Of a stretch of DNA of 64,000 nt, positions 1 to 64,000 are shown piece after piece. The notes under the pieces are model-generated. The model worked only from the letters and a program-made list of their open reading frames with translations, had not been told where the DNA came from and ran no database searches. Origin of the DNA: Magnetococcales bacterium (GTDB lineage Bacteria > Pseudomonadota > Magnetococcia > Magnetococcales > Magnetaquicoccaceae); NCBI GenBank assembly GCA_011089965.1, contig JAANAU010000007.1, positions 1-64,000 on the forward strand. Reading direction: 5' to 3'. Position 1 is the first letter of the stretch; every line of letters begins with the position of its first letter. The position numbers were made by a program, and so were the translations under genes.

Positions 1-141
1 AAAGATGCTCGTCTGAGGCATCAAATCAAAGAATCGTGAATTTGTAGTGCCACTCGCCAAAAAATAGCCTCGCAAGCTATTGATATCTAAATTGATTTTT
101 TATAGCATGTTAAACCTGGGGTAACAGGTGCGATTTAACAG

Positions 142-462
142 TTGATACGTAATGCCCAGTTCAAGGGGTTGGACACCATTTTTCCCTGTTATCCCGATTA
201 CGGCAGCACCTGGTGGCGTAATGGCGGGGAGTTCAAGCAAGGTGGGGGGGAAAGTCTGATGCTCCGCGCTCACAAGGAGCCGCTTTATCGGGCACAGTAT
301 GGTTTGGGGTGTCTGACCCGCGCTCCGATCCTGCGCACCGGTCATCTGGTCGGCGGTCGCATCGGGATTTTGTTGATTGAGGATCTGCTGTATACGCTGC
401 GCCATACGGATCGAACCGCACCTTTGCTGACCGTTCTGGAGCAGCATCTGGAACGGAAGTGA
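142..462 (+). pseudogene. Unidentified C-terminal coding remnant
   Basis: I do not recognise this 106-residue reading frame. It opens on a TTG directly after an in-frame stop at 136-138, with no convincing ribosome site, so the 5' part of a gene may have been lost. The later two thirds have codon use like the neighbouring genes (G/C-rich third positions), and the stretch LVGGRIGILLIEDLLY looks like real protein. A frame on the opposite strand (100-447) has poorer codon character. Positions 1-141 are AT-rich and show nothing else. The frame ends next to the 3' end of the convergent DUF4276 gene. It could also be a chance frame. Confidence 0.3.
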
Positions 463-1149
463 TCATTTTGGTATTGAAGGGTGGTTGATCTGAGCCTCCG
501 TGCAGCTCCATGGACGATTTATTGGCAAATGCAGAATTTTCTTCAGGGTGTTGATCAGACGGCATGCCCATGGGGATGCTTGAGCCACCCGTACCGGATC
601 CAAACGTTCCAGAATTTGGAAAGAGTGGGATCCTTTATCGTAAGTTTTTTTCGTTGTATGTTTGGAGGCTTGCGACAAACCGTCCAGGATGTCTTTTTTC
701 AGAGCCTGTTCTATAGGTTGGGTATCGGGCAGGGAGGATTCTTGAAATCCTTGCCCATAGTAATCGGAAATTTTCTTTTTGTCCGACAAAAACCAACTCT
801 CCATACATTGCACCATCAAATGTGCATGCGAATCATTGCAATTAGGTGGTTTCTTCCACCCGTCTCTCTGGTGCAAATGGGTCCATGGACCGATATTGGC
901 AGCCACTTCCGATTCGCTGTCCACAATCAGCAGGGGAATTGCCGGTGTTCCAGACGTGTCACGCACGGCATTGCTGAACAACTGGTAGACTTGGCCTCTG
1001 GAACCGCAACGTACAATCGTAAACCTTGCATCCGGAATGCCTGCGCAGATCAGGAATTTTCGGAAAGCTTCCCGCATCCGGATGGGCAGATCTTTGGCCT
1101 TTTGGTTGCGTTCCCCTCCCCCTTCGATAAAAAGTCTGGCGTTTACCAT
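463..1149 (-). CDS. DUF4276 family protein, TOPRIM-like
   Basis: This 228-residue protein matches DUF4276, a family predicted to have a TOPRIM/OLD-like nuclease fold. The N-terminus has an acidic motif (LFIEGGGE) and the middle has a hydrophobic strand ending in acidic residues (LLIVDSESE), both typical of the metal site of such folds. I chose the ATG at 1149 because GGAGGAA lies at the right distance upstream; a longer frame to 1209 runs inside the upstream gene. The start overlaps the stop of the ATPase gene by a few bases, so the two are probably translationally coupled. DUF4276 proteins are commonly encoded beside AAA ATPases, and such pairs have been linked to phage-defence neighbourhoods. 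A DNA or RNA nuclease role here is inferred. Confidence 0.75.
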   Translation of the reverse strand: MVNARLFIEGGGERNQKAKDLPIRMREAFRKFLICAGIPDARFTIVRCGSRGQVYQLFSNAVRDTSGTPAIPLLIVDSESEVAANIGPWTHLHQRDGWKKPPNCNDSHAHLMVQCMESWFLSDKKKISDYYGQGFQESSLPDTQPIEQALKKDILDGLSQASKHTTKKTYDKGSHSFQILERLDPVRVAQASPWACRLINTLKKILHLPINRPWSCTEAQINHPSIPK

Positions 1150-2447
1150 CGGGTTCCTCCAAATGCCCCATTCAGCCACGCTCCACCCAGGCGGTACTCT
1201 TCGATCCAACCTTTGAGATCATCCTGACCAAGCCGCCGCATCCGGGTATGACCATTAACTTTATCGCACACCACGACATATTCCGGCGTTTCTGTCAAGG
1301 CATCGGCGATGATATCGGAATGGGTGGTAACAATCAGTTGGGTTCGGTTGGAAGCTTCGAGCAGCAAACGCGCCACCATGGGCAGGATGTCCGGATGCAA
1401 TCCCATCTCCGGTTCCTCCAGGCAGATCAGAGGAGGCGGTTTAGGATGAGACAATACAGCCAGAAGACACAAGAAGCGCATAGTCCCATCCGACAGGCGG
1501 CTGGCCGGAATCAAAGCAAAACGTGCAGGTTCATCCGCCAGCTTTTCTTCCAGATAAAGTTGAATGGATCCCATTTCAACGCGCGGGTAGATCCGTGTAT
1601 AGCGGCTGTTGAATTCCGTAAGCTGTTGCAAGATCCGCTCCCGGGTAACGGGATCCATTTCCAAAGAGTTCAACACCAATACCAGATTGCTGGCATCTTC
1701 ATTGAGATGATCCCCCGGCAGATCCGATGGGTGCGGCAATCTGGGAGGCGCATTGCGTCCCACATGCCACTCCCGATAGAGTTTGATCCCTTCATAATGT
1801 TTGATGATATCGAAAAGCTCTGGATATTGATCCGGATCTCTGCGTTGAGATAAAATGGATTGATCAAAAGATATATGTTCTCTTCTTAAGCTGCGACCCT
1901 TATTTTTGATATTCAGGATCGGGCTGCCATTCCGGAAACGATAGTAAAAACGGACATCCGTATAATCGGTGCTTTCAGGGCGCGCATTCTCAACCGCTTC
2001 ATCCATCAATTCAAGCTTTTGTCCAGACAGGCCAAAAGACAGTTTGTGTCGCAATGGAATCCTGTTTCTTCTATTGGGAAGGTTGATCTGTACATCCAGG
2101 GCAGCAGGAGGCCTCTTTTCGGTTGCCAGGGTATGGCCTTTCCATAGCCATTCCGCAATACCCCCGGATGCCTTGCCTTTGAACGGTGTCAAAAGATCTT
2201 TTGGTGCGGCTTGTAAAATACTGATGGCATCAATCAGGTTGGATTTGCCGGATCCGTTTGGCCCGATGAAGACGTTCAAAGGACGCAGTTCAAATTCCGG
2301 AGTCTCTGGTCCGAATGATAAAATATTTTGTATACGCAACGATTGAATGAAGGCGTTGGTGTTGTCACACACGTGCGCATTCCTTTTGATTTGGATTGTT
2401 AATCCTGAACTCACGCCACCCAACAATTGCCCATACCCAACAAACAC
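1143..2447 (-). CDS. AAA family (ABC/SMC-like) ATPase, DUF4276 partner
   Basis: This is a 434-residue ATPase of the RecF/OLD-like AAA_21 type. The start of the domain reads RIQNILSFG, followed by a Walker A motif (GPNGSGKSN, around residue 62). Near the C-terminus come a serine-rich signature region (LSDGTMRFLCLL), Walker B (LICLEEPEMGLHP) and a switch histidine (TTHSD). The gene and the overlapping DUF4276 gene form a two-gene unit behind a good promoter at 2466-2495. The start is uncertain. The GTG at 2447 leaves a leader of only about 12 bases, and the conserved domain starts about 33 residues in, so a GTG at 2372 is an alternative. Its likely role is as the sensor or motor of a defence pair, by analogy with other ATPase plus TOPRIM pairs. 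Confidence 0.75.
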   Translation of the reverse strand: MFVGYGQLLGGVSSGLTIQIKRNAHVCDNTNAFIQSLRIQNILSFGPETPEFELRPLNVFIGPNGSGKSNLIDAISILQAAPKDLLTPFKGKASGGIAEWLWKGHTLATEKRPPAALDVQINLPNRRNRIPLRHKLSFGLSGQKLELMDEAVENARPESTDYTDVRFYYRFRNGSPILNIKNKGRSLRREHISFDQSILSQRRDPDQYPELFDIIKHYEGIKLYREWHVGRNAPPRLPHPSDLPGDHLNEDASNLVLVLNSLEMDPVTRERILQQLTEFNSRYTRIYPRVEMGSIQLYLEEKLADEPARFALIPASRLSDGTMRFLCLLAVLSHPKPPPLICLEEPEMGLHPDILPMVARLLLEASNRTQLIVTTHSDIIADALTETPEYVVVCDKVNGHTRMRRLGQDDLKGWIEEYRLGGAWLNGAFGGTRW

Positions 2448-2465
2448 TCACCCAAATTTCATCAC

Positions 2466-2495
2466 ATTAGAACATGAATAAATCATACATGTCAA
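2466..2495 (-). promoter_or_regulatory. Sigma70-type promoter of the ATPase/DUF4276 pair
   Basis: On the minus strand there is a perfect -35 box TTGACA (2490-2495), an 18-base spacer and TCTAAT (2466-2471), which is five of six against TATAAT. It lies in an AT-rich stretch just upstream of the ATPase gene. The flanking sequence also has ATG AAA TTT GGG TGA running directly into the GTG start, a tiny four-codon frame that may be incidental. Confidence 0.6.
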
Positions 2496-2602
2496 GCCCT
2501 ATATGCATTCCATATACATCATTTATTGTCGCCATGAACCACAAATAATAACATGCAAGACAAAAAAAGATGCCACAAGCAGCACGAAAATCAAAACAAC
2601 TC

Positions 2603-4228
2603 TTACCCCCGACCCGACCGACGGATCAACCAGATCACAGGCAGCAATCCGGTCAACACCAGGGTGACTGCCGGCAAGGCGGCCCGTTCCCACTCCCCTT
2701 CGGAGGTCATCTCATGAATGCGCACGGCCAGGGTATCCCAGCCAAAAGGACGCAGCAGCAGAGTGGCAGGCATCTCCTTCATCACCTCGACCATGACCAG
2801 CACAATCGCGGTCACCAGACCGGAACGCAAAATCGGCACCTCGATCCGCCACACCACATCCATGGTACTGGAACCCAAACTGCGTGCCGCCTCCAGCAGT
2901 GATGGCCGAATGGTCTCCAGGCCACTCTCCACCGGTCCATTGGCCACGGCCAGAAACCGCACCAGATAGGCCAACAACAAAGCAAACACCCCGCCGCCAA
3001 ACCAGTTGGCCCCGTTCACACCAGATCCTCCGAACCACAACACCTCCATCCCCCGGCCCAACCAGACCAAAGTCAACATCACCCCAACCGCCAACACCGA
3101 TCCCGGCAAGGCATAACCCAATGTGGACAGATGGATTGCCAACATGGTGCCCCGATCCCCGGCCCGCCGCCGCCGCGCCATGCCCAACAGAAAAGCCAAC
3201 ACAGTCGCCAACAAAGCGGCTGCCCCACCCAACACCACGGTATGCCAGACCAATCCCCAAAACCGTCCATCCAGATCCACAGCCACCCGATGCCAGGCCC
3301 ACATCAACAACTGACCCATCGGCAGCCCAAAGGCCAACAAAAACACCAGCCCCGCAGCTCCGCTGGCCATCCACGCTGCACTGCCACGCAAGGGAATGCG
3401 CTCCTTGCGTCCATGGGTATCACTGGAAAAATAACGTGCCCTCCCGCGCATGCGGCGCTCTACAGCCAAGGCCACAGCCACAAACAACAACAGCACGGTG
3501 GCCAACTGGGTGGCAGCCGACAGATTGAACAACCCGAACCAGGCTTTGTAGATGGCCGTGGTAAACGTATTGAAACCAAAAACCGAAACCGCCCCGAAAT
3601 CGGCCAAAGCCTCCATGGCAGCCAAGGCGCATCCGGCAGCAATGGCGGGTCTGGCCATGGGCAGAGCAGCATGAAAAAAAGCCCCCCACGGCGAACGTCC
3701 CAGCATGCGGGATGCCTCCAGCATGCGTTGACCCTGGCCCAGAAATGCGCTTCGGGCCAACATGTACACATAGGGATAAAGACTCAGAGAGAACAAGAAG
3801 ACCACCATTCCCGGAGAACGGGCATCCGGGAACCAGTAGCCATTGGCTCCGAAACGGGCCGCCAGCCAGTGCTGCAACGGACCGCCGTAATCCAGAAAAC
3901 CCAGCATGGTAAAGGCCAGCACATAGGCAGGCATGGCCAACGGCAACAACAAGGCCCAATCAAAAAAACGCTGTCCGGGAAACGAGTAGATCGCCGTCAG
4001 CCAGGCCAACCCCACGCCCAACAACAACACCCAGAAGGTCACCCCCACCAGCAGGATCACCGTGTTGACCAACAGCTCGACCATCAGGGTATCGACCAGA
4101 TGGTGCCACACCCCCCAGGCCGGGGTGATCCAGGCCGACAGGATCACCCCGAGAGGAACCACCACCAGGAGGGCGATGCACCAGGCTCCCACCCCCCAAC
4201 GCCAACCCGGTGCCAGAACAGGAATCAT
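2603..4228 (-). CDS. fbpB: Ferric iron ABC transporter permease FbpB
   Basis: This is the inner-membrane permease of a ferric iron importer. It is 541 residues, the usual length for the fused FbpB/AfuB type with two homologous halves and about twelve membrane segments. Each half carries an EAA-type coupling loop: EASRMLGRSPWGAFFHAALP in the first and EAARSLGSSTMDVVWRIEVP in the second. These contact the ATPase FbpC. The ATG at 4228 overlaps the stop of fbpA (ATGA), so it is the last gene of the fbpC-fbpA-fbpB operon. About 155 bases without a gene follow before the ATPase/DUF4276 unit; a weak stem followed by T7 near 2570 might end the transcript. Confidence 0.92.
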   Translation of the reverse strand: MIPVLAPGWRWGVGAWCIALLVVVPLGVILSAWITPAWGVWHHLVDTLMVELLVNTVILLVGVTFWVLLLGVGLAWLTAIYSFPGQRFFDWALLLPLAMPAYVLAFTMLGFLDYGGPLQHWLAARFGANGYWFPDARSPGMVVFLFSLSLYPYVYMLARSAFLGQGQRMLEASRMLGRSPWGAFFHAALPMARPAIAAGCALAAMEALADFGAVSVFGFNTFTTAIYKAWFGLFNLSAATQLATVLLLFVAVALAVERRMRGRARYFSSDTHGRKERIPLRGSAAWMASGAAGLVFLLAFGLPMGQLLMWAWHRVAVDLDGRFWGLVWHTVVLGGAAALLATVLAFLLGMARRRRAGDRGTMLAIHLSTLGYALPGSVLAVGVMLTLVWLGRGMEVLWFGGSGVNGANWFGGGVFALLLAYLVRFLAVANGPVESGLETIRPSLLEAARSLGSSTMDVVWRIEVPILRSGLVTAIVLVMVEVMKEMPATLLLRPFGWDTLAVRIHEMTSEGEWERAALPAVTLVLTGLLPVIWLIRRSGRG

Positions 4229-5232
4229 TTATAACCCGCTCGATCCATCAAACGCACGGCATCGGCCTGATATTGACCGGCCAGAGAGACGTTCAGCCCT
4301 TCACTTTTGAAACTCCCCCACTCGGCCACCGAGGCATGCGGTTTGACCTGGGGATTGGCCGGATACTCCATGTTCAGCTCGGCAAAGATCCCCTGGGCTT
4401 CCGGAGAAGAGAGCCACTCCAACAGTTTGATGGCTGCGGCACGATGTTTGGCATGTCGGGTCACCCCTCCCCCAGAAACATTGATATGGGTGCCATTGGT
4501 CTGTTGATTGGCCCAGAACAAAGCTATCGGTGCCGATGGTTTCTCCTTTTTCAAGGTTCCGTAATAATAGGTATTGACGACCCCCACATCACATTTTCCG
4601 GCAATGATCGCCTCCATCAGCTTGGTGTCATTGGAAAAAACCGGAACCGCCAGATTGCCCACCCAGCCGCGCACGATCTTTTCCGTGCTCGCCTCTCCCA
4701 GGCGGGCGATCAACATGGCCACAAGAGATTGGTTGTAAATCTTTTCCGAGCTGCGCAGACAGAGCCGACCTTTCCATTTGGCCTCAGCCAAATCCTCATA
4801 GGAGGTGAGTTCCGCCGGTTTGACCCGTTCCGTGCTGTACACCATGGTACGGGCACGTACCGACAGTCCAAACCATTGATTCTTGGGATCACGCAACTGC
4901 TCCGGAATATTGGCGGTCAGCACCGGGGACTCCAGCGGAGCCAGCACCCCCTGTTCCCCGGCATGCCAGAGATTGCCGGCATCCACGGTGATCAGCAGAT
5001 CCGCAGGTGTCCCTGCCCCTTCGGCCTGCAAGCGAGCCAGCAATGGTCCTTCGTTATCGGTCAGATAACGGGTTTCCACCCCGGTCTTGGCGCGATAGGC
5101 ATCCAGCAACGGTTTCAGGAGATGCTCCTTGCGGGCCGAATAGATCACCACCTCTTCGGCGGCACTCCCTGCGGATGGCGCCAGCCACACGCAACCCATG
5201 AGCGCCAATCCCACAGCAAACCATCTACTCAT
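4225..5232 (-). CDS. fbpA: Periplasmic ferric iron-binding protein FbpA
   Basis: This is the solute-binding protein that captures Fe3+ in the periplasm and delivers it to FbpB. It has 335 residues. The N-terminus (MSRWFAVGLALMGCVWLAPS) is a signal peptide with probable cleavage near residue 24, followed by EVVIYSARKE, the usual first strand of the family. The consecutive tyrosines in VNTYYYG (residues 222-224) correspond to the iron-coordinating tyrosines of FbpA/FutA proteins. The gene follows fbpC after a gap of about 15 bases and overlaps fbpB by four bases. A Cys within the signal peptide is probably not a lipobox because it lies inside the hydrophobic core. Confidence 0.92.
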   Translation of the reverse strand: MSRWFAVGLALMGCVWLAPSAGSAAEEVVIYSARKEHLLKPLLDAYRAKTGVETRYLTDNEGPLLARLQAEGAGTPADLLITVDAGNLWHAGEQGVLAPLESPVLTANIPEQLRDPKNQWFGLSVRARTMVYSTERVKPAELTSYEDLAEAKWKGRLCLRSSEKIYNQSLVAMLIARLGEASTEKIVRGWVGNLAVPVFSNDTKLMEAIIAGKCDVGVVNTYYYGTLKKEKPSAPIALFWANQQTNGTHINVSGGGVTRHAKHRAAAIKLLEWLSSPEAQGIFAELNMEYPANPQVKPHASVAEWGSFKSEGLNVSLAGQYQADAVRLMDRAGYK

Positions 5233-5247
5233 CTGACAACTCCTTAT

Positions 5248-6360
5248 TTAATCCAAAGTGGACGGACGACATTCATAGACCAATCCGGGATTGGGATTGG
5301 CAAACAGCACCAAATGATCCGGGGCCACCCGGATGGCCACCCGGTCTCCCACCGCGTGATCCACATGGGAGGGAAACAGGGATTGCAACTGACATCCGGA
5401 ATCCAGCTCCAGGGTATAAAGCGTGGAGGCTCCCTGAAAGGCGCGTCGCACCACCCGGGTGACAATCGGCGATCCCTCCTCCTCTTGCACATCATCCGGA
5501 CGGATCAAAACCCGGACCGCATCCCCAACCCGGGCCGTATAGCCACCCGGTCTGCCCTGGAGCACTCCGGCAGCCGTGCGCACCCGATCCACACCTTCGC
5601 AGGTTCCGGACAGAAACGTCCCCTGCCCGATGAATCCGGCCACAAACAGGTCTGCCGGCTGATGGTAGAGTTCATACGGCGTACCCCATTGCCGCAAGGT
5701 TCCCTCATGCACCACCCCCACCCGATCCCCCCAGGCAAAGGCTTCGCGCTGGTCATGGGTGACCAGAATACCGGTCATACCCTGGCTGATCAGGATCTGC
5801 CGCACCTCCAGACCCAACCGCTCACGCAGATCCACATCCAGGTTGGAAAACGGTTCATCCAACAGAATCAGCTCCGGACGCGGGGCCAGTGCCCGGGCCA
5901 GGGCCACCCGTTGCTGCTGTCCTCCAGAGAGTTCATGGGGATGACGCCGTGCCATGGACTCCAGACCCACCAGTTCCAACATCTCCCGGGTCGTGGTACG
6001 AATCAACTCTTTGGCTGCCCCTTTCAGACCATAGGCCACGTTCTGTTCCACGTTCAGATGCGGAAACAGCGCATAATCCTGAAACACCATCCCCACCCGC
6101 CGCTTCTCCGGCGGCAAGGAAAACCCGGATTTGGAGAGTGTCACGCCTCCCAGCGTGATCTGACCCGACACAACCGGATGAAACCCGGCAATGGCCCGCA
6201 ACACCGTGGTCTTGCCGCAACCGCTGGATCCCAGCAATCCCACCATCTCCCCTTTGGCCACGCGCATCGACAACCCACGCACCACAGGACGGGTCGGATC
6301 ATAACCGCATGTGACAGCCTCCAGCTCCAGCAGGAGATCCGCGCAAACAGAATCATTCAT
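5248..6360 (-). CDS. fbpC: Ferric iron ABC transporter ATP-binding protein FbpC
   Basis: This ATPase powers the iron importer. Counted from the longer GTG start at 6366, it shows Walker A GSSGCGKT (46-53), Q-loop Q96, signature LSGGQ (146-150), Walker B LILLDE (167-171) and the switch histidine in LVTHD. The C-terminal 120 residues form the regulatory TOBE-like region usual in FbpC. I prefer the ATG at 6360 because AAAGAG lies seven bases upstream; the GTG at 6366 would sit almost on that site. It is the first gene of the operon, downstream of a promoter overlapped by a Fur-like box. Confidence 0.92.
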   Translation of the reverse strand: MNDSVCADLLLELEAVTCGYDPTRPVVRGLSMRVAKGEMVGLLGSSGCGKTTVLRAIAGFHPVVSGQITLGGVTLSKSGFSLPPEKRRVGMVFQDYALFPHLNVEQNVAYGLKGAAKELIRTTTREMLELVGLESMARRHPHELSGGQQQRVALARALAPRPELILLDEPFSNLDVDLRERLGLEVRQILISQGMTGILVTHDQREAFAWGDRVGVVHEGTLRQWGTPYELYHQPADLFVAGFIGQGTFLSGTCEGVDRVRTAAGVLQGRPGGYTARVGDAVRVLIRPDDVQEEEGSPIVTRVVRRAFQGASTLYTLELDSGCQLQSLFPSHVDHAVGDRVAIRVAPDHLVLFANPNPGLVYECRPSTLD

Positions 6361-6397
6361 CAGCACACTCTTTGCCTGTTCCAGGTTCCGGTCGAAT

Positions 6398-6430
6398 TCA
6401 AATGATACACATTCTCAAACAAACAATCAA
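6398..6430 (-). promoter_or_regulatory. fbpCAB promoter overlapped by a Fur-like box
   Basis: The minus strand has TTGATT (6425-6430), a 17-base spacer and TATCAT (6402-6407). A 19-base block at 6398-6416 (GAGAATGTGTATCATTTGA) matches 12 of 19 positions of the classical Fur operator and covers the -10 box. Repression by Fur or a relative when iron is plentiful is expected for an iron importer, but the regulator itself is not in this window. Confidence 0.5.
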
Positions 6431-6443
6431 CCCTTTTCACGCA

Positions 6444-7037
6444 TCAAAACCACCAGAGCGGATAGCGGCGTGTCGGGGCCAGATTGTTGACCACCAGGGC
6501 CACCAGCAGCATCAGGGTGGCACCGGCCAGAACCGGCACCAGGGCATAGAAAAAGCCCAGCGCCTGGATCTGTTTGGAGCCGATCACGGCAATCAGGGCT
6601 GTGGCTCCCCCAGGGGGATGGAGAGAGCGGGTCAGGTGCATGCCGGCAATGGCCAAAGAGACGGCCAAGGGAGCTGCCAGCCATGCCTGTTGCGGAAGCA
6701 GTTGCGCCATGGCCACACCGGTCAGCGCCGATACGAAGTGGCCCAGCAACAGATTGCGCGGCTGGGCCAACGGGCTGGAGGGTGCCCCATAAATCAGCAC
6801 TGCCGAGGCCCCGAAACTGCCGATCATCAACAACTGATCCGACTCCTGCAACAGCAGCCGTTCCATTCCGGCCACCAGCAGAATGCCCAGACAGGCTCCC
6901 AGCCAGGACCAGAAGATCTCCAGACCGGCAACGCGGGGAGGAGCGGTCTGCACGCCACGCATCTTGAACAAAAACGCATCGCAAACAATACGGCACAACC
7001 CGGATCCACTCAGCATGCGGCGCGCAGATTCCAGCAT
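6444..7037 (-). CDS. HPP family integral membrane protein
   Basis: This 197-residue protein has about four membrane segments and the family signature SLHPPGGATAL near the middle. HPP proteins occur in bacteria and plastids, and some have been linked to nitrite transport, but the role here is open. The ATG at 7037 is supported by CAGGAG upstream. An intergenic repeat lies between this gene and the upstream glycosyltransferase, and no operon partner is evident. The first 30 residues are polar and probably cytoplasmic. Confidence 0.8.
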   Translation of the reverse strand: MLESARRMLSGSGLCRIVCDAFLFKMRGVQTAPPRVAGLEIFWSWLGACLGILLVAGMERLLLQESDQLLMIGSFGASAVLIYGAPSSPLAQPRNLLLGHFVSALTGVAMAQLLPQQAWLAAPLAVSLAIAGMHLTRSLHPPGGATALIAVIGSKQIQALGFFYALVPVLAGATLMLLVALVVNNLAPTRRYPLWWF

Positions 7038-7122
7038 GTTTTGTCTCCTGCATGTTTGGATTGGAAAAAACAGGATAAGATTTCAAACCGCACCCATCAT
7101 GGGATGCGTCGTTCATGTCAAA

Positions 7123-7280
7123 GGGGTCCAGGGGCCATTGACCCCTGGTGGGATCCAAGGGCAACGCCCTTGGTGGGGTTTGGGGCAACGCCCCAACAAA
7201 ACCAATTCCACATTCCAAAATGGTTTTGATTCATGTTTAAAGTCCTGGGGGATGAATCCCCCAGACCCCCTCTTTTTTTC
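7123..7280 (+). repeat. Multi-hairpin intergenic element, copy A (full)
   Basis: This is a full copy of a dispersed element. In order it holds stem 1 CCAGGGGCC-ATT-GACCCCTGG, stem 2 CCAAGGGC-AAC-GCCCTTGG, stem 3 TTGGGGC-AAC-GCCCCAA, a weaker stem CCAAAA-TGG-TTTTG, a short AT-rich spacer, and a last stem CTGGGGG-ATGAAT-CCCCCAG followed by ACCCCCTC and T7. It lies between two minus-strand genes. Its last three bases fall in the stop codon of the glycosyltransferase gene (7279-7281). Confidence 0.9.
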
Positions 7281-8484
7281 AATGATTTAAACCAGTCACC
7301 CGTTGGAACAGCCGGATCTGACCCTGGGTGGTGGCCTCCCAGGAGAACCGTTCGGCATAACGCCGGGTTGCCACACGATCAGCTGGTATTGACAACAAAT
7401 CCTGCACAGTCATGGCAATTGCTTCGGGGGTGCGTTCCGTGATCAACCCACCCGCTTCGGGGGTCGTGACCACCTCAGGCGCACCCCACACATGGGTGGC
7501 AGCCACGCGCAGACCACACGCCATGGCCTCCAGCAACACATTCGCCCACCCTTCGCGACTTGAAGCCAGGACCAGCAGATCTGCTGCCGAGTAGTAGCGT
7601 GGCAAACTCTCCTGGGCCACCTGACCCACGAACGTCACCCGTTCCGCCACTCCCAGATCCCAAGTCAACTGACGCAACGACTCTTCCATCGGTCCGGCAC
7701 CGATGATCGCCAACCCCACATCCGGCAGCAAAGGCAAGGCACGTACAATCCGGTCATGTCCTTTGCGTTCGATCAGATGGCCGACCGACAGCAAGGTGGG
7801 ACGTTGCCATCCCAGACGTTGCCGTTCCGCTTCCCGATCCAGCGGTACAAACCGTTCCAGGTCCACCCCATTGCGCAATACCGTGATGCGGGTTTCGTCG
7901 ATGCCCATGTCCAGCAACACCCGTTGCAGCGCCGCACTGACCGTGATCAGCCCTGCCGCCCGTTTGGCCACATACCGGATCATGATACGGGGTATCTGAT
8001 GGGCAGGTATTTGGTTCAAGTCGCTGCCACGTGCCGTGATCACCACCGGTTTGTGCAGGTATTGTCCCAGCAGCCAGGCAGCCACGCCATCCGGATAAAA
8101 ATAGTGCGCATCGATCAGATCAAAATCAAACCCTTCCTGCATCCAGTTCCGTATGGTATTCAGCGCCCCCAGTGCCAGCAGCAAGGGTGCCGAACTCATA
8201 CCGATTTTGGGAATCAACACATAGCGGGGATGACGCACCTCAATACCATGATAGAATTCATGCTCCGGGGCCTGGTGTCCAATATGCGCATAGGGATTCA
8301 ACCGTGGATGGCGCACAGGAAACCAGGGCACCGGTGCCACCACTCGGGCCTCCACAGCTCCGGAAGCCACCAGATGTCGCAAACGTTCACCGACAAAGAT
8401 CCCGTGTATCGGATTGGCAGCATGGGGAAACAGGGTGGAAAAGGTCAGAATACGCACGAAACCAAAACCTTGGCTGGCAGACAT
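7279..8484 (-). CDS. Glycosyltransferase family 4
   Basis: This is a predicted GT-B sugar transferase of 401 residues, likely acting at the cytoplasmic face in capsule, exopolysaccharide or lipopolysaccharide synthesis. The N-terminal half has the acceptor-domain pattern (TLFPHAANPIHGIFVGERLR). The C-terminal half has the GT4 donor-site pattern VGHLIERKGHDRIVRALPLL and the loop SSREGWANVLLEAMACG, whose glutamate binds the nucleotide sugar. I chose the ATG at 8484, but no good ribosome site precedes it. The frame extends 13 codons upstream into a repeat element, giving an alternative start at 8523 (MNPPDPLFF). No other surface-sugar genes adjoin it, so the product is unknown. Confidence 0.85.
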   Translation of the reverse strand: MSASQGFGFVRILTFSTLFPHAANPIHGIFVGERLRHLVASGAVEARVVAPVPWFPVRHPRLNPYAHIGHQAPEHEFYHGIEVRHPRYVLIPKIGMSSAPLLLALGALNTIRNWMQEGFDFDLIDAHYFYPDGVAAWLLGQYLHKPVVITARGSDLNQIPAHQIPRIMIRYVAKRAAGLITVSAALQRVLLDMGIDETRITVLRNGVDLERFVPLDREAERQRLGWQRPTLLSVGHLIERKGHDRIVRALPLLPDVGLAIIGAGPMEESLRQLTWDLGVAERVTFVGQVAQESLPRYYSAADLLVLASSREGWANVLLEAMACGLRVAATHVWGAPEVVTTPEAGGLITERTPEAIAMTVQDLLSIPADRVATRRYAERFSWEATTQGQIRLFQRVTGLNH

Positions 8485-8493
8485 TCCATTATT

Positions 8494-8675
8494 GAAAAAA
8501 AAGAGGGGGTCTGGGGGATTCATCCCCCAGGGTTTTAATATTTTAATATTTTAATATTTTAATATTTTAAAAAATAAATTTTAAATATTATTTGTTTAAA
8601 AGATTAAAAGAGTAAAGTCCCGGGGTGGCTCTGCCCCTGGACCCCACCAGGGGGGTACCCCCCTGGACCCATAAT
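8494..8675 (-). repeat. Multi-hairpin intergenic element, copy B (inverted)
   Basis: This copy is in the opposite orientation and lies between hda and the glycosyltransferase. On the plus strand it reads from the A run and the CTGGGGG-ATTCAT-CCCCCAG stem (8511-8530), through a long AT-rich spacer, to the GC-rich stems ending with the perfect palindrome CCAGGGGGGTACCCCCCTGG. Stem 2 is degraded here (CCGGGG against CCCCTGG) and stem 3 is missing or unrecognisable. The end stem touches the 5' end of the glycosyltransferase frame. Confidence 0.85.
8533..8570. repeat. Tandem 8-base repeat TTTTAATA
   Basis: The unit TTTTAATA is repeated four times perfectly, with a partial fifth copy, inside the AT-rich spacer of repeat copy B. 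Such a run can change length by slippage and lies about 50 bases upstream of the glycosyltransferase start, so it could affect its expression. Confidence 0.85.
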
Positions 8676-8710
8676 GGTTGCGAACAAACTCATTGTTATA
8701 ATATATTATA

Positions 8711-9439
8711 TCATAATCCCAAAATCTCTTTGGCCAACGGCACCGTCAAGGGACGCTTCTGAGCCATACCCGCCCGATCCAACCGCTCCAAAGCCTCCGC
8801 CAAATCCGCAATACGCCGTGGCAAACGCGCACATAAATACTTGATGAGTTCCGACCCCAACCGCACCTGACGATCCGCCGCCAACTTGATCAAAATCGCC
8901 TCCAACTCCATATCATCCGGCGCAGCAATCTCCATCACCGATCCCCACAACAACCGCGAACGCAAATCCGGACGCAACCACTCCAATTGCGTCGGAGAAT
9001 ACCGGGAAGCAATCAACAAACGCCCACCCGCAGCCCTCAAATGGTTGAACAAAAACAAAAGACCCTCCTGAAGCGCCTCCGCCCCCCCCTGAAGACGCTC
9101 CAAATTGTCAACCGCAACCAATACCTGCCCCCTCCAACGCAACAAGAAATCCGATAATGCCTGCTCTCCCCCATCCGCCACCGCACTGGCCAACCCCGCC
9201 GGATCCAGAAAAGCCGCCGATTCCGCTCCAAACAACCGCCGCTGACGACCAACCGCAGCATGCAACAAATGGGTCTTGCCACACCCGGAAGCACCAATCA
9301 ACATCAAACAACTCACCGGCGCCTCCATCAACCCCAATACCGCCGCATGCGCCAAACGATTGGAAGGACCAACAATCAAACTCTCCAACGTAAAAACCGG
9401 ATCCAACCCGAAATCCAATATTTTCTGACCGGAAATCAT
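8711..9439 (-). CDS. hda: DnaA regulatory inactivator Hda
   Basis: This 242-residue AAA+ protein is related to the DnaA ATPase core but lacks the DnaA DNA-binding domain. Hda works with the DNA sliding clamp to promote hydrolysis of DnaA-ATP after initiation. The P-loop is GASGCGKT (49-56) and the Walker B region is VLVAVDNLERL (107-117). The N-terminus (MISGQKILDFGL) could hold the clamp-binding segment; a QxxLxF-like QKILDF is visible at residues 5-10. The gene follows the NTP transferase gene after six bases, as the last gene of a three-gene operon beside purM, a context known for hda in other proteobacteria. Confidence 0.85.
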   Translation of the reverse strand: MISGQKILDFGLDPVFTLESLIVGPSNRLAHAAVLGLMEAPVSCLMLIGASGCGKTHLLHAAVGRQRRLFGAESAAFLDPAGLASAVADGGEQALSDFLLRWRGQVLVAVDNLERLQGGAEALQEGLLFLFNHLRAAGGRLLIASRYSPTQLEWLRPDLRSRLLWGSVMEIAAPDDMELEAILIKLAADRQVRLGSELIKYLCARLPRRIADLAEALERLDRAGMAQKRPLTVPLAKEILGL

Positions 9440-9445
9440 GCCACC

Positions 9446-10546
9446 TCACGAATAGACCCTGGGTGCAACCTTGACCCGCAACTGCTGAAAAAATCGATCC
9501 ATATACTCGATCTCATACTCGGTATCAATATCCAAAGCCGGACCAGGACAATCGCTGATCTGCAAATTCACCGTACAATGGGTCAAAGTCCGAATCCGCT
9601 CTTCCAAAAGCGCCAAATCGCGAAATTTGCGCGGCGCATATTTGTTCTTGACAATGATGAAATAAGCACGCACCAGAAATGAAAACGCCTTCAACATTTG
9701 ATAATAATTCTTCCTGGCCACTGGCATCGATGCACCTCCAACCTCACCTTCACCCGGATGAGACTTGGAAAACAACGATTGAACAAACACCACATTGTTC
9801 TTGATCTTCTTCAGATTGAACCGCCCCCCCTCAATGATGGTCCGATTGTTGAACAAATGACCCGCCAGATTCCATACCCATCTGGGTACCTTCAAGGGCT
9901 TGCCAGCCACAAAATTATTCACAATCAGATCATAGGAGTCATCGCCCAAATAATAGTTATAGTAATTCTTGACCGCCCGATCATAGCAAAACGGCTCCGG
10001 GGTCCGTGCGATCACCCCCTCCACAGCAGTACGTATCGTGCGACCCAACACCAGATCTGCCCGGAGATTTTTGTTGGCAACCAGACAATCGATCTCCTCC
10101 GGTTGAATCAAAGGCACATCACTCACCAGCAGATTGATCGGCAACTCTGCCAAAACCGGATCCTGGGCAAACTCATGCCACAACTCCCAATGCCGCGCTT
10201 CCAACTCCGCACCCAAAAGCCACGGCTCCACCGCACGCTGCGTAACATGATGCAGATACAACAGAAAAGCCGTCAAAAAACTCTCAATCAGATGATGCTT
10301 TTCCGGGACAACAATCAGCTTCTTGCCCTGGTGAACCGCCTGATCCTGCACCTCTGCCACCACGCTCTCCAACCGCGCCGAATCTCCCCACAGGTAGATG
10401 CGATCAATGGTCGTGGCCGCAAAGGCCGCTTCCAATACCCGAAGCAGACAACACCTCCCGGCAATCGGCACATAAGGTTGCCACTGGCCACCCACCTGCT
10501 TGGCCCCCCGGGTGCCTGCTGCAATGAACAATACCTCTTTTTTCAT
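9446..10546 (-). CDS. MobA-like NTP transferase family protein
   Basis: This 366-residue protein begins with a nucleotidyltransferase signature (LFIAAGTRGAKQ, with AGRCCLLRVLEAAF after it), as in sugar-phosphate or cofactor nucleotidyltransferases. An acidic residue pair suited to metal binding is in LLVSDVPLI. The C-terminal 150 residues are rich in Tyr, Lys and Arg and unlike the MobA fold, so the substrate cannot be named. I chose the ATG at 10546; the frame continues to 10690 only by overlapping the upstream gene. It lies 26 bases after the DUF2066 gene and 6 bases before hda, within one operon. Confidence 0.6.
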   Translation of the reverse strand: MKKEVLFIAAGTRGAKQVGGQWQPYVPIAGRCCLLRVLEAAFAATTIDRIYLWGDSARLESVVAEVQDQAVHQGKKLIVVPEKHHLIESFLTAFLLYLHHVTQRAVEPWLLGAELEARHWELWHEFAQDPVLAELPINLLVSDVPLIQPEEIDCLVANKNLRADLVLGRTIRTAVEGVIARTPEPFCYDRAVKNYYNYYLGDDSYDLIVNNFVAGKPLKVPRWVWNLAGHLFNNRTIIEGGRFNLKKIKNNVVFVQSLFSKSHPGEGEVGGASMPVARKNYYQMLKAFSFLVRAYFIIVKNKYAPRKFRDLALLEERIRTLTHCTVNLQISDCPGPALDIDTEYEIEYMDRFFQQLRVKVAPRVYS

Positions 10547-10572
10547 GGCCACATCCCAAACCCACCCACGAC

Positions 10573-11817
10573 CTACATCCAGGTCTTGGTGGCCGGAGCA
10601 GCCGACGGAACGGGTGCTGCCGGTTTTCCGGGCGCAGACGGGGTGGCTGGTGCAGAAGATGCCGGCGTCCTGGCCGGAGGGACCAGCCACAAAAGAGTCT
10701 CATCCGCACGCTTTTCCTGCTGTACCGTCAGCTTCTTCAAAGCCGCATCCAACGTCTCATCCGACCCCTGATAGTCACACGCGAACAAAGTCTCTTTGGC
10801 CGAATCCTGCACCACCTGCGGCTCCTGCATGCCCGGAACAGCCCGCAAACCAGTCAAAAATTCGGTCAAACGGGCCAACTGGGCATCATGCACCACCCGC
10901 AAACGCACCTGTTTCCGCGTTCCCGACACCACGGCCTGGCCAGACAACCAATTCTCCATCACCTGTTGCACCAGTTTGCCTGCCACCACCGGATAAAGGG
11001 CTGCCGTCGCCTCTTCCGGAGTGGCCCCACTCTTCTCCTCCTTGACCTGAAAGGTCACCGGCTGCTGATCAGCCCGACTGACGATCAAAGTGGCGGTCAT
11101 ACGCATTTTGGCCCCTTTGCCACCGGTCACCGGAGCGATCTGTGCCTGCACTGCCCACACTGCGGTGGCGTGATAACGTTCCGCCACCCAGCTCATCAAC
11201 TCCGGATCAGCCCGCACCGCCCGCTCCCAGGTCATCCGGGTCAACTCCTCAAAATCTCCCAACGGGGGCAACAGGGTCAAACCATACTCCCGCGCTGCCA
11301 CAGGCAAAGCCTTCCAAAGCAGAGTGGATGGTCCGGTGCCAGACTCTTCCTGGTTCATCAGCACGGCCAGAGGATAGGCCACCTCCTTGTGTACGATCCC
11401 CTCTTTGGTCAAAGCCGCCCCCACCTCCTTGCGAGAAAAAATCACCTCCACATTCAAATCCAGACGCTCTCCCACCTGCTTGCGCCCCCGTACCACGGAA
11501 CGCTCCACAAACCGTTTGGCATCCTTGAGACAGGCAGCGATGAAATCCTTGCGCGCCTCACGCTCGCTGGCTGTCAACATCCGTTTGAAAAGCCGCTGCA
11601 ACCCCTCGCGCTGCGCCTGGGCCATGCCGGTCTCCTGGGCCACTTCCGCACTCTTGCCGCCCAAAGGTACGGAAATCTCGATCTGACGCACCTCGTAGAT
11701 CGACCCGCCCGTCTCTGACCCGGCCCAGACCACGGACCCGTGTACCCCCAACAAAAGCCACAACCCCATCCAACCCAAACATCTCAAGCCAAGATCGCTC
11801 CAAATCTTCATGCTCAT
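10573..11817 (-). CDS. DUF2066 domain protein, exported
   Basis: This is a protein of about 414 residues with an N-terminal hydrophobic stretch (CLGWMGLWLLLGVHGSVVWA) that looks like a signal peptide. The region that follows matches DUF2066, a domain of unknown function often encoded between purM and hda. The middle contains the pattern LKDAKRFVERSVVRGRKQ. The C-terminus is a low-complexity Pro/Ala/Ser tail. I chose the ATG at 11817, with GGGAG five bases upstream; a second ATG at 11811 is possible. The long frame back to 12069 overlaps purM and is not used. It is the first gene of the operon with the NTP transferase and hda. Confidence 0.7.
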   Translation of the reverse strand: MSMKIWSDLGLRCLGWMGLWLLLGVHGSVVWAGSETGGSIYEVRQIEISVPLGGKSAEVAQETGMAQAQREGLQRLFKRMLTASEREARKDFIAACLKDAKRFVERSVVRGRKQVGERLDLNVEVIFSRKEVGAALTKEGIVHKEVAYPLAVLMNQEESGTGPSTLLWKALPVAAREYGLTLLPPLGDFEELTRMTWERAVRADPELMSWVAERYHATAVWAVQAQIAPVTGGKGAKMRMTATLIVSRADQQPVTFQVKEEKSGATPEEATAALYPVVAGKLVQQVMENWLSGQAVVSGTRKQVRLRVVHDAQLARLTEFLTGLRAVPGMQEPQVVQDSAKETLFACDYQGSDETLDAALKKLTVQQEKRADETLLWLVPPARTPASSAPATPSAPGKPAAPVPSAAPATKTWM

Positions 11818-11955
11818 CCCGACTCCCGGTTTGTTGCCGCCTGGATCACCCCTGATCCCCATACTGCGCAAGATAACGTTTCGGTGCTCCAGAGGCAACG
11901 CCCCGGATCCGGTGTCCAAAAAAAAGAAAGCTGAAAACAAACAAATTACACATAC

Positions 11956-11971
11956 AAACCGCGTGCGGTTT
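11956..11971. promoter_or_regulatory. Palindrome in the purM/DUF2066 divergent region
   Basis: An inverted repeat AAACCGC-GT-GCGGTTT lies between the two divergent genes, in a position that could control both. It does not match the E. coli PurR operator. A regulatory role is only inferred from position and symmetry. Confidence 0.3.
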
Positions 11972-12032
11972 AGTGTACTCTGTCCAGCGCCAAAAGACCA
12001 AACCCCTTTGCACCAAGGAACCATCCCGAACC

Positions 12033-13121
12033 ATGTCCACCAGCACTCCCCCCCCAACTGACCCTCCACGCCCCTCCATCACCTATCGGGATGCCGGCGT
12101 GGATATCGCAGCCGGCAACCGGGTCGTGGATCTGATCCGCCAGGCCGTGGCCTCCACAGGACGACCCGGGGTCATCGGTGGCATTGGCGGATTTGGTGCC
12201 CTGTTCCGCCCGGAGTGGCAAAAATTCAGCGACCCGATCCTGGTGGCATCCACGGATGGGGTGGGAACCAAACTCAAACTGGCCTTCATGCTGGATCGCC
12301 ATGATACGGTCGGGATCGACCTGGTGGCCATGTCGGTCAACGATCTGGTGGTCCAGGGTGCGGAACCGCTCTTTTTCCTGGACTATTTCGCCACCGGGGC
12401 GCTCAATCCCGAAGTGGCGGCCACGGTCATTCAGGGAATTGCCGAAGGGTGCCGTCAGGCCGGATGCGCTTTGGTCGGCGGAGAAACCGCGGAAATGCCC
12501 GCCTTCTATCCGCCGGGTGAATATGATCTGGCCGGATTTGCCGTAGGCATCGTGGATCGCGCCCGTCTGATCGATGGTTCCACCATTACGCCAACAGATG
12601 CGGTCATCGGCATGGCCTCTTCAGGTCCGCACTCCAACGGCTACTCGTTGATTCGCCGTCTGGTGCTGCCTCCCCACGGACCGGGCCTGGACCATCTCTG
12701 CCCCACACCGGAAGGGGACAAACCCCTGGGAGAACTGCTGCTCGCCCCCACACGCATCTATGTCCGTTCCATCCTGAAGTTGACCCAACAGGTGACCGTC
12801 AAAGGGCTGGTCCATATCACCGGGGGCGGCTTCACCGAAAACATCCCACGCATCCTTCCGGAAGGAATGGCCGTCACCCTGGACCAGAACGCCTGGCCCC
12901 GTTCGGCCCTGTTTGATCTGTTGCAGGAGCTGGGCAATATCGAAGCGCACGAAATGCATCGCACCTTCAACTGTGGTATCGGCATGATCGCCATTGTCGC
13001 CGAGTCCGACTGTGCCGCAGCCCTGGAAAGCCTGACCGCCTCCGGAGAGAACGCCTGGCGCATCGGCTCCGTGACCTCCTGGAACCATCCTTCCGATCCC
13101 CGGGTGACGATCCATGGCTGA
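12033..13121 (+). CDS. purM: Phosphoribosylformylglycinamidine cyclo-ligase PurM
   Basis: PurM (AIR synthetase) closes the imidazole ring in purine synthesis using ATP. The protein has 362 residues, close to the usual 345. It shows the family pattern [11 protein letters not shown] at the N-terminus, GIGGFGALF, the ATP-site motif [24 protein letters not shown]-like [19 protein letters not shown], and [11 protein letters not shown] chose the ATG at 12033. A GTG at 11973 would add 20 residues without family support and would run into the palindrome. It overlaps purN by eight bases, so the two enzymes are co-translated. Confidence 0.95.
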
Positions 13122-13785
13122 CCCCGCACAACTGAACGTCGGGGTCTTGATCTCCGGCAGCGGCAGCAATCTGCAAGCCCTGATCGACCGCATGGAAGAT
13201 GGTTCGGTTCCAGCAAGAATTGCCCTGGTCATCAGCAATCAACCGAATGCCTTTGGTCTGGAACGGGCCAGACGCGCAGGAATCCCGGCCTGTGTCATCC
13301 ATCATCGGGACTTTGCGGATCGGGAGAGTTTTGAGCAAGCCATGATCATTGCCCTGGAAGAGGCTGGCGTGGAACTGGTCTGTCTGGCCGGATTCATGCG
13401 GGTCTTGACCCCGTGTTTCATCCGGGCGTTTCATGGACGACTGCTGAACATCCATCCGGCGCTGTTGCCCGCCTTTCCGGGTCTGCACGTCCAGCAACGC
13501 GCCATTGAGGCTGGTGTACGCTTTTCCGGTGCCACGGTCCATTTCGTGACCGAAGAGGTGGATGCCGGGCCGATTGTGGCCCAGGCCGTGGTTCCGATCC
13601 TCGAAAACGATACCTCGGAAACCCTGGCCGCACGCATCCTGAAGCAGGAACACCGCATCTACCCGTTGGCGGTCGCGCTCTATGCCCAGAAACGGCTGCG
13701 CATCGAAGGACAACGGGTGCGCATTCTCAACCCCACCGAAAATCCTGCTGCCTGCCTGATCGCCCCCAACCCGCCAGCGGCGTGA
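13114..13785 (+). CDS. purN: Phosphoribosylglycinamide formyltransferase PurN
   Basis: PurN transfers the formyl group from 10-formyl-tetrahydrofolate to GAR in purine synthesis. The protein has 223 residues. The N-terminal phosphate-binding motif is [16 protein letters not shown]. The catalytic Asn and His are in [16 protein letters not shown], and the Asp in [15 protein letters not shown] completes the site. Its start overlaps the end of purM by eight bases. Its stop abuts the stop of the convergent Sel1 gene with no base between, and no terminator is visible. Confidence 0.96.
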
Positions 13786-14331
13786 TCAGGTGGCCTGCAT
13801 CTCCGCTGCCCACTCTTCTGCCAGGAGATCGGCCTGAACCAAACTCTCCGCATCCATCTCCTCGGCAGAGAGTAGCAGATTTTCCAGTGCATCGACCTCG
13901 CCACCACGGGCAGCCAGCAGAAACCAGGCACGGGCCTGAATCAGGTTCTGTTCCACCCCGTCTCCCGTGGCATACAGGATGCCCAGATTGTTTTGGGCCT
14001 TGGGATCGTTTTGCCGCGCAGCCGCCAGAAACCAGGTGGCCGCCATGGCCGGATCGGCAGCCACGCCCAATCCTTCCAGATACAGGGTGCCCAGATCGTG
14101 TTGCGCCGGGGCATACCCTTGTTCGGCAGACAGGAAGTGCCACTGGAACGCTGCCTCGTAGTCGAGCGGCAGTTCCACCCCTTCCAGATACATGGCCGCC
14201 AGGTTGTGTTGGGCCTTGGCATCACCCCACTCGGCCAAGGTGGTCAAGGTGGCGGCATACTCCCCTTCATCCAGGTTGTAAAGGCCATTCGCATGAATCG
14301 ATGGATTGGCAAGCAGCGCATTAACGTCCAA
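13786..14331 (-). CDS. Sel1-repeat (tetratricopeptide-like) protein
   Basis: This 181-residue protein has at least three Sel1 repeats of about 36 residues, with the pattern A-x2-NL-x2-MY-x2-G (AQHNLAAMYLEG, AQHDLGTLYLEGLG, AQNNLGILYATGDG). Sel1 repeats form helical scaffolds for protein contacts. There is no signal peptide. The only start in the frame is a TTG at 14331 with no clear ribosome site, so the 5' end may be annotated too long or the gene may be weakly expressed. It lies downstream of the fmdB terminator. Confidence 0.75.
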   Translation of the reverse strand: MDVNALLANPSIHANGLYNLDEGEYAATLTTLAEWGDAKAQHNLAAMYLEGVELPLDYEAAFQWHFLSAEQGYAPAQHDLGTLYLEGLGVAADPAMAATWFLAAARQNDPKAQNNLGILYATGDGVEQNLIQARAWFLLAARGGEVDALENLLLSAEEMDAESLVQADLLAEEWAAEMQAT

Positions 14332-14435
14332 TACCGTTCAACCGCCCCGGGTCCCCCTGTTGACAGATGATGATGGATCCACCACAACATCCGGTCAACA
14401 TGCAACGAACAGACCAATCCGTACAAACACTGCCC

Positions 14436-14473
14436 AAAAAAAAGGAGGTCCAGGCATCACGCCCTGGACCTCC
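14436..14473 (-). terminator. Rho-independent terminator after fmdB
   Basis: On the minus strand the stem GGAGGTCCAGG / CCTGGACCTCC (arms 14463-14473 and 14444-14454, 11 pairs) is followed directly by eight T (plus-strand A run 14436-14443). It lies about 35 bases after the fmdB stop and ends the ribosomal protein operon. Confidence 0.9.
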
Positions 14474-14509
14474 CGGATTCCACCTTGCCAGACGCCTGTT
14501 TTGAACGCA

Positions 14510-14740
14510 TCACCCCAGGCCACACATACCGCCTGCACACCCCCCGGATGCACAGGGAGGTGGAGCGGAAGGGGCTGCACTGCGGGCCGAACCCGAGACC
14601 TGCACACCCCCGGTGGTCAAAAGCTTGCGCACCTTTTCAGCCCCGCACTCCGGGCACACCTTGACGACCGGAGCCGACATCGGGTGTTCCTTCTCAAAGC
14701 GCACCCCACACCCGTCGCATTTATAATCGTACAATGGCAT
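14510..14740 (-). CDS. FmdB family zinc ribbon protein
   Basis: This is a 76-residue protein with two CxxC pairs: YKCDGCG and VCPECG, forming a small zinc ribbon. The start (MPLYDYKCDGCG) is the FmdB family signature. The C-terminal half is Ser/Ala/Pro-rich and ends in a Gly/Cys cluster (CASGGCAGGMCGLG) that could bind another metal. A ribosome site GAGGTGAT precedes the ATG. It is the last gene of the rpsF operon, 29 bases after rplI. FmdB proteins are named after a putative regulator, and the true role is not known. Confidence 0.9.
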   Translation of the reverse strand: MPLYDYKCDGCGVRFEKEHPMSAPVVKVCPECGAEKVRKLLTTGGVQVSGSARSAAPSAPPPCASGGCAGGMCGLG

Positions 14741-14769
14741 CGGATCACCTCAAACAACACACGTCCCAA

Positions 14770-15222
14770 TCAACGAGTGGCCCGCCGTTCCACCCGCACC
14801 TTGACATCCGGAATGATGTCCGGATGCAGACGGATGCGCACCGTATGATCTCCCAAGGTCCGAATCGGATAAGGGACATCTATGGCACCGCGCGGAAGGG
14901 CAATACCCCGTTCGGCAAAAAAGGCGGCAATATCGGCATTGGTCACCGAGCCGAACAGTTTGTCGGCAGCGCCTGCCGGACGATCCAGCACCACATCCAC
15001 TGCCGCGATCTGACCAGCCAAAGCCTGGGCCTGGGCAAACAGCTCCTGCTGCCGGGCCTCGAAGGCCATCCGTTCCTGTTCAAAACGATCCTTGTTCCGA
15101 CGGGTGGCCGGCAGGGCCTTTCCCTGGGGGATCAGAAAATTGCGCCCATAACCCGGACGCACCTGAACCACAGCACCCAGATCTCCCAGTTTACCGATCT
15201 TTTCCAGCAATATCACTTCCAT
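14770..15222 (-). CDS. rplI: Ribosomal protein bL9
   Basis: bL9 binds 23S rRNA near the L1 stalk and helps keep reading frame. The protein has 150 residues, the normal length. The N-terminal domain starts MEVILLEKIGKLGDLGAVV and contains VRPGYGRNFLIPQGKA, the family signature. A long Gln/Ala/Glu-rich helix connects to the C-terminal domain. It lies six bases after the DUF2232 gene within the rpsF operon. Confidence 0.97.
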   Translation of the reverse strand: MEVILLEKIGKLGDLGAVVQVRPGYGRNFLIPQGKALPATRRNKDRFEQERMAFEARQQELFAQAQALAGQIAAVDVVLDRPAGAADKLFGSVTNADIAAFFAERGIALPRGAIDVPYPIRTLGDHTVRIRLHPDIIPDVKVRVERRATR

Positions 15223-15228
15223 GGCATC

Positions 15229-16197
15229 TCAGCTCCCGGGGGGATCCCCTCCCCCCTCCTTAGGGGTGCGAACAAAGCGATGACGAAAATCGACCCAGAC
15301 ATCAAACAGGCCCAGTGCCGTCACAAGGAGGGTCACATGGTGCCACAAGAACAGGGCGACATAAAACAGGCCGCGCAACACTCCAGTCACGGCATAATGA
15401 CGGAAAAAGGCCTGGACAATGGCCATCCCCTGCATGAAATAGAGTACAGCCACCACCAACACCAGGTTGGCACCCAAAACATGCACGAACCCGGTCAAAG
15501 CATAGGTCGGCACCATGGCACCAATCACAACCCATACCAGCACGAACGGCAACCGCCATTCGGTCAGATCTTCACTCTGGAACAGCCCGGATCCGCCCCA
15601 TTGCATCACCAGGGAGCGGGCTGCCAACAGATTGCTGACCTGCAACAAAAACCAGGCTGCCACCACGAATCCCGGCAACAGCAGTGCCATGAGCGCCAGA
15701 ATCGGCTCCAATGCGCTGCGCACATCTGCCAAGAGTACGGCATCCCCACCGTTTTTGGCAACCGAGGCCAATACATTGGCCTTGAATGCCTCAAGCTTCA
15801 TCGCGACATCTGCCTGGAAGTCGATCCCCATGGCCAGGGTCCAGACGAAAAAAAGCAGCATTCCGCCCACACCCAACAAAAAGGCCAACCCCATACAGTG
15901 GGTCACCCGCCAACCCATCCGGACCATGCGGGCAGCCAACACCGGAAAGCCGAAATAAAACAGAAACGCGCTCACAGGAAAACGCAAACCATCCCCGAGC
16001 AACGTTGCACCCACCACAGGGATGGCGGTCCCGATCCATGCGGAACGGGAACCGCCCCACAATGCGGTCAACAGCACTGGCAAAGGTGCAAAAAGCTGCA
16101 AGGGAAGCAGCAATGGCACCACCATCGGCAGCACCATCAACACCAAAGCCTGGGTGCCTGCCACCACCGGATTGGTGATCCAGCCAAGGGCAGTCAT
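15229..16197 (-). CDS. DUF2232 membrane protein
   Basis: This is a membrane protein of about 322 residues with seven or eight hydrophobic segments, matching DUF2232 (YybS-like). It often lies between rpsR and rplI, as here. A conserved Asp/Lys-containing loop (VAMKLEAFKANVLASVAKNG) lies between membrane segments. I chose the ATG at 16197, which has GGCGGG upstream; a GTG at 16278 would add 27 polar residues and lacks a ribosome site. DUF2232 has the general shape of S-component or RodA-adjacent membrane proteins, but no function is established. Confidence 0.8.
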   Translation of the reverse strand: MTALGWITNPVVAGTQALVLMVLPMVVPLLLPLQLFAPLPVLLTALWGGSRSAWIGTAIPVVGATLLGDGLRFPVSAFLFYFGFPVLAARMVRMGWRVTHCMGLAFLLGVGGMLLFFVWTLAMGIDFQADVAMKLEAFKANVLASVAKNGGDAVLLADVRSALEPILALMALLLPGFVVAAWFLLQVSNLLAARSLVMQWGGSGLFQSEDLTEWRLPFVLVWVVIGAMVPTYALTGFVHVLGANLVLVVAVLYFMQGMAIVQAFFRHYAVTGVLRGLFYVALFLWHHVTLLVTALGLFDVWVDFRHRFVRTPKEGGGDPPGS

Positions 16198-16294
16198 CAC
16201 CAACCCGCCATGGTGCGGTGTGGGCAGCCCTTGACGCCAACACGTTGATTCAGGGTCATCACCGCCATACCAGGTCACGCATGCGCACAGCGGT

Positions 16295-16702
16295 TTACTT
16301 GACCAGATGCGGCAGCAGAGCGATATTGCGCGCCCGTTTGATCGCCTTGCTCAACAGGCGTTGATGGGGGGCGCACACACCCGTGATCCGGCTGGGCACG
16401 ATCTTGCCACGCTCGGTGATGAAACGCAGCAGCAGCTTGGGATCCTTGTAGTCGATTTGCAGTACCTTGTCTGCGCAAAAAACGCACACCTTGCGACGCC
16501 GGAAAAACGGACGCCGGAACCCTCCAGCCGCTCCTGGCCCGGCAGCAGCTCCTGCCGGACGGGCACCACCCCCGCCCGCTCCTCCCGGACGACCAGGCCG
16601 ACCCGCACCAGGACGCCCAAATCCCATGGAACGACCCGCGCCACCCGCCGAACGGGAGGAGGCGTCGTAATTCGTATTGGAGTCGTTGTCTTGTTCGGAC
16701 AT
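16295..16702 (-). CDS. rpsR: Ribosomal protein bS18 with long N-terminal extension
   Basis: bS18 sits next to bS6 on the 30S platform. The core (from about residue 66, [11 protein letters not shown], to the end) is normal and contains [20 protein letters not shown]. It is preceded by about 65 extra residues rich in Gly, Ala, Pro and Arg, with units such as [12 protein letters not shown]. The usual protein is about 75 residues, against 135 here. I chose the ATG at 16702 because GAGGAAG lies six bases upstream; the TTG at 16723 has no such site. The extension is in frame and has no stop, so it is likely to be made. Confidence 0.95.
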
Positions 16703-16768
16703 ATCAAACTTCCTCGATATCAAGTTGACGCATCCGGTTGACTACGGATGCGTAATGCGCCATGCGGG

Positions 16769-17131
16769 TCAAAGAGCACCATCGACCTTGACAAACACGT
16801 CAATCTCCAGGGCCACCAGTTCCATCTGGCCCCATCGGATCTTGCCATCTTTGACCCAACGTTTCTGATTCAGCCGTCCAGTCACGCGCAGCCGACACCC
16901 CGGAGTCAGGGAGCGCCACCGGTCGGCGAGCGCGCCCACAGCCAGAACCGGCATCCGCACCTCCAGCCGCAACTCAGGGTCTGGCTGTTCATGGCAGGAG
17001 AGGTGTTCCAACTCCATCCACAACAGAGGCCGACCCGTTGCCGTGACCCGATAGTCCACCGGCGTGATGAGCACCCCTTCCAGAACCATCTGATTGGCAA
17101 CAGCATGACCTGGGGGCAAAGGTGTATTCAT
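16769..17131 (-). CDS. priB: Primosomal replication protein N (PriB)
   Basis: PriB is a small single-stranded-DNA-binding OB-fold protein that helps PriA restart replication forks. This copy has 120 residues. It shows the OB-fold pattern VANQMVLEGVLITPV at the start and GCRLRVTGRL later. Its place between rpsF and rpsR is the standard one. The ATG at 17131 has no strong ribosome site, and it is 59 bases after the rpsF stop. Confidence 0.8.
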   Translation of the reverse strand: MNTPLPPGHAVANQMVLEGVLITPVDYRVTATGRPLLWMELEHLSCHEQPDPELRLEVRMPVLAVGALADRWRSLTPGCRLRVTGRLNQKRWVKDGKIRWGQMELVALEIDVFVKVDGAL

Positions 17132-17190
17132 CTATGGTGCGGCCCGGTACACAATGGGCATGGCAGCCCGCTGGCAACGCACGTCCGGGA

Positions 17191-17610
17191 TCACACGTCC
17201 AGATCGTCGTCTTCGTAATCCTCGTCGTCCGGAACCTCATACTCTTCGTCGCCCGGCAGCAGAACTTCAGAGGAGTCGGAGGCCCGTTCGCTCGACGGAG
17301 CCAACGGCGAAGGCACCAGGTTGGCCTTTTTGACCCGGATATTCTGGAACTTCAGAACATCCTCGTCGATCATCAGTCTGGCCTCCAGGTTGGCGATCAG
17401 CGGTCCCGCCCCTTCGACCAGGTTGAAGATATAGAACCCCTTGGTGTTTTTCTTGAGCGGATAGGCCAACTGACGCCGGCCCCAAAGCTCGTGTTGCAGG
17501 ATGGTTCCTCCTCCGGAGGTGATGATGTCAGCCACGCGACTGACCACCTGTTCGACCTGTTCGGTCGTCAAATCCGGACGTACAATGTAGATGGACTCGT
17601 AAAAAGCCAC
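17191..17610 (-). CDS. rpsF: Ribosomal protein bS6 with acidic C-terminal tail
   Basis: bS6 pairs with bS18 on the small subunit. The protein has 139 residues. The first 95 form the normal core (AFYESIYIVRPDLT, and QLAYPLKKNTKGFYIF). The last 20 or so residues are almost all Asp, Glu and Tyr (EEYEVPDDEDYEDDDLDV). An acidic tail is also known in other bS6 proteins. The start is a GTG at 17610 with AAAGGAGG upstream. It is the first gene of the rpsF-priB-rpsR-DUF2232-rplI-fmdB operon and is divergent from pgeF. Confidence 0.96.
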   Translation of the reverse strand: MAFYESIYIVRPDLTTEQVEQVVSRVADIITSGGGTILQHELWGRRQLAYPLKKNTKGFYIFNLVEGAGPLIANLEARLMIDEDVLKFQNIRVKKANLVPSPLAPSSERASDSSEVLLPGDEEYEVPDDEDYEDDDLDV

Positions 17611-17682
17611 GGCGCCTCCTTTCGGATCGTTTCAGCGGTTAGGCCCCAAGGCAGCCACCCAGGAGCAAGGAGATAACAGGCC

Positions 17683-18525
17683 ATGATAAAGAAAACACAC
17701 CATTGTCACTCCACAGAATCCAAAAATCAAGCATCCATTCTCTTCCCGGAGGAAAAATTTCCCCACACGCCAGGGGTCGTCCCCTTTTTCACCACACGCC
17801 AGGGGGGGGTGAGCCAGGGCAGTTGGGCCGGATTCAATCTGGGGGAGCATGTCGGAGATCGACCGGAACATGTGACGCACAACCGGCAGATCCTGATGCA
17901 GGCATTGGCACCGGATGCCCACACCCTGGCTGTTGCCAGTCAGGTGCATGGCTGTCGCGTGGTCGAGGCCGGTTGGAGCGGTCCGCCCCCCGAGGCGGAC
18001 GGGGTGGTGACCAACCGCATGGGTCTGGTTGTCGGTGTCCTGACCGCAGACTGCGTACCGGTATTGTTTGCAGATTCGCGCGCGCGCGTTGTCGGTGCCG
18101 CCCATGCCGGTTGGCGTGGCGCCGTGGCAGGCGTGATCGAAGAGACCGTCCACGCCATGCAACAGCTCGGAGCCTCACCAGACCAGCTCCACGCCTGGAT
18201 CGGCCCGGCCATTGGACCTGCCAGCTACGAAGTGGACCGCACATTCCCTGAGGAATTATTGAAATCTACGGAAAATAAAATGGAACAGGAGTGGCAAAAA
18301 TTCTTTTCTAGCTCAAAAAAAGCTGATAAGGTGTACTTTGATTTACCTGGATACGTCCTTGCACGGCTCATCAAGACCGGAATTGACGCGACGCACATCA
18401 TCAATCTGGAACAATGTACCTATGCCCTGGAATCGATATTTTTCAGCCATCGACGTTCGGTCCAGCGCGGAGAGAACCCCTGTGGACGCCAACTCTCAGG
18501 CATCTTCCTGCTCCCGAACCCTTAA
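17683..18525 (+). CDS. pgeF: Peptidoglycan editing factor PgeF (YfiH)
   Basis: PgeF belongs to the multicopper polyphenol oxidase-fold family (YfiH) and removes wrong amino acids from peptidoglycan precursors, or acts as a laccase-like enzyme. The 280-residue protein has the conserved zinc/copper-site motifs VASQVHG, TADCVPVLF and HAGWRGAV, and CTYALESIFFSHRR near the C-terminus. The ATG at 17683 has AAGGAG upstream. The last part of the gene (about 18245-18345) is clearly more AT-rich than the rest, in a variable region of the family. The following gene overlaps its end. Confidence 0.9.
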   Translation: MIKKTHHCHSTESKNQASILFPEEKFPHTPGVVPFFTTRQGGVSQGSWAGFNLGEHVGDRPEHVTHNRQILMQALAPDAHTLAVASQVHGCRVVEAGWSGPPPEADGVVTNRMGLVVGVLTADCVPVLFADSRARVVGAAHAGWRGAVAGVIEETVHAMQQLGASPDQLHAWIGPAIGPASYEVDRTFPEELLKSTENKMEQEWQKFFSSSKKADKVYFDLPGYVLARLIKTGIDATHIINLEQCTYALESIFFSHRRSVQRGENPCGRQLSGIFLLPNP

Positions 18526-19231
18526 TCCACGGACCGTTCTGCTCATGGCAGCGGTCATCTACCCGGTACATGCCACAGCCGTACACGCCGACTCCCCTCT
18601 GGATCGGCTGATTACACGGGTGGCTGTACAGGAAAATCTCGATCCTGACCTGTTGCGCGCTGTCGTGGCCACAGAGTCGGATTTCAACAACGAGACCGTC
18701 TCCCCGGATGGTGCTGTTGGCCTGATGCAACTGATGCCCGAAACCGCGCGCATTCTGGGCGTCAAAAACATCCACAACCCGGAGCAGAACCTGCGTGGCG
18801 GCGCACGCTACCTGAACCAGATGCTCAAAAAATTCCCCAAAATCCCTCACGCCCTGGCTGCCTACAACGCCGGCCCCAAAATGGTGGAACGGTTTGAGGG
18901 CATCCCCCCTTTGACCGAAACCCAACGCTATGTGGGCAAGGTCATGAGCTACTACAAGAAATCAGCCGGATCCAAAAAACGATTTAATCTTGGCAAAAAA
19001 TTTGTTAATAGGGAAAACAGCGATCCCCGTTCCGCTCATGACAAAAGCAGCCGCATGAGTGCCAAGGTGATCCCGCCGATTCCCACGCTGTCGATCCGGC
19101 GCACCCACACCCTTGCGCGCCACGATCTCATCGCGCCCACGCCCCATGGCAAGCGGGTTCCGCAGTTTGCCCTTGCCTTGAGCGCACCGGTACAGGGAGA
19201 GTCGGTCCCCATTTTGCGCGCTGCGCAATGA
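18482..19231 (+). CDS. Lytic transglycosylase, SLT domain
   Basis: This predicted exported enzyme cleaves peptidoglycan glycan strands. The SLT domain contains the catalytic glutamate in VVATESDFN, then GAVGLMQLMPETA and ALAAYNAGP. I chose the GTG at 18482, which has GGAGAG seven bases upstream and gives an N-terminus with Arg followed by VLLMAAVIYPVHATAVHA, a good signal peptide. This start overlaps pgeF by 44 bases. A basic, low-complexity tail of about 80 residues follows the domain. Coupling with pgeF, another cell-wall enzyme, fits a shared role. Confidence 0.85.
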   Translation: MDANSQASSCSRTLNPRTVLLMAAVIYPVHATAVHADSPLDRLITRVAVQENLDPDLLRAVVATESDFNNETVSPDGAVGLMQLMPETARILGVKNIHNPEQNLRGGARYLNQMLKKFPKIPHALAAYNAGPKMVERFEGIPPLTETQRYVGKVMSYYKKSAGSKKRFNLGKKFVNRENSDPRSAHDKSSRMSAKVIPPIPTLSIRRTHTLARHDLIAPTPHGKRVPQFALALSAPVQGESVPILRAAQ

Positions 19232-19247
19232 GCGGTTGGTGCATGGA

Positions 19248-19841
19248 ATGAGCGGGTTTGCACTCCCTGCCGTCACTTTGGAGTTGCTGCATTCCTGTCT
19301 CAATGAAAAAAACGGGCCAATCTGGCAGACGCCTCTTGGCCCGCCCTCTGTGGAATCCGGTTATCCGGCAGCGGTGATTGTTCCGTTGATGCCGGGCATC
19401 ACCGGGTGGGATGTTTTGTTCATTCGGCGCACCTTGACCGTTTCGCACCACCAGGGTCAGATCGCTTTTCCTGGTGGTCGCACCGACCCTGGGGATCATT
19501 CGCCCGAAGAGACTGCGTTACGGGAGCTGCATGAAGAGTTGGGAGTGGATCCGACCTGCATGCGTATTCTGGGTCGCATGCCTCCAACACGCACTTTACA
19601 GACCGGTTTTCTGATTCACCCGTTTGTCGGTCTGCTCTCTGCGGATGTCATGCTGCAACCGGCCCCGGATGAAGTGGCTGAGACCGTGATTCTGCCCTTG
19701 AATTTCTTTCTGGAAACCGTCAAGCTCTCCGGACGGGTTGAGCAGTTCGTCAGCCCGCAGGGTGTGGTTTGGGGCGCAACCGCCAGAATCATGACGCAAT
19801 TGTGCGTCGCCATTTTGACAAACCTTACATGCGAATCCTGA
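19248..19841 (+). CDS. Nudix hydrolase, CoA pyrophosphatase-like
   Basis: The protein hydrolyses nucleoside diphosphate-linked compounds, and the type resembles NudL/YeaB CoA pyrophosphatases. The Nudix box is GDHSPEETALRELHEELG, with the REx2EE core in place. Upstream, HHQGQIAFPGGR is the usual GG motif. The protein has about 197 residues from the ATG at 19248; a TTG at 19236 is also possible. The gene lies 16 bases after the transglycosylase and overlaps the following small gene by 13 bases. Confidence 0.85.
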   Translation: MSGFALPAVTLELLHSCLNEKNGPIWQTPLGPPSVESGYPAAVIVPLMPGITGWDVLFIRRTLTVSHHQGQIAFPGGRTDPGDHSPEETALRELHEELGVDPTCMRILGRMPPTRTLQTGFLIHPFVGLLSADVMLQPAPDEVAETVILPLNFFLETVKLSGRVEQFVSPQGVVWGATARIMTQLCVAILTNLTCES

Positions 19842-20107
19842 TTGTTTTGACGCTTGGCATCCTCTCTTTGGTGGGACTTTTTCTTGGGATCCGCATGATC
19901 TGGGCTGCTGTGCATCCGAGTTCGGCACCTGCTCCGCTGCCGATGCCCGAGTGGTTGACGGCCCGTGCCCGACAGTGGTTATTGCTTTTGGCCATTGTTC
20001 TGTTGGTGATTCCAATATTGATCGATCTGGCATCGACCCGTCAGGATCCTGGCGAGCATCAGCCGCCGCCGCCCCTTTCGTCCACGGTCATTGCTCCAAA
20101 ACGTTGA
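19829..20107 (+). CDS. Small membrane protein, two helices
   Basis: I do not recognise this 92-residue protein. It has a hydrophobic N-terminal helix (LIVLTLGILSLVGLFLGI) and a second one (WLLLLAIVLLVIPILIDLA), with a Pro-rich polar C-terminus. The start at 19829 overlaps the end of the Nudix gene by 13 bases, which suggests co-translation. Its 3' end overlaps the convergent gene at 20088-20107 by 20 bases. Confidence 0.6.
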   Translation: MRILIVLTLGILSLVGLFLGIRMIWAAVHPSSAPAPLPMPEWLTARARQWLLLLAIVLLVIPILIDLASTRQDPGEHQPPPPLSSTVIAPKR

Positions 20108-20495
20108 CCTGTGTGTTCTGTCCGGTTTGCCACTTCTGGTAGCAATCGGCAAAGAAACATTCCAACCGATCAATCACCTCGGCATCCGGCACTCCCATCA
20201 CCTTGCTCATCAGAATGCGCGATGCTTCGGCCAACACCTTTTCATCGGCTTCGATCATGGGATAGTTTTTTTTCAACCGTTTCAGGCCTGCCACGGCGCT
20301 TTCCTGAGCGGGACGGGGAATGGCCAATGGCGTTGTTGGCCATTCCGTTTCCCGGGGGGGCGTATCGGACTGTTGTTCGCTGACCAGAAAACGGGCAAAG
20401 CGCAACAGGGTTTGTTTGTGTGTGACCTCCAATTGTCGCCACAGTTCCAGCAATGCTTTCCGGTCCTGGTCCCGGTCCTTGGTGCCAACCAGCAT
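20088..20495 (-). CDS. Conserved proteobacterial protein of unknown function
   Basis: This is a helical protein of 135 residues. The pattern RKALLELWRQLEVTHKQTLL followed by FARFL is reminiscent of a family I know only as conserved hypothetical in proteobacteria, with a C-terminal segment on Ala/Glu-rich helices (DAEVIDRLECFFADCYQKW). I chose the ATG at 20495 because AAGGAG lies nine bases upstream; the TTG at 20546 has no such site. The 5' end lies next to repeat copy C. Confidence 0.6.
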   Translation of the reverse strand: MLVGTKDRDQDRKALLELWRQLEVTHKQTLLRFARFLVSEQQSDTPPRETEWPTTPLAIPRPAQESAVAGLKRLKKNYPMIEADEKVLAEASRILMSKVMGVPDAEVIDRLECFFADCYQKWQTGQNTQVNVLEQ

Positions 20496-20552
20496 GGACA
20501 ATTGCTCCTTGGGTCTGTTCTCCACAGCTTCACATGATATCCGCAACCATCA

Positions 20553-20751
20553 GGGGTCCAGGGGGGTTACCCCCCTGGTGGGATCCAAGGGCAACGCCCT
20601 TGGTGGGGTTTGGGGCAACGCCCCAACAAAACAAATGACACATTTCAAAATAATTTTGGTTTAAACATAAAAAATATTAATAAATTCTATTTTTTAAACA
20701 TAAAAAATAAAAACCCTGGAGGATGAATCCCCCAGACCCCCTCTTTTTTTC
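20553..20751 (+). repeat. Multi-hairpin intergenic element, copy C (full)
   Basis: This full copy has stem 1 CCAGGGGGG-TTA-CCCCCCTGG, stem 2 CCAAGGGC-AAC-GCCCTTGG, stem 3 TTGGGGC-AAC-GCCCCAA and the weak stem CAAAA-TAA-TTTTG. A long AT-rich spacer follows, then CTGGAGG-ATGAAT-CCCCCAG and T7. It has the same gene context as copies A and G. Compared with copy D, stem 1 differs at two paired positions (CC/GG to GG/CC) and remains fully paired. Confidence 0.9.
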
Positions 20752-20778
20752 AATACCTGGATCTCCACACCCGGTGTT

Positions 20779-21087
20779 TCAACCCCACCAGATCATACCC
20801 GGCTTGGGACGCGGCTCGAATGCAACCTCCGCATGACCGGCAGACAAGGCCAATCGCCTCCCCTCCGCCTCCTCCAACAAATACTGACGCACCAAAAAAT
20901 CTGCAATCTCCAATAACCAAACATGCTTTTTGGGCCTGAGCGCAACACCGGCATGCTGGATGACCGTGCGCGTGACCAGATCCACCACCACCTCAACCTC
21001 GTCACCCAGAGTCAACCGCACAGCCACCGGAACCGCTGCCTCCAATACCACCTCATGCCGTGTCACCCCAACCGACCGCCCAGCCAT
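20779..21087 (-). CDS. Small hypothetical protein
   Basis: I do not recognise this 102-residue protein. It has alternating hydrophobic strands (LTLGDEVEVVVDLVTRTVI) and a helix with EIADFLVRQYLLEEAEG, and ends in PGMIWWG. There is no signal peptide or membrane segment. It follows yhbY after six bases and is the last gene of the aspartoacylase-yhbY unit. Its 3' end is close to the end of repeat copy C. Confidence 0.55.
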   Translation of the reverse strand: MAGRSVGVTRHEVVLEAAVPVAVRLTLGDEVEVVVDLVTRTVIQHAGVALRPKKHVWLLEIADFLVRQYLLEEAEGRRLALSAGHAEVAFEPRPKPGMIWWG

Positions 21088-21093
21088 GACACA

Positions 21094-21426
21094 CTACGGC
21101 AAACGAATGGTCCGCTTCTCCAACTCCGGACGCGGACGGTAAAAAATGGCCACATGACCAATCATGCCTGCCATGACACTCATGGTCTGATCCACAATCT
21201 CAGCCGCCAACTCCTGCTTCTCCTCTTTGAACTCATTGAACTTGACCTTGATCAACTCATGATCGGTCAACGTACGCTCCAATTCCAACAACACCGCTGG
21301 ACTCAATCCCTCACGCCCGATCCAAACCACCGGCTGCAATGCATGAGCCAACCCCCGCAAATACTTGCGCTGCCCGCTGGTCAATACCAAACCCGCTCCA
21401 CTCTGCTCGTCCGCATTCATCCCCAT
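21094..21426 (-). CDS. yhbY: CRM-domain RNA-binding protein YhbY
   Basis: YhbY binds the assembling 50S subunit through its CRM domain. The protein has 110 residues, the normal size. The motif LTSGQRKYLRGLAHALQPVV is at the N-terminus, followed by WIGREGLSPAVLLELERTL, and the GxxG-type loop region gives IGREG. The C-terminus has HVAIFYRPRP. Starts at 21426 and 21420 are both possible. The gene is 6 bases after the aspartoacylase-family gene. Confidence 0.92.
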   Translation of the reverse strand: MGMNADEQSGAGLVLTSGQRKYLRGLAHALQPVVWIGREGLSPAVLLELERTLTDHELIKVKFNEFKEEKQELAAEIVDQTMSVMAGMIGHVAIFYRPRPELEKRTIRLP

Positions 21427-21432
21427 TCGCCT

Positions 21433-22512
21433 TTACATGAATTCATCGTTCAACCCCTCATGCCAAACCGTACCCAAAGTCTCCCGCACCACCTCCTGCA
21501 AACCCTGACCATCCGGCACAAAGGCCACATGAAACAAAGCATCCCCCTGATTGACCAACGGATGGTTGGTATGACCGATAATCACCCCTTCCCGATCTGC
21601 CCGCACCTCAACGGTCTCACTGCCCAAAGGATTGACCACCACCCCCAACACCTCCCCTTTGCGCACATGGGCACCCACCTTCTTGACCGCCCACATCATC
21701 CCGCTCTCCGGAGCACGCACCCACCGGCTGGAATGAGCGGTCCACCAGTGGGACCAAACCGAAGGGGTCTTCGGTCCATCACGCACCATCCCCAAATGAC
21801 GCATCACCCCCAGAATCCCCTTCAACCCGGTATGGATGGCCACCTCATCCAACCGCATGGCCTCTCCCCCCTCGTACAACAATACCGGTACACCCACACC
21901 CTCTGCCGCACTGCGCAACGACCCGTCCAGAAGATCCGTATACAGATGAACCGGCGCATGAAACGCCCTGGCCATCTCCTCTACCACCGTGTTGACAGCC
22001 AAACCCCGGGTCTGGGGCAGATTGTACCTCTGCCGGGTGCCGGCATGCAGATCAATCCCATGGGTGCATCGGGCCACGATCTCCCGCATGAAGATCTCGG
22101 CAGTACGAGAAGCCAGAGAACCGTTGGTCAAACCCGGAAAGGAACGATTCAAGTCCCGATGGTCGGGAAAATAGCGACTGTGATGGAGAAAACCCAACAC
22201 ATTGACCACCGGGATGACCAGCAACGTCCCCCGCAGAGTGCGCAAGGCACGGGCACGCATCAGACGACGACAGATCTCCACACCATTCAATTCATCTCCA
22301 TGAATGGCCGCACTCACGAACAGGGTGGGACCAGCCCGTTTCCCGTGCAACACATGCACGGTCAGATCCACCGGCGTATGCGTGTACAACCGGGTGACAA
22401 AAAAACGCGCCACCCCCTGTTCGCCCGGCTTGATCCGCACGCCGCCAAGCTCCACAGGCTCATTTTTCCTGACACGTTTGCGTTCAGAAGCGATTGGCTG
22501 ATCCCGGACCAT
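21433..22512 (-). CDS. Succinylglutamate desuccinylase/aspartoacylase family protein
   Basis: This is a zinc-dependent amidohydrolase-type protein of 359 residues. The metal site is in SAAIHGDELNGVEI (H and E ligands), with the following HRDLNRSFPG motif and a later histidine in GIDLHAGT. The C-terminal 90 residues form a beta-rich domain (GEVLGVVVNPLGSETVEVRA). The substrate within the family cannot be told. The ATG at 22512 has no strong ribosome site. It is the first gene of a unit with yhbY and the 102-residue protein. Confidence 0.85.
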   Translation of the reverse strand: MVRDQPIASERKRVRKNEPVELGGVRIKPGEQGVARFFVTRLYTHTPVDLTVHVLHGKRAGPTLFVSAAIHGDELNGVEICRRLMRARALRTLRGTLLVIPVVNVLGFLHHSRYFPDHRDLNRSFPGLTNGSLASRTAEIFMREIVARCTHGIDLHAGTRQRYNLPQTRGLAVNTVVEEMARAFHAPVHLYTDLLDGSLRSAAEGVGVPVLLYEGGEAMRLDEVAIHTGLKGILGVMRHLGMVRDGPKTPSVWSHWWTAHSSRWVRAPESGMMWAVKKVGAHVRKGEVLGVVVNPLGSETVEVRADREGVIIGHTNHPLVNQGDALFHVAFVPDGQGLQEVVRETLGTVWHEGLNDEFM

Positions 22513-22528
22513 CTGTCATGGTTCTATG

Positions 22529-22576
22529 ATTGAAGAAAGAAAAGAGGAGTCTTGAGGATCCATCCTTCCATGGTTT
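22529..22576 (-). repeat. Decayed copy of the terminal hairpin module (copy H)
   Basis: The plus strand reads TTGAAGAAAGAAAAGAGGAG, then TCTTGAGGATCCATCCTTCC and ATGG. This is recognisably the terminal module of copies B and G (ATTGAAAAAAAAGAGGGGGT, then the CTGGGGG stem) with many substitutions that destroy the stem. The GC-rich part of the element is absent. The rest of the 180 bases between the aspartoacylase and msbA genes shows nothing else. Confidence 0.6.
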
Positions 22577-22693
22577 CAAAAGATTGGCGCCCCATCCAGC
22601 CCGCATGGACATACTGTAGCGGAAACATCGACCGCAAGTCCAGAGATCCTGGCAGCATTCAATAGAGACGATTGAAAATGAAGCATAAAACAC

Positions 22694-24493
22694 TCATCCA
22701 TCCCGTGACCCGCCCTGCTCCTGGAACTGCAACAGGTGAAACCGGGCATACTCCCCATCCAAAGCCAACAGCTCGGCATGGGAACCCTGTTCGACGATGC
22801 GCCCGTTGCGCAGGACGATGATGCGGTCCACGTTCTGAATCGTGGAGAGACGATGGGCAATGATCAGGCTGGTGCGCCCCTCCATGAGCCGCTCCAATGC
22901 CTCCTGGACCGCCCGCTCGCTTTCGGTGTCCAGGGCGCTGGTGGCCTCATCCAGGATCAGGATCGGGGCGTTCTTGAGCAGGGAACGGGCAATGGAGAGC
23001 CGTTGACGCTGACCACCGGACAGACGCACGCCCCGATCCCCGATCACGGTGTCAAACCCGTCAGGCATGGCCTCGATGAACTCCAGGGCATTGGCCGCCC
23101 GGGCAGCGGCACGCAGCTCGTCCATGGTGCGACTCCGGTCCCCATAAGCGATATTGTTGCGGACCGTATCGTTGAACAGGATCACATCCTGGGTCACAAT
23201 CGCCATCTGGGCACGCAGGCTGCGCTGGGTCACGGTGCGAATGTCCACCCCGTCAATGCGCACGGCACCAGAGGTGACATCAAAAAAACGCGGCACCAGA
23301 TTGACCAGGGAGGTCTTGCCACTGCCGCTGTGACCCACCAGAGCCACCCGCTCGCCCGCCCGGATGGTCAGATCAATGCCATCCAGAACATCCGGCAACC
23401 CCTCCTGATAACGAAACCGAACCTGCTCAAAGGTCAACGTCTCCCGGAACGGGGGCAGGATCAGACGTTCGGCCCCATCCTGAATGGCCGGTTCCTGATC
23501 CAGGACGGTAAAAATGCGCCGCGCCGCCGCCAGACTCTCCTGCAACTGGTTGTTGATGATGGTCAGACTCTTGATCGGGTCATAGGCCATCAACAACGCG
23601 GTGATGAACGAAAAAAAAGTGCCGGTGGTCGTGGTCCCGGCCACCACGGCCTGCCCCCCATACAGAATCACGGCGCTGACCGCAAACCCGGCAATCATGT
23701 CCATGGAAGGGGACGAGAAGGCCCGCACCTTGGCGGCCCGCAGGTTGTTGGTCAGAATGGTCTTGCTCAACCGCCGGAAACGGGCGCTTTCATAGCGTTC
23801 CATGCCGAACGCTTTCACGATCCTCTGACCGGAGATGCTCTCGTCCAGATGGGCCGTGATCCCGCCCATCAACTCCTGCCGCACCAGACTGAGCTTGCGC
23901 ATGCGCCGGCCAAACAGATAGATCATGGTCCCGGCCAGAGGCAACCCCACCAAGGAAACCACGGCCATCTGCCAGTCACGGTAGAACAGCACACCGATCA
24001 AAAAAATCACCGTAAACCCCTCGCGCAGCAGATTGGCCACCACGGTCGAGGCAGAGTTCTTGAGCAGATTGACATCATAGGTGATGCGCGACACGATGCC
24101 GCCTGTGGCATGGGCATGGAAATAACCCAGATCCATCTCCATCAGATGGTTGTACAGTTTCACCTGTAAATTGCGCACCACCCGCTGTCCCACCATCTCC
24201 ATCAGATAATACTGGGTGAAATAGACCACCCCGCGCACGGAAAACAGCGCAATCACGATCAGTGGCAAACTGGTCAGCATCACCCGGTCCTGCTCGATGA
24301 ACACCTTGTCCAGAATCGGTTGCACCAGATAGGCAATCGCCCCATTGGTGGCCGCCAGGATCAGCATGCACACAAAGGCCGGCACCAGATACCAGCGATA
24401 GGGCCAGACCAGTCCGATAAACCGCATGTAAAGATTCTGATTGGAATAATCGCCAACCGGCGAACGGTCCACCTGAAGATGCGCTGATTTCAC
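22694..24493 (-). CDS. msbA: Lipid A export ABC transporter MsbA
   Basis: This half-transporter flips lipid A core or phospholipid across the inner membrane. It is 599 residues, the usual length. The membrane domain spans about 1-320 with six segments. The nucleotide domain has Walker A GHSGSGKTSLV, the signature LSGGQRQRLS, Walker B ILILDEATSALD and the switch IIAHRLSTI. I chose the GTG at 24493 because the membrane domain begins right after it and GGAAG is nine bases upstream. The frame back to 24772 is a shadow inside the methyltransferase gene. Another exporter of the MsbA-like class cannot be excluded. Confidence 0.9.
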   Translation of the reverse strand: MKSAHLQVDRSPVGDYSNQNLYMRFIGLVWPYRWYLVPAFVCMLILAATNGAIAYLVQPILDKVFIEQDRVMLTSLPLIVIALFSVRGVVYFTQYYLMEMVGQRVVRNLQVKLYNHLMEMDLGYFHAHATGGIVSRITYDVNLLKNSASTVVANLLREGFTVIFLIGVLFYRDWQMAVVSLVGLPLAGTMIYLFGRRMRKLSLVRQELMGGITAHLDESISGQRIVKAFGMERYESARFRRLSKTILTNNLRAAKVRAFSSPSMDMIAGFAVSAVILYGGQAVVAGTTTTGTFFSFITALLMAYDPIKSLTIINNQLQESLAAARRIFTVLDQEPAIQDGAERLILPPFRETLTFEQVRFRYQEGLPDVLDGIDLTIRAGERVALVGHSGSGKTSLVNLVPRFFDVTSGAVRIDGVDIRTVTQRSLRAQMAIVTQDVILFNDTVRNNIAYGDRSRTMDELRAAARAANALEFIEAMPDGFDTVIGDRGVRLSGGQRQRLSIARSLLKNAPILILDEATSALDTESERAVQEALERLMEGRTSLIIAHRLSTIQNVDRIIVLRNGRIVEQGSHAELLALDGEYARFHLLQFQEQGGSRDG

Positions 24494-24524
24494 GTTGCTT
24501 GACTTCCTGCCAAAAAGTGGGGCT

Positions 24525-25187
24525 TCAATGAATCTTGCGACCAAGGAAGGCGATATTGCGGGCAAAAAGCGCAGGCCACATCCTGCCCCATCTGCCCCCC
24601 TTGAGGATGTGAATCTCGTCCATGACAAAACCAACTGCGCGCAACAAGACAACCAGTTCCTGATATTGATAAAATTGCAGATGGGTCTTGTCCCCGGCCA
24701 TGCTGAGTTTTTTGCCGCGCAGCACTTTCCAGCGATCCACCAGATGATAAGCCAACGGGACATTGCCGACAAAACGGCCCTCGGGCTTGAGCACCCGATG
24801 GATCTCCGCCAAGGTCACCATGGGATAGGGGAGATGCTCCAGAACTTCGGCCAGAACCACCACATCAAACGCCCCACTGGCAAACGGCAAAGAGCCGTTC
24901 AGATCCACCTGTCTGGTCTGGATGCCATACAGTTCAGCAGCCTGTTGCAAAGCCTGGGCATCGATGTCACAACCGGTCACCTGATTGCCGCTCGCATAGT
25001 GGCGCGTCAACCGCCCGTCCCGGCACCCCAGATCCAGCACACTCTGACCGCTGCCGATCCACTTCTGAAACAGAACGGCCCGCTCCTGTTCCAGAAAACT
25101 CTGATTGAGACGGCTGCCGCTCTCATGGTGCTGACGATAGAACTGCTCAACAAGTTCGGTCAAAAGGTCACCTCGCACACCTTCCAA
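24525..25187 (-). CDS. Class I SAM-dependent methyltransferase
   Basis: This 220-residue enzyme has the SAM-binding motif I VLDLGCRDGRLT, an acidic end of strand 2 (VTGCDIDA), and motif post-I/II around VVVLAEVLEHLPYP, which is typical of UbiG/BioC-like methyltransferases. The substrate is unknown. It lies 31 bases upstream of msbA and probably shares its transcript, so a role in lipid or envelope modification is possible. The start is uncertain: TTG 25187, GTG 25178 and a TTG at 25163 are all in frame. Confidence 0.75.
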   Translation of the reverse strand: MEGVRGDLLTELVEQFYRQHHESGSRLNQSFLEQERAVLFQKWIGSGQSVLDLGCRDGRLTRHYASGNQVTGCDIDAQALQQAAELYGIQTRQVDLNGSLPFASGAFDVVVLAEVLEHLPYPMVTLAEIHRVLKPEGRFVGNVPLAYHLVDRWKVLRGKKLSMAGDKTHLQFYQYQELVVLLRAVGFVMDEIHILKGGRWGRMWPALFARNIAFLGRKIH

Positions 25188-25299
25188 GATAACGATAACC
25201 CAAACAGTCTACCACCCGCACCCCAAGGATCAAGCAGATTTGTGCATCTCCAGGGATTTCTGGTATGCTGCTTTGGAGTTCTGTCCAGCGTGACCACCC

Positions 25300-28109
<2,810 letters not shown>

Positions 28110-28204
28110 TTTGCACAGACCGCGCAACCCATGACATGCGCTCGGGAAGAAAAAACTTCCCCGTCCGGCAAAATCAAGTTTTTTTCCAAAGATCGCCTTG
28201 TTGA

Positions 28205-30628
28205 TCAACCACTTGCGATCAGAATCCGAGTTGCCGACAAGGAGGAGATCGCAGGGAGCGTGACCATGGCCACGGCGCTTTGCGGACCATTGCCGTCCGG
28301 ATCGTAGCGCAGGACGCCGGTGGAGGTCTGGAACAAAAACCGTTGGCTGCTGCTGGTGGCTGTCCCGAGGCTGCTGGCGCGGAAACGGGTCGAAGCCAGA
28401 ATGCCTGGGGAGAGATTGTCAAAGTTCGCACTGACAAACACCAATTTGTCATCCTGGGTCGCACTGAAGTCGGTGATGGTATCGCTCTTTTCAAAGGGTG
28501 CGTTGAAGAGGAATTGATCGGATCCAGGACCGCCGGTCAACTGGTCGTTGCCATTGCCGCCGATCAAGCGATCATTACCGTCACCACCTGAGAGGGTATC
28601 GTTGCCGTCACCGCCGAACAGGGTGTCTGCACCGCCCAGACCGCGCAACGTGTCGGTGCCGGCGTTGCCGGTCAGGAGATTGGCTGCGCTGTTGCCCGCC
28701 AGGGTGTTGGCCCGGGCGTTTCCTGTGCCACTGACCGCTCTGGAACCGGTCAGGGTGAGATTTTCCAGGTTGTCGCCCAGAGTCCAGGAGACCGGACTCT
28801 TGACCAGATCGATCCCCTCGCCGCTGTTTTCCTGGATGATATCGTTGGCAGTGACCTGATAGATGTCATTGCCGGTACCGCCAATCAGAGTGTCGATCCC
28901 GGTTCCGCCGTCCAGAAGATCGTTGCCACTGCCGGATTCGATCCAGTCGGCTCCGGCTCCGGCATGCACGGTGTCGGCTCCGGCTCCGGTCAGCAGGGTG
29001 TCATCGGTGGTGACCATCGTATTGGCGATGAGATCCTCTCCGGATCCAGTGGCCAGCAGCAGCCGTTCCAGTCCGCTGACCGTGATCCCTTTGACCAACT
29101 GGGTCAGGGTGGGATCATTTTCCCAGATGATGGCTGCTGTGGTTTGCGACCAGTTGGCATAAAAGGTATCATAACCGTCGGTGGCCTGGGTGCCGCCGCG
29201 ATAGGATGTGCCCGACTGACAGATCAATAGATCATTGGCCTCGTTGGTGGCATTTTTGTTCATGCCGGTGATGTTGACCTTTTCGATGCCGTAAAATCGC
29301 ACCTGACTTCCCTCGCCCCGGTAGATCGTGGTGTATTCGGCAGTGGCCAGAGCGGTTTGAATCTGCGTGAAACCGCTGTTGTAGTGAAAAAAGCCGTTGT
29401 CGGTGTTGCCCAAACCACGGATGTAGTAATAAAGTCTGCCGGAGGTGTTGTCCCTGGCCTGAATGGTCAGCAGATCGGTGCCAGGTCCGCCATCCACGTA
29501 GTCGGAACCACCCCCACCGGTCTCGATGGTGTCATTGCCGGCACCGGCGTAGATGGTGTCGTCGGTGACTGTCCGGGTATTGGCGATCCGGTCGTTGCCG
29601 GAACCGGTGGCCAGCAGCAGACGTTCCATGCCACTGACCGTGATCCCATTGACCACCTGGATGACGGCAGGGTTGTTGTCCCAGATGATGGGGGTGGTGG
29701 CGCTCGACCAGTCGGCATAGAAGGTGTCGTAGCCGGTGGCGGATTGACTGCCCCCATGGTAGAAGCTTCCACCTTGAACAACCAGCAGGTCGTTGGCATC
29801 GTTCGTGGCGCTTTTGTTCATTGCGGTCACGTTGACGTGCTCGATATTCGTGTAGCGAACCTGTCCGGCATCGCCTCGGGCGATGGTAAAATACTCGGCA
29901 GAGACCAGTTGCGTCTGGATGTTCGCAAAGGTGCTGTCAAAGGAGAGCCACCCCAGATCGGTGTTCCCGTATCCGCGCAGATAGTAGCTGACTTTGCCGG
30001 TGGAGGCCGCGCTGGCATCGACCGTCAATGTGTCTGAACCATCGCCACCGTTCACATCGTCCGAGCCGAACCGACCGGTCTGGATGGTGTCGTTGCCAGA
30101 ACCGCTGATTACGGTGTCGCTGCCCGCACCCAGCCTGACCGTGTCGTTGCCGGCTCCGGTATGCAGCGTGTTGTCGGTGACCACCGCCCCATTGACGATC
30201 CGGTCATCTCCCGACCCGGTTTGAAGCAGCAACCGTTCCACTCCGCTCACTGCAATTCCGTTGACCACCTGGGTAACAGTGGGATTGTTCTCCCAGAGAA
30301 TGGCGGTTGTGGCATCGGACCAGTCGGCAAAAAAGGTATCGTATCCCCCTTCGGCCTGTGATCCGCCATGATAGGCCGTGCCGTCCTGGAAGATCAGCAG
30401 GTCGTTGCCCGTGGGGATGCCGGTGATGTTGACCTGTTCCGTATAATAATAACGGACCTGACCGATCTCCCCCTCGTAGATGGTGAAATACTCCCCGGCG
30501 GCAATTTGGTTGTTGAGCGTATTGTAGTCTCCATTATAACTCGCAAACCCGACATCGGTATTTCCAAACCCTCTGATATAATAATAAATATTTCCGGTCT
30601 GACTGGTACTGGCATCGATGTTCAACAT
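28205..30628 (-). CDS. RTX-type calcium-binding repeat protein
   Basis: This is an 807-residue protein with three similar units of about 186-199 residues (3-201, 202-387, 388-575). Each begins with NIDAS/TVDAS/TIQAR-type sequence, contains GYDTFYADWS and IWDNNP, and ends with GAGNDT repeats. Then come hemolysin-type GGxGxDxx nonapeptides (GGDGNDTLSGGDGNDRL) and a C-terminal segment typical of type I secreted proteins. There is no signal peptide, as expected for type I secretion, but no secretion genes lie nearby. AGGAG seven bases before the ATG supports the start. The sequence opens directly inside repeat 1, with no N-terminal head. It is likely a calcium-stabilised cell-surface or secreted protein. 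Confidence 0.85.
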   Translation of the reverse strand: MLNIDASTSQTGNIYYYIRGFGNTDVGFASYNGDYNTLNNQIAAGEYFTIYEGEIGQVRYYYTEQVNITGIPTGNDLLIFQDGTAYHGGSQAEGGYDTFFADWSDATTAILWENNPTVTQVVNGIAVSGVERLLLQTGSGDDRIVNGAVVTDNTLHTGAGNDTVRLGAGSDTVISGSGNDTIQTGRFGSDDVNGGDGSDTLTVDASAASTGKVSYYLRGYGNTDLGWLSFDSTFANIQTQLVSAEYFTIARGDAGQVRYTNIEHVNVTAMNKSATNDANDLLVVQGGSFYHGGSQSATGYDTFYADWSSATTPIIWDNNPAVIQVVNGITVSGMERLLLATGSGNDRIANTRTVTDDTIYAGAGNDTIETGGGGSDYVDGGPGTDLLTIQARDNTSGRLYYYIRGLGNTDNGFFHYNSGFTQIQTALATAEYTTIYRGEGSQVRFYGIEKVNITGMNKNATNEANDLLICQSGTSYRGGTQATDGYDTFYANWSQTTAAIIWENDPTLTQLVKGITVSGLERLLLATGSGEDLIANTMVTTDDTLLTGAGADTVHAGAGADWIESGSGNDLLDGGTGIDTLIGGTGNDIYQVTANDIIQENSGEGIDLVKSPVSWTLGDNLENLTLTGSRAVSGTGNARANTLAGNSAANLLTGNAGTDTLRGLGGADTLFGGDGNDTLSGGDGNDRLIGGNGNDQLTGGPGSDQFLFNAPFEKSDTITDFSATQDDKLVFVSANFDNLSPGILASTRFRASSLGTATSSSQRFLFQTSTGVLRYDPDGNGPQSAVAMVTLPAISSLSATRILIASG

Positions 30629-30649
30629 GGCGCGCTCCTGTTATTTGAG

Positions 30650-30818
30650 TCCCCCGAGAAAATGCCTGTTTCGTCATGATCACCTGATCGCTTTTGATGC
30701 GGTCAAAACGGTTGAGACGGTTTCTTAAAACCGTAATGACGAACATCGTATCAGCCTTGGCTTCGGCAATTTTGACTTCCAAATTCTTGAGATCCTCCTT
30801 AGAGGCTGTTTCTTGCAC
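30650..30818 (-). pseudogene. Possible coiled-coil (DUF1640-like) gene remnant
   Basis: A minus-strand frame beginning with a GTG immediately after an in-frame stop reads QETASKEDLKNLEVKIAEAK and continues MFVITVLRNRLNRFDR. This resembles the end of DUF1640/CCDC90-type coiled-coil proteins but has no proper start and runs on into the RTX gene. Nearby, a second frame ends in LPAMSALHPESVGTA (about 30823-30890), which also looks like the tail of a lost gene. The 500 bases between the RTX gene and nadE (30629-31130) therefore seem to hold debris of former genes. Confidence 0.3.
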
Positions 30819-31130
30819 CGATCAGGCAGTGCCAACAGATTCTGGATGGAGTGCACTCATGGCGGGCAAACCCCTGACGGCTGTATCGATGATCAACGCG
30901 CCACCATCATAATCTGTACTGCCGACAAAAACGAGACATTATTCTCAAAGTGGCGATGCTGACCACAATCGCGGACCAGGCTTGCACCTCCCCCATATGG
31001 ACAGGCTGTTGCAGAAAAGAACGAAGCGCGCCCATGACGATTTCCATCTTTGGAAAATGGGCCAAGATCCGGTAAACTGATTCTGGTTGGTTGCATCGCA
31101 AAGAACATTCACCTGCCGGAACCGTTTGCC

Positions 31131-32780
31131 ATGTCCGTTGTGATCGCTTTGGCCCAGGTCAATCCCCATGTGGGAGCCTTGGAAAACAATCTGGAGATGC
31201 TGATCGCTCAGGCCCGCAGCGCCGCGTCAGCCGGTGCCAGGCTCGTGATCTTTCCGGAGCTGGTCTTGACCGGCTATCCCCCAGAGGATCTGTTGCACAA
31301 GCCGCTCTTTCTGGATCGGCTGCGCACTGTGGAACGTCGTCTGCACCATGCCTTGGGTGATCTGGCCATCGCTGCGGTCTACGGTTCGATCCGACAGGGA
31401 ACCCACGGGTTGATCAATGCCGGGGTGTATGTCAACCATGGACAAGAAGAGGGATTTGTCGGCAAATGTCGGCTGCCCAATTACGGCGTTTTTGACGAGC
31501 AACGCTATTTCACCCCCTTTTCCAGCGTGCGCGCCTTTGGTTTCCATGGCCTGCCCTTTGGCATCACCATCTGCGAAGATCTGTGGCACTCGGGGGATCC
31601 GGTGGCAGGCATTGCCCGTACCGAGGCGGCATTTCTGATCAACATCAACGCCTCCCCCTATCATATCAACAAACAACAGGAGCGCGAGACCGTTGCCAGG
31701 GAACGCATTCTGGAGAGCGGACTGCCGGTGGTCTATGTCAACATGGTGGGGGGGCAAGACGAACTGGTGTTTGATGGCGGTTCGTTTGCCATGAACCGGA
31801 CCGGCGCACTGGCCACCCGGGCGGCCCGGTTTACCGACGCCTTGACCCTGGTCACTCTGGAACGCTCCCCCGGCGGGGTGGTCACCTTCGCACCCGGAGC
31901 CATCCACCCGGAACCACCCGAAGAACAGGAGATCTATCAGGCGCTCGTGGTCGGATTGCACGATTATGTGACCAAAAACGGTTTCCGCTCCGTGGTGCTG
32001 GGACTCTCCGGCGGGATCGATTCAGCCCTGACCGCTGCCATCTGTGTGGATGCCCTGGGGGCAGACCGGGTGCAGGCCTTGATGATGCCCTCGCCCTATA
32101 CCTCCCGGGCCAGCCTGGAAGATGCCGCCACGATTGCCGCACGCCTGTCGATCCGTCTGGAAGAGGTGGCCATTGGACCGATGTTCGATGCCTTTCGCCA
32201 GCAACTGGCCAGCGCGTTTGCCGGACTGCCCGAAGACACCACGGAAGAGAACCTTCAATCGCGCATCCGTGGCACCCTGTTGATGGCCCTGGCCAACAAA
32301 CGGGGCGGCATGGTGGTGACCACGGGCAACAAAAGTGAAGTGAGCGTTGGTTATGCCACCCTCTACGGGGACATGGCTGGCGGCTATTCGGTACTCAAGG
32401 ATCTGCTCAAGGAGCGGGTCTATGCCCTGGCGCACGCCCGCAACCAGTGGGCCAGCGCACGCGGCGAGCCGCCACCCATTCCGCAACGGGTGCTGGAGCG
32501 CGCCCCGTCCGCCGAACTGCGCCCGGATCAAAAGGATGAAGACTCCCTGCCGCCCTATCCGATCCTGGACCGGATTCTGAAACTCTATGTGGAACAAGAG
32601 CAAGGGTTGGACGAGATCGTGGCGCGCGGGATCGACCCCGAAACAGCCAGACGGGTGATCCGTCTGGTGGATGGCAACGAGTACAAACGACGCCAGGCCG
32701 CACCCGGTGTGCGGGTGACCCGGCGGGCCTTTGGCAAGGATCGACGCTACCCGATCACCAACGGATTTCGCGTCCATTAA
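31131..32780 (+). CDS. nadE: Glutamine-dependent NAD+ synthetase NadE
   Basis: NadE makes NAD+ from deamido-NAD+, with ammonia from glutamine. The protein has 549 residues and two domains. The N-terminal nitrilase domain (1 to about 260) has the catalytic Glu (FPELVLTGYPPEDL), Lys (VGKCRLPNYGVFDEQRYF) and Cys (GITICEDLWH). The C-terminal synthetase domain has the P-loop LGLSGGIDSALTAAI and GNKSEVSVGYATLYGDMAGG. I chose the ATG at 31131 because the nitrilase domain begins right there; the frame back to 31050 has no support. rodZ follows after 23 bases. Confidence 0.96.
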   Translation: MSVVIALAQVNPHVGALENNLEMLIAQARSAASAGARLVIFPELVLTGYPPEDLLHKPLFLDRLRTVERRLHHALGDLAIAAVYGSIRQGTHGLINAGVYVNHGQEEGFVGKCRLPNYGVFDEQRYFTPFSSVRAFGFHGLPFGITICEDLWHSGDPVAGIARTEAAFLININASPYHINKQQERETVARERILESGLPVVYVNMVGGQDELVFDGGSFAMNRTGALATRAARFTDALTLVTLERSPGGVVTFAPGAIHPEPPEEQEIYQALVVGLHDYVTKNGFRSVVLGLSGGIDSALTAAICVDALGADRVQALMMPSPYTSRASLEDAATIAARLSIRLEEVAIGPMFDAFRQQLASAFAGLPEDTTEENLQSRIRGTLLMALANKRGGMVVTTGNKSEVSVGYATLYGDMAGGYSVLKDLLKERVYALAHARNQWASARGEPPPIPQRVLERAPSAELRPDQKDEDSLPPYPILDRILKLYVEQEQGLDEIVARGIDPETARRVIRLVDGNEYKRRQAAPGVRVTRRAFGKDRRYPITNGFRVH

Positions 32781-32803
32781 CAATACGTTCCGGAACCAGA
32801 TGC

Positions 32804-34336
32804 ATGACTAATACCCCCATCCACGAACCGGAACTGCCGGAAGAGGAGTCCGGGCCAGAACCGGTGCGCATCATCCATCCCAGCCTGGAGCGGATGGGCG
32901 TGCAATTGCGGCAGGAACGCGAACGACAAGGGTTGGATCTGGAAGAGATGGCCAGACGGACCCGGATTCGCATCACCCATTTGCAGGCCTTGGAAGAAGG
33001 TCGTATCGACACCTTGCGCGGTCAGGTCTTTGTCTCCGGTTTTCTGCGTCTGTATGCGCGCAATCTCAACTTTGCCGACATGGAGGGGATCGAAGCCTGC
33101 ATTGCCGATCTGGACAACGGCAAACAGACCCTGCAACCCGAACACCGCATCACCCCACCCACATCGCGCCATCGCCCGACCTGGAGTCTGGCCGTGGCCG
33201 GAATCCTGGCCCTGGGGGGCGTGTACGGCTATTATGACCTCTATGTGGCCGACAAGCCCGATGTCGCCTCCCTGCCCGCCCCCCCCAACGCAGTCCCGTT
33301 GAAGGTGGGTGAGGCCTTGCCGGTGCGTCCTCCGGCCACACCCAAAACGCCCGAAGAACCGACTGCCGCTCCCAAAAAAGAAGAGCCGGTCGTGATCAAA
33401 ACGCTTGGACCAGAGGATCCCTCCTCCTGGCCAGCCACCGACTCCTCTCCAGACCGTCTGGCCGCTGCCACGCAAGGACCGGTCAAGCCCAAACTCCCGG
33501 AACGCCCGGAGGCCGCCACCACACCCAAACCCGAGGTCAAACCCGAGGTCAAACCGGAACCCAAACCGGAACCCAAACCCGAGGTCAAGCCGGAACCCAA
33601 ACCCGAGGTCAAACCGGATCTCAAGGTGGCTGCCAAACTGGAACCAAAACCAGCAACCAAGCCCGCAGAGACGCCCAAACCCGCAGAGACGCCCAAACCC
33701 GTTGAAAAACCGCCCGCCAAATCCGAACCCAAGGTGACAGCCCCCGAACCTGTACCCGAAGAAGAGGCCGAAGGTTCCGGATCATGGCTGGAGAACGTGA
33801 TGAGCCGCTTCATGACGCGGGAGGAACCGCCTTCCTCAGAGGAAGCCGCACCTGTTGAAACCCCGGTCCATCTGACCACACCCCATGCCGAACCACGCAC
33901 AGCTCCACCCGTGACCACTCCGCCGACACCCCCGGCAGCGGCAGAACCACCCAAACCAACGGGCAAAAACACGGCAGTCGGCAGTGACAGAAAAAAACCG
34001 CCCAAAGGGATCAAGGAGCGTTATCCGGAACCGGTGCAAAACGAAGCCGATCTGGCACCCGAATCCCCCAATGCCGTCTCCTTGCAGGCCAAGGAGCTGG
34101 TCTGGGTGCAGATCCACGATGCCAATGGTGTGATTGTCAAGGATATGGTGCTGCAACCCGGTTATCTGTTCCGGGTGCCTGAGGGAGGGGGCTATTCGGC
34201 TGTTCTGGGCAATGCGGCAGCGGTCCGGGTCCGGGTGGGCAGTCAGGAGGTGAAGGTGCGCGGTCAGGCCGGAGAGATGGTGGAAGGGGTGAAGCTGAAC
34301 GCCGAAGCGTTGCGCGCCGGGTCAGGTGGACGATGA
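32804..34336 (+). CDS. rodZ: Cytoskeleton protein RodZ
   Basis: RodZ links the actin-like MreB to the cell-wall machinery. The 510-residue protein has a cytoplasmic helix-turn-helix domain (about 25-95, GVQLRQERERQGLDLEEMAR), a single membrane segment (about 125-142, SLAVAGILALGGVYGYYDL) and a large periplasmic part. This part holds a Lys-Pro-Glu repeat region (about 230-290) and ends with a DUF4115 domain (from about residue 420). The length exceeds the E. coli protein (337) because of the linker. The stop overlaps ispG (ATGA). Its operon mates ispG, hisS, yfgM, bamB and der are in the standard order. Confidence 0.9.
   Translation: MTNTPIHEPELPEEESGPEPVRIIHPSLERMGVQLRQERERQGLDLEEMARRTRIRITHLQALEEGRIDTLRGQVFVSGFLRLYARNLNFADMEGIEACIADLDNGKQTLQPEHRITPPTSRHRPTWSLAVAGILALGGVYGYYDLYVADKPDVASLPAPPNAVPLKVGEALPVRPPATPKTPEEPTAAPKKEEPVVIKTLGPEDPSSWPATDSSPDRLAAATQGPVKPKLPERPEAATTPKPEVKPEVKPEPKPEPKPEVKPEPKPEVKPDLKVAAKLEPKPATKPAETPKPAETPKPVEKPPAKSEPKVTAPEPVPEEEAEGSGSWLENVMSRFMTREEPPSSEEAAPVETPVHLTTPHAEPRTAPPVTTPPTPPAAAEPPKPTGKNTAVGSDRKKPPKGIKERYPEPVQNEADLAPESPNAVSLQAKELVWVQIHDANGVIVKDMVLQPGYLFRVPEGGGYSAVLGNAAAVRVRVGSQEVKVRGQAGEMVEGVKLNAEALRAGSGGR
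33525..33620 (+). repeat. Lys-Pro-Glu/Val coding repeat in rodZ
   Basis: Two six-base-based units, CCCGAGGTCAA and CCGGAACCCAAA, alternate about eight times, giving repeated KPEV and KPEP units in the periplasmic linker. In-frame gain or loss of units could change the reach of the linker. The repeat lies fully inside the rodZ gene. Confidence 0.8.
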
Positions 34337-35454
34337 GTCGCGCCCCGGCTTTGACCGCGCCACGCCGCCCGACGCGCCAGATCCATGTGGGCCATGTGGC
34401 TGTGGGTGGGGATGCCCCCATTTCGGTCCAGTCCATGACCAATACCGATACCCGCGATGTCGAGACCACTCTGGCACAGATTCAAGCCCTGGCTGGGGCA
34501 GGTGCCGACATGGTACGGGTCTCCTGTCCGGACGAAGAGGCGGCGTGCGCCATGGGTCCGTTGTGTCAACGCGCCCCGGTTCCCTTGATTGCCGATATTC
34601 ACTTTGACTATCGTCTGGCCCTGTTGGCCCTGCAACACGGGGTGCAGGGGCTGCGTCTCAATCCGGGCAACATCGGCTCTGTAGCCCGTGTGGCCGAGGT
34701 GGCACGTGCGGCTGCCGAACGGCAAGTGCCGATCCGCATCGGCGTCAATGCCGGCTCTTTGGAAAAGGATCTTTTGGCCCGTCATGGGGAACCGTGTGCC
34801 GAGGCCATGGTGGAGTCGGCCCTGCACCACATCCGCATTCTGGAAAAGCTGGACTATCGGGAGATCAAGGTGAGCCTGAAGGCGAGCAACACGGCCATGA
34901 CCGTGGCCGCCTATCGCCAACTGGCCAGTCAGGTCGATTATCCGTTGCATCTGGGCATCACCGAAGCAGGCGGACTGTTGCCGGGCACGGTCAAATCCTC
35001 GGTGGGATTGGGGCTGCTGCTGGCAGATGGTCTGGGGGATACGTTGCGGATCTCCCTCTCTGCCGACCCGGTCCATGAGGTGCGGGTCGGTTTTGAACTG
35101 TTGAAGGCCCTGGGGCTGCGACAACGGGGGGTGACGATCATCGCCTGTCCCACCTGCTCCCGTCAATCTCTGCCGGTGATCCCATTGACCGCCCGGCTGG
35201 AAGAGCGGCTGGCCCACATTCAAGAAAACATCACGCTGTCGATCATCGGCTGTGTGGTCAACGGACCTGGCGAGGCCAAAGAGAGTCACATCGGCATCGT
35301 GGGTGGCGAAGGAGAGAATCTGTTGTATCGCGCCGGCAAACCGGTGGGCAAGGTGGCAGATGGAGCCGTGGAAGAGCGGCTGGTGGCCGAGGTGGAAGAG
35401 CTGGTCGCACGGATGCGCGACCAACAGGCAACGAAAGGAATGAAAACAACATGA
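34333..35454 (+). CDS. ispG: 4-hydroxy-3-methylbut-2-enyl diphosphate synthase IspG
   Basis: IspG (GcpE) is the iron-sulfur enzyme for the penultimate step of the MEP isoprenoid pathway. The 373-residue protein has the N-terminal TIM barrel start VAVGGDAPISVQSMTNTDT. The C-terminal cluster-binding cysteines are in IACPTCSR and IGCVVNGPGEA. The length agrees with the E. coli enzyme (372). It overlaps rodZ and hisS by four bases each, so the three are co-translated. Confidence 0.97.
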   Translation: MSRAPALTAPRRPTRQIHVGHVAVGGDAPISVQSMTNTDTRDVETTLAQIQALAGAGADMVRVSCPDEEAACAMGPLCQRAPVPLIADIHFDYRLALLALQHGVQGLRLNPGNIGSVARVAEVARAAAERQVPIRIGVNAGSLEKDLLARHGEPCAEAMVESALHHIRILEKLDYREIKVSLKASNTAMTVAAYRQLASQVDYPLHLGITEAGGLLPGTVKSSVGLGLLLADGLGDTLRISLSADPVHEVRVGFELLKALGLRQRGVTIIACPTCSRQSLPVIPLTARLEERLAHIQENITLSIIGCVVNGPGEAKESHIGIVGGEGENLLYRAGKPVGKVADGAVEERLVAEVEELVARMRDQQATKGMKTT

Positions 35455-36701
35455 TTCAAACTGTACGCGGGGTGCGCGACATCCCTCCGGAAGAGAGCGC
35501 AGGATGGCTTTTTCTGGAAGAGCAGGCGCGCCGCATCTTCCAACAGTATGGCTATCGGGAGTTGCGCACCCCGATCTTCGAGCGGGTGGAGCTGTTTGCC
35601 CGGGCCGTGGGCGAAACCAGCGACATCGTGGAAAAAGAGATGTATCTTTTCCAGGATCGCGGAGGCGAAACCCTCTGCCTGCGACCCGAAGGGACCGCCT
35701 CGGCAGTGCGCTCGTTCATCGAAACCAGCCGACACCGCTCCCTGCCGTGGCGGGTCTTCTACATGGGGCCGATGTTCCGCTATGAACGTCCGCAAAAGGG
35801 GCGCTATCGCCAGTTTCATCAGATCGGCTGCGAGCTGTTCGGTCCCGCCGGCCCGCTGGCCGATGCCGAGATGATGGCTCTGGTGTTGCGCCTGCTGGAG
35901 GCCATCGGCATCGGCAGTGCGGTCACCCTGGAGATCAACTCCCTGGGATGTCCGGTCTGTCGCGGCCCCTACCGGGAGCGTCTGACCGCCCATCTCCATG
36001 AGCGGCGGACCCAATTGTGCGGCAACTGTCAACGGCGTCTGGAGCGCAACCCCTTGCGGGTTCTGGACTGCAAGGAGGAAGATCCCGCCTTGTTGCACGA
36101 GGTGCCCCGCATGCTCGACCATGTGTGTGACGGCTGTCAGGAGCATTTCGCCGGCTTGACCGGCCATCTGACCGATCTGCAACTCCCCTTTCGGATCAAT
36201 CCGTTCATGGTGCGGGGACTGGACTATTATCACCGGACCGCCTTCGAGGCCATTGCCACGGGTCTGGGCGCGCAGAATGCCGTGGCGGCTGGAGGGCGTT
36301 ACGACGGACTGGTGGCAGAGATGGGGGGCGTCTCCACCCCGGCAGTCGGATTTGCCATGGGCATGGAGCGGTTGCTGCTGTTGATGGAAGAGCAACGGAT
36401 TCCAGTGGTGCGACCGGATCTGTATCTGGTCGTGGCCGGGGACCGGATGGTGGATGGGTATGGGTTGCAGTTGGCCGAACAGTGGCGCAGGGCCGGATTA
36501 AGGGTGGAGATGCATCTGAGCGGTGGCAGCATGAAGAGTCAGATGAAACACGCCGGACGCTCTCTGGCTCCGGTGACGGCACTCATCGGCACCCAGGAGA
36601 CGGCAGAGCAGACCGTCACGCTCAAATGGATGGAAAGCGGTGTGCAGGAGAGCCTGTCGGCAGAGCGCGTGTTGGAGCGTCTACTCCAAACCAATGCATG
36701 A
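35451..36701 (+). CDS. hisS: Histidyl-tRNA synthetase
   Basis: HisS charges tRNA-His. The 416-residue class II enzyme begins with QTVRGVRDIPPEESA, has motif 2 RVFYMGPMFRYERPQKGRYR, the histidine-specific region VRGLDYYHRTAFE, and motif 3 AVGFAMGMERLLLLM. The C-terminal anticodon-binding domain is present (KSQMKHAGRSLAPV). It overlaps ispG and the YfgM-like gene by four bases each. Confidence 0.97.
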   Translation: MIQTVRGVRDIPPEESAGWLFLEEQARRIFQQYGYRELRTPIFERVELFARAVGETSDIVEKEMYLFQDRGGETLCLRPEGTASAVRSFIETSRHRSLPWRVFYMGPMFRYERPQKGRYRQFHQIGCELFGPAGPLADAEMMALVLRLLEAIGIGSAVTLEINSLGCPVCRGPYRERLTAHLHERRTQLCGNCQRRLERNPLRVLDCKEEDPALLHEVPRMLDHVCDGCQEHFAGLTGHLTDLQLPFRINPFMVRGLDYYHRTAFEAIATGLGAQNAVAAGGRYDGLVAEMGGVSTPAVGFAMGMERLLLLMEEQRIPVVRPDLYLVVAGDRMVDGYGLQLAEQWRRAGLRVEMHLSGGSMKSQMKHAGRSLAPVTALIGTQETAEQTVTLKWMESGVQESLSAERVLERLLQTNA

Positions 36702-37348
36702 AAAGGGGAATGACCGTGTCACGGGTAGAAGTCGAAGGGATCTTTGAAGAGATTGATGAACAACTGGAGGCGGAAAATGCCGCCCGACTGTGGAAACAGT
36801 ATCAGCCCTGGATCATCACCAGCGTGGTGGCGCTCTTTCTGGGTCTGTTCGCCTACACCGGTTGGACCGAATATCAGAAAAAACGCGACCAGGAGGTGTC
36901 AGAACGCTATTTCGCGGCCCTGGATGGCGCGGATGAAAAAACCGATGCCGGATTGCGGGCCGTGGCAGAAGGGTATGGTGCCCACGGCTATGCCCTGCTG
37001 GCCCGTCTGACCACAGCACGCACTTTGAACGACGCCGGCAAGACCGATGAAGCGGTGCGCATCCTGGAAGAGGTGGCTGGCCAGGCCAACCCGCCCCTGA
37101 AAGATCTGGCCCTGCTGCAAGCCGGATATGTCCTGGCCGATGATGCCAAACGGGCCATGACCCAACTGGAGAAAATCGGACGGGATTCGGTCTTCAAGCC
37201 CCATGCCCTGGAGCTGACCGGGGTGCTGACCGCAGCAGGTGGAGATCAAACACAAGCCTTGGCCAACTACAAGGATGCGCTCTCCCTGAAACCCGAAGGG
37301 GGGCTGCGCAAACGGCTGGAGCAGCGAATCCAACGCATGGGAGGCTGA
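36698..37348 (+). CDS. yfgM: YfgM-like tetratricopeptide membrane protein
   Basis: YfgM-family proteins have one N-terminal membrane segment and a periplasmic TPR-like domain, and act with chaperones of the Sec/BAM route. This 216-residue protein has the segment WIITSVVALFLGLFAYTGW (about 30-48) and helices such as ALLARLTTARTLNDAGKTDE. The C-terminus carries ALANYKDALSLKPEG, a TPR motif. I chose the ATG at 36698 because it overlaps the hisS stop (ATGA); the ATG at 36710, with AAGGGG close by, is also possible. Confidence 0.88.
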   Translation: MKRGMTVSRVEVEGIFEEIDEQLEAENAARLWKQYQPWIITSVVALFLGLFAYTGWTEYQKKRDQEVSERYFAALDGADEKTDAGLRAVAEGYGAHGYALLARLTTARTLNDAGKTDEAVRILEEVAGQANPPLKDLALLQAGYVLADDAKRAMTQLEKIGRDSVFKPHALELTGVLTAAGGDQTQALANYKDALSLKPEGGLRKRLEQRIQRMGG

Positions 37349-37354
37349 ACGAAC

Positions 37355-38557
37355 ATGGTGCCACATCGAGCTGCCACAACCACCCCGGGGCGCATCGGCG
37401 CCACCCTGTTGACCCTGTTGCTTTTGGCCGGATGTTCCACGCCCACCTGGCTGGGCGGCAAAACGGACGGCAAGGAGAGTACCCGCTTTCAGCCCCCGGA
37501 TCCCGGGGTCTCGACCGGCCTGAATCCAGTCTGGCACCGCTCCATCACCGGCTCGGCAGACAAACATTTCACCCAGCCTGCCCGCATGGCCGTGGGGCCG
37601 GATGGCCTGTATCTCGGCACGTTTCAAGGCCATGTGGTCCGGGTGGACCGCCAAAGTGGCGAGATTGTCTGGAAATCAGGGGTGGGCGCACCGGTGACCG
37701 GCGGGGTTGGCATCGATGCCGTGCGGGTCTATGCGGGCACGGAACAAGGAGTAATGGTCGCCCTGGACCGCACCACCGGAGTCGAGCTGTGGCGCACCCA
37801 GATGAACACCTCGGTGGACTCGGCCCCGCTGGCTGTGGATGGCAAGGTGATCTTTCTCACCCTGGACAACCGTACCCATGCCCTGGATGCCAATACCGGA
37901 CGCAAACTCTGGGTCCACTCCACCCCTGCCGAACAGTTGGTGGTGATGGGATCCTCCACCCCGTCATCCGCCGATGGATTGCTGTTCATCGGCTACTCTT
38001 CGGGGGAGGTGTTTGCCTTGCGTCTGGCCGATGGACAGAAGGTGTGGTCGGACAATCTGCGGGTGCTGGGGGGCAGCGGCGAGCTGGATCAGATCCAGGA
38101 TGTGGATGCGGCAGTGGTCTTTTCCGACGATTCCGGACCGCGCCTGGCCGCACGCCGCGCCTTTGCCGTCAATCATCAGGGTCGGGTCGTGGCCTATCTG
38201 ACATCCAATGGCAACCGGATCTGGGAAAAACGGGTCTCTGCCGTGCAACAGCCCCTCTGGTTCAAGGGACAACTGTTCATCGCCGACATGGAGGGGCAGA
38301 TCATGGCCTTGAGCAGTGATGATGGCGTGGAGTTGTGGCGCGTCCGTTTGAGCGATGGTCTGCTGAGTTCTCCGGTGATGTACAAAGGGATGCTGCTGGT
38401 GGCGGACAATCAGAAACGGCTGTTTGCCCTGGATCCGGCCAGCGGTCGCCTGACAGGCCGGGAGCTTCTGCCCGGACCGGTGTTGTCATTGCCCCAGGTC
38501 ACGGAAGAGGGGGTCTACTGGTGGACCAATGACGGTGATCTGTTGCGCTATGAATAA
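37355..38557 (+). CDS. bamB: Outer membrane assembly lipoprotein BamB
   Basis: BamB is the PQQ-fold beta-propeller lipoprotein of the BAM complex that inserts proteins in the outer membrane. The 400-residue protein has a signal with lipobox LLLLAGC (Cys near residue 27). Repeated beta-blades follow, with patterns such as GLYLGTFQGHVVRVDRQSGE and LDRTTGVELWRTQM, and the C-terminus gives QKRLFALDPASGRLTGREL. It lies seven bases after the yfgM gene and overlaps the start of der. Confidence 0.93.
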   Translation: MVPHRAATTTPGRIGATLLTLLLLAGCSTPTWLGGKTDGKESTRFQPPDPGVSTGLNPVWHRSITGSADKHFTQPARMAVGPDGLYLGTFQGHVVRVDRQSGEIVWKSGVGAPVTGGVGIDAVRVYAGTEQGVMVALDRTTGVELWRTQMNTSVDSAPLAVDGKVIFLTLDNRTHALDANTGRKLWVHSTPAEQLVVMGSSTPSSADGLLFIGYSSGEVFALRLADGQKVWSDNLRVLGGSGELDQIQDVDAAVVFSDDSGPRLAARRAFAVNHQGRVVAYLTSNGNRIWEKRVSAVQQPLWFKGQLFIADMEGQIMALSSDDGVELWRVRLSDGLLSSPVMYKGMLLVADNQKRLFALDPASGRLTGRELLPGPVLSLPQVTEEGVYWWTNDGDLLRYE

Positions 38558-39944
38558 TTCCGGAACATACCGGCCCTTGCTGGCCCTGGTGGGACGGCCC
38601 AATGTGGGCAAGTCCTCGCTGTTCAACCGTTTGACACGCAGTCGGGCCGCACTGGTGGACGACACGCCGGGTCTGACCCGGGATCGCAAATATGGAGAGG
38701 TGACGTGGGGGGGACGCGGCTGTCGGGTGGTGGATACGGGGGGGTTTGAAACCAGCACCAAAGAGCCACTGATCGCACGCATGCGCATGCAGGCCGATCT
38801 GGCCATGCAGGAGGCGGATCTGATCCTGTTCGTACTGGATGCCAAAAGCGGTCCTTTGGCCGATGATCTGGAGCTGGCCCAACGGTTGCGGCGGGGTGGA
38901 AAGCCGGTGATCGGTGTGGTCAACAAGGCCGAAGGCCATATCGGTGCCAGCGGTGTGGGCGAGTTTCATCAACTGGCTCTGCCGGTATTGGTGGCGGTCT
39001 CGGCAGCCCATGGCGAAGGGATCGACGAGCTGCTGCGGGCGGTTGTGGCCCGCTGGCCCGCTCCCATGGCCATCAGCCCGGCTGAAGAGCCGGATCCGGA
39101 GACAACCGTTCCACCGGATCCCCATGCCGTGGCACGGGTGGCTGTGGTCGGCTGTCCGAACGCGGGCAAAAGCACGCTCATCAACCGTCTGCTGGGCGAA
39201 GAGCGTCTGGTCACCTCGGATCTGCCCGGCACCACCCGCGATGCCATCGATACCCATCTGACCGATGGTCAGGGCCACCGCTATGTTCTGGTGGATACCG
39301 CCGGCTTGCGCCGCAAGTCGCGGGTGGCCCTGCGCATCGAGAAATATTCGGCCATAGCCGCCTTGCAGGCCATGGAACGGGCCAAGAGTGCGGTGCTGGT
39401 CCTCGATGCCGTACGTGGCATCAGCGAGCAGGATCAACGGGTGGCTGGTCACGCCCTGGAGGCTGGATGCGGACTGGTCTTTGCGGTCAACAAATGGGAT
39501 GCCGTACCCGGCGGACGCGAGGCGGAAAACCGCTTCCGGCGCGAGTTGGGACTGGCCTTTCCCCGGTTTGACCATGCCCCGGTGATCTTTGTCTCGGGTC
39601 TGACCGGACGGGGGGTGGAACGTCTGCTGCCTGCGGTCCGCAAGGTCTGGCAGGCAGGCCAGCAACGCATCTCCACCGGCATGCTCAACCGCTGGCTGGC
39701 CGAGGTGGAGGAGGAGAATCCCCATCCGCGCCATGCCGGTCGTCCAGTGCGCCTGAGATTCGTCTCCCAGGTCCGGGTGGCCCCCCCCTTGATCATCTTT
39801 TTCGTCAACCGTCCCGAAGCCATTGTCGAGAGCTACCGGCGTTATCTGGAGAACCGGTTACGGGAACGGTTTGGTTTCCAGGGGGTGCCGTTGCGTCTGG
39901 AGTTCCGCCCCAGCACCAAAGAGAATCCGTTTGCCGAACGGTAA
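38550..39944 (+). CDS. der: Ribosome assembly GTPase Der (EngA)
   Basis: Der is a double GTPase that matures the 50S subunit. The 464-residue protein has two G domains: G1 GRPNVGKSSLFN with DTPGLTRD, and G1' GCPNAGKSTLIN with LPGTTRDAID. The second-domain G4 is NKWD; the first has NKAE. The KH-like C-terminal domain is present. The ATG at 38550 overlaps the bamB stop by eight bases, and the frame back to 38529 is not needed. Der is the last gene of the rodZ-ispG-hisS-yfgM-bamB-der operon and is convergent with the next gene. Confidence 0.96.
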   Translation: MNNSGTYRPLLALVGRPNVGKSSLFNRLTRSRAALVDDTPGLTRDRKYGEVTWGGRGCRVVDTGGFETSTKEPLIARMRMQADLAMQEADLILFVLDAKSGPLADDLELAQRLRRGGKPVIGVVNKAEGHIGASGVGEFHQLALPVLVAVSAAHGEGIDELLRAVVARWPAPMAISPAEEPDPETTVPPDPHAVARVAVVGCPNAGKSTLINRLLGEERLVTSDLPGTTRDAIDTHLTDGQGHRYVLVDTAGLRRKSRVALRIEKYSAIAALQAMERAKSAVLVLDAVRGISEQDQRVAGHALEAGCGLVFAVNKWDAVPGGREAENRFRRELGLAFPRFDHAPVIFVSGLTGRGVERLLPAVRKVWQAGQQRISTGMLNRWLAEVEEENPHPRHAGRPVRLRFVSQVRVAPPLIIFFVNRPEAIVESYRRYLENRLRERFGFQGVPLRLEFRPSTKENPFAER

Positions 39945-39951
39945 ACCCGGA

Positions 39952-40920
39952 TCACTGCCGCTCCACCCAGCGGTGGATCCGGTTGATGATGCGTTTGCAC
40001 TCCTGATCCGTCAACGCGGCATACAACGGGATGGCCAGGGTTTGACTCAGCCAGCTCTGCCAGCCAGGCGGCGTCCCTGCCGGAAGCCGGAACCAATGCA
40101 CGGCCCCGCACCCGATTCCGGCTTTGGTCAAAAACGCCTCCAGGCTGATGCGGGCAGCGACATCACGCATCGGCAGATAGAAACACTCCCGGCAACGCCC
40201 CTGTGCCAGATCCGACGGCAGCCTGGCCCACCCCCGCAACCGCATGGCGGCATAGCGACTGACCAGCTCCCCGCGCCGTTCCAGCCGTTCCGGCAGGCTG
40301 TCGAGCAGGGAGAGTCCCAGGGCACAGGCCGCTGCACCCGGAGCATGAGATCGGCGTTGCCTCAAGGTCTCGATCAACTCCCCATCGGTGGAGAGCAGCA
40401 GAGCACCGACTCCCACCGGCAGAATACGCGGACCGGTCAGATTGACCAGCTGGATCGCCCCCTGGCCCACTCCCGACACAGGCAACGGTACGGCAGAGAT
40501 CTCCTCCAGAACCCACCGGGCATGACCGGCAGGCTGCCACCACCCCATCCCGGGTTGCTGCCACACAACCCCCCCTGCGGACACGGTCGGATCCGCATCG
40601 CGGTCATGCCAGTCACACCCCAGCCAGGCCCCATGCAGCGCCTCGCGCCAGGCAGGATCCAGCAACGGATCCACATGCACCCCCATCCCGGCAGGCCACC
40701 CCAGAATCTCTTTGATCAACCGGATCGCCTCAACATGGTCGGCAAACGCCACGGCCCGACGCTGCCACCTCTCCTCCCAGGCCCCTTCCCAGGAGCGCAC
40801 CAGTGCCGCATCCTGAAACGGATTCAGACCCAGTTGCGCCACCAGGGTTTGCGCGTCAACAACTGAAAGATCCGGACGGTACAGGGGGATTGAAAGGCTG
40901 TTTGGTAATTCCTGAGCCAC
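39952..40920 (-). CDS. DegT/DnrJ/EryC1 homologue lacking the PLP lysine
   Basis: This 322-residue protein fits the DegT aminotransferase fold at both ends (IPLYRPDLSVVDAQTLVAQL and LTDQECKRIINRIHRWVE) and in the middle (GALLLSTDGELIETLRQRRS). The active-site lysine expected before the TTGEGG-type turn is replaced by Arg (GPRILPVGVGALLL), and the Ser-Gly-Thr phosphate-binding loop is replaced by FADHVEAIRLIKE. So it probably does not bind PLP. Its role is unknown; it may be a regulatory or structural homologue. The start is a GTG at 40920 without a strong ribosome site. It is downstream of thiC across repeat copy D. Confidence 0.6.
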   Translation of the reverse strand: MAQELPNSLSIPLYRPDLSVVDAQTLVAQLGLNPFQDAALVRSWEGAWEERWQRRAVAFADHVEAIRLIKEILGWPAGMGVHVDPLLDPAWREALHGAWLGCDWHDRDADPTVSAGGVVWQQPGMGWWQPAGHARWVLEEISAVPLPVSGVGQGAIQLVNLTGPRILPVGVGALLLSTDGELIETLRQRRSHAPGAAACALGLSLLDSLPERLERRGELVSRYAAMRLRGWARLPSDLAQGRCRECFYLPMRDVAARISLEAFLTKAGIGCGAVHWFRLPAGTPPGWQSWLSQTLAIPLYAALTDQECKRIINRIHRWVERQ

Positions 40921-41011
40921 TCACAGATATCCAAGCATTAAAAAAAGATTTGGCCTAGAGGATTCATCGAAAATATTCTTAATGTTTTCACATTTAAAAA
41001 AACAAAAATAT

Positions 41012-41099
41012 GGAGTTTGTTTTGTTGGGGCGTTGCCCCAAACCCCACCAAGGGCGTTGCCCTTGGATCCCACCAGGGGCCACAGGCCCCTGGACCCTT
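41012..41099 (-). repeat. Multi-hairpin intergenic element, copy D (GC module)
   Basis: This inverted copy has only the GC-rich module. On the plus strand it reads TTGGGGC-GTT-GCCCCAA, then CCAAGGGC-GTT-GCCCTTGG, then CCAGGGGCC-ACA-GGCCCCTGG. The terminal CTGGGGG module is missing. It lies between the thiC stop and the DegT-like gene start. Confidence 0.88.
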
Positions 41100-41107
41100 T
41101 GACATAA

Positions 41108-42592
<1,485 letters not shown>

Positions 42593-42626
42593 CTAACCCT
42601 CATCGCCAATCACAAGGAGTTTTCCC

Positions 42627-43670
42627 ATGAGTCGGCTGGAAACCCATTTTGGCGCGCGCATCGCCTGGAGTACCGACCGGTCCAAAACCGTGCCGCTCCA
42701 CTTCGGCGATCCGGTCGCTGAAACGCGCGCCCTGATGACCGATGTGGCGCTGGTGGATCTGAGCCACCACGAACTGATCGCCATATCCGGAGACAATCCC
42801 AAGGATTTTCTGGGCGGACTGATCACCAACCAGGTCAAGAACGTCACCCCGGAACGCTCCATTTATGCCGCCCATCTGACCCCGCAAGGACGGTTTCTGT
42901 GGGATTTTACCATACTGCACGACGCCGAACGCCTGTTGCTCCTCACCGAACCCGGCAACGCCACTCCGCTGACCAACCGGCTCTCCCAGTTCATTCTGCG
43001 CGCCAAAATCCACATCACCCAAGACCCCATCCCTGCCCTGCTGGCCGTGGCCGGTCCCGAAGCCACCCGGGTCATCCAGGCTGTTTTTCCCCATCTGCCG
43101 CTCCTGGCTGCGGAACCGGGCGCCACCTTCACCTTGGAACCGATGGTGCGACTGTGGCGCGACCCCCGCCACGACCACTTCGGATGGCGACTGCTGGTTC
43201 CAACCGATCAGATCGCATCCTGGTGGGACCGGCTGGTCAAACGAATTCCGGCTGCCGGATTTGCCGCCTGGGAAGAGTACCGCATCCGGCGGGCACTGCC
43301 GCGCGGCGGTGACGAATTCATTCCCGAGGTGTCGTTGCCACTGGAGAGCGGACTGCTGGAGATGCATGGCGTGGATTTCGCCAAAGGGTGTTATGTGGGT
43401 CAGGAGACCACGGCACGCACCCATCATCGCGGCACCTTGAAAAAAAGAGTCTATTCCCTCATGCTGTCGCCCGGTCCTCTCGTGACACCAGGCACACCGA
43501 TCCTGCTGTCCAGTGGCAAAGAGACCGGGGTGCTCACCAGTGTCACCACAGGCAGTGGCGAACGGGCCGGATTGGGCATTGTCCACCCGAACGATATCGA
43601 CCCGGAGCGACCGTTGACCGTTGGGGGGGTCCAGGTCACGGCACGCAAACCCGATTGGGCCACCTGGTGA
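42627..43670 (+). CDS. ygfZ: Folate-binding protein YgfZ (GcvT-like)
   Basis: YgfZ is a folate-dependent protein needed for the activity of some iron-sulfur enzymes. The 347-residue protein has the GcvT fold and the family motif with the conserved cysteine, KGCYVGQETTAR, at about residue 257. The start region is VPLHFGDPVAETRA. A good ribosome site (AAGGAG, eight bases before the ATG) is present. Its divergent neighbour thiC is a radical-SAM iron-sulfur enzyme, which fits a YgfZ helper role. Confidence 0.93.
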   Translation: MSRLETHFGARIAWSTDRSKTVPLHFGDPVAETRALMTDVALVDLSHHELIAISGDNPKDFLGGLITNQVKNVTPERSIYAAHLTPQGRFLWDFTILHDAERLLLLTEPGNATPLTNRLSQFILRAKIHITQDPIPALLAVAGPEATRVIQAVFPHLPLLAAEPGATFTLEPMVRLWRDPRHDHFGWRLLVPTDQIASWWDRLVKRIPAAGFAAWEEYRIRRALPRGGDEFIPEVSLPLESGLLEMHGVDFAKGCYVGQETTARTHHRGTLKKRVYSLMLSPGPLVTPGTPILLSSGKETGVLTSVTTGSGERAGLGIVHPNDIDPERPLTVGGVQVTARKPDWATW

Positions 43671-43728
43671 TCGGAACAGATCACGGGTCGATAATATCTG
43701 TTATTTTGTTGCTGAGGATTCCTCTTCC

Positions 43729-44862
43729 ATGACGACCCAAACCGCTACCCCCACGTCTCTGCCGCCCCTGCCCCCTTTGCGCATCGGCGAATACACCGTC
43801 CCGGTCCCCATCATCCAGGGAGGGATGGGGGTACGGGTTTCGGCCCATCGTCTCGCCTCGGCAGTGGCCAATGAGGGGGGAGTCGGCGTGATTGCCGCCG
43901 TGGCCTTGTCGCTGGCCTCCAGGTATTACGAAAAGGGACGCGATTACTACCGTGCCAATGTCAAGGCATTGATCGAGGAACTCCAGACCGCCCGGGAGAT
44001 CAGCCCCAATGGCATCATCGGGGTCAACTGCATGGTGGCGATCCGCGATTTCGAGGCCATGGTGCGCACCTCGGTGGAACATGGTGCCCAGATGATCATC
44101 TCGGGTGCGGGCCTGCCCTTGCGGTTGCCGGAGTTTGCCACGGCCAATCCCAACACCGCGTTGATTCCGATCATCTCCTCGCTGCGCGCCGCCCGGCTGC
44201 TGGCCAAACGCTGGTACAAGCTCTACAAGCGGCTGCCGGATGCCATGATCTTCGAGGATCCGAACCGCGCCGGTGGTCATCTCGGGGTCAAGGATGCCAG
44301 TCAACTCTTTGCCCGGGAATACGATACCGATGTCGTGGTTCCGGAACTGGCCGAATGGTCGCACACCGAATACAACGACGAAATCCCGATCATCACGGCT
44401 GGAGGGATCTGGGATCGTCAAGACATCGATCACGCCTTTGCACTGGGTGCCAAAGGGGTGCAGATGGCCAGCCGCTTCATCTGCACCTTTGAATGCGATG
44501 CCCACGACCAGTTCAAACGGGCCTTCATCGATGCCAAAGCAGGGGATGTGGTGATCGTGGACTCCCCTGCCGGACTCCCTGGACGGGCACTGAGAACCCC
44601 GTTCACCAAAACGTTGTTGCGTGGCGGCGAGGTGGCCGATCAGTGCATTGCCACCTGTCTGGAAGCCTGCCGCTGCCGCGAAGAAAAAGAGACCTTCTGC
44701 ATTGCTTTGGCTCTGCATCGCGCCCAACAGGGCGACCTGGAAAACGGTCTGGTCTTTACCGGCTCCAATGCCACCCGTCATACCGGACTGGTGCATGTCC
44801 GGGACATTTTCCAGGAGATCCTGTACGGCATTCCGGTACAACCCGTGCCCATTCCCGGCTGA
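43729..44862 (+). CDS. Nitronate monooxygenase family FMN enzyme
   Basis: This FMN-dependent TIM-barrel protein of 377 residues belongs to the NMO/2-nitropropane dioxygenase group. The FMN region begins VPIIQGGMGVRVSAHRLASA. Conserved parts include IISGAGLPL, IFEDPNRAGGHLG and the phosphate-binding ITAGGI, with ASRFICTFEC in place of a related FMN loop. The true substrate is not known. I chose the ATG at 43729 with GAGGA upstream. It lies 58 bases after ygfZ. Confidence 0.88.
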   Translation: MTTQTATPTSLPPLPPLRIGEYTVPVPIIQGGMGVRVSAHRLASAVANEGGVGVIAAVALSLASRYYEKGRDYYRANVKALIEELQTAREISPNGIIGVNCMVAIRDFEAMVRTSVEHGAQMIISGAGLPLRLPEFATANPNTALIPIISSLRAARLLAKRWYKLYKRLPDAMIFEDPNRAGGHLGVKDASQLFAREYDTDVVVPELAEWSHTEYNDEIPIITAGGIWDRQDIDHAFALGAKGVQMASRFICTFECDAHDQFKRAFIDAKAGDVVIVDSPAGLPGRALRTPFTKTLLRGGEVADQCIATCLEACRCREEKETFCIALALHRAQQGDLENGLVFTGSNATRHTGLVHVRDIFQEILYGIPVQPVPIPG

Positions 44863-44900
44863 CCGAATCCACCTCCTTCCAGACTCACAGGCGAACGACC

Positions 44901-46043
44901 ATGCTGCCCGACTCCCGTTCCATCCAGCGTTTTTTTTCGGGTTTGGCCGAGGTGTGTCCGGTGGCCGAACTGAGTCACTTCCATCTGATCCACTGGTCTG
45001 CCGAGCCGCCTTCCCCTTTGGATCCTTTGCGCGCCTCCGGATTCCGGGGCAAGGTGGTGGCAGCGCGCGCTTCATTGGCCGATGCCCTCCGCCACCATCA
45101 TCCGGGTCTGGTTGTCGTCCTGGATGACCACCCCACAGCCGGTGAGCAGGCCGAACAGGTCCTGATGGAGTTGCCCCAGGGCAAAGAGGCGGCCCGTCTG
45201 GCCATCGATACTGCCCTGGCCGCTCTGACCCCGACCGGCAAGCTGTGGCTGTTTGGCGAAAAGGAATCAGGCATCCGCTCCCTCTCCAAACGCTATTCCG
45301 GGTGTGAAACCGCCCTGTGCAAGGGCCATCTGCGTCTGCACACCCTGACTGCTGCCAGCCAGCCGTTGCCGGACAAAGGGGAGTCTGCACCCTTCCGGCC
45401 CCAGGCCGATGGTTTTGCCTGTCTGGAATACGACGGATTGCCGATTGCGGTGCGACCCGGGATCTTCTCCTGGCGTACCATCGATGCCGCCACCCGGTTG
45501 CTTCTGGAGGCAGTCAGAGAGACTCCGGGGCGCAGCGTGCTGGACTGGGGATGCGGCAGCGGGGTGATCGGCGTTACATTGGCCCGCCGTTTTCCAGAGA
45601 TCCAGGTGGTCCTGAGCGATGATCTGGTCACAGCCACCCGGTGCGCCCGGCGCACGGTGGAGATGAACGATCTGTCCGGACGCTGTACGGTGCTCACCGA
45701 AGATGGCCTGGGGCCGGCACTCTCCAGACAGAAATTCGATACCATTTTCACCAATCCCCCCTTTCATCGGGGCGTGCGGACCGATCACGAGGCCACACTG
45801 GCCTTTCTGGCCCAGGCCAATGCCTGTTTGAACACTCAAGGTTCGCTGTGGCTGGTGGGCAACCGTTTTCTCGATTACGGCACGCTCCTGCGGCAGCAGT
45901 TCGGCCAGGTCGAAGAGATGGAAGGAGACGACGCCTTCACCCTCTGGCGCGCACTCAAGCTGCGCAAAACCACCACCCATTCCCGCCCCTCCCTCTCCCA
46001 GATCCCGGTGGGTCGCTGGATCGAGGCCGATGCTTTGTCTTGA
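44901..46043 (+). CDS. RsmC/RlmG-type rRNA guanine-N2 methyltransferase
   Basis: This 380-residue enzyme has two halves, the N-terminal one being a degenerate methyltransferase-like domain. The C-terminal half has motif I VLDWGCGSGVIGVTLARRF and the catalytic motif FTNPPFHRGVRT. The NPPFH form is typical of RsmC and RlmG, which methylate guanine N2 in 16S or 23S rRNA; which one this is cannot be told. The ATG at 44901 lies 38 bases after the nitronate monooxygenase gene. A short inverted repeat CCAACC-AACA-GGTTGG lies 20 bases after the stop. Confidence 0.82.
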   Translation: MLPDSRSIQRFFSGLAEVCPVAELSHFHLIHWSAEPPSPLDPLRASGFRGKVVAARASLADALRHHHPGLVVVLDDHPTAGEQAEQVLMELPQGKEAARLAIDTALAALTPTGKLWLFGEKESGIRSLSKRYSGCETALCKGHLRLHTLTAASQPLPDKGESAPFRPQADGFACLEYDGLPIAVRPGIFSWRTIDAATRLLLEAVRETPGRSVLDWGCGSGVIGVTLARRFPEIQVVLSDDLVTATRCARRTVEMNDLSGRCTVLTEDGLGPALSRQKFDTIFTNPPFHRGVRTDHEATLAFLAQANACLNTQGSLWLVGNRFLDYGTLLRQQFGQVEEMEGDDAFTLWRALKLRKTTTHSRPSLSQIPVGRWIEADALS

Positions 46044-46141
46044 TCCAACGCACCTGCACACCAACCAACAGGTTGGAGAGCCGCAGACATATTATCGCCG
46101 GGAAAGAATCTTCTGTTACTGAGACTGAAAGGTGTTTCATG

Positions 46142-46170
46142 GGATGCCAGAATGAGCTATTCTGGCATCC
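46142..46170. repeat. Perfect 12-base inverted repeat at the duplication edge
   Basis: The arms GGATGCCAGAAT (46142-46153) and ATTCTGGCATCC (46159-46170) are perfectly paired around GAGCT. The right arm ends at 46170, and the tandem duplication begins at 46171. It has no T run, so it is not a classical terminator. It may mark the breakpoint of the duplication. Confidence 0.8.
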
Positions 46171-46829
46171 ATCACGCCGCAACTCAGGAGCAACCGCCAT
46201 GTCGCAAGCCGTGACCTTTGATGACGTGTGGAAGATGTTTCAGGAAAATGCCCAACAGTTGCAGGAAACCAGATGGCAATTCCAGGAGATGGTCCGCGAG
46301 AGCCGGGAGCGCGGCGCCGAGCTTGACCGTCGGATGCAGGAGACGGATCGCAAGATCCAGGAAGTTGCCCGACAAATGAAAGAGACGGACCGCAAGCTGG
46401 ATCGGCTCGGTGGACGGTTGGGTGAGTTTGTCGAGGGGTTGGTGGCTCCGGCCTGCAAAACTTTGTTTGCGCAGAGAGGCATTCCGGTTCACAAGGTCAG
46501 TCGTCGGGTGGAGGCCGACTTGCCGGAAGGCCGTCACATGGAGATTGATCTGTTCGTCGTGAACACCGACTCGGTCGCATTGGTAGAGGTCAAAAGCAAA
46601 CTGACGGTGGATGATGTGCGGGAGCATGTGCGTCGCATGGACGATTTCAAGGAGTTTTTTCCGGAGTATGCCGACAAACGTGCGGTTGGCGCGGTCTCGG
46701 CCATGGTGATCGACGAGCATGTTGCCCGTTTTGCCATCAAACAGGGACTGTTCGTGATCGAGCAGGCCGGTGACACCCTGCGCATGGCCAACGATGATGA
46801 TTTCATACCAAAATGCTGGTGAATCCTGC
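46171..46829 (+). repeat. Tandem duplication, unit 1 (659 bases)
   Basis: The segment 46171-46829 appears identical, base for base, to 46849-47507. A 19-base spacer (46830-46848) separates the two. The unit contains a complete gene and its ribosome site AGGAG. Identity stops abruptly at both ends, which indicates a recent duplication. Confidence 0.95.
46199..46822 (+). CDS. DUF3782-like coiled-coil/PD-(D/E)XK protein, copy 1
   Basis: This 207-residue protein has an N-terminal coiled coil (about 10-75; DRRMQETDRKIQEVARQMKE with a clear repeat) and a C-terminal domain with a PD-(D/E)XK-type metal site. Its Asp is in RHMEIDLFVVN and its Glu-x-Lys in VALVEVKSKL. Such proteins (DUF3782 and relatives) are known in cyanobacteria and magnetotactic lineages as predicted nucleases of unknown use. 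The ATG has AGGAG eight bases upstream. An identical copy follows at 46877. Confidence 0.75.
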   Translation: MSQAVTFDDVWKMFQENAQQLQETRWQFQEMVRESRERGAELDRRMQETDRKIQEVARQMKETDRKLDRLGGRLGEFVEGLVAPACKTLFAQRGIPVHKVSRRVEADLPEGRHMEIDLFVVNTDSVALVEVKSKLTVDDVREHVRRMDDFKEFFPEYADKRAVGAVSAMVIDEHVARFAIKQGLFVIEQAGDTLRMANDDDFIPKCW

Positions 46830-46848
46830 TTTCCTCTCTGGCGTTTCA

Positions 46849-47507
46849 ATCACGCCGCAACTCAGGAGCAACCGCCATGTCGCAAGCCGTGACCTTTGAT
46901 GACGTGTGGAAGATGTTTCAGGAAAATGCCCAACAGTTGCAGGAAACCAGATGGCAATTCCAGGAGATGGTCCGCGAGAGCCGGGAGCGCGGCGCCGAGC
47001 TTGACCGTCGGATGCAGGAGACGGATCGCAAGATCCAGGAAGTTGCCCGACAAATGAAAGAGACGGACCGCAAGCTGGATCGGCTCGGTGGACGGTTGGG
47101 TGAGTTTGTCGAGGGGTTGGTGGCTCCGGCCTGCAAAACTTTGTTTGCGCAGAGAGGCATTCCGGTTCACAAGGTCAGTCGTCGGGTGGAGGCCGACTTG
47201 CCGGAAGGCCGTCACATGGAGATTGATCTGTTCGTCGTGAACACCGACTCGGTCGCATTGGTAGAGGTCAAAAGCAAACTGACGGTGGATGATGTGCGGG
47301 AGCATGTGCGTCGCATGGACGATTTCAAGGAGTTTTTTCCGGAGTATGCCGACAAACGTGCGGTTGGCGCGGTCTCGGCCATGGTGATCGACGAGCATGT
47401 TGCCCGTTTTGCCATCAAACAGGGACTGTTCGTGATCGAGCAGGCCGGTGACACCCTGCGCATGGCCAACGATGATGATTTCATACCAAAATGCTGGTGA
47501 ATCCTGC
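46849..47507 (+). repeat. Tandem duplication, unit 2 (659 bases)
   Basis: This is the second copy of the duplicated unit, identical to 46171-46829. It includes the same upstream AGGAG and all 207 codons of the gene. After 47507 the sequence diverges from that after 46829. Confidence 0.95.
46877..47500 (+). CDS. DUF3782-like coiled-coil/PD-(D/E)XK protein, copy 2
   Basis: The protein is identical to that at 46199-46822, with the same coiled coil and EVK nuclease-type motif. It lies 54 bases after copy 1. A promoter outside the duplicated unit is not apparent for either copy, so both may come from one transcript. If they oligomerise through the coiled coil, the two products cannot be told apart. 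Confidence 0.75.
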   Translation: MSQAVTFDDVWKMFQENAQQLQETRWQFQEMVRESRERGAELDRRMQETDRKIQEVARQMKETDRKLDRLGGRLGEFVEGLVAPACKTLFAQRGIPVHKVSRRVEADLPEGRHMEIDLFVVNTDSVALVEVKSKLTVDDVREHVRRMDDFKEFFPEYADKRAVGAVSAMVIDEHVARFAIKQGLFVIEQAGDTLRMANDDDFIPKCW

Positions 47508-47540
47508 CTTTATCTACATGTATCCCTGACAGACGCGCTC

Positions 47541-48065
47541 TCAATCCTGCCCCTCGCAACGGACAATCTGGCATGAGGACTCATCGGGCACCAGTCTGAC
47601 CAGCAGGGTCGTCATGGCTGCACTCTCTTCGGGATTCAACACCGCAGACACCTGATCGCGGGTAAGCTGCTTGACCGCCTGAAACGCCTGCTCGATCAAA
47701 GGCTGGCCCGTTGCACTCAAACGCACCGGCTTGACCCTTCGATCCCCCTCCACCCGTGGCCGCTCCACCAATCCCCGACTGGTGAGTTGATGCAACACCT
47801 TGGTCAATCCCCCGGAGGTGATCACCAAAGAACGTTGCAGTTGCGACGGGGTCAACTCATGCGGCCTTGGTGCACGCCGCAACGTGGCCAAAACATCAAA
47901 CTCGGCCGGACTCAACCCAAAACGGGCCATCTCCGTACAGGCCCGACCATACAACACCGTATACGCCCGATGCAGCGCCAACGTGAACGGCATCACCACC
48001 GGATCCAGAGATTCCGGCCAGCTCTCCCGGTGTTCGGCCAATATGGTCTGAATGAAACGATCCAT
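47541..48065 (-). CDS. MarR family transcriptional regulator
   Basis: This 174-residue regulator has the winged-helix region LSPAEFDVLATLRRA, LTPSQLQRSLVITSGGLTKV and the wing LVERPRVEGDRRVKPVRLSATG. MarR proteins repress genes for drug export until a ligand binds. It is divergent from the RND efflux operon that starts at 48331, so it is the likely local regulator. I chose the ATG at 48065; a longer frame to 48101 exists. Repeat copy E lies in the shared intergenic region. Confidence 0.9.
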   Translation of the reverse strand: MDRFIQTILAEHRESWPESLDPVVMPFTLALHRAYTVLYGRACTEMARFGLSPAEFDVLATLRRAPRPHELTPSQLQRSLVITSGGLTKVLHQLTSRGLVERPRVEGDRRVKPVRLSATGQPLIEQAFQAVKQLTRDQVSAVLNPEESAAMTTLLVRLVPDESSCQIVRCEGQD

Positions 48066-48130
48066 GCATGGATCCCTCGCAGAAACGCATCCAAACCGCA
48101 CCCATTTCCGGATGCGTTGTTTTTATCACA

Positions 48131-48210
48131 GGGGTCCAGGGACCATTGGCCCCTGGTTGGGTTTGGGGCAATGCCCCGACAAACCAATGACACCTTCCAA
48201 AAAAGTTTCC
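48131..48210 (+). repeat. Multi-hairpin intergenic element, copy E (stem 2 missing)
   Basis: This shorter copy lies between the divergent marR and efflux genes. It keeps stem 1 CCAGGGACC-ATT-GGCCCCTGG (one mismatch) and stem 3 TTTGGGGC-AAT-GCCCCGA, while stem 2 has been cleanly lost. A weakened remnant of the CCAAAA stem follows. The rest of the roughly 265 bases between the genes is AT-rich without a clear operator. Confidence 0.8.
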
Positions 48211-48330
48211 GTTTGAAATACAAAAAAATATCTTGCAAACCACCTGAAATGTCAATTACCATTCCCTAAAAAAATATCTTACAAGACAGATAAACACTCT
48301 TTTACCTTCTCAACTGTTGCGGAGCCGCTT

Positions 48331-49731
48331 GTGACCTGGATGTCTCCATGGATGGGGCTTGTGTGTGTGAGCATCTGGCTCTCTGGATGCGCCATTGTCG
48401 GACAGGAGTACCGGCGTCCGGAAAGCGTGCTGCCACCCGCTCACTGGGAGGCTGCCCTGCCCCATGGCGGCTCCAGGTTGGCGTTGAACGCCTGGTGGCA
48501 AAAGTTGCAGGATCCAACCCTCTCCGGATTGCTGGAGGCCACCCTGACCCGCCATCCCGGATTGGAGGGTGCCCAGGCAGCGATTGAGTCGGCCCGGGCC
48601 GCTTTGCGGATGCAGGAGGCCGGGGATCAACCCACGGCTCGCACCTCTGGTCAGCTCCAACAGGCCGGCCATCCCACCGCCAATCCGAATGCAGCCACCA
48701 TGACCAGCCGGGCCGTGGCCGTGGATGCCGGTTGGGAGCTGGATCTGTTTGGCCGGGTCCAACGGGCAACCGAAGGGGCGCTGGCCAAAGTGGCGGCCCG
48801 AAGTGCCGAATGGCATAGTCTGAAGATCACTCTGGCTGCCGAAACCGCCTCTTTGTACAACGAACTGCGCACCTGCGAACGATTGACCGCTGCGCTGAAC
48901 CAGGAGGCAGCCTCCCGCCAGACCAGCCACGAAGTGACCCGCGTGGCCACCCGGGCCGGCTTGACCGCACCTGCCGAATCCGCAGTCATGCAGGCGCGGG
49001 TGGCTGAGGTGCTCTCCCGTCTGGCCGGACAACAGGCCGAGTGTGCCCTGACCATCAAGGGGCTGGTGGCTCTGACCGGTCTGGCAGAGCCGGAAATGCG
49101 CACCCGACTGCACGCCAGAACCGGCCAACCCCTGAACGCCCCGATGCTGACCGTCACCACCCTGCCCATGCAGCTTCTGGCCCAACGTCCGGATCTGGCG
49201 GCTTACGAGCAGGAACTGGTCGCTGCCAATGCCGAAATCGGCGTGGCCGAGGCGGCCCGTTTCCCCAGAATGTCCCTGTTGGGCAATATCGGGATTGGCG
49301 TGATCTCCTCTTCAGGCCGTGGCAGTCAAGAGGTGCAATCCTGGAGTTTTGGTCCGGCTTTGAGTTGGCCGGTGCTGGATGGGGGGATCATCGAAGCCGG
49401 GGTCACGGCAGCACGGGCGCGTCATGCCATGGCCTTGGCCAGCTACCGGGCCAAGGTGCGAGAAGCAGTACGCGAAGTGGAGAGCGTCCTGGTCAACCTG
49501 GAGGCCAGCCAACGCCGCCTGGAAGAGGCACGCAACCTGGTCCAGGGCATGACCCTCTTTCGCCAGGCTGCCGAGGAGAACTGGCGCACCGGCGGCATCA
49601 ATCGCCTGACCCTGGAAGAGGCGCGACGCCAGCAACTGGAGGCCGAACGCTCCAAAATCCAACTGGAAGGACGCCAGATGCAATACTGGATCAATCTCTA
49701 CAAGGCGCTGGGCGGGGGATGGGGTTCATGA
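48331..49731 (+). CDS. Outer membrane efflux lipoprotein (NodT/OprM type)
   Basis: This is a TolC-like channel of the tripartite RND pump, 466 residues. The N-terminus has a lipobox (SIWLSGCA), so it is a lipoprotein. Two TolC repeat halves follow, with the pattern SWPVLDGGIIEAGVTAARA in the second. The start is the GTG at 48331, or an ATG three codons on. The stop overlaps the start of the membrane-fusion protein (ATGA), so the pump genes are translated together. Confidence 0.88.
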   Translation: MTWMSPWMGLVCVSIWLSGCAIVGQEYRRPESVLPPAHWEAALPHGGSRLALNAWWQKLQDPTLSGLLEATLTRHPGLEGAQAAIESARAALRMQEAGDQPTARTSGQLQQAGHPTANPNAATMTSRAVAVDAGWELDLFGRVQRATEGALAKVAARSAEWHSLKITLAAETASLYNELRTCERLTAALNQEAASRQTSHEVTRVATRAGLTAPAESAVMQARVAEVLSRLAGQQAECALTIKGLVALTGLAEPEMRTRLHARTGQPLNAPMLTVTTLPMQLLAQRPDLAAYEQELVAANAEIGVAEAARFPRMSLLGNIGIGVISSSGRGSQEVQSWSFGPALSWPVLDGGIIEAGVTAARARHAMALASYRAKVREAVREVESVLVNLEASQRRLEEARNLVQGMTLFRQAAEENWRTGGINRLTLEEARRQQLEAERSKIQLEGRQMQYWINLYKALGGGWGS

Positions 49732-50906
49732 ATGGTTTGTTTTTAAAGATGGAAAAATATATGAGTCGTTGTTTTGTTGCTTGGGTGGCTCTCGCTCCAA
49801 ACCCCACCAGGGGCTTTGCCCCTGGACCCCACCAGGGGGGTAACCCCCCTGGACCCCTATTTATTATTCTTTTGGTGATTATTCTCTGCACAACCGGCAT
49901 CGCGCATGCCGAAGAGCGGGCCGCACTCACCGTGACCCTCACCCACCCCACCCGAGCGGAATGGCCACACACCATTCACACCAGCGGTGGCATCTTTGCC
50001 TGGCAGGAGGCCATTGTCTCTTCGGAGATCGGCGGGGTGGCCATTGTCTGGTTGCCGGTGGATGTGGGCAGCGTGGTCAAACGGGGCCAGGAATTGGCCC
50101 GACTGGCCGATGAGAGCATCAAGGCCACCCTGGCCCAACAAAAAGCCAATCTGGCCCGTGCCAAAGCCAACCTGGCCCTGGCCCAATCCAATGGCAGCCG
50201 CGCCCGGGCCGTCGGTGGATCCGGCGCTTTGGCCGAACAGCAGATCACCCAATACCTCCTGGCCGAAGAGTCGGCAGAAGCAGAAGTGGCGGCTGCCAAG
50301 GCCTTGGTGGAACATGAAGAGATCCGCCTGAAACATACCCGCATCCTGGCCGCAGACGACGGCATCATCTCATCCCGCAATGCCACTTTGGGCGCTGTGG
50401 TGCAACCGGGCATGGAACTGTTCCGCCTGATCCGACAAAACCGGCTGGAGTGGCGCGCCGAATTGACCGACACCCAACTGACCCGTATTCGTCCTGGTCT
50501 GAAGGCCACCATCACCCTGGATCCAGAAATCACCCTGGAGGCCACACTCCGCCAGATCGCCCCCACCTTGAACCCGGAAACCCGCAAAGGATTGGTCTAT
50601 TGCGATCTGCCGGACAAATCCCCCTTGCGGCCCGGCATGTTCGTACAGGGCACGATTCAACTGGGTCGCCTGAGCGCCCTCTCTTTGCCCCAGTCGGCAT
50701 TGGTCTTTCATGACGGCCACACCTATCTGTTTGAACTCCCCAAAGAGAGCGACCGGGTGGTCAGGCGCAAGGTGACCACGGGACGCCGCCTGGACGACCG
50801 GATCGAAATCACCTCGGAGCTGGATGAAGAGGCGCGGATTGTCACCAGCGGCGGATCGTTTCTCAAGGATGGAGACCGGGTCCGGATCGCGGAGTCCAAA
50901 CCGTGA
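49728..50906 (+). CDS. RND efflux membrane-fusion protein with a repeat inside its leader
   Basis: This is the periplasmic adaptor of the pump, 392 residues. The core has a lipoyl/hairpin region (LARLADESIKATLAQQKANL) and barrel domains (LRPGMFVQGTIQLG). The start at 49728 overlaps the channel gene (ATGA). The first 60 residues are odd: repeat copy F (49767-49858) is read in frame and gives PNPTRGFAPGPHQGGNPPGP. This peptide precedes the hydrophobic stretch FIILLVIILCTTGIAHA, which is the true signal. So the repeat has lengthened the leader. A GTG inside that stretch is an alternative start but leaves a short signal. Confidence 0.85.
   Translation: MNGLFLKMEKYMSRCFVAWVALAPNPTRGFAPGPHQGGNPPGPLFIILLVIILCTTGIAHAEERAALTVTLTHPTRAEWPHTIHTSGGIFAWQEAIVSSEIGGVAIVWLPVDVGSVVKRGQELARLADESIKATLAQQKANLARAKANLALAQSNGSRARAVGGSGALAEQQITQYLLAEESAEAEVAAAKALVEHEEIRLKHTRILAADDGIISSRNATLGAVVQPGMELFRLIRQNRLEWRAELTDTQLTRIRPGLKATITLDPEITLEATLRQIAPTLNPETRKGLVYCDLPDKSPLRPGMFVQGTIQLGRLSALSLPQSALVFHDGHTYLFELPKESDRVVRRKVTTGRRLDDRIEITSELDEEARIVTSGGSFLKDGDRVRIAESKP
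49767..49858 (-). repeat. Multi-hairpin intergenic element, copy F (inside a coding frame)
   Basis: This inverted copy is inside the 5' end of the membrane-fusion gene. On the plus strand it reads the remains of stem 3, then CCAGGGGC-TTT-GCCCCTGG (stem 2) and CCAGGGGGG-TTA (or TAA)-CCCCCCTGG (stem 1). In stem 2 both strands have changed relative to copy D (A to G, and T to C), which keeps full pairing. The terminal module is absent. Confidence 0.88.
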
Positions 50907-53900
50907 ATTTTTCCGCTCTGTCCATTCGTCATCCGGTTCCGGCCATTCTGCTGTTCACCCTGCTGACCCTCCTGGGCCTGACCGCATTTCGCGCATTGGG
51001 CATTCAGAACTTTCCCGATATCGAAGTGCCCTCGATCACGGTCAGCGCCACGCTGGAAGGGGCAGCACCCGCCCAACTGGAAACCGAAGTGGCGCGCAAA
51101 ATCGAAGATGCAGTGGCCTCCTTGGGGGGAATCGAACATATCCGCACCACATTGACCGATGGCCTGGTCACGATCCAGATCGATTTCGACATCGACAAAA
51201 ACGCGGACTCCGCCCTGAACGAAGTGCGCAATGCCGTGGATTCGGTGCGCAGCGATCTGCCCCAGGATTTGACCGTGCCGGTGGTCTCCAAGCGCACCAC
51301 CACCGGTGGCGTGATGATCGCACTGGCCGTGACCTCACGGGTGCTGGATGAAGGGGAGATCTCCTGGCTGGTGGACAATGAGCTGGGCAAGTTGTTGCTC
51401 TCCGTGCCGGGTGTGGGCAAGTTCGCCCGCATGGGCGGTGTGGACCGGGAGATCCGGGTGGATCTGGATCCGGTACGAATGCGTGCTCTGGGGGTCACGG
51501 CAGAAGAGGTGTCACGTCAGTTGCGCCAGGTGCGCAAGGATGCCTCTGGCGGACGCGGGGATATCGCCGGTGCGGTTCAGTCGATCCGCACCCTGGCTGC
51601 CCCGGAGAGCCTGGAGGATCTGCAAAGACTGGAGATCCCCCTCTCCGGGAGTCGGCGTTCCATCCCGCTGTCGGCCATTGCCACCATCACGGACAGCTTT
51701 GCCGAACCCACCAGTGTGGCCCTGCTGGATGGCCAACGGGTGGTGGGTGTGGAGGTGACCCGCGCCAAAGGATCGAGCGAAGTGACCGTGGCCACGGCAG
51801 TCCGCCGTCAGATCGAAGCGTTTGCCCGCTCCCATCCCCAGGTGACCATCCAGGAAGGGTACAACACCTTTGCCCCGGCCCAGGACAATTTCACAGGGTC
51901 GATGGAGCTGTTGTACGAAGGGGCATTTCTGGCGGTGGTGGTGGTCTGGTGGTTTTTGCGTGACATGCGCGCCACACTGATTTCGGCAGCCGCCTTGCCA
52001 TTGTCGATCATCCCGGCCTTTCTGGTGATGCGTCTGGCCGGATTCAGTCTGGACACCCTGACGCTGCTCGCCTTGGCGTTGGTGGTGGGCATCCTGGTGG
52101 ATGATGCCATTGTGGAGGTGGAAAACATTGTCCGCCACCTCAACATGGGCAAAAAACCCTATGAGGCGGCACTGGAGGCAGCCGACGAGATCGGCATGGC
52201 CGTGATCGCCACCACCTTGACCCTGGTGGCAGTCTTTTTGCCCACGGCTTTCATGGCCGGAATTCCGGGCAAATTTTTTCGTCCTTTCGGGATGACCGCT
52301 GTGGCAGCGATTCTGGCCTCGCTGGTGGTGGCCCGGCTGATCACACCGATGATGTGCGCCTATCTGATGCGGCCACCGCGCCACGAACACCGGGATGCCC
52401 GCTGGTTGTCCTATTATTTGCGCTGGGTTACGGTCTGTCTGAGCCACCCCAAAAGCACCATGCTGGCTGCCATCCTGTTTCTGGCCGGATCGCTGGCTTT
52501 GGCACCGCTCCTGCCATCCGGCTTTGTTCCGGCTGCGGATCGTGCCCAGACCATGGTCAATCTGGAACTGCCCCCAGGCAGCAGTTTGCAGGACACACAG
52601 GCTGCCTCCGAAAAAGTGACTGCCATCCTGAAAGAGATTCCAGAGGTGACCAAGGTCTATGCAGCAGTCGGGTCAGCGGCCAGCAGCGAACATGGTCCTC
52701 TGGGCGGAGCGGCCAGCAGCGACACACGCAAATCCACGCTGGTGGTCAATCTGGTCCATCGTCACGAACGCAGCCTGAAGCAGTCGCAGGTCGAAGAGGT
52801 GATCCGCACCCGGCTGCGTGCTTTGCCGGGTGTCCGTTTCACGCTCAGCGCCAACACGCCCGGGGTCAAGCTGTCGCTGGTTTTGACAGGCAACGATGCC
52901 ACAGCTCTCAACCGGGTGATCGACTCTCTGGAGCCGCAACTGCGCACGCTGAACGGGGTGGGCAATGTGCGTTCCAATGCGGATCTGGAACGGCCCGAGA
53001 TCCAGATTGTCCCGGATTTTGCCCGCATCGCCGATCTGGGAGTGACCAGCGAGGCCTTGGCCCAGACCGTTCGTGTGGCCACTGCCGGTGATTTCAAGAT
53101 GCTTTTGGCCAAGCTCAATCTGCCGGAACGCCAGGTGCCGATCCGGGTCCGCTTTGCCGGGGAGGTGCGCCGGGATCTGGCCACCATCCGGCAGTTGCCG
53201 GTATCCACCCGTTTTGGGATTGTCCCTTTGGAGTCCGTGGCCCGGGTGGAGATGCGCGGCGGCTCGACCCGCATTGACCGGCTGGACCGCATGCGCCGGG
53301 TCAGCATTGACATCGAACTGGGACAGAGGGTGATCGGGGAGTTGTTGGCCGAGGTGAACCGGCTGCCGGCCTTGCAGAATCTTCCGGTCGGGGTGCAACG
53401 TCCGCCGGATGGGGACGCCCAGCGCATGAAGGAGCTGTTTGGCAGTTTTGCCGGGGCCATGTCCATCGGGGTGCTCTGCATCTACATCGTGCTTGTGCTG
53501 TTGTTTCACGACTTTCTGCAACCCGTGACCATTCTGGCTGCTTTACCCTTGTCCCTGGGTGGTGCCTTTGTTTCGCTTCTGGCCACCCACAACTCTTTTT
53601 CCATGCCAGCCGTGATCGGCATCCTGATGCTGATGGGAATTGTCACCAAGAACTCGATTTTGTTAGTGGAATATGCCGTGGTGGCCCGGCGGGAACGGGG
53701 CATGAACCGACGCACCGCCCTGCTGGATGCCTGTCACAAGCGGGCGCGCCCCATTGTCATGACCACCATTGCCATGGGTGCAGGCATGCTGCCGGTGGCT
53801 TTGGGTCTCGGTGCCGAACCCAGCTTCCGTGCGCCCATGGCCATTGTCGTGATCGGCGGTCTGATCGCTTCCACGCTGTTGTCGTTGCTGGTGATCCCGG

Positions 53901-53956
53901 TGCTTTACGGTTATGTGGATGATCTGTCCGGATTCATCAAAAACCGACTCACGTGA
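50903..53956 (+). CDS. RND family multidrug efflux transporter
   Basis: This inner-membrane pump has 1017 residues, the usual AcrB length, with about twelve membrane segments and two large periplasmic loops. The proton-relay aspartates are in ALALVVGILVDDAIVEVENI. The N-terminus (NFSALSIRHPVPAILLFTLL) and the second-half motif GIVTKNSILLVEYAVVARRE are typical of the group. The GTG at 50903 overlaps the stop of the membrane-fusion gene (GTGA). Together with the MarR regulator it forms a complete drug-export locus. Confidence 0.95.
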   Translation: MNFSALSIRHPVPAILLFTLLTLLGLTAFRALGIQNFPDIEVPSITVSATLEGAAPAQLETEVARKIEDAVASLGGIEHIRTTLTDGLVTIQIDFDIDKNADSALNEVRNAVDSVRSDLPQDLTVPVVSKRTTTGGVMIALAVTSRVLDEGEISWLVDNELGKLLLSVPGVGKFARMGGVDREIRVDLDPVRMRALGVTAEEVSRQLRQVRKDASGGRGDIAGAVQSIRTLAAPESLEDLQRLEIPLSGSRRSIPLSAIATITDSFAEPTSVALLDGQRVVGVEVTRAKGSSEVTVATAVRRQIEAFARSHPQVTIQEGYNTFAPAQDNFTGSMELLYEGAFLAVVVVWWFLRDMRATLISAAALPLSIIPAFLVMRLAGFSLDTLTLLALALVVGILVDDAIVEVENIVRHLNMGKKPYEAALEAADEIGMAVIATTLTLVAVFLPTAFMAGIPGKFFRPFGMTAVAAILASLVVARLITPMMCAYLMRPPRHEHRDARWLSYYLRWVTVCLSHPKSTMLAAILFLAGSLALAPLLPSGFVPAADRAQTMVNLELPPGSSLQDTQAASEKVTAILKEIPEVTKVYAAVGSAASSEHGPLGGAASSDTRKSTLVVNLVHRHERSLKQSQVEEVIRTRLRALPGVRFTLSANTPGVKLSLVLTGNDATALNRVIDSLEPQLRTLNGVGNVRSNADLERPEIQIVPDFARIADLGVTSEALAQTVRVATAGDFKMLLAKLNLPERQVPIRVRFAGEVRRDLATIRQLPVSTRFGIVPLESVARVEMRGGSTRIDRLDRMRRVSIDIELGQRVIGELLAEVNRLPALQNLPVGVQRPPDGDAQRMKELFGSFAGAMSIGVLCIYIVLVLLFHDFLQPVTILAALPLSLGGAFVSLLATHNSFSMPAVIGILMLMGIVTKNSILLVEYAVVARRERGMNRRTALLDACHKRARPIVMTTIAMGAGMLPVALGLGAEPSFRAPMAIVVIGGLIASTLLSLLVIPVLYGYVDDLSGFIKNRLT

Positions 53957-54076
53957 CGCCATGTTCAATGCCTTCCATAAAATCGCCTCAATTGGCCACA
54001 CCAATCCGGATTAAAAAAAGGAACTGGCAACTCGTGCAATATAAAGACTGGACACCACATTTAATTTGTGTAAAAA

Positions 54077-54106
54077 TTGGCAATAATAGTTATTGCTATT
54101 TATACG
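54077..54106 (+). promoter_or_regulatory. Possible promoter of the chemoreceptor gene
   Basis: TTGGCA (54077-54082) is followed after 17-18 bases by TTATAC/TATACG. The region is AT-rich and has a short inverted repeat AATAA-TAG-TTATT. It lies about 50 bases before the chemoreceptor start. The rest of 53957-54152 holds nothing I can name. Confidence 0.35.
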
Positions 54107-54152
54107 CATTTGCGACAATCCACCCTGTCAGTCTGGATCAGGAGGAAAAGCC

Positions 54153-56219
54153 ATGATCAACAATATAAAGGCAAGCAAAAAAATTTTTATTATGGTTTTT
54201 ATCCTTATGATAATGACTCTTATTTCAAATTTACTGGTATTGAATAATCTTAAAGATATTGCACGCGAAGTTCACGAGATTACAGTACAGGACATGCCCC
54301 TGATCCGGAATATCACCGCCATCGAGATTCATCAATTGAAACAGTCCAGTCAATTGCAGAGGGCCTTGCGCTTTGGTGAAACATCCAGAACTCAACCCGT
54401 CATACTCAATCTGCTCAAAGAAGAAGAAAAGAAAATTCTAAATCTCACAAAAGAAATAAAAAAAGAAATTGGAGAAAGCAAAAAATACATTAACGACATC
54501 ATAAGTGAGGCAATTACAGAAGAAGAAAAACGTTCACATCAATTTCTTGGTGATCAAATCAATAAAATCGAAAAAGAATATACAGATTTTATTGAACATA
54601 CAAGAAAAATTTTTGAGCATCTTCATACCGGTTCCATATCTGAGGCTTACGCCTTATCTGAAAAACTGGAAAAAGAAGAGGAACAATTAAATGTCGAGAT
54701 TGATTCTTTTCTGAAAACGGTTGAAAAAGAGACTGAAGATGCTCTCCAGATCGTCAGTGAAGAAGAGCAGGCAACTTTGAAAGTTCTATTGATCTTGACT
54801 GTCATTTTCATTCTGGCAGGCGGCTCATTTTCTTACATCATCGGAAGGAGCATTTCCGAACCGTTGAAAAGGGTCGCGACTGTCTTTCATGAACTTGCCA
54901 CAGGCAACCTGATGGTGCGTTGCACCATCGAGCGCAAGGACGAAATTGGTCAGTTGAGCCTGGCTCTGAATCGCATGGTGGAGACATTGCACGCCATGAT
55001 TCAAGAAATCGCCCAACACGCCAAGATCTTGACTCAAACCGCATCCGAGCTTGGGAATGTATCCATTCAGATGTCTCATGGATCTGAGCTTTTGGGAAGT
55101 CAATCCTTGCAGGTGGCTGCTGCTGCCGAGGAGGTGAGCACCAGCATGCACGGCGTCTCCATTGCGACCGAGCAATTCAACGACAGCATGGGCAAGGTGG
55201 CAGCCAGCGTGGAAGAGACGACCAGCAACATGTCCACCATTTCCGCAGCCAGCGAGGAGTCCAATGTCAATCTGGCCACCGTGGCATCGGCCACGGAGCA
55301 GGTGACGGCCAACATGGAGCCGATCAATCTCTCCAGCCAGAGTACCAGCCGCAGTGTCCATCTGGTTTCCAGGTCCATTGCAGAGGTGACCCAATCCATC
55401 GGTGAAGTAAGTGATCGCTGCCAAACGGCTGCCAAGGAGTCGGAACATGCTGCACAACGGGTTCTGGAAGCCAATACCATCATGCAACAACTTCTGGTTA
55501 GCGCCATAGAGATCGACAGGGCCATTGTCATGATCAACGACATCGCCGGACAGACCAACATGTTGGCCTTGAATGCGGCCATCGAGGCTGCCGGTGCCGG
55601 AGAAGCAGGCAAAGGTTTTGCCGTGGTGGCCAACGAGGTCAAAGCCTTGGCCCGTCAGACCAGTGAAGCGACCAAGTTGATCGCGCAACAGGTTGGCGAC
55701 ATCCAGAGCAATGCTCAAGCCTCCAGCCAAGCCACGGAGCAGGGGGCGGAGGTTATGGAAAGGCTCAAATATACCAATGAGGAAATTCTTCAGGCTGTAT
55801 TGGCCCAATCCCATTCGGTGGAGTTGATCCATCGTTCCATGGAGGATGTCAGCCGGGAGACCGAAGAGGTGACGCGCCGGGTGGGAGAGGCCACCATCGG
55901 CACACAGGAAGTGGCACGTTCGGTGTGTGAAATTTCAGCCGGTATTGATGAAGTCACCAAAAACGTGAGCGCATCCTCTTTTAATATTGAATCCATGGGT
56001 CGTCTGATTTCAGAAACCTTCCATGTCTCGGAAGAGATTTCCCATCGAGTCGCAGAGACCTACCGTGCCATGGAAGAGATCGCACACAGCGTCTCTGAGG
56101 TGAGTGAGGCCGCCAGCAGCATGAGTGTCATCAGCGGTACGGTCAAGGAGCAGTCACAGGCATTGAACGTCATCGTCCAGAAGATGGACACCTCTTTGAG
56201 CCGGTTTCAATTTGCATGA
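54153..56219 (+). CDS. Methyl-accepting chemotaxis protein
   Basis: This 688-residue receptor has a membrane segment (10-30), a periplasmic helical sensor domain of the four-helix-bundle type (about 31-208), a second membrane segment (209-230), a HAMP linker (231-282) and a long signalling domain. The hairpin tip is conserved ([20 protein letters not shown]) and the sequence around it is typical of MCPs. A strong ribosome site AGGAGG precedes the ATG at 54153. The sensor half (to about 54800) is much richer in A/T than the signalling half, as if joined from a different source. It lies near the flagellar genes and probably signals to them through CheA, which is not in this window. Confidence 0.92.
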
Positions 56220-56261
56220 TTTCTGGACCCTGCCACCGCCTGTTCGAAAAACGGCACCCGT

Positions 56262-57038
56262 TCACTCCTCCTCCAGCCGGACCATCAGTTCGGATCCCAG
56301 GGAGGGGGTATAGCAACGGGCGGCGTTTCCCTGGTTGATCACCACTTCCACGGTACCGAAACCGCCGATGACCAGGGCAGAGGTTCCGACCGGCACACTG
56401 GCAAAGGTGGTGACCAGTGTACCGCACAAGGTGCCATCGAGCCATCCTTTGGCGGTTTGTCCGCGCACTTTGTCACCGGGCAGGGCTGTGATCAGGTTGC
56501 CATAGCGATCTGTGAACATCACTTCGGTACGCCAGGCTTTGTGACCGGCGGAGCGCCAACCTGGATCGTGCAGCAGGTGGGGTGGTGAGATCAGGGGTGT
56601 ACCCAGGTGGCTTGGGGAGCGACCGTGCAGGAGGTGGGCAGCGACCGGGGCAAACAGGTCGCGACCGTGGAAGGTATGGCTGATGGTTGGGTCATCTCCC
56701 GGGCCATCCAGGGTGAGGATGCGTGCATCGGATCGATTCAGGATGGGGGTCAGCAGGCCGTTATCCGGGCCGATGAAGAACGAGCCGTTTGATTGCACCA
56801 GCAATCCACGTCGACTGCTGCCCACCCCCGGGTCCACCACGCACAGCCAGATGGCGGGTGAGGGCATATGGGGCAGACAGCGTTCCAGCATCCAGGCACC
56901 GCTTTTGATGGCAAAGGGTGGGATGTCATGAAACAGGTCGAGAATGGTGACGCGGGGGAAAAGGCGGGTCAGGACTCCTTTGACCTGGCCGACATAGGGA
57001 TCGGTGGTGCCGAAGTCGGTCAGCAGGATGACTGGCAT
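56262..57038 (-). CDS. SAM hydrolase/hydroxide adenosyltransferase (DUF62)
   Basis: This family uses water or hydroxide to cleave S-adenosylmethionine to adenosine and methionine. The 258-residue protein begins PVILLTDFGTTDPYVGQVKG, with the family Asp and Thr. Other conserved parts are FHDIPPFAIKSGAWML, CVVDPGVGSSRRGLL and FIGPDNGLLTP; the C-terminal domain has VMFTDRYGNLITAL. I chose the ATG at 57038 where the family domain starts. Its physiological role is not known. The 3' end converges on the chemoreceptor gene. Confidence 0.88.
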   Translation of the reverse strand: MPVILLTDFGTTDPYVGQVKGVLTRLFPRVTILDLFHDIPPFAIKSGAWMLERCLPHMPSPAIWLCVVDPGVGSSRRGLLVQSNGSFFIGPDNGLLTPILNRSDARILTLDGPGDDPTISHTFHGRDLFAPVAAHLLHGRSPSHLGTPLISPPHLLHDPGWRSAGHKAWRTEVMFTDRYGNLITALPGDKVRGQTAKGWLDGTLCGTLVTTFASVPVGTSALVIGGFGTVEVVINQGNAARCYTPSLGSELMVRLEEE

Positions 57039-57106
57039 GGGGGGAGTGGAGGAGCCAAACACGGAGAGATCCGGAACGCAATCGGCCAAGTATGAATGAC
57101 ATCATT

Positions 57107-57302
57107 GGGGTCCAGGGGCCTATGGCCCCTGGTGGGATCCAAGGGCAAAGCCCTTGGTGGGGTTTGGGGCAACGCCCCAACAAAACAAATCACACATTCC
57201 AAAATGGTTTTGGTTTGAACAAAAAAAATTATAAAATTATTTTTTTAAAGAAAAAATCAAAACCCTGGGGGACGAATCCCCCAGACCCCCTCTTTTTTTT
57301 TA
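57107..57302 (+). repeat. Multi-hairpin intergenic element, copy G (full)
   Basis: This full copy has stem 1 CCAGGGGCC-TAT-GGCCCCTGG, stem 2 CCAAGGGC-AAA-GCCCTTGG, stem 3 TTGGGGC-AAC-GCCCCAA, the stem CCAAAA-TGG-TTTTGG, an AT-rich spacer and the end stem CTGGGGG-ACGAAT-CCCCCAG with T8. It lies between the SAM hydrolase start and the end of the fliT-like gene. It is the most regular copy in the window. Confidence 0.92.
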
Positions 57303-57316
57303 ATACTTGAAAACAC

Positions 57317-57682
57317 TCATACCCGATGGTGAAACAGTCTGGATCCCTGCACGGCAGCCCCATAACCGCGCCGTAACGCCTGCACCCGACGATTTTCTGA
57401 AAACAGTTGATCCGCCACTTCGGATTTGTGCCGCATCAAAACCGGCTGAATCTCCTGAATACGCCCCACCAAACGAGTCAGTCGCTCGCGCGTCCCATCC
57501 CCGGGCGTGACGCCCTCGGGAAACCGACTGGTGAACCGCTCCAACTGCACCATCTCCCGATCCCACACAACCATCAACCCTGCCAAGGCCTCGGCATCCA
57601 ACCCTTCCGGAGCTGCAAGACGATCCAACAACCCATCCAACCTCTGCACGATCTCGAAAATGGCGCTCCTGTTCGTACTCAC
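57317..57682 (-). CDS. FliT-like flagellar chaperone
   Basis: This 121-residue helical protein follows fliS and overlaps it by four bases (GTGA). Its size, position and helical nature (AIFEIVQRLDGLLDRLAAPE) suggest a FliT-type chaperone for flagellar proteins, although sequence similarity to known FliT is weak. The start is the GTG at 57682. It is the last gene of the fliD-fliS-fliS-fliT unit, before repeat copy G. Confidence 0.6.
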   Translation of the reverse strand: MSTNRSAIFEIVQRLDGLLDRLAAPEGLDAEALAGLMVVWDREMVQLERFTSRFPEGVTPGDGTRERLTRLVGRIQEIQPVLMRHKSEVADQLFSENRRVQALRRGYGAAVQGSRLFHHRV

Positions 57683-58116
57683 GCCAACCCCTCAAGACGC
57701 CGCGTGGTGGGGACTTCCAAAGGCGGCAAGGCCGGAATGGTCTCGTTTTTGACCTGACGCACCGCCTCGCGCCACCCCTCCAACAGGGTGCTGAGATGAC
57801 GAATCACCTCGCGAATGTACTCGGCATCCTTGCGCAGATTGGCCTGGGTGAGCCGATCCAACATGTAGCCATACAGATCAAAAAGCTGAATGGCCAACTC
57901 CCCACCCTTCTCAAAATTCAAAGTGTTCTGCAACTCTGCTATGATGGCAATGCCCCGTCGCAGACTCATCTTGTGATCGCTTAAACGACCACTCTGCAAC
58001 TCATCAATGGAACGTTCCAGAAAACGGATCGCCCCTTCATAGAGCAGAATCAACAGATCCTCCCGTGAGGCAGTGTGTGCCCGGGAGGTTTTATAACTGC
58101 GCAGACCATACGACAT
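57679..58116 (-). CDS. fliS: Flagellin chaperone FliS (copy 1)
   Basis: FliS binds newly made flagellin and keeps it from polymerising in the cell. The 145-residue protein has the family motifs SYGLRSYKTSRAHTASREDL and LLYEGAIRFLERSI, with LNFEKGGELAIQLFDLYGYM in the middle. It lies 15 bases after the second fliS paralogue. The C-terminal 25 residues are Pro/Glu-rich and longer than usual. Confidence 0.92.
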   Translation of the reverse strand: MSYGLRSYKTSRAHTASREDLLILLYEGAIRFLERSIDELQSGRLSDHKMSLRRGIAIIAELQNTLNFEKGGELAIQLFDLYGYMLDRLTQANLRKDAEYIREVIRHLSTLLEGWREAVRQVKNETIPALPPLEVPTTRRLEGLA

Positions 58117-58131
58117 GGCGGGTCATCACCC

Positions 58132-58542
58132 TCACTGGTCCATGGAAACCGTGGCGGAACCAGGACGCAAGCCCCGCCAACCCTCCAACAAAACATTCAA
58201 CTGCTCGATCACCCGATGAATATACTCGGACTCATGGGTGAGACCGGCCTGGGTGAGACTGTCGAGCATGAAACCATACAGATCATTCAACTGTGCCGAG
58301 ACCTGACCGCCTTGAGAGAAATCCAGAGTCTTCCGGAACTCCTCGATGATGCGCCGTCCCCGTTGCATCCAGTGCTTGAACTCTGCCACCCGGCCATCCT
58401 CACAGGCACGTTCCGCCTGCTCCAGAAACTGGATGCACCCTTCATACAACTGAATCAACACCTCCAGTTGAGAGGGTTCCTCCTCAGGACTGTGCACCAT
58501 CACGGGAGCAGCCTGAGCCGCGTTTGCCGTCACCACTTGCAT
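58132..58542 (-). CDS. fliS: Flagellin chaperone FliS (copy 2, divergent)
   Basis: This 136-residue protein is a second FliS with the pattern LEVLIQLYEGCIQFLEQAE and LDFSQGGQVSAQLNDLYGFM. It differs strongly from the neighbouring FliS at the N-terminus, where the usual tyrosine-containing start is replaced by AANAAQAAPVMVHSPEEEP-like sequence. I chose the ATG at 58542, with GGGAGTGGA upstream; the TTG at 58575 lacks one. Two different flagellins in the window may each need their own chaperone. Confidence 0.85.
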   Translation of the reverse strand: MQVVTANAAQAAPVMVHSPEEEPSQLEVLIQLYEGCIQFLEQAERACEDGRVAEFKHWMQRGRRIIEEFRKTLDFSQGGQVSAQLNDLYGFMLDSLTQAGLTHESEYIHRVIEQLNVLLEGWRGLRPGSATVSMDQ

Positions 58543-58582
58543 TTCCACTCCCTTCTCTCCCTCCGCAGACGACAACCAGCCA

Positions 58583-60010
58583 TCAACCGCTCAATTTCTG
58601 CATGGAGCTGAGCAACGAGGTGCTGGAGCTGTTCATGCGGGTGATCAGTTGTTCCAGATTGGAGAACTTTTTGGTCAAGGTTTCACGCACCTTTTCCAGT
58701 CGGGTATTTTCCCGTTCGATATTCTTTTCCAACCGGTCGATGCGCGCCTTCAGACCATCCTTGCGACCAGTAACCGCACCATCGGTGCTGGAGGTCAACG
58801 AATCGATCAGATCGGCCATGCGATAGGCCACCCCCTCGTTCAGACCGGAGCCTGTGGTGTGGGAGGTGGTAAAGATCCGCGTGATATTGCTGAAATTGTT
58901 GGAGAGCGCATCCTCCAGGGAGCTGGTATCGAAACTGATCCGTCCGGTTTTCTGATCCGTGCGCAGACCAATCGAGGCCAGGGTGGAGTACGGGGTCAAC
59001 GCATCTCCAGAAGCGGATTGGGTCGGCGTGTTGAGCACACTGCGCAACTGGGACAACACGCTGCGGGCCAGAGTCTCCCCGGAAAGGGTTCCGTTTTTGT
59101 TCTGGTTGTAATAGTCCACAACGGCATTATAGGTATCCACAAAACCGTTCAACACGGTCGTCATGGCAGCCGTGTCATCGCTGACCGAAACATACACCGT
59201 GGAACCGGCAGTATCATCTTTCAGATTGAGGGTGACACCAGTCAAGGCATCGGTGATCTGGTTGGTGGAGCTTTCGATGAGGATGCCGTTGATGGTCAAC
59301 GAGGCATTGGTCGGCGCCCCGTTCGGCTGGGTGAACGAGGTGGCGTCCATGGTGACCGCTCCCCCATCCAGGGAAAGGGCTGTGTTCCCCTCAATGGCAA
59401 TGCGATCCCCGCCGGAATGTTGTCCGCTGTCCCGCGCGGTCAGAATCAAACGGTATTGGGTGCCATCGTTGAGCACGCTGGCACTCACCCCGTCCTCATC
59501 TCCGTAATCGACGCCGTTGATGGCATCGGCCAACTCGGAGAGGGTCATCCCCTCCAGAGAGGCCGAATCCATGCCGCTGGTTCCAGCATCCGTGCCATAG
59601 CTGACGCCATTATAGGTGAAAGAAAAATTGGCACCCGCATCCAGGGTATCGCTGGGATCCATGGCACCCACGCTGCTGGCCCACACGTCATAGGTGGCCA
59701 AACGGGTGACAGAGATGGCATGGGTGGCAGCCTGGGCCGTGCTGTCGGCAGAGGCAGTGATCATATCCTCGTTGGAAGAGGAGACGGTATGGGGTGCCCA
59801 GGCCGAGGTCTCTTGCAGCTCTTCGGCCTTGGTCTGCAAGGCGAGCATCCTGGTCTCGAACTCGCCAACGGCCTTCTGCTGATCCGAGAAAAAGCTCTTG
59901 TCGCGCTCCATGGCCTTGAGACGGCTCTTTTGCGCGTTGACCAATTGATCCACGATATCCGCAGGCAATCCGCTGGCCATGCCTGAAATGGTGACGTTTC
60001 CAATCGCCAT
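58583..60010 (-). CDS. fliD: Flagellar hook-associated protein 2 FliD
   Basis: FliD caps the filament and helps flagellin assemble. The 475-residue protein has the N-terminal D0/D1 start ISGMASGLPADIVDQLV and the C-terminal FliD region (LRTDQKTGRISFDTSSLEDA and DRLEKNIERENTRLEKVRET). The middle is a variable domain with Thr/Asp-rich stretches. I chose the ATG at 60010 with GGAGGAGAG upstream; the longer frame to 60052 has no support. It follows the small flagellar gene after 38 bases. Confidence 0.94.
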   Translation of the reverse strand: MAIGNVTISGMASGLPADIVDQLVNAQKSRLKAMERDKSFFSDQQKAVGEFETRMLALQTKAEELQETSAWAPHTVSSSNEDMITASADSTAQAATHAISVTRLATYDVWASSVGAMDPSDTLDAGANFSFTYNGVSYGTDAGTSGMDSASLEGMTLSELADAINGVDYGDEDGVSASVLNDGTQYRLILTARDSGQHSGGDRIAIEGNTALSLDGGAVTMDATSFTQPNGAPTNASLTINGILIESSTNQITDALTGVTLNLKDDTAGSTVYVSVSDDTAAMTTVLNGFVDTYNAVVDYYNQNKNGTLSGETLARSVLSQLRSVLNTPTQSASGDALTPYSTLASIGLRTDQKTGRISFDTSSLEDALSNNFSNITRIFTTSHTTGSGLNEGVAYRMADLIDSLTSSTDGAVTGRKDGLKARIDRLEKNIERENTRLEKVRETLTKKFSNLEQLITRMNSSSTSLLSSMQKLSG

Positions 60011-60048
60011 CGCTCTCTCCTCCTTGGAAGCTTCCGACCAGACTTCAC

Positions 60049-60333
60049 TCAAGTCCCGCCGTGCAACAACCCCTGAATCGCTCGCACCCGTCGGGCCAAC
60101 TCCTCCAGCCGTTCGCCGGAGATCTGACCATACATGGTGTGACGATCCTGTCCGACAACCTGCATGACCGGTTCATCGTTCCAACCCACCACAGCCATCT
60201 GGCATTGTACGGCATTCAAACCCATGACAATCCGATTGGCCTCTGCCATCAGGCTCTCCAGAAACAGCAGATCCCCCGACACCTCTTGCGCCACATCCCT
60301 GGCTGAACAATCCGCTATCGATGATCTCATCAT
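60049..60333 (-). CDS. Small protein of the flagellar cluster
   Basis: I do not recognise this 94-residue protein. It has an N-terminal helix with SGDLLFLESLMAEANRIVMG, a Val-rich strand MAVVGWNDEPVMQVV and a C-terminal helix SGERLEELARRVRAIQGLL. There is no signal peptide. Its position between flagellin and fliD suggests a chaperone or regulator role. The TTG at 60357 is a possible start, but the ATG at 60333 with AGAG before it is preferred. Its start lies about 20 bases after a strong terminator. Confidence 0.5.
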   Translation of the reverse strand: MMRSSIADCSARDVAQEVSGDLLFLESLMAEANRIVMGLNAVQCQMAVVGWNDEPVMQVVGQDRHTMYGQISGERLEELARRVRAIQGLLHGGT

Positions 60334-60355
60334 GCCGCTCTCTGGACACTCTCTC

Positions 60356-60403
60356 AAAAAAACCGGTCCAACCGATCTTTCATTAATTTATCGGCAGGAC
60401 CGG
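60356..60403 (-). terminator. Rho-independent terminator after the flagellin gene
   Basis: On the minus strand CCGGTCC and GGACCGG (7 pairs; plus 60397-60403 and 60363-60369) flank an inner CCGAT/ATCGG stem (60390-60394 and 60372-60376), with a loop of about 13 bases and then seven T (plus-strand A run 60356-60362). It is about 35 bases after the fliC stop and ends the fliW-fliC transcript. Confidence 0.88.
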
Positions 60404-60437
60404 GTCACTCCTTGCGGAAAAAAATCAGGCTCAGGCA

Positions 60438-61346
60438 TTATTTCCCAAGCAACTGCAACGCCAGCTGCGGCTGTTGATTGGCCTGGGCCAGAACCGCAGT
60501 ACCGGCCTGTTGCAGGATGGCATTGCGGGTCAAGGTGGCGGTCTCGTTGGCAATGTCGGCATCCATGATGCGCGAACGGGCTGCCGACATGTTCTCCACC
60601 ACATTGGACAGATTGGAGATCACCGCCTCAAAACGGCTCTGCACCGCACCCAGATTGGAGCGAATGTCGGAAACGCTGTCCAAAGCATCGGTGATCTGAT
60701 TCAAGGCCGCATTGGCACCCGAGACCGTGGTCAGATTGATGACATTGTTTCCAGAAACATAGGCAGCCACCGTGGACGGCACATACGTGGATCCCATCCC
60801 GGCATCCGGCACGGCCACGGTGCCTGCATTGAACAGACCGGCCAGGGTCGTGGCCTTGATGGTGACCGTGATCGTCTGTCCGGCTTCGGCACCCACCTGG
60901 AACTGCTGACCCGTGGTGGAGAAGGTGCCATCCAGGACCGACTTGGTGTTGAACTGCACCTGCCGCGAGATCCGCTCGATCTCGTTGAGCATCTGGTTGA
61001 CCTCTTTTTGCAGATCATCCCGGTCACTCGTGGTATTGGTGCCATTGGCTGCCTGCACGGCCAGCTCGCGAATCCGTTGCAGGGCATTGGTGGTTTCGTC
61101 CAGCGCCCCCTCGCCCACCTGGGCCAACGAAATGCCGTCATTGGCATTGCGGACCGCCTGGTTCAAACCGCGAATCTGCGAGGTCATGCGGGTGCTGATG
61201 GCCAGTCCCGCTGCATCATCCTTGGCCGAGTTGATCCTCAGACCGGATGCCAAACGGGCAAAGGTTTGACCCAATGCACCGGTGGAACGATCCAGATTGC
61301 GTTGGGCGTTGAGGGAAGCTACGTTGGTATTGATAAAAAGTGGCAT
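60438..61346 (-). CDS. fliC: Flagellin (302 residues)
   Basis: This is a filament protein with conserved D0/D1 ends: [20 protein letters not shown] and [20 protein letters not shown] at the start, [20 protein letters not shown] and [20 protein letters not shown] at the end. The central region between about 150 and 210 is short, so the protein is a small flagellin without extended D2/D3 domains. The gene follows fliW after 33 bases, with AGGAT-type ribosome site AGAAGGATAGA, and is followed by a strong terminator. Confidence 0.97.
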
Positions 61347-61379
61347 GGCTCTATCCTTCTTCTATCGTCTCAGTATCGG

Positions 61380-61871
61380 TCAGGAAACCGCAACCATTTG
61401 TCTGACAGCCCTTTTTCCTCTTGTCTGTTCCCGGTACGCGCCGCGCATCTCATACGGGATCAACGGCTGACGCGCCGAATACTCTCTCATCACCACCTGG
61501 CGTCCACGGCGATTGCGCACATTCACCACCACCGGTCCAGCCAGATTGGTCCGCATCTCCTCGGGTTTGCCATCCGGAATGGTCAACAGCGAAAACACCT
61601 CCATATCCTCGCCCTTGTCCAACCCGATGGCATCCGTATCCGTATCCTCCACCAGGAACTCCAACTCCGCAAAGAAATCGAAGGGATTGATCACGATGAA
61701 AGCGACTTCCGGTTCATCCACGGATTGCAGCCAAAAAAATGACGAATCGTCTGCATACGGAAACATCAAGTACCGCTTGCTGTTGGGAAACCCCAGCATC
61801 CCTTCGTCGAGGGTGATCAGCTCATCCTCCATGAATCTCAGGGTTCCGAACCGCGTCCCGTGGACCTCCAT
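61380..61871 (-). CDS. fliW: Flagellar assembly factor FliW
   Basis: FliW binds flagellin and, in many bacteria, also frees or holds CsrA to tune flagellin translation. The 163-residue protein has the family start FGTLRFMEDELITLDEGMLG and the motif FLVEDTDTDAIGL. AAAGGAG precedes the ATG at 61871. It lies just upstream of the smaller flagellin gene, the partner whose product it binds. No csrA gene is visible in this window. Confidence 0.94.
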   Translation of the reverse strand: MEVHGTRFGTLRFMEDELITLDEGMLGFPNSKRYLMFPYADDSSFFWLQSVDEPEVAFIVINPFDFFAELEFLVEDTDTDAIGLDKGEDMEVFSLLTIPDGKPEEMRTNLAGPVVVNVRNRRGRQVVMREYSARQPLIPYEMRGAYREQTRGKRAVRQMVAVS

Positions 61872-61990
61872 GATTCTTTCTCCTTTAGTCGCTTCAAGCT
61901 CTCAAGTATTGTGAAACCGTTGCCAGACCGTGATGATCCTGTGGACTTTTTTTCCTGTTCAACGGTCAACCATCGTGACTGAATAGATTG

Positions 61991-62008
61991 AAGCATCTTT
62001 TATGCCAA
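61991..62008 (-). promoter_or_regulatory. Sigma54-like promoter upstream of fliW-fliC
   Basis: The minus strand reads TTGGCATAAAAGATGCTT. The GG and GC pairs are exactly ten bases apart, as in -24/-12 promoters, and TTGGCA matches the -24 box. The -12 part is ATGCT, one base off TTGCT. Sigma54 promoters are common for flagellin genes. The predicted leader to fliW is about 110 bases. No enhancer site was sought. Confidence 0.45.
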
Positions 62009-62167
62009 TTTATGACACCCGCAAACCACTCTCTTCCCACCCATCTGGAGCGCCTGACAGGCAATTATTGCCTCCTGGCACCCGGTACACCGGTAAACGT
62101 CAAAAAAATCACTTATCCCAAACCTGACACCATCCGATATTCAACATCAGTCAAACAATTTGACACC

Positions 62168-62200
62168 CCCTTCCACCCCGGAATGCCTGGGGTGGAAGGG
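62168..62200 (-). terminator. Terminator-like hairpin after the large flagellin gene
   Basis: CCCTTCCACCCC (62168-62179) and GGGGTGGAAGGG (62189-62200) form a perfect 12-pair stem around nine bases. It begins about 12 bases after the flagellin stop on the minus strand. The T run is weak (GGTGTC then AAATTG), so it may work only partly or serve to stabilise the RNA. Confidence 0.6.
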
Positions 62201-62211
62201 AGAAGACAACC

Positions 62212-63948
62212 TTAGCGCAACAGTTGCAAGGCCAATTGCGGCTGCTGATTGGCCTGGGCAAGAATGGCCGTTCCAGCCTGCTGCATGATGGAAAGCTTGG
62301 TCAGATTGGCCGTCTCTGCCGCGATATCGGCATCCATGATGCGGGAACGGGCCGAAGAGACGTTCTCCACCACATTGGAGAGATTGGCAATATTGGCCTC
62401 GAACCGGTTCTGGATCGCGCCCAGCTCGGCACGGGTGGACGAGACCCGGTCAATGGCACCCGCGATCACTGCCAACATGCGACCCGCAGCCTCGGCTCCA
62501 CCCAACTGGTTGAAGTCCGGGTCATACGCCAAAGTCGGATCTTCAGGCATGCCGTCACCGGTGATGTTCACCAACGGTTGCGGCGGATACTTGTTGTCCG
62601 GATGAATCAACCACTCCGGAACCACCAGCCGCTGCCCTGCCGGAATCGACACATGGCCGGCTGCATAGGTCACCGCTTCATCCCGAACGTACAACACCTT
62701 GGCCATGTTCAGAGCGGCAGTGCCCGCATCTGCCACGTCCACACCCTGCTCGGCAGCCTTTTTGCTCGCTGCCGCAATCACTTTGGCCGCATCAATGGAC
62801 AGATCCCGATTTGCATCCGCTGCCCGCCCTGCCGCTGCTGCGGATTCAATGTCCTGGCCATTGTTGATGGCATTGCGGAAAGCGTCCACCACATCCTGAA
62901 TGTTGCCAATCGGCACTGGCTCCACCCCACTGGCGCGCACAGCCAACTCCAACACCCGATCCGGACTCGGCGCCCCCTGAACCGCCTTCACCACCGCTTT
63001 GGTTTGCAACTCTTCCAGAAAGGCATCTTGGTCACTCTGACTCGCAAAATTTGCCGCTTTGGCCGTGGCAATCACCGTGGCCAACTGCTCCTTCTTCAGA
63101 GCCGGAATATTCGGATTGTCATCGATGATCTCCTGGGCAGCCGCCGCAAAATCCGCATCACCGATATGTTCATTCACCGCCGCGACCAAAGCTTCGCTGT
63201 CCTCTTCCCAGCCAAACCCCTTGATCATGCTCTTGACCGCTTCATCCGGATCCACCGTGTAAGGAGAACGCCCGGAGTCATCGGCACTGGCCACGGCATT
63301 GATGCCACGGGCCAATTCCCGGTTGAACAGCTTGCTCCCCTCCCGCGGCGTACCCGGCGGGGCATTGATCACCATGCCGGGAATCCGGGGATTCAGACCG
63401 CTTTCCGCCTCTGCCGGATTGGCCAGTTGCGGCTGGGCCAACAGAGTCGAAGCGCGAGCATCGGCCAGCTCCACCATGACGGTCTGATCTTCGCGGGCAC
63501 CCACCTGAAACACCAACGGCTGGGTCTTGCCATTGAGCATCGGCCAGTTGTTGAACTCGGTCTCCTGGGCAATGCGCTCCATCTCGCTCAGAAGCTGACT
63601 GATCTCCTGTTGCAGACTGAGACGATCTTCCGGGCTGTTGGTGGCATTGGCCGCCTGCACGGCCAACTCGTTCATGCGCTGCAACATGTTGGCATGTTCC
63701 TGCAACGCCCCTTCAGCCACCTGCGACACCGAAATCCCGTCATTGGCATTGCGAATCGCCTGGGTCAGACCACGCACCTGGGCCGTCATGCGGTTGGAAA
63801 TGGCCAGACCCGCCGCATCATCACCGGCAGTGTTGATCCGCAAACCCGAAGAGAGACGGGCAAAGACTTTGTTGAGATCTCCGGTTGAGTGCAACAGATT
63901 GCGTTGCGAATTCAACGAGGCGATATTGGTATTGATATAAAGCGGCAT
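62212..63948 (-). CDS. fliC: Large flagellin with a helical insert domain
   Basis: This 578-residue flagellin has normal ends: YINTNIASLNSQRNLLHSTG with [20 protein letters not shown] at the start, and [20 protein letters not shown] with [20 protein letters not shown] at the end. Between about residues 175 and 480 is a long insert, very rich in Ala, Asp, Glu and Val (SEALVAAVNEHIGDADFAAA; AAAGRAADANRDLSIDAAKV), which looks mostly helical. This differs from the beta-rich hypervariable domains of common flagellins. It ends in the terminator-like stem at 62168-62200. Upstream sequence runs off the window. Confidence 0.95.
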   Translation of the reverse strand: MPLYINTNIASLNSQRNLLHSTGDLNKVFARLSSGLRINTAGDDAAGLAISNRMTAQVRGLTQAIRNANDGISVSQVAEGALQEHANMLQRMNELAVQAANATNSPEDRLSLQQEISQLLSEMERIAQETEFNNWPMLNGKTQPLVFQVGAREDQTVMVELADARASTLLAQPQLANPAEAESGLNPRIPGMVINAPPGTPREGSKLFNRELARGINAVASADDSGRSPYTVDPDEAVKSMIKGFGWEEDSEALVAAVNEHIGDADFAAAAQEIIDDNPNIPALKKEQLATVIATAKAANFASQSDQDAFLEELQTKAVVKAVQGAPSPDRVLELAVRASGVEPVPIGNIQDVVDAFRNAINNGQDIESAAAAGRAADANRDLSIDAAKVIAAASKKAAEQGVDVADAGTAALNMAKVLYVRDEAVTYAAGHVSIPAGQRLVVPEWLIHPDNKYPPQPLVNITGDGMPEDPTLAYDPDFNQLGGAEAAGRMLAVIAGAIDRVSSTRAELGAIQNRFEANIANLSNVVENVSSARSRIMDADIAAETANLTKLSIMQQAGTAILAQANQQPQLALQLLR

Positions 63949-64000
63949 GGTTCGGGTTCCTTCAAGTTCTGGTCATTCCATATGCGTTGAGCGGCATATT

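Follow-up and report, generated by a model that had tools for sequence, protein, structure and literature searches.

Tandem duplication and amplification in bacteria give direct repeats in the same orientation, with a short or filler junction between the copies. As to the kind of protein involved here, the parts of Hartmann et al. 2016 (PMC4786415) that deal with DUF3782 present it as the coiled-coil portion of prokaryotic PD-(D/E)XK endonucleases; a partial DUF3782 coiled coil (that of Tcar0761, which has no nuclease domain) was solved as a trimer, and nonad beta-layers are given there as absent from bacterial members. The window analysed here, a stretch of 64,000 nucleotides from the genome of a bacterium of the magnetotactic-group Magnetococcales, contains two adjacent, identical copies of a gene whose product resembles those endonucleases, since it begins with a coiled coil that scores above the cut-off of the Pfam family and is followed by a PD-(D/E)XK domain. 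It departs from the account in those parts of PMC4786415 in that the gene belongs to a large lineage-specific expansion, with a variable number of QETDR-type repeats and recurrent tandem copies. With bacterial tandem duplications in general the locus shares the direct repeat, the common orientation, the young copies and the single short or filler junction, but here the unit comprises just one gene, cut close to its leader and stop codon, and duplication recurs for one family across the order. We consider it likely that the pair is a young head-to-tail tandem duplication of a gene-sized unit (leader, RBS and ORF) encoding a solitary DUF3782 nuclease, in a dispersed and repeatedly tandem-duplicating family.

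The duplicated unit and its junction

A 25-mer scan of the window found positions 46171–46829 and 46849–47507 (both +) to be identical over 659 bp, on the same strand and with a spacing of 678. No other exact direct repeat of the window comes near this pair in length, no difference was found between its copies, and a perfect match of such length is far beyond chance. Each unit holds a leader, a ribosome binding site and the whole ORF, running from 28 bp 5′ of the start codon to 7 bp 3′ of the stop codon. The two ORFs (46199–46822 and 46877–47500, both +) encode identical proteins of 207 aa (P0001 for copy 1), and the Shine-Dalgarno motif AGGAG, as read from the sequence, lies 8 nt upstream of each ATG (46186–46190 in copy 1 and 46864–46868 in copy 2, both +). 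The perfect 659-base tandem duplication reported in the earlier note, with its 19-nt spacer, both 207-codon ORFs and their ribosome sites, holds to the base.

The spacer (TTTCCTCTCTGGCGTTTCA, 46830–46848, +) differs from both outer flanks of the pair and is unique in the assembly, no second match having been found there with up to 2 mismatches allowed; copying of the spacer from another site in the genome was therefore rejected. No microhomology was seen at the junction, and no third close copy of the gene was found in the assembly, in which the nearest relative is a paralogue of 57% identity on contig C66. If the preferred reading of a young duplication is right, the ends of the unit would have been joined with the 19-nt filler in an illegitimate or replication-slippage junction.

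The genome is a draft of 3.66 Mb in 80 contigs (98.9% complete) whose closest named relatives are Magnetococcales MAGs. Contigs C3, C42 and C78 start at most 100 bp from a dispersed repeat (see below), which is common when short reads are assembled. The assembly thus looks like a short-read one, in which reads probably did not bridge the 659-bp repeat. The exact copy number may have been set by the assembler, and two is best taken as 'at least two'. Since the spacer is unique and unlike both outer flanks, the copy-spacer-copy junction should derive from reads, and the tandem junction is probably real. The division of the draft into 80 contigs and a repeat longer than short reads would suit a single cellular copy that had been doubled by the assembler; however, a spacer of this kind does not arise from a simple overlap-merge error, a loop in the assembly graph should itself have needed reads over the junction, and comparable pairs with substitutions between their copies exist in independent MAGs. 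Such doubling is very improbable in our view, and the pair as such is unlikely to stem from misassembly.

A predicted coiled-coil nuclease

In a Pfam profile search, PF12644 (DUF3782) matched residues 40–106 with 26.1 bits (gathering cut-off, 24.4); NERD (PF08378; 17.9 bits) and PDDEXK_10 (PF07788; 13.4 bits) scored below their gathering cut-offs of 22.1 and 21.2, respectively. Among 45 homologues, D117 and K132 never varied, and conservation of both E79 and E130 was 90% or more, which yields the E-D-ExK pattern of PD-(D/E)XK nucleases. The AlphaFold2 model (mean pLDDT 91.5) consists of a single helix (residues 7–92) followed by an alpha/beta domain in which the order of the elements fits the PD-(D/E)XK core fold, and the top PDB matches in Foldseek were mostly PD-(D/E)XK enzymes (2vld/EndoMS, of the EndoMS/NucS type, and the Bax1, Can2 and BspD6I nucleases), with a probability of 1.00 and E-values of only about 1e-3. 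The 207-aa protein is accordingly predicted, from profile, motif conservation and model, to be a nuclease in which a DUF3782 coiled coil precedes a PD-(D/E)XK domain that retains its putative catalytic residues, much as the earlier note had supposed. It has the PD-(D/E)XK core in common with EndoMS/NucS, Bax1, Can2 and the NERD and PDDEXK_10 nucleases, as judged by fold search or weak profile matches, but is set apart from them by its single long N-terminal helix, TM-scores of about 0.25–0.40 (by query length), identities of about 10–21% and the sub-threshold profile scores.

Expression of the pair

The likely promoter of copy 1, seen in the sequence as TTTCAT, 17 nt and TATTCT (46135–46163, +), lies outside the duplicated unit, and the start of the unit at 46171 is close to the transcription start predicted from the −10 box (46158–46163). 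The same boxes with the same spacing occur at the same place in the homologue of the congener G007, and similar ones were seen by eye ahead of many family members. A stricter consensus promoter scan did not find the site at 46135–46163; a weak consensus site is present within the end of copy 1 (46770–46798). Over the −10 box lies a perfect 12-bp palindrome with a 5-nt loop (46142–46170), which ends where the unit begins and may be an operator; the RNA fold z for 46130–46200 was −2.6. The palindrome was rejected as a repeated mobile element, as it occurs once in the genome, and as an intrinsic terminator, there being no T run and no terminator called.

Because the unit starts right after the promoter and palindrome, copy 2 has a ribosome binding site without a predicted main promoter. 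It is probably co-transcribed with copy 1, in which case the single promoter ahead of copy 1 would drive both ORFs and the pair would at present do no more than raise the amount of one oligomeric nuclease.

The 5′ boundary at 46171, where transcription would start after TATTCT, and an end 7 nt after the stop codon would also be expected if copy 2 had come from reverse transcription of the copy-1 mRNA. This start is a predicted one, however, and it would be strange for such a copy to land directly next to its parent gene; moreover, unit starts vary among the other arrays of the family, the promoter being included in some (−93 in L037, −68 in L040), and the junction in L081 shows DNA microhomology, with AAACC shared, as judged by eye. 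An origin through mRNA is exceedingly improbable in our view.

The genomic slot and the question of selection

The pair is flanked on the left by a gene for an rsmC-like methyltransferase (44904–46043, +), found in 8 of the 11 genomes of the genus, and on the right by one for a MarR-like regulator (47541–48101, −). In G007 this slot is empty, the two genes being adjacent with about 50 bp between them; in G008 the gap is of about 475 bp and contains no gene; in another congener, G010, it is occupied by a two-gene PADLOC candidate, PDC-M31A/B, a candidate phage-defence pair. The latter (L149, 2034–4108, −) comprises an AAA ATPase and a partner, both PDC-M31A/B-like. The window gene has its nearest homologue (86%) in G007 at a different site, flanked by HD-GAF and rhodanese genes; G010, G005 and G004 are without a copy at that site. 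As both slots differ in occupancy among congeners, gene copies come and go, and presence at the rsmC-like/marR slot is lineage-specific. Precise insertion ends were not found at the empty slots, the intergenic DNA being too diverged.

The earlier note had also suggested a dosage effect of current selection. Amplification under present selection for nuclease dosage (for example under phage or stress challenge) would agree with both ORFs being intact and having ribosome binding sites, and with a slot that accepts accessory genes such as the G010 pair. Against this, copy 2 is without the predicted main promoter, and arrays recur throughout the order and vary widely in the age of their copies, which requires no selection now; in addition, only 1 of 84 ORFs adjoining family members matched PADLOC at 1e-15. 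Dosage selection is thus improbable, and that part of the earlier note was not sustained. With the window protein itself, PADLOC gave only a coiled-coil match to JetC (E = 0.006), which does not identify it as a known anti-phage gene. Membership of a defence island was rejected, since the 84 neighbouring ORFs showed no enrichment in defence genes.

A dispersed family with recurrent tandem arrays

Among 41 genomes (that of the source and 40 relatives), the DUF3782 nuclease gene was present in 28, with up to 23 matches per genome. The direct neighbours of family members were varied ordinary genes, so the gene looks solitary; in Magnetococcales, the family is solitary, dispersed and multi-copy. 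A phage or plasmid origin was rejected, as the search gave nothing from phages, a single partial match to a plasmid and one distant viral contig. No paper on this nuclease family in Magnetococcales was found in the literature.

The fetched loci included 14 further same-strand arrays, 13 from Magnetococcales (L037 to L046, L081, L101 and L108) and one from Candidatus Methylumidiphilus (L129). Four copies are present in L042 (2338–5355) and in L108 (755–3645), and the pair in L043 (1927–3718) is 99.5% identical over 752 bp. The neighbours in an array were mostly each other's closest kin in the tree, clear exceptions being the L044 pair and the first member of L042. This indicates independent duplications. 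L039, L041 and L043 entered the tree as single rows, either because their nuclease domains did not differ in the part taken for it or because a single copy represented the pair. As a rule, the repeat unit began some tens of bp upstream of the ATG and ended 0–20 bp past the stop codon; it reached further downstream in L038, L039, L042, L108 and L129. Copies within an array often differed by in-frame indels in the coiled coil. The window pair looks like the youngest case of this recurrent pattern.

The earlier note took perfect identity to mean either a recent event or conversion, an alternative that the zero differences in 659 bp and the sister arrays uphold. Clustering of third-position differences was used in place of N-terminal dS, which was inflated where ORFs had been extended 5′ of the start codons and where the repeats were misaligned. 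After correction, clustering was significant in 3 of 13 other pairs (L040, p < 0.0002; L041, p = 0.0008; L129, p = 0.0024), in which long clean tracts stand beside diverged ones; it was weak in L042 and absent from the remaining nine, among them L039, which has zero differences to test. This suggests conversion tracts in older pairs, and duplication and conversion probably both act in the family. In the window pair, where nothing differs, a fresh duplication and a complete conversion would look the same. An older tandem pair held identical by gene conversion (concerted evolution), its spacer and flanks having already diverged, would accord with the patchy pairs and with a weak alignment of the spacer to the G007 leader (p about 0.025, uncorrected). 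However, the whole unit would have to have been converted without one difference being left, and the similarity of the spacer to the copy-1 leader was not significant (p about 0.2), so that the spacer was rejected as a diverged copy-2 leader. Such an older pair is doubtful. The pair has the adjacent, same-strand, near-identical copies and the novel junction expected of a recent tandem duplication, and fresh duplication is the simpler reading; the joining would then be too recent for substitutions, or would have been followed by conversion. In time the pair should be lost, be homogenised or diverge, often via in-frame changes in coiled-coil length, as in the older arrays.

Taken alone, the window pair would be an ordinary young duplication. 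Its setting is an uncharacterised nuclease family that, within a single bacterial order, has expanded, become dispersed and undergone tandem duplication repeatedly, and the arrays of graded age offer a natural view of duplication, conversion and coiled-coil length change; the function of the DUF3782 family deserves testing. One conjecture, which we hold to be improbable, is that these genes are self-amplifying: units would duplicate in tandem and reach non-orthologous slots, with the nuclease promoting recombination, while conversion would homogenise the nuclease domain and in-frame repeat changes would diversify the length of the coiled coil, the window pair being a fresh step in this process.

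Other repeats in the window

A dispersed, hairpin-rich intergenic repeat of about 200 bp occurs in the window at about 7110–7310, 20550–20760 and 57105–57310, with the core TCCAAGGGCAANGCCCTTGGTGGGGTTTGGGGCAANGCCCC and the end CCCCCTCTTTTTTT. It matched no Rfam family. The core has 52 copies in the genome at up to 3 mismatches, 39 of them perfect, and none in the reversed control. A short A+T repeat with a period of 8 bp (TTTTAATA, 8533–8562) adjoins a partial copy of it.
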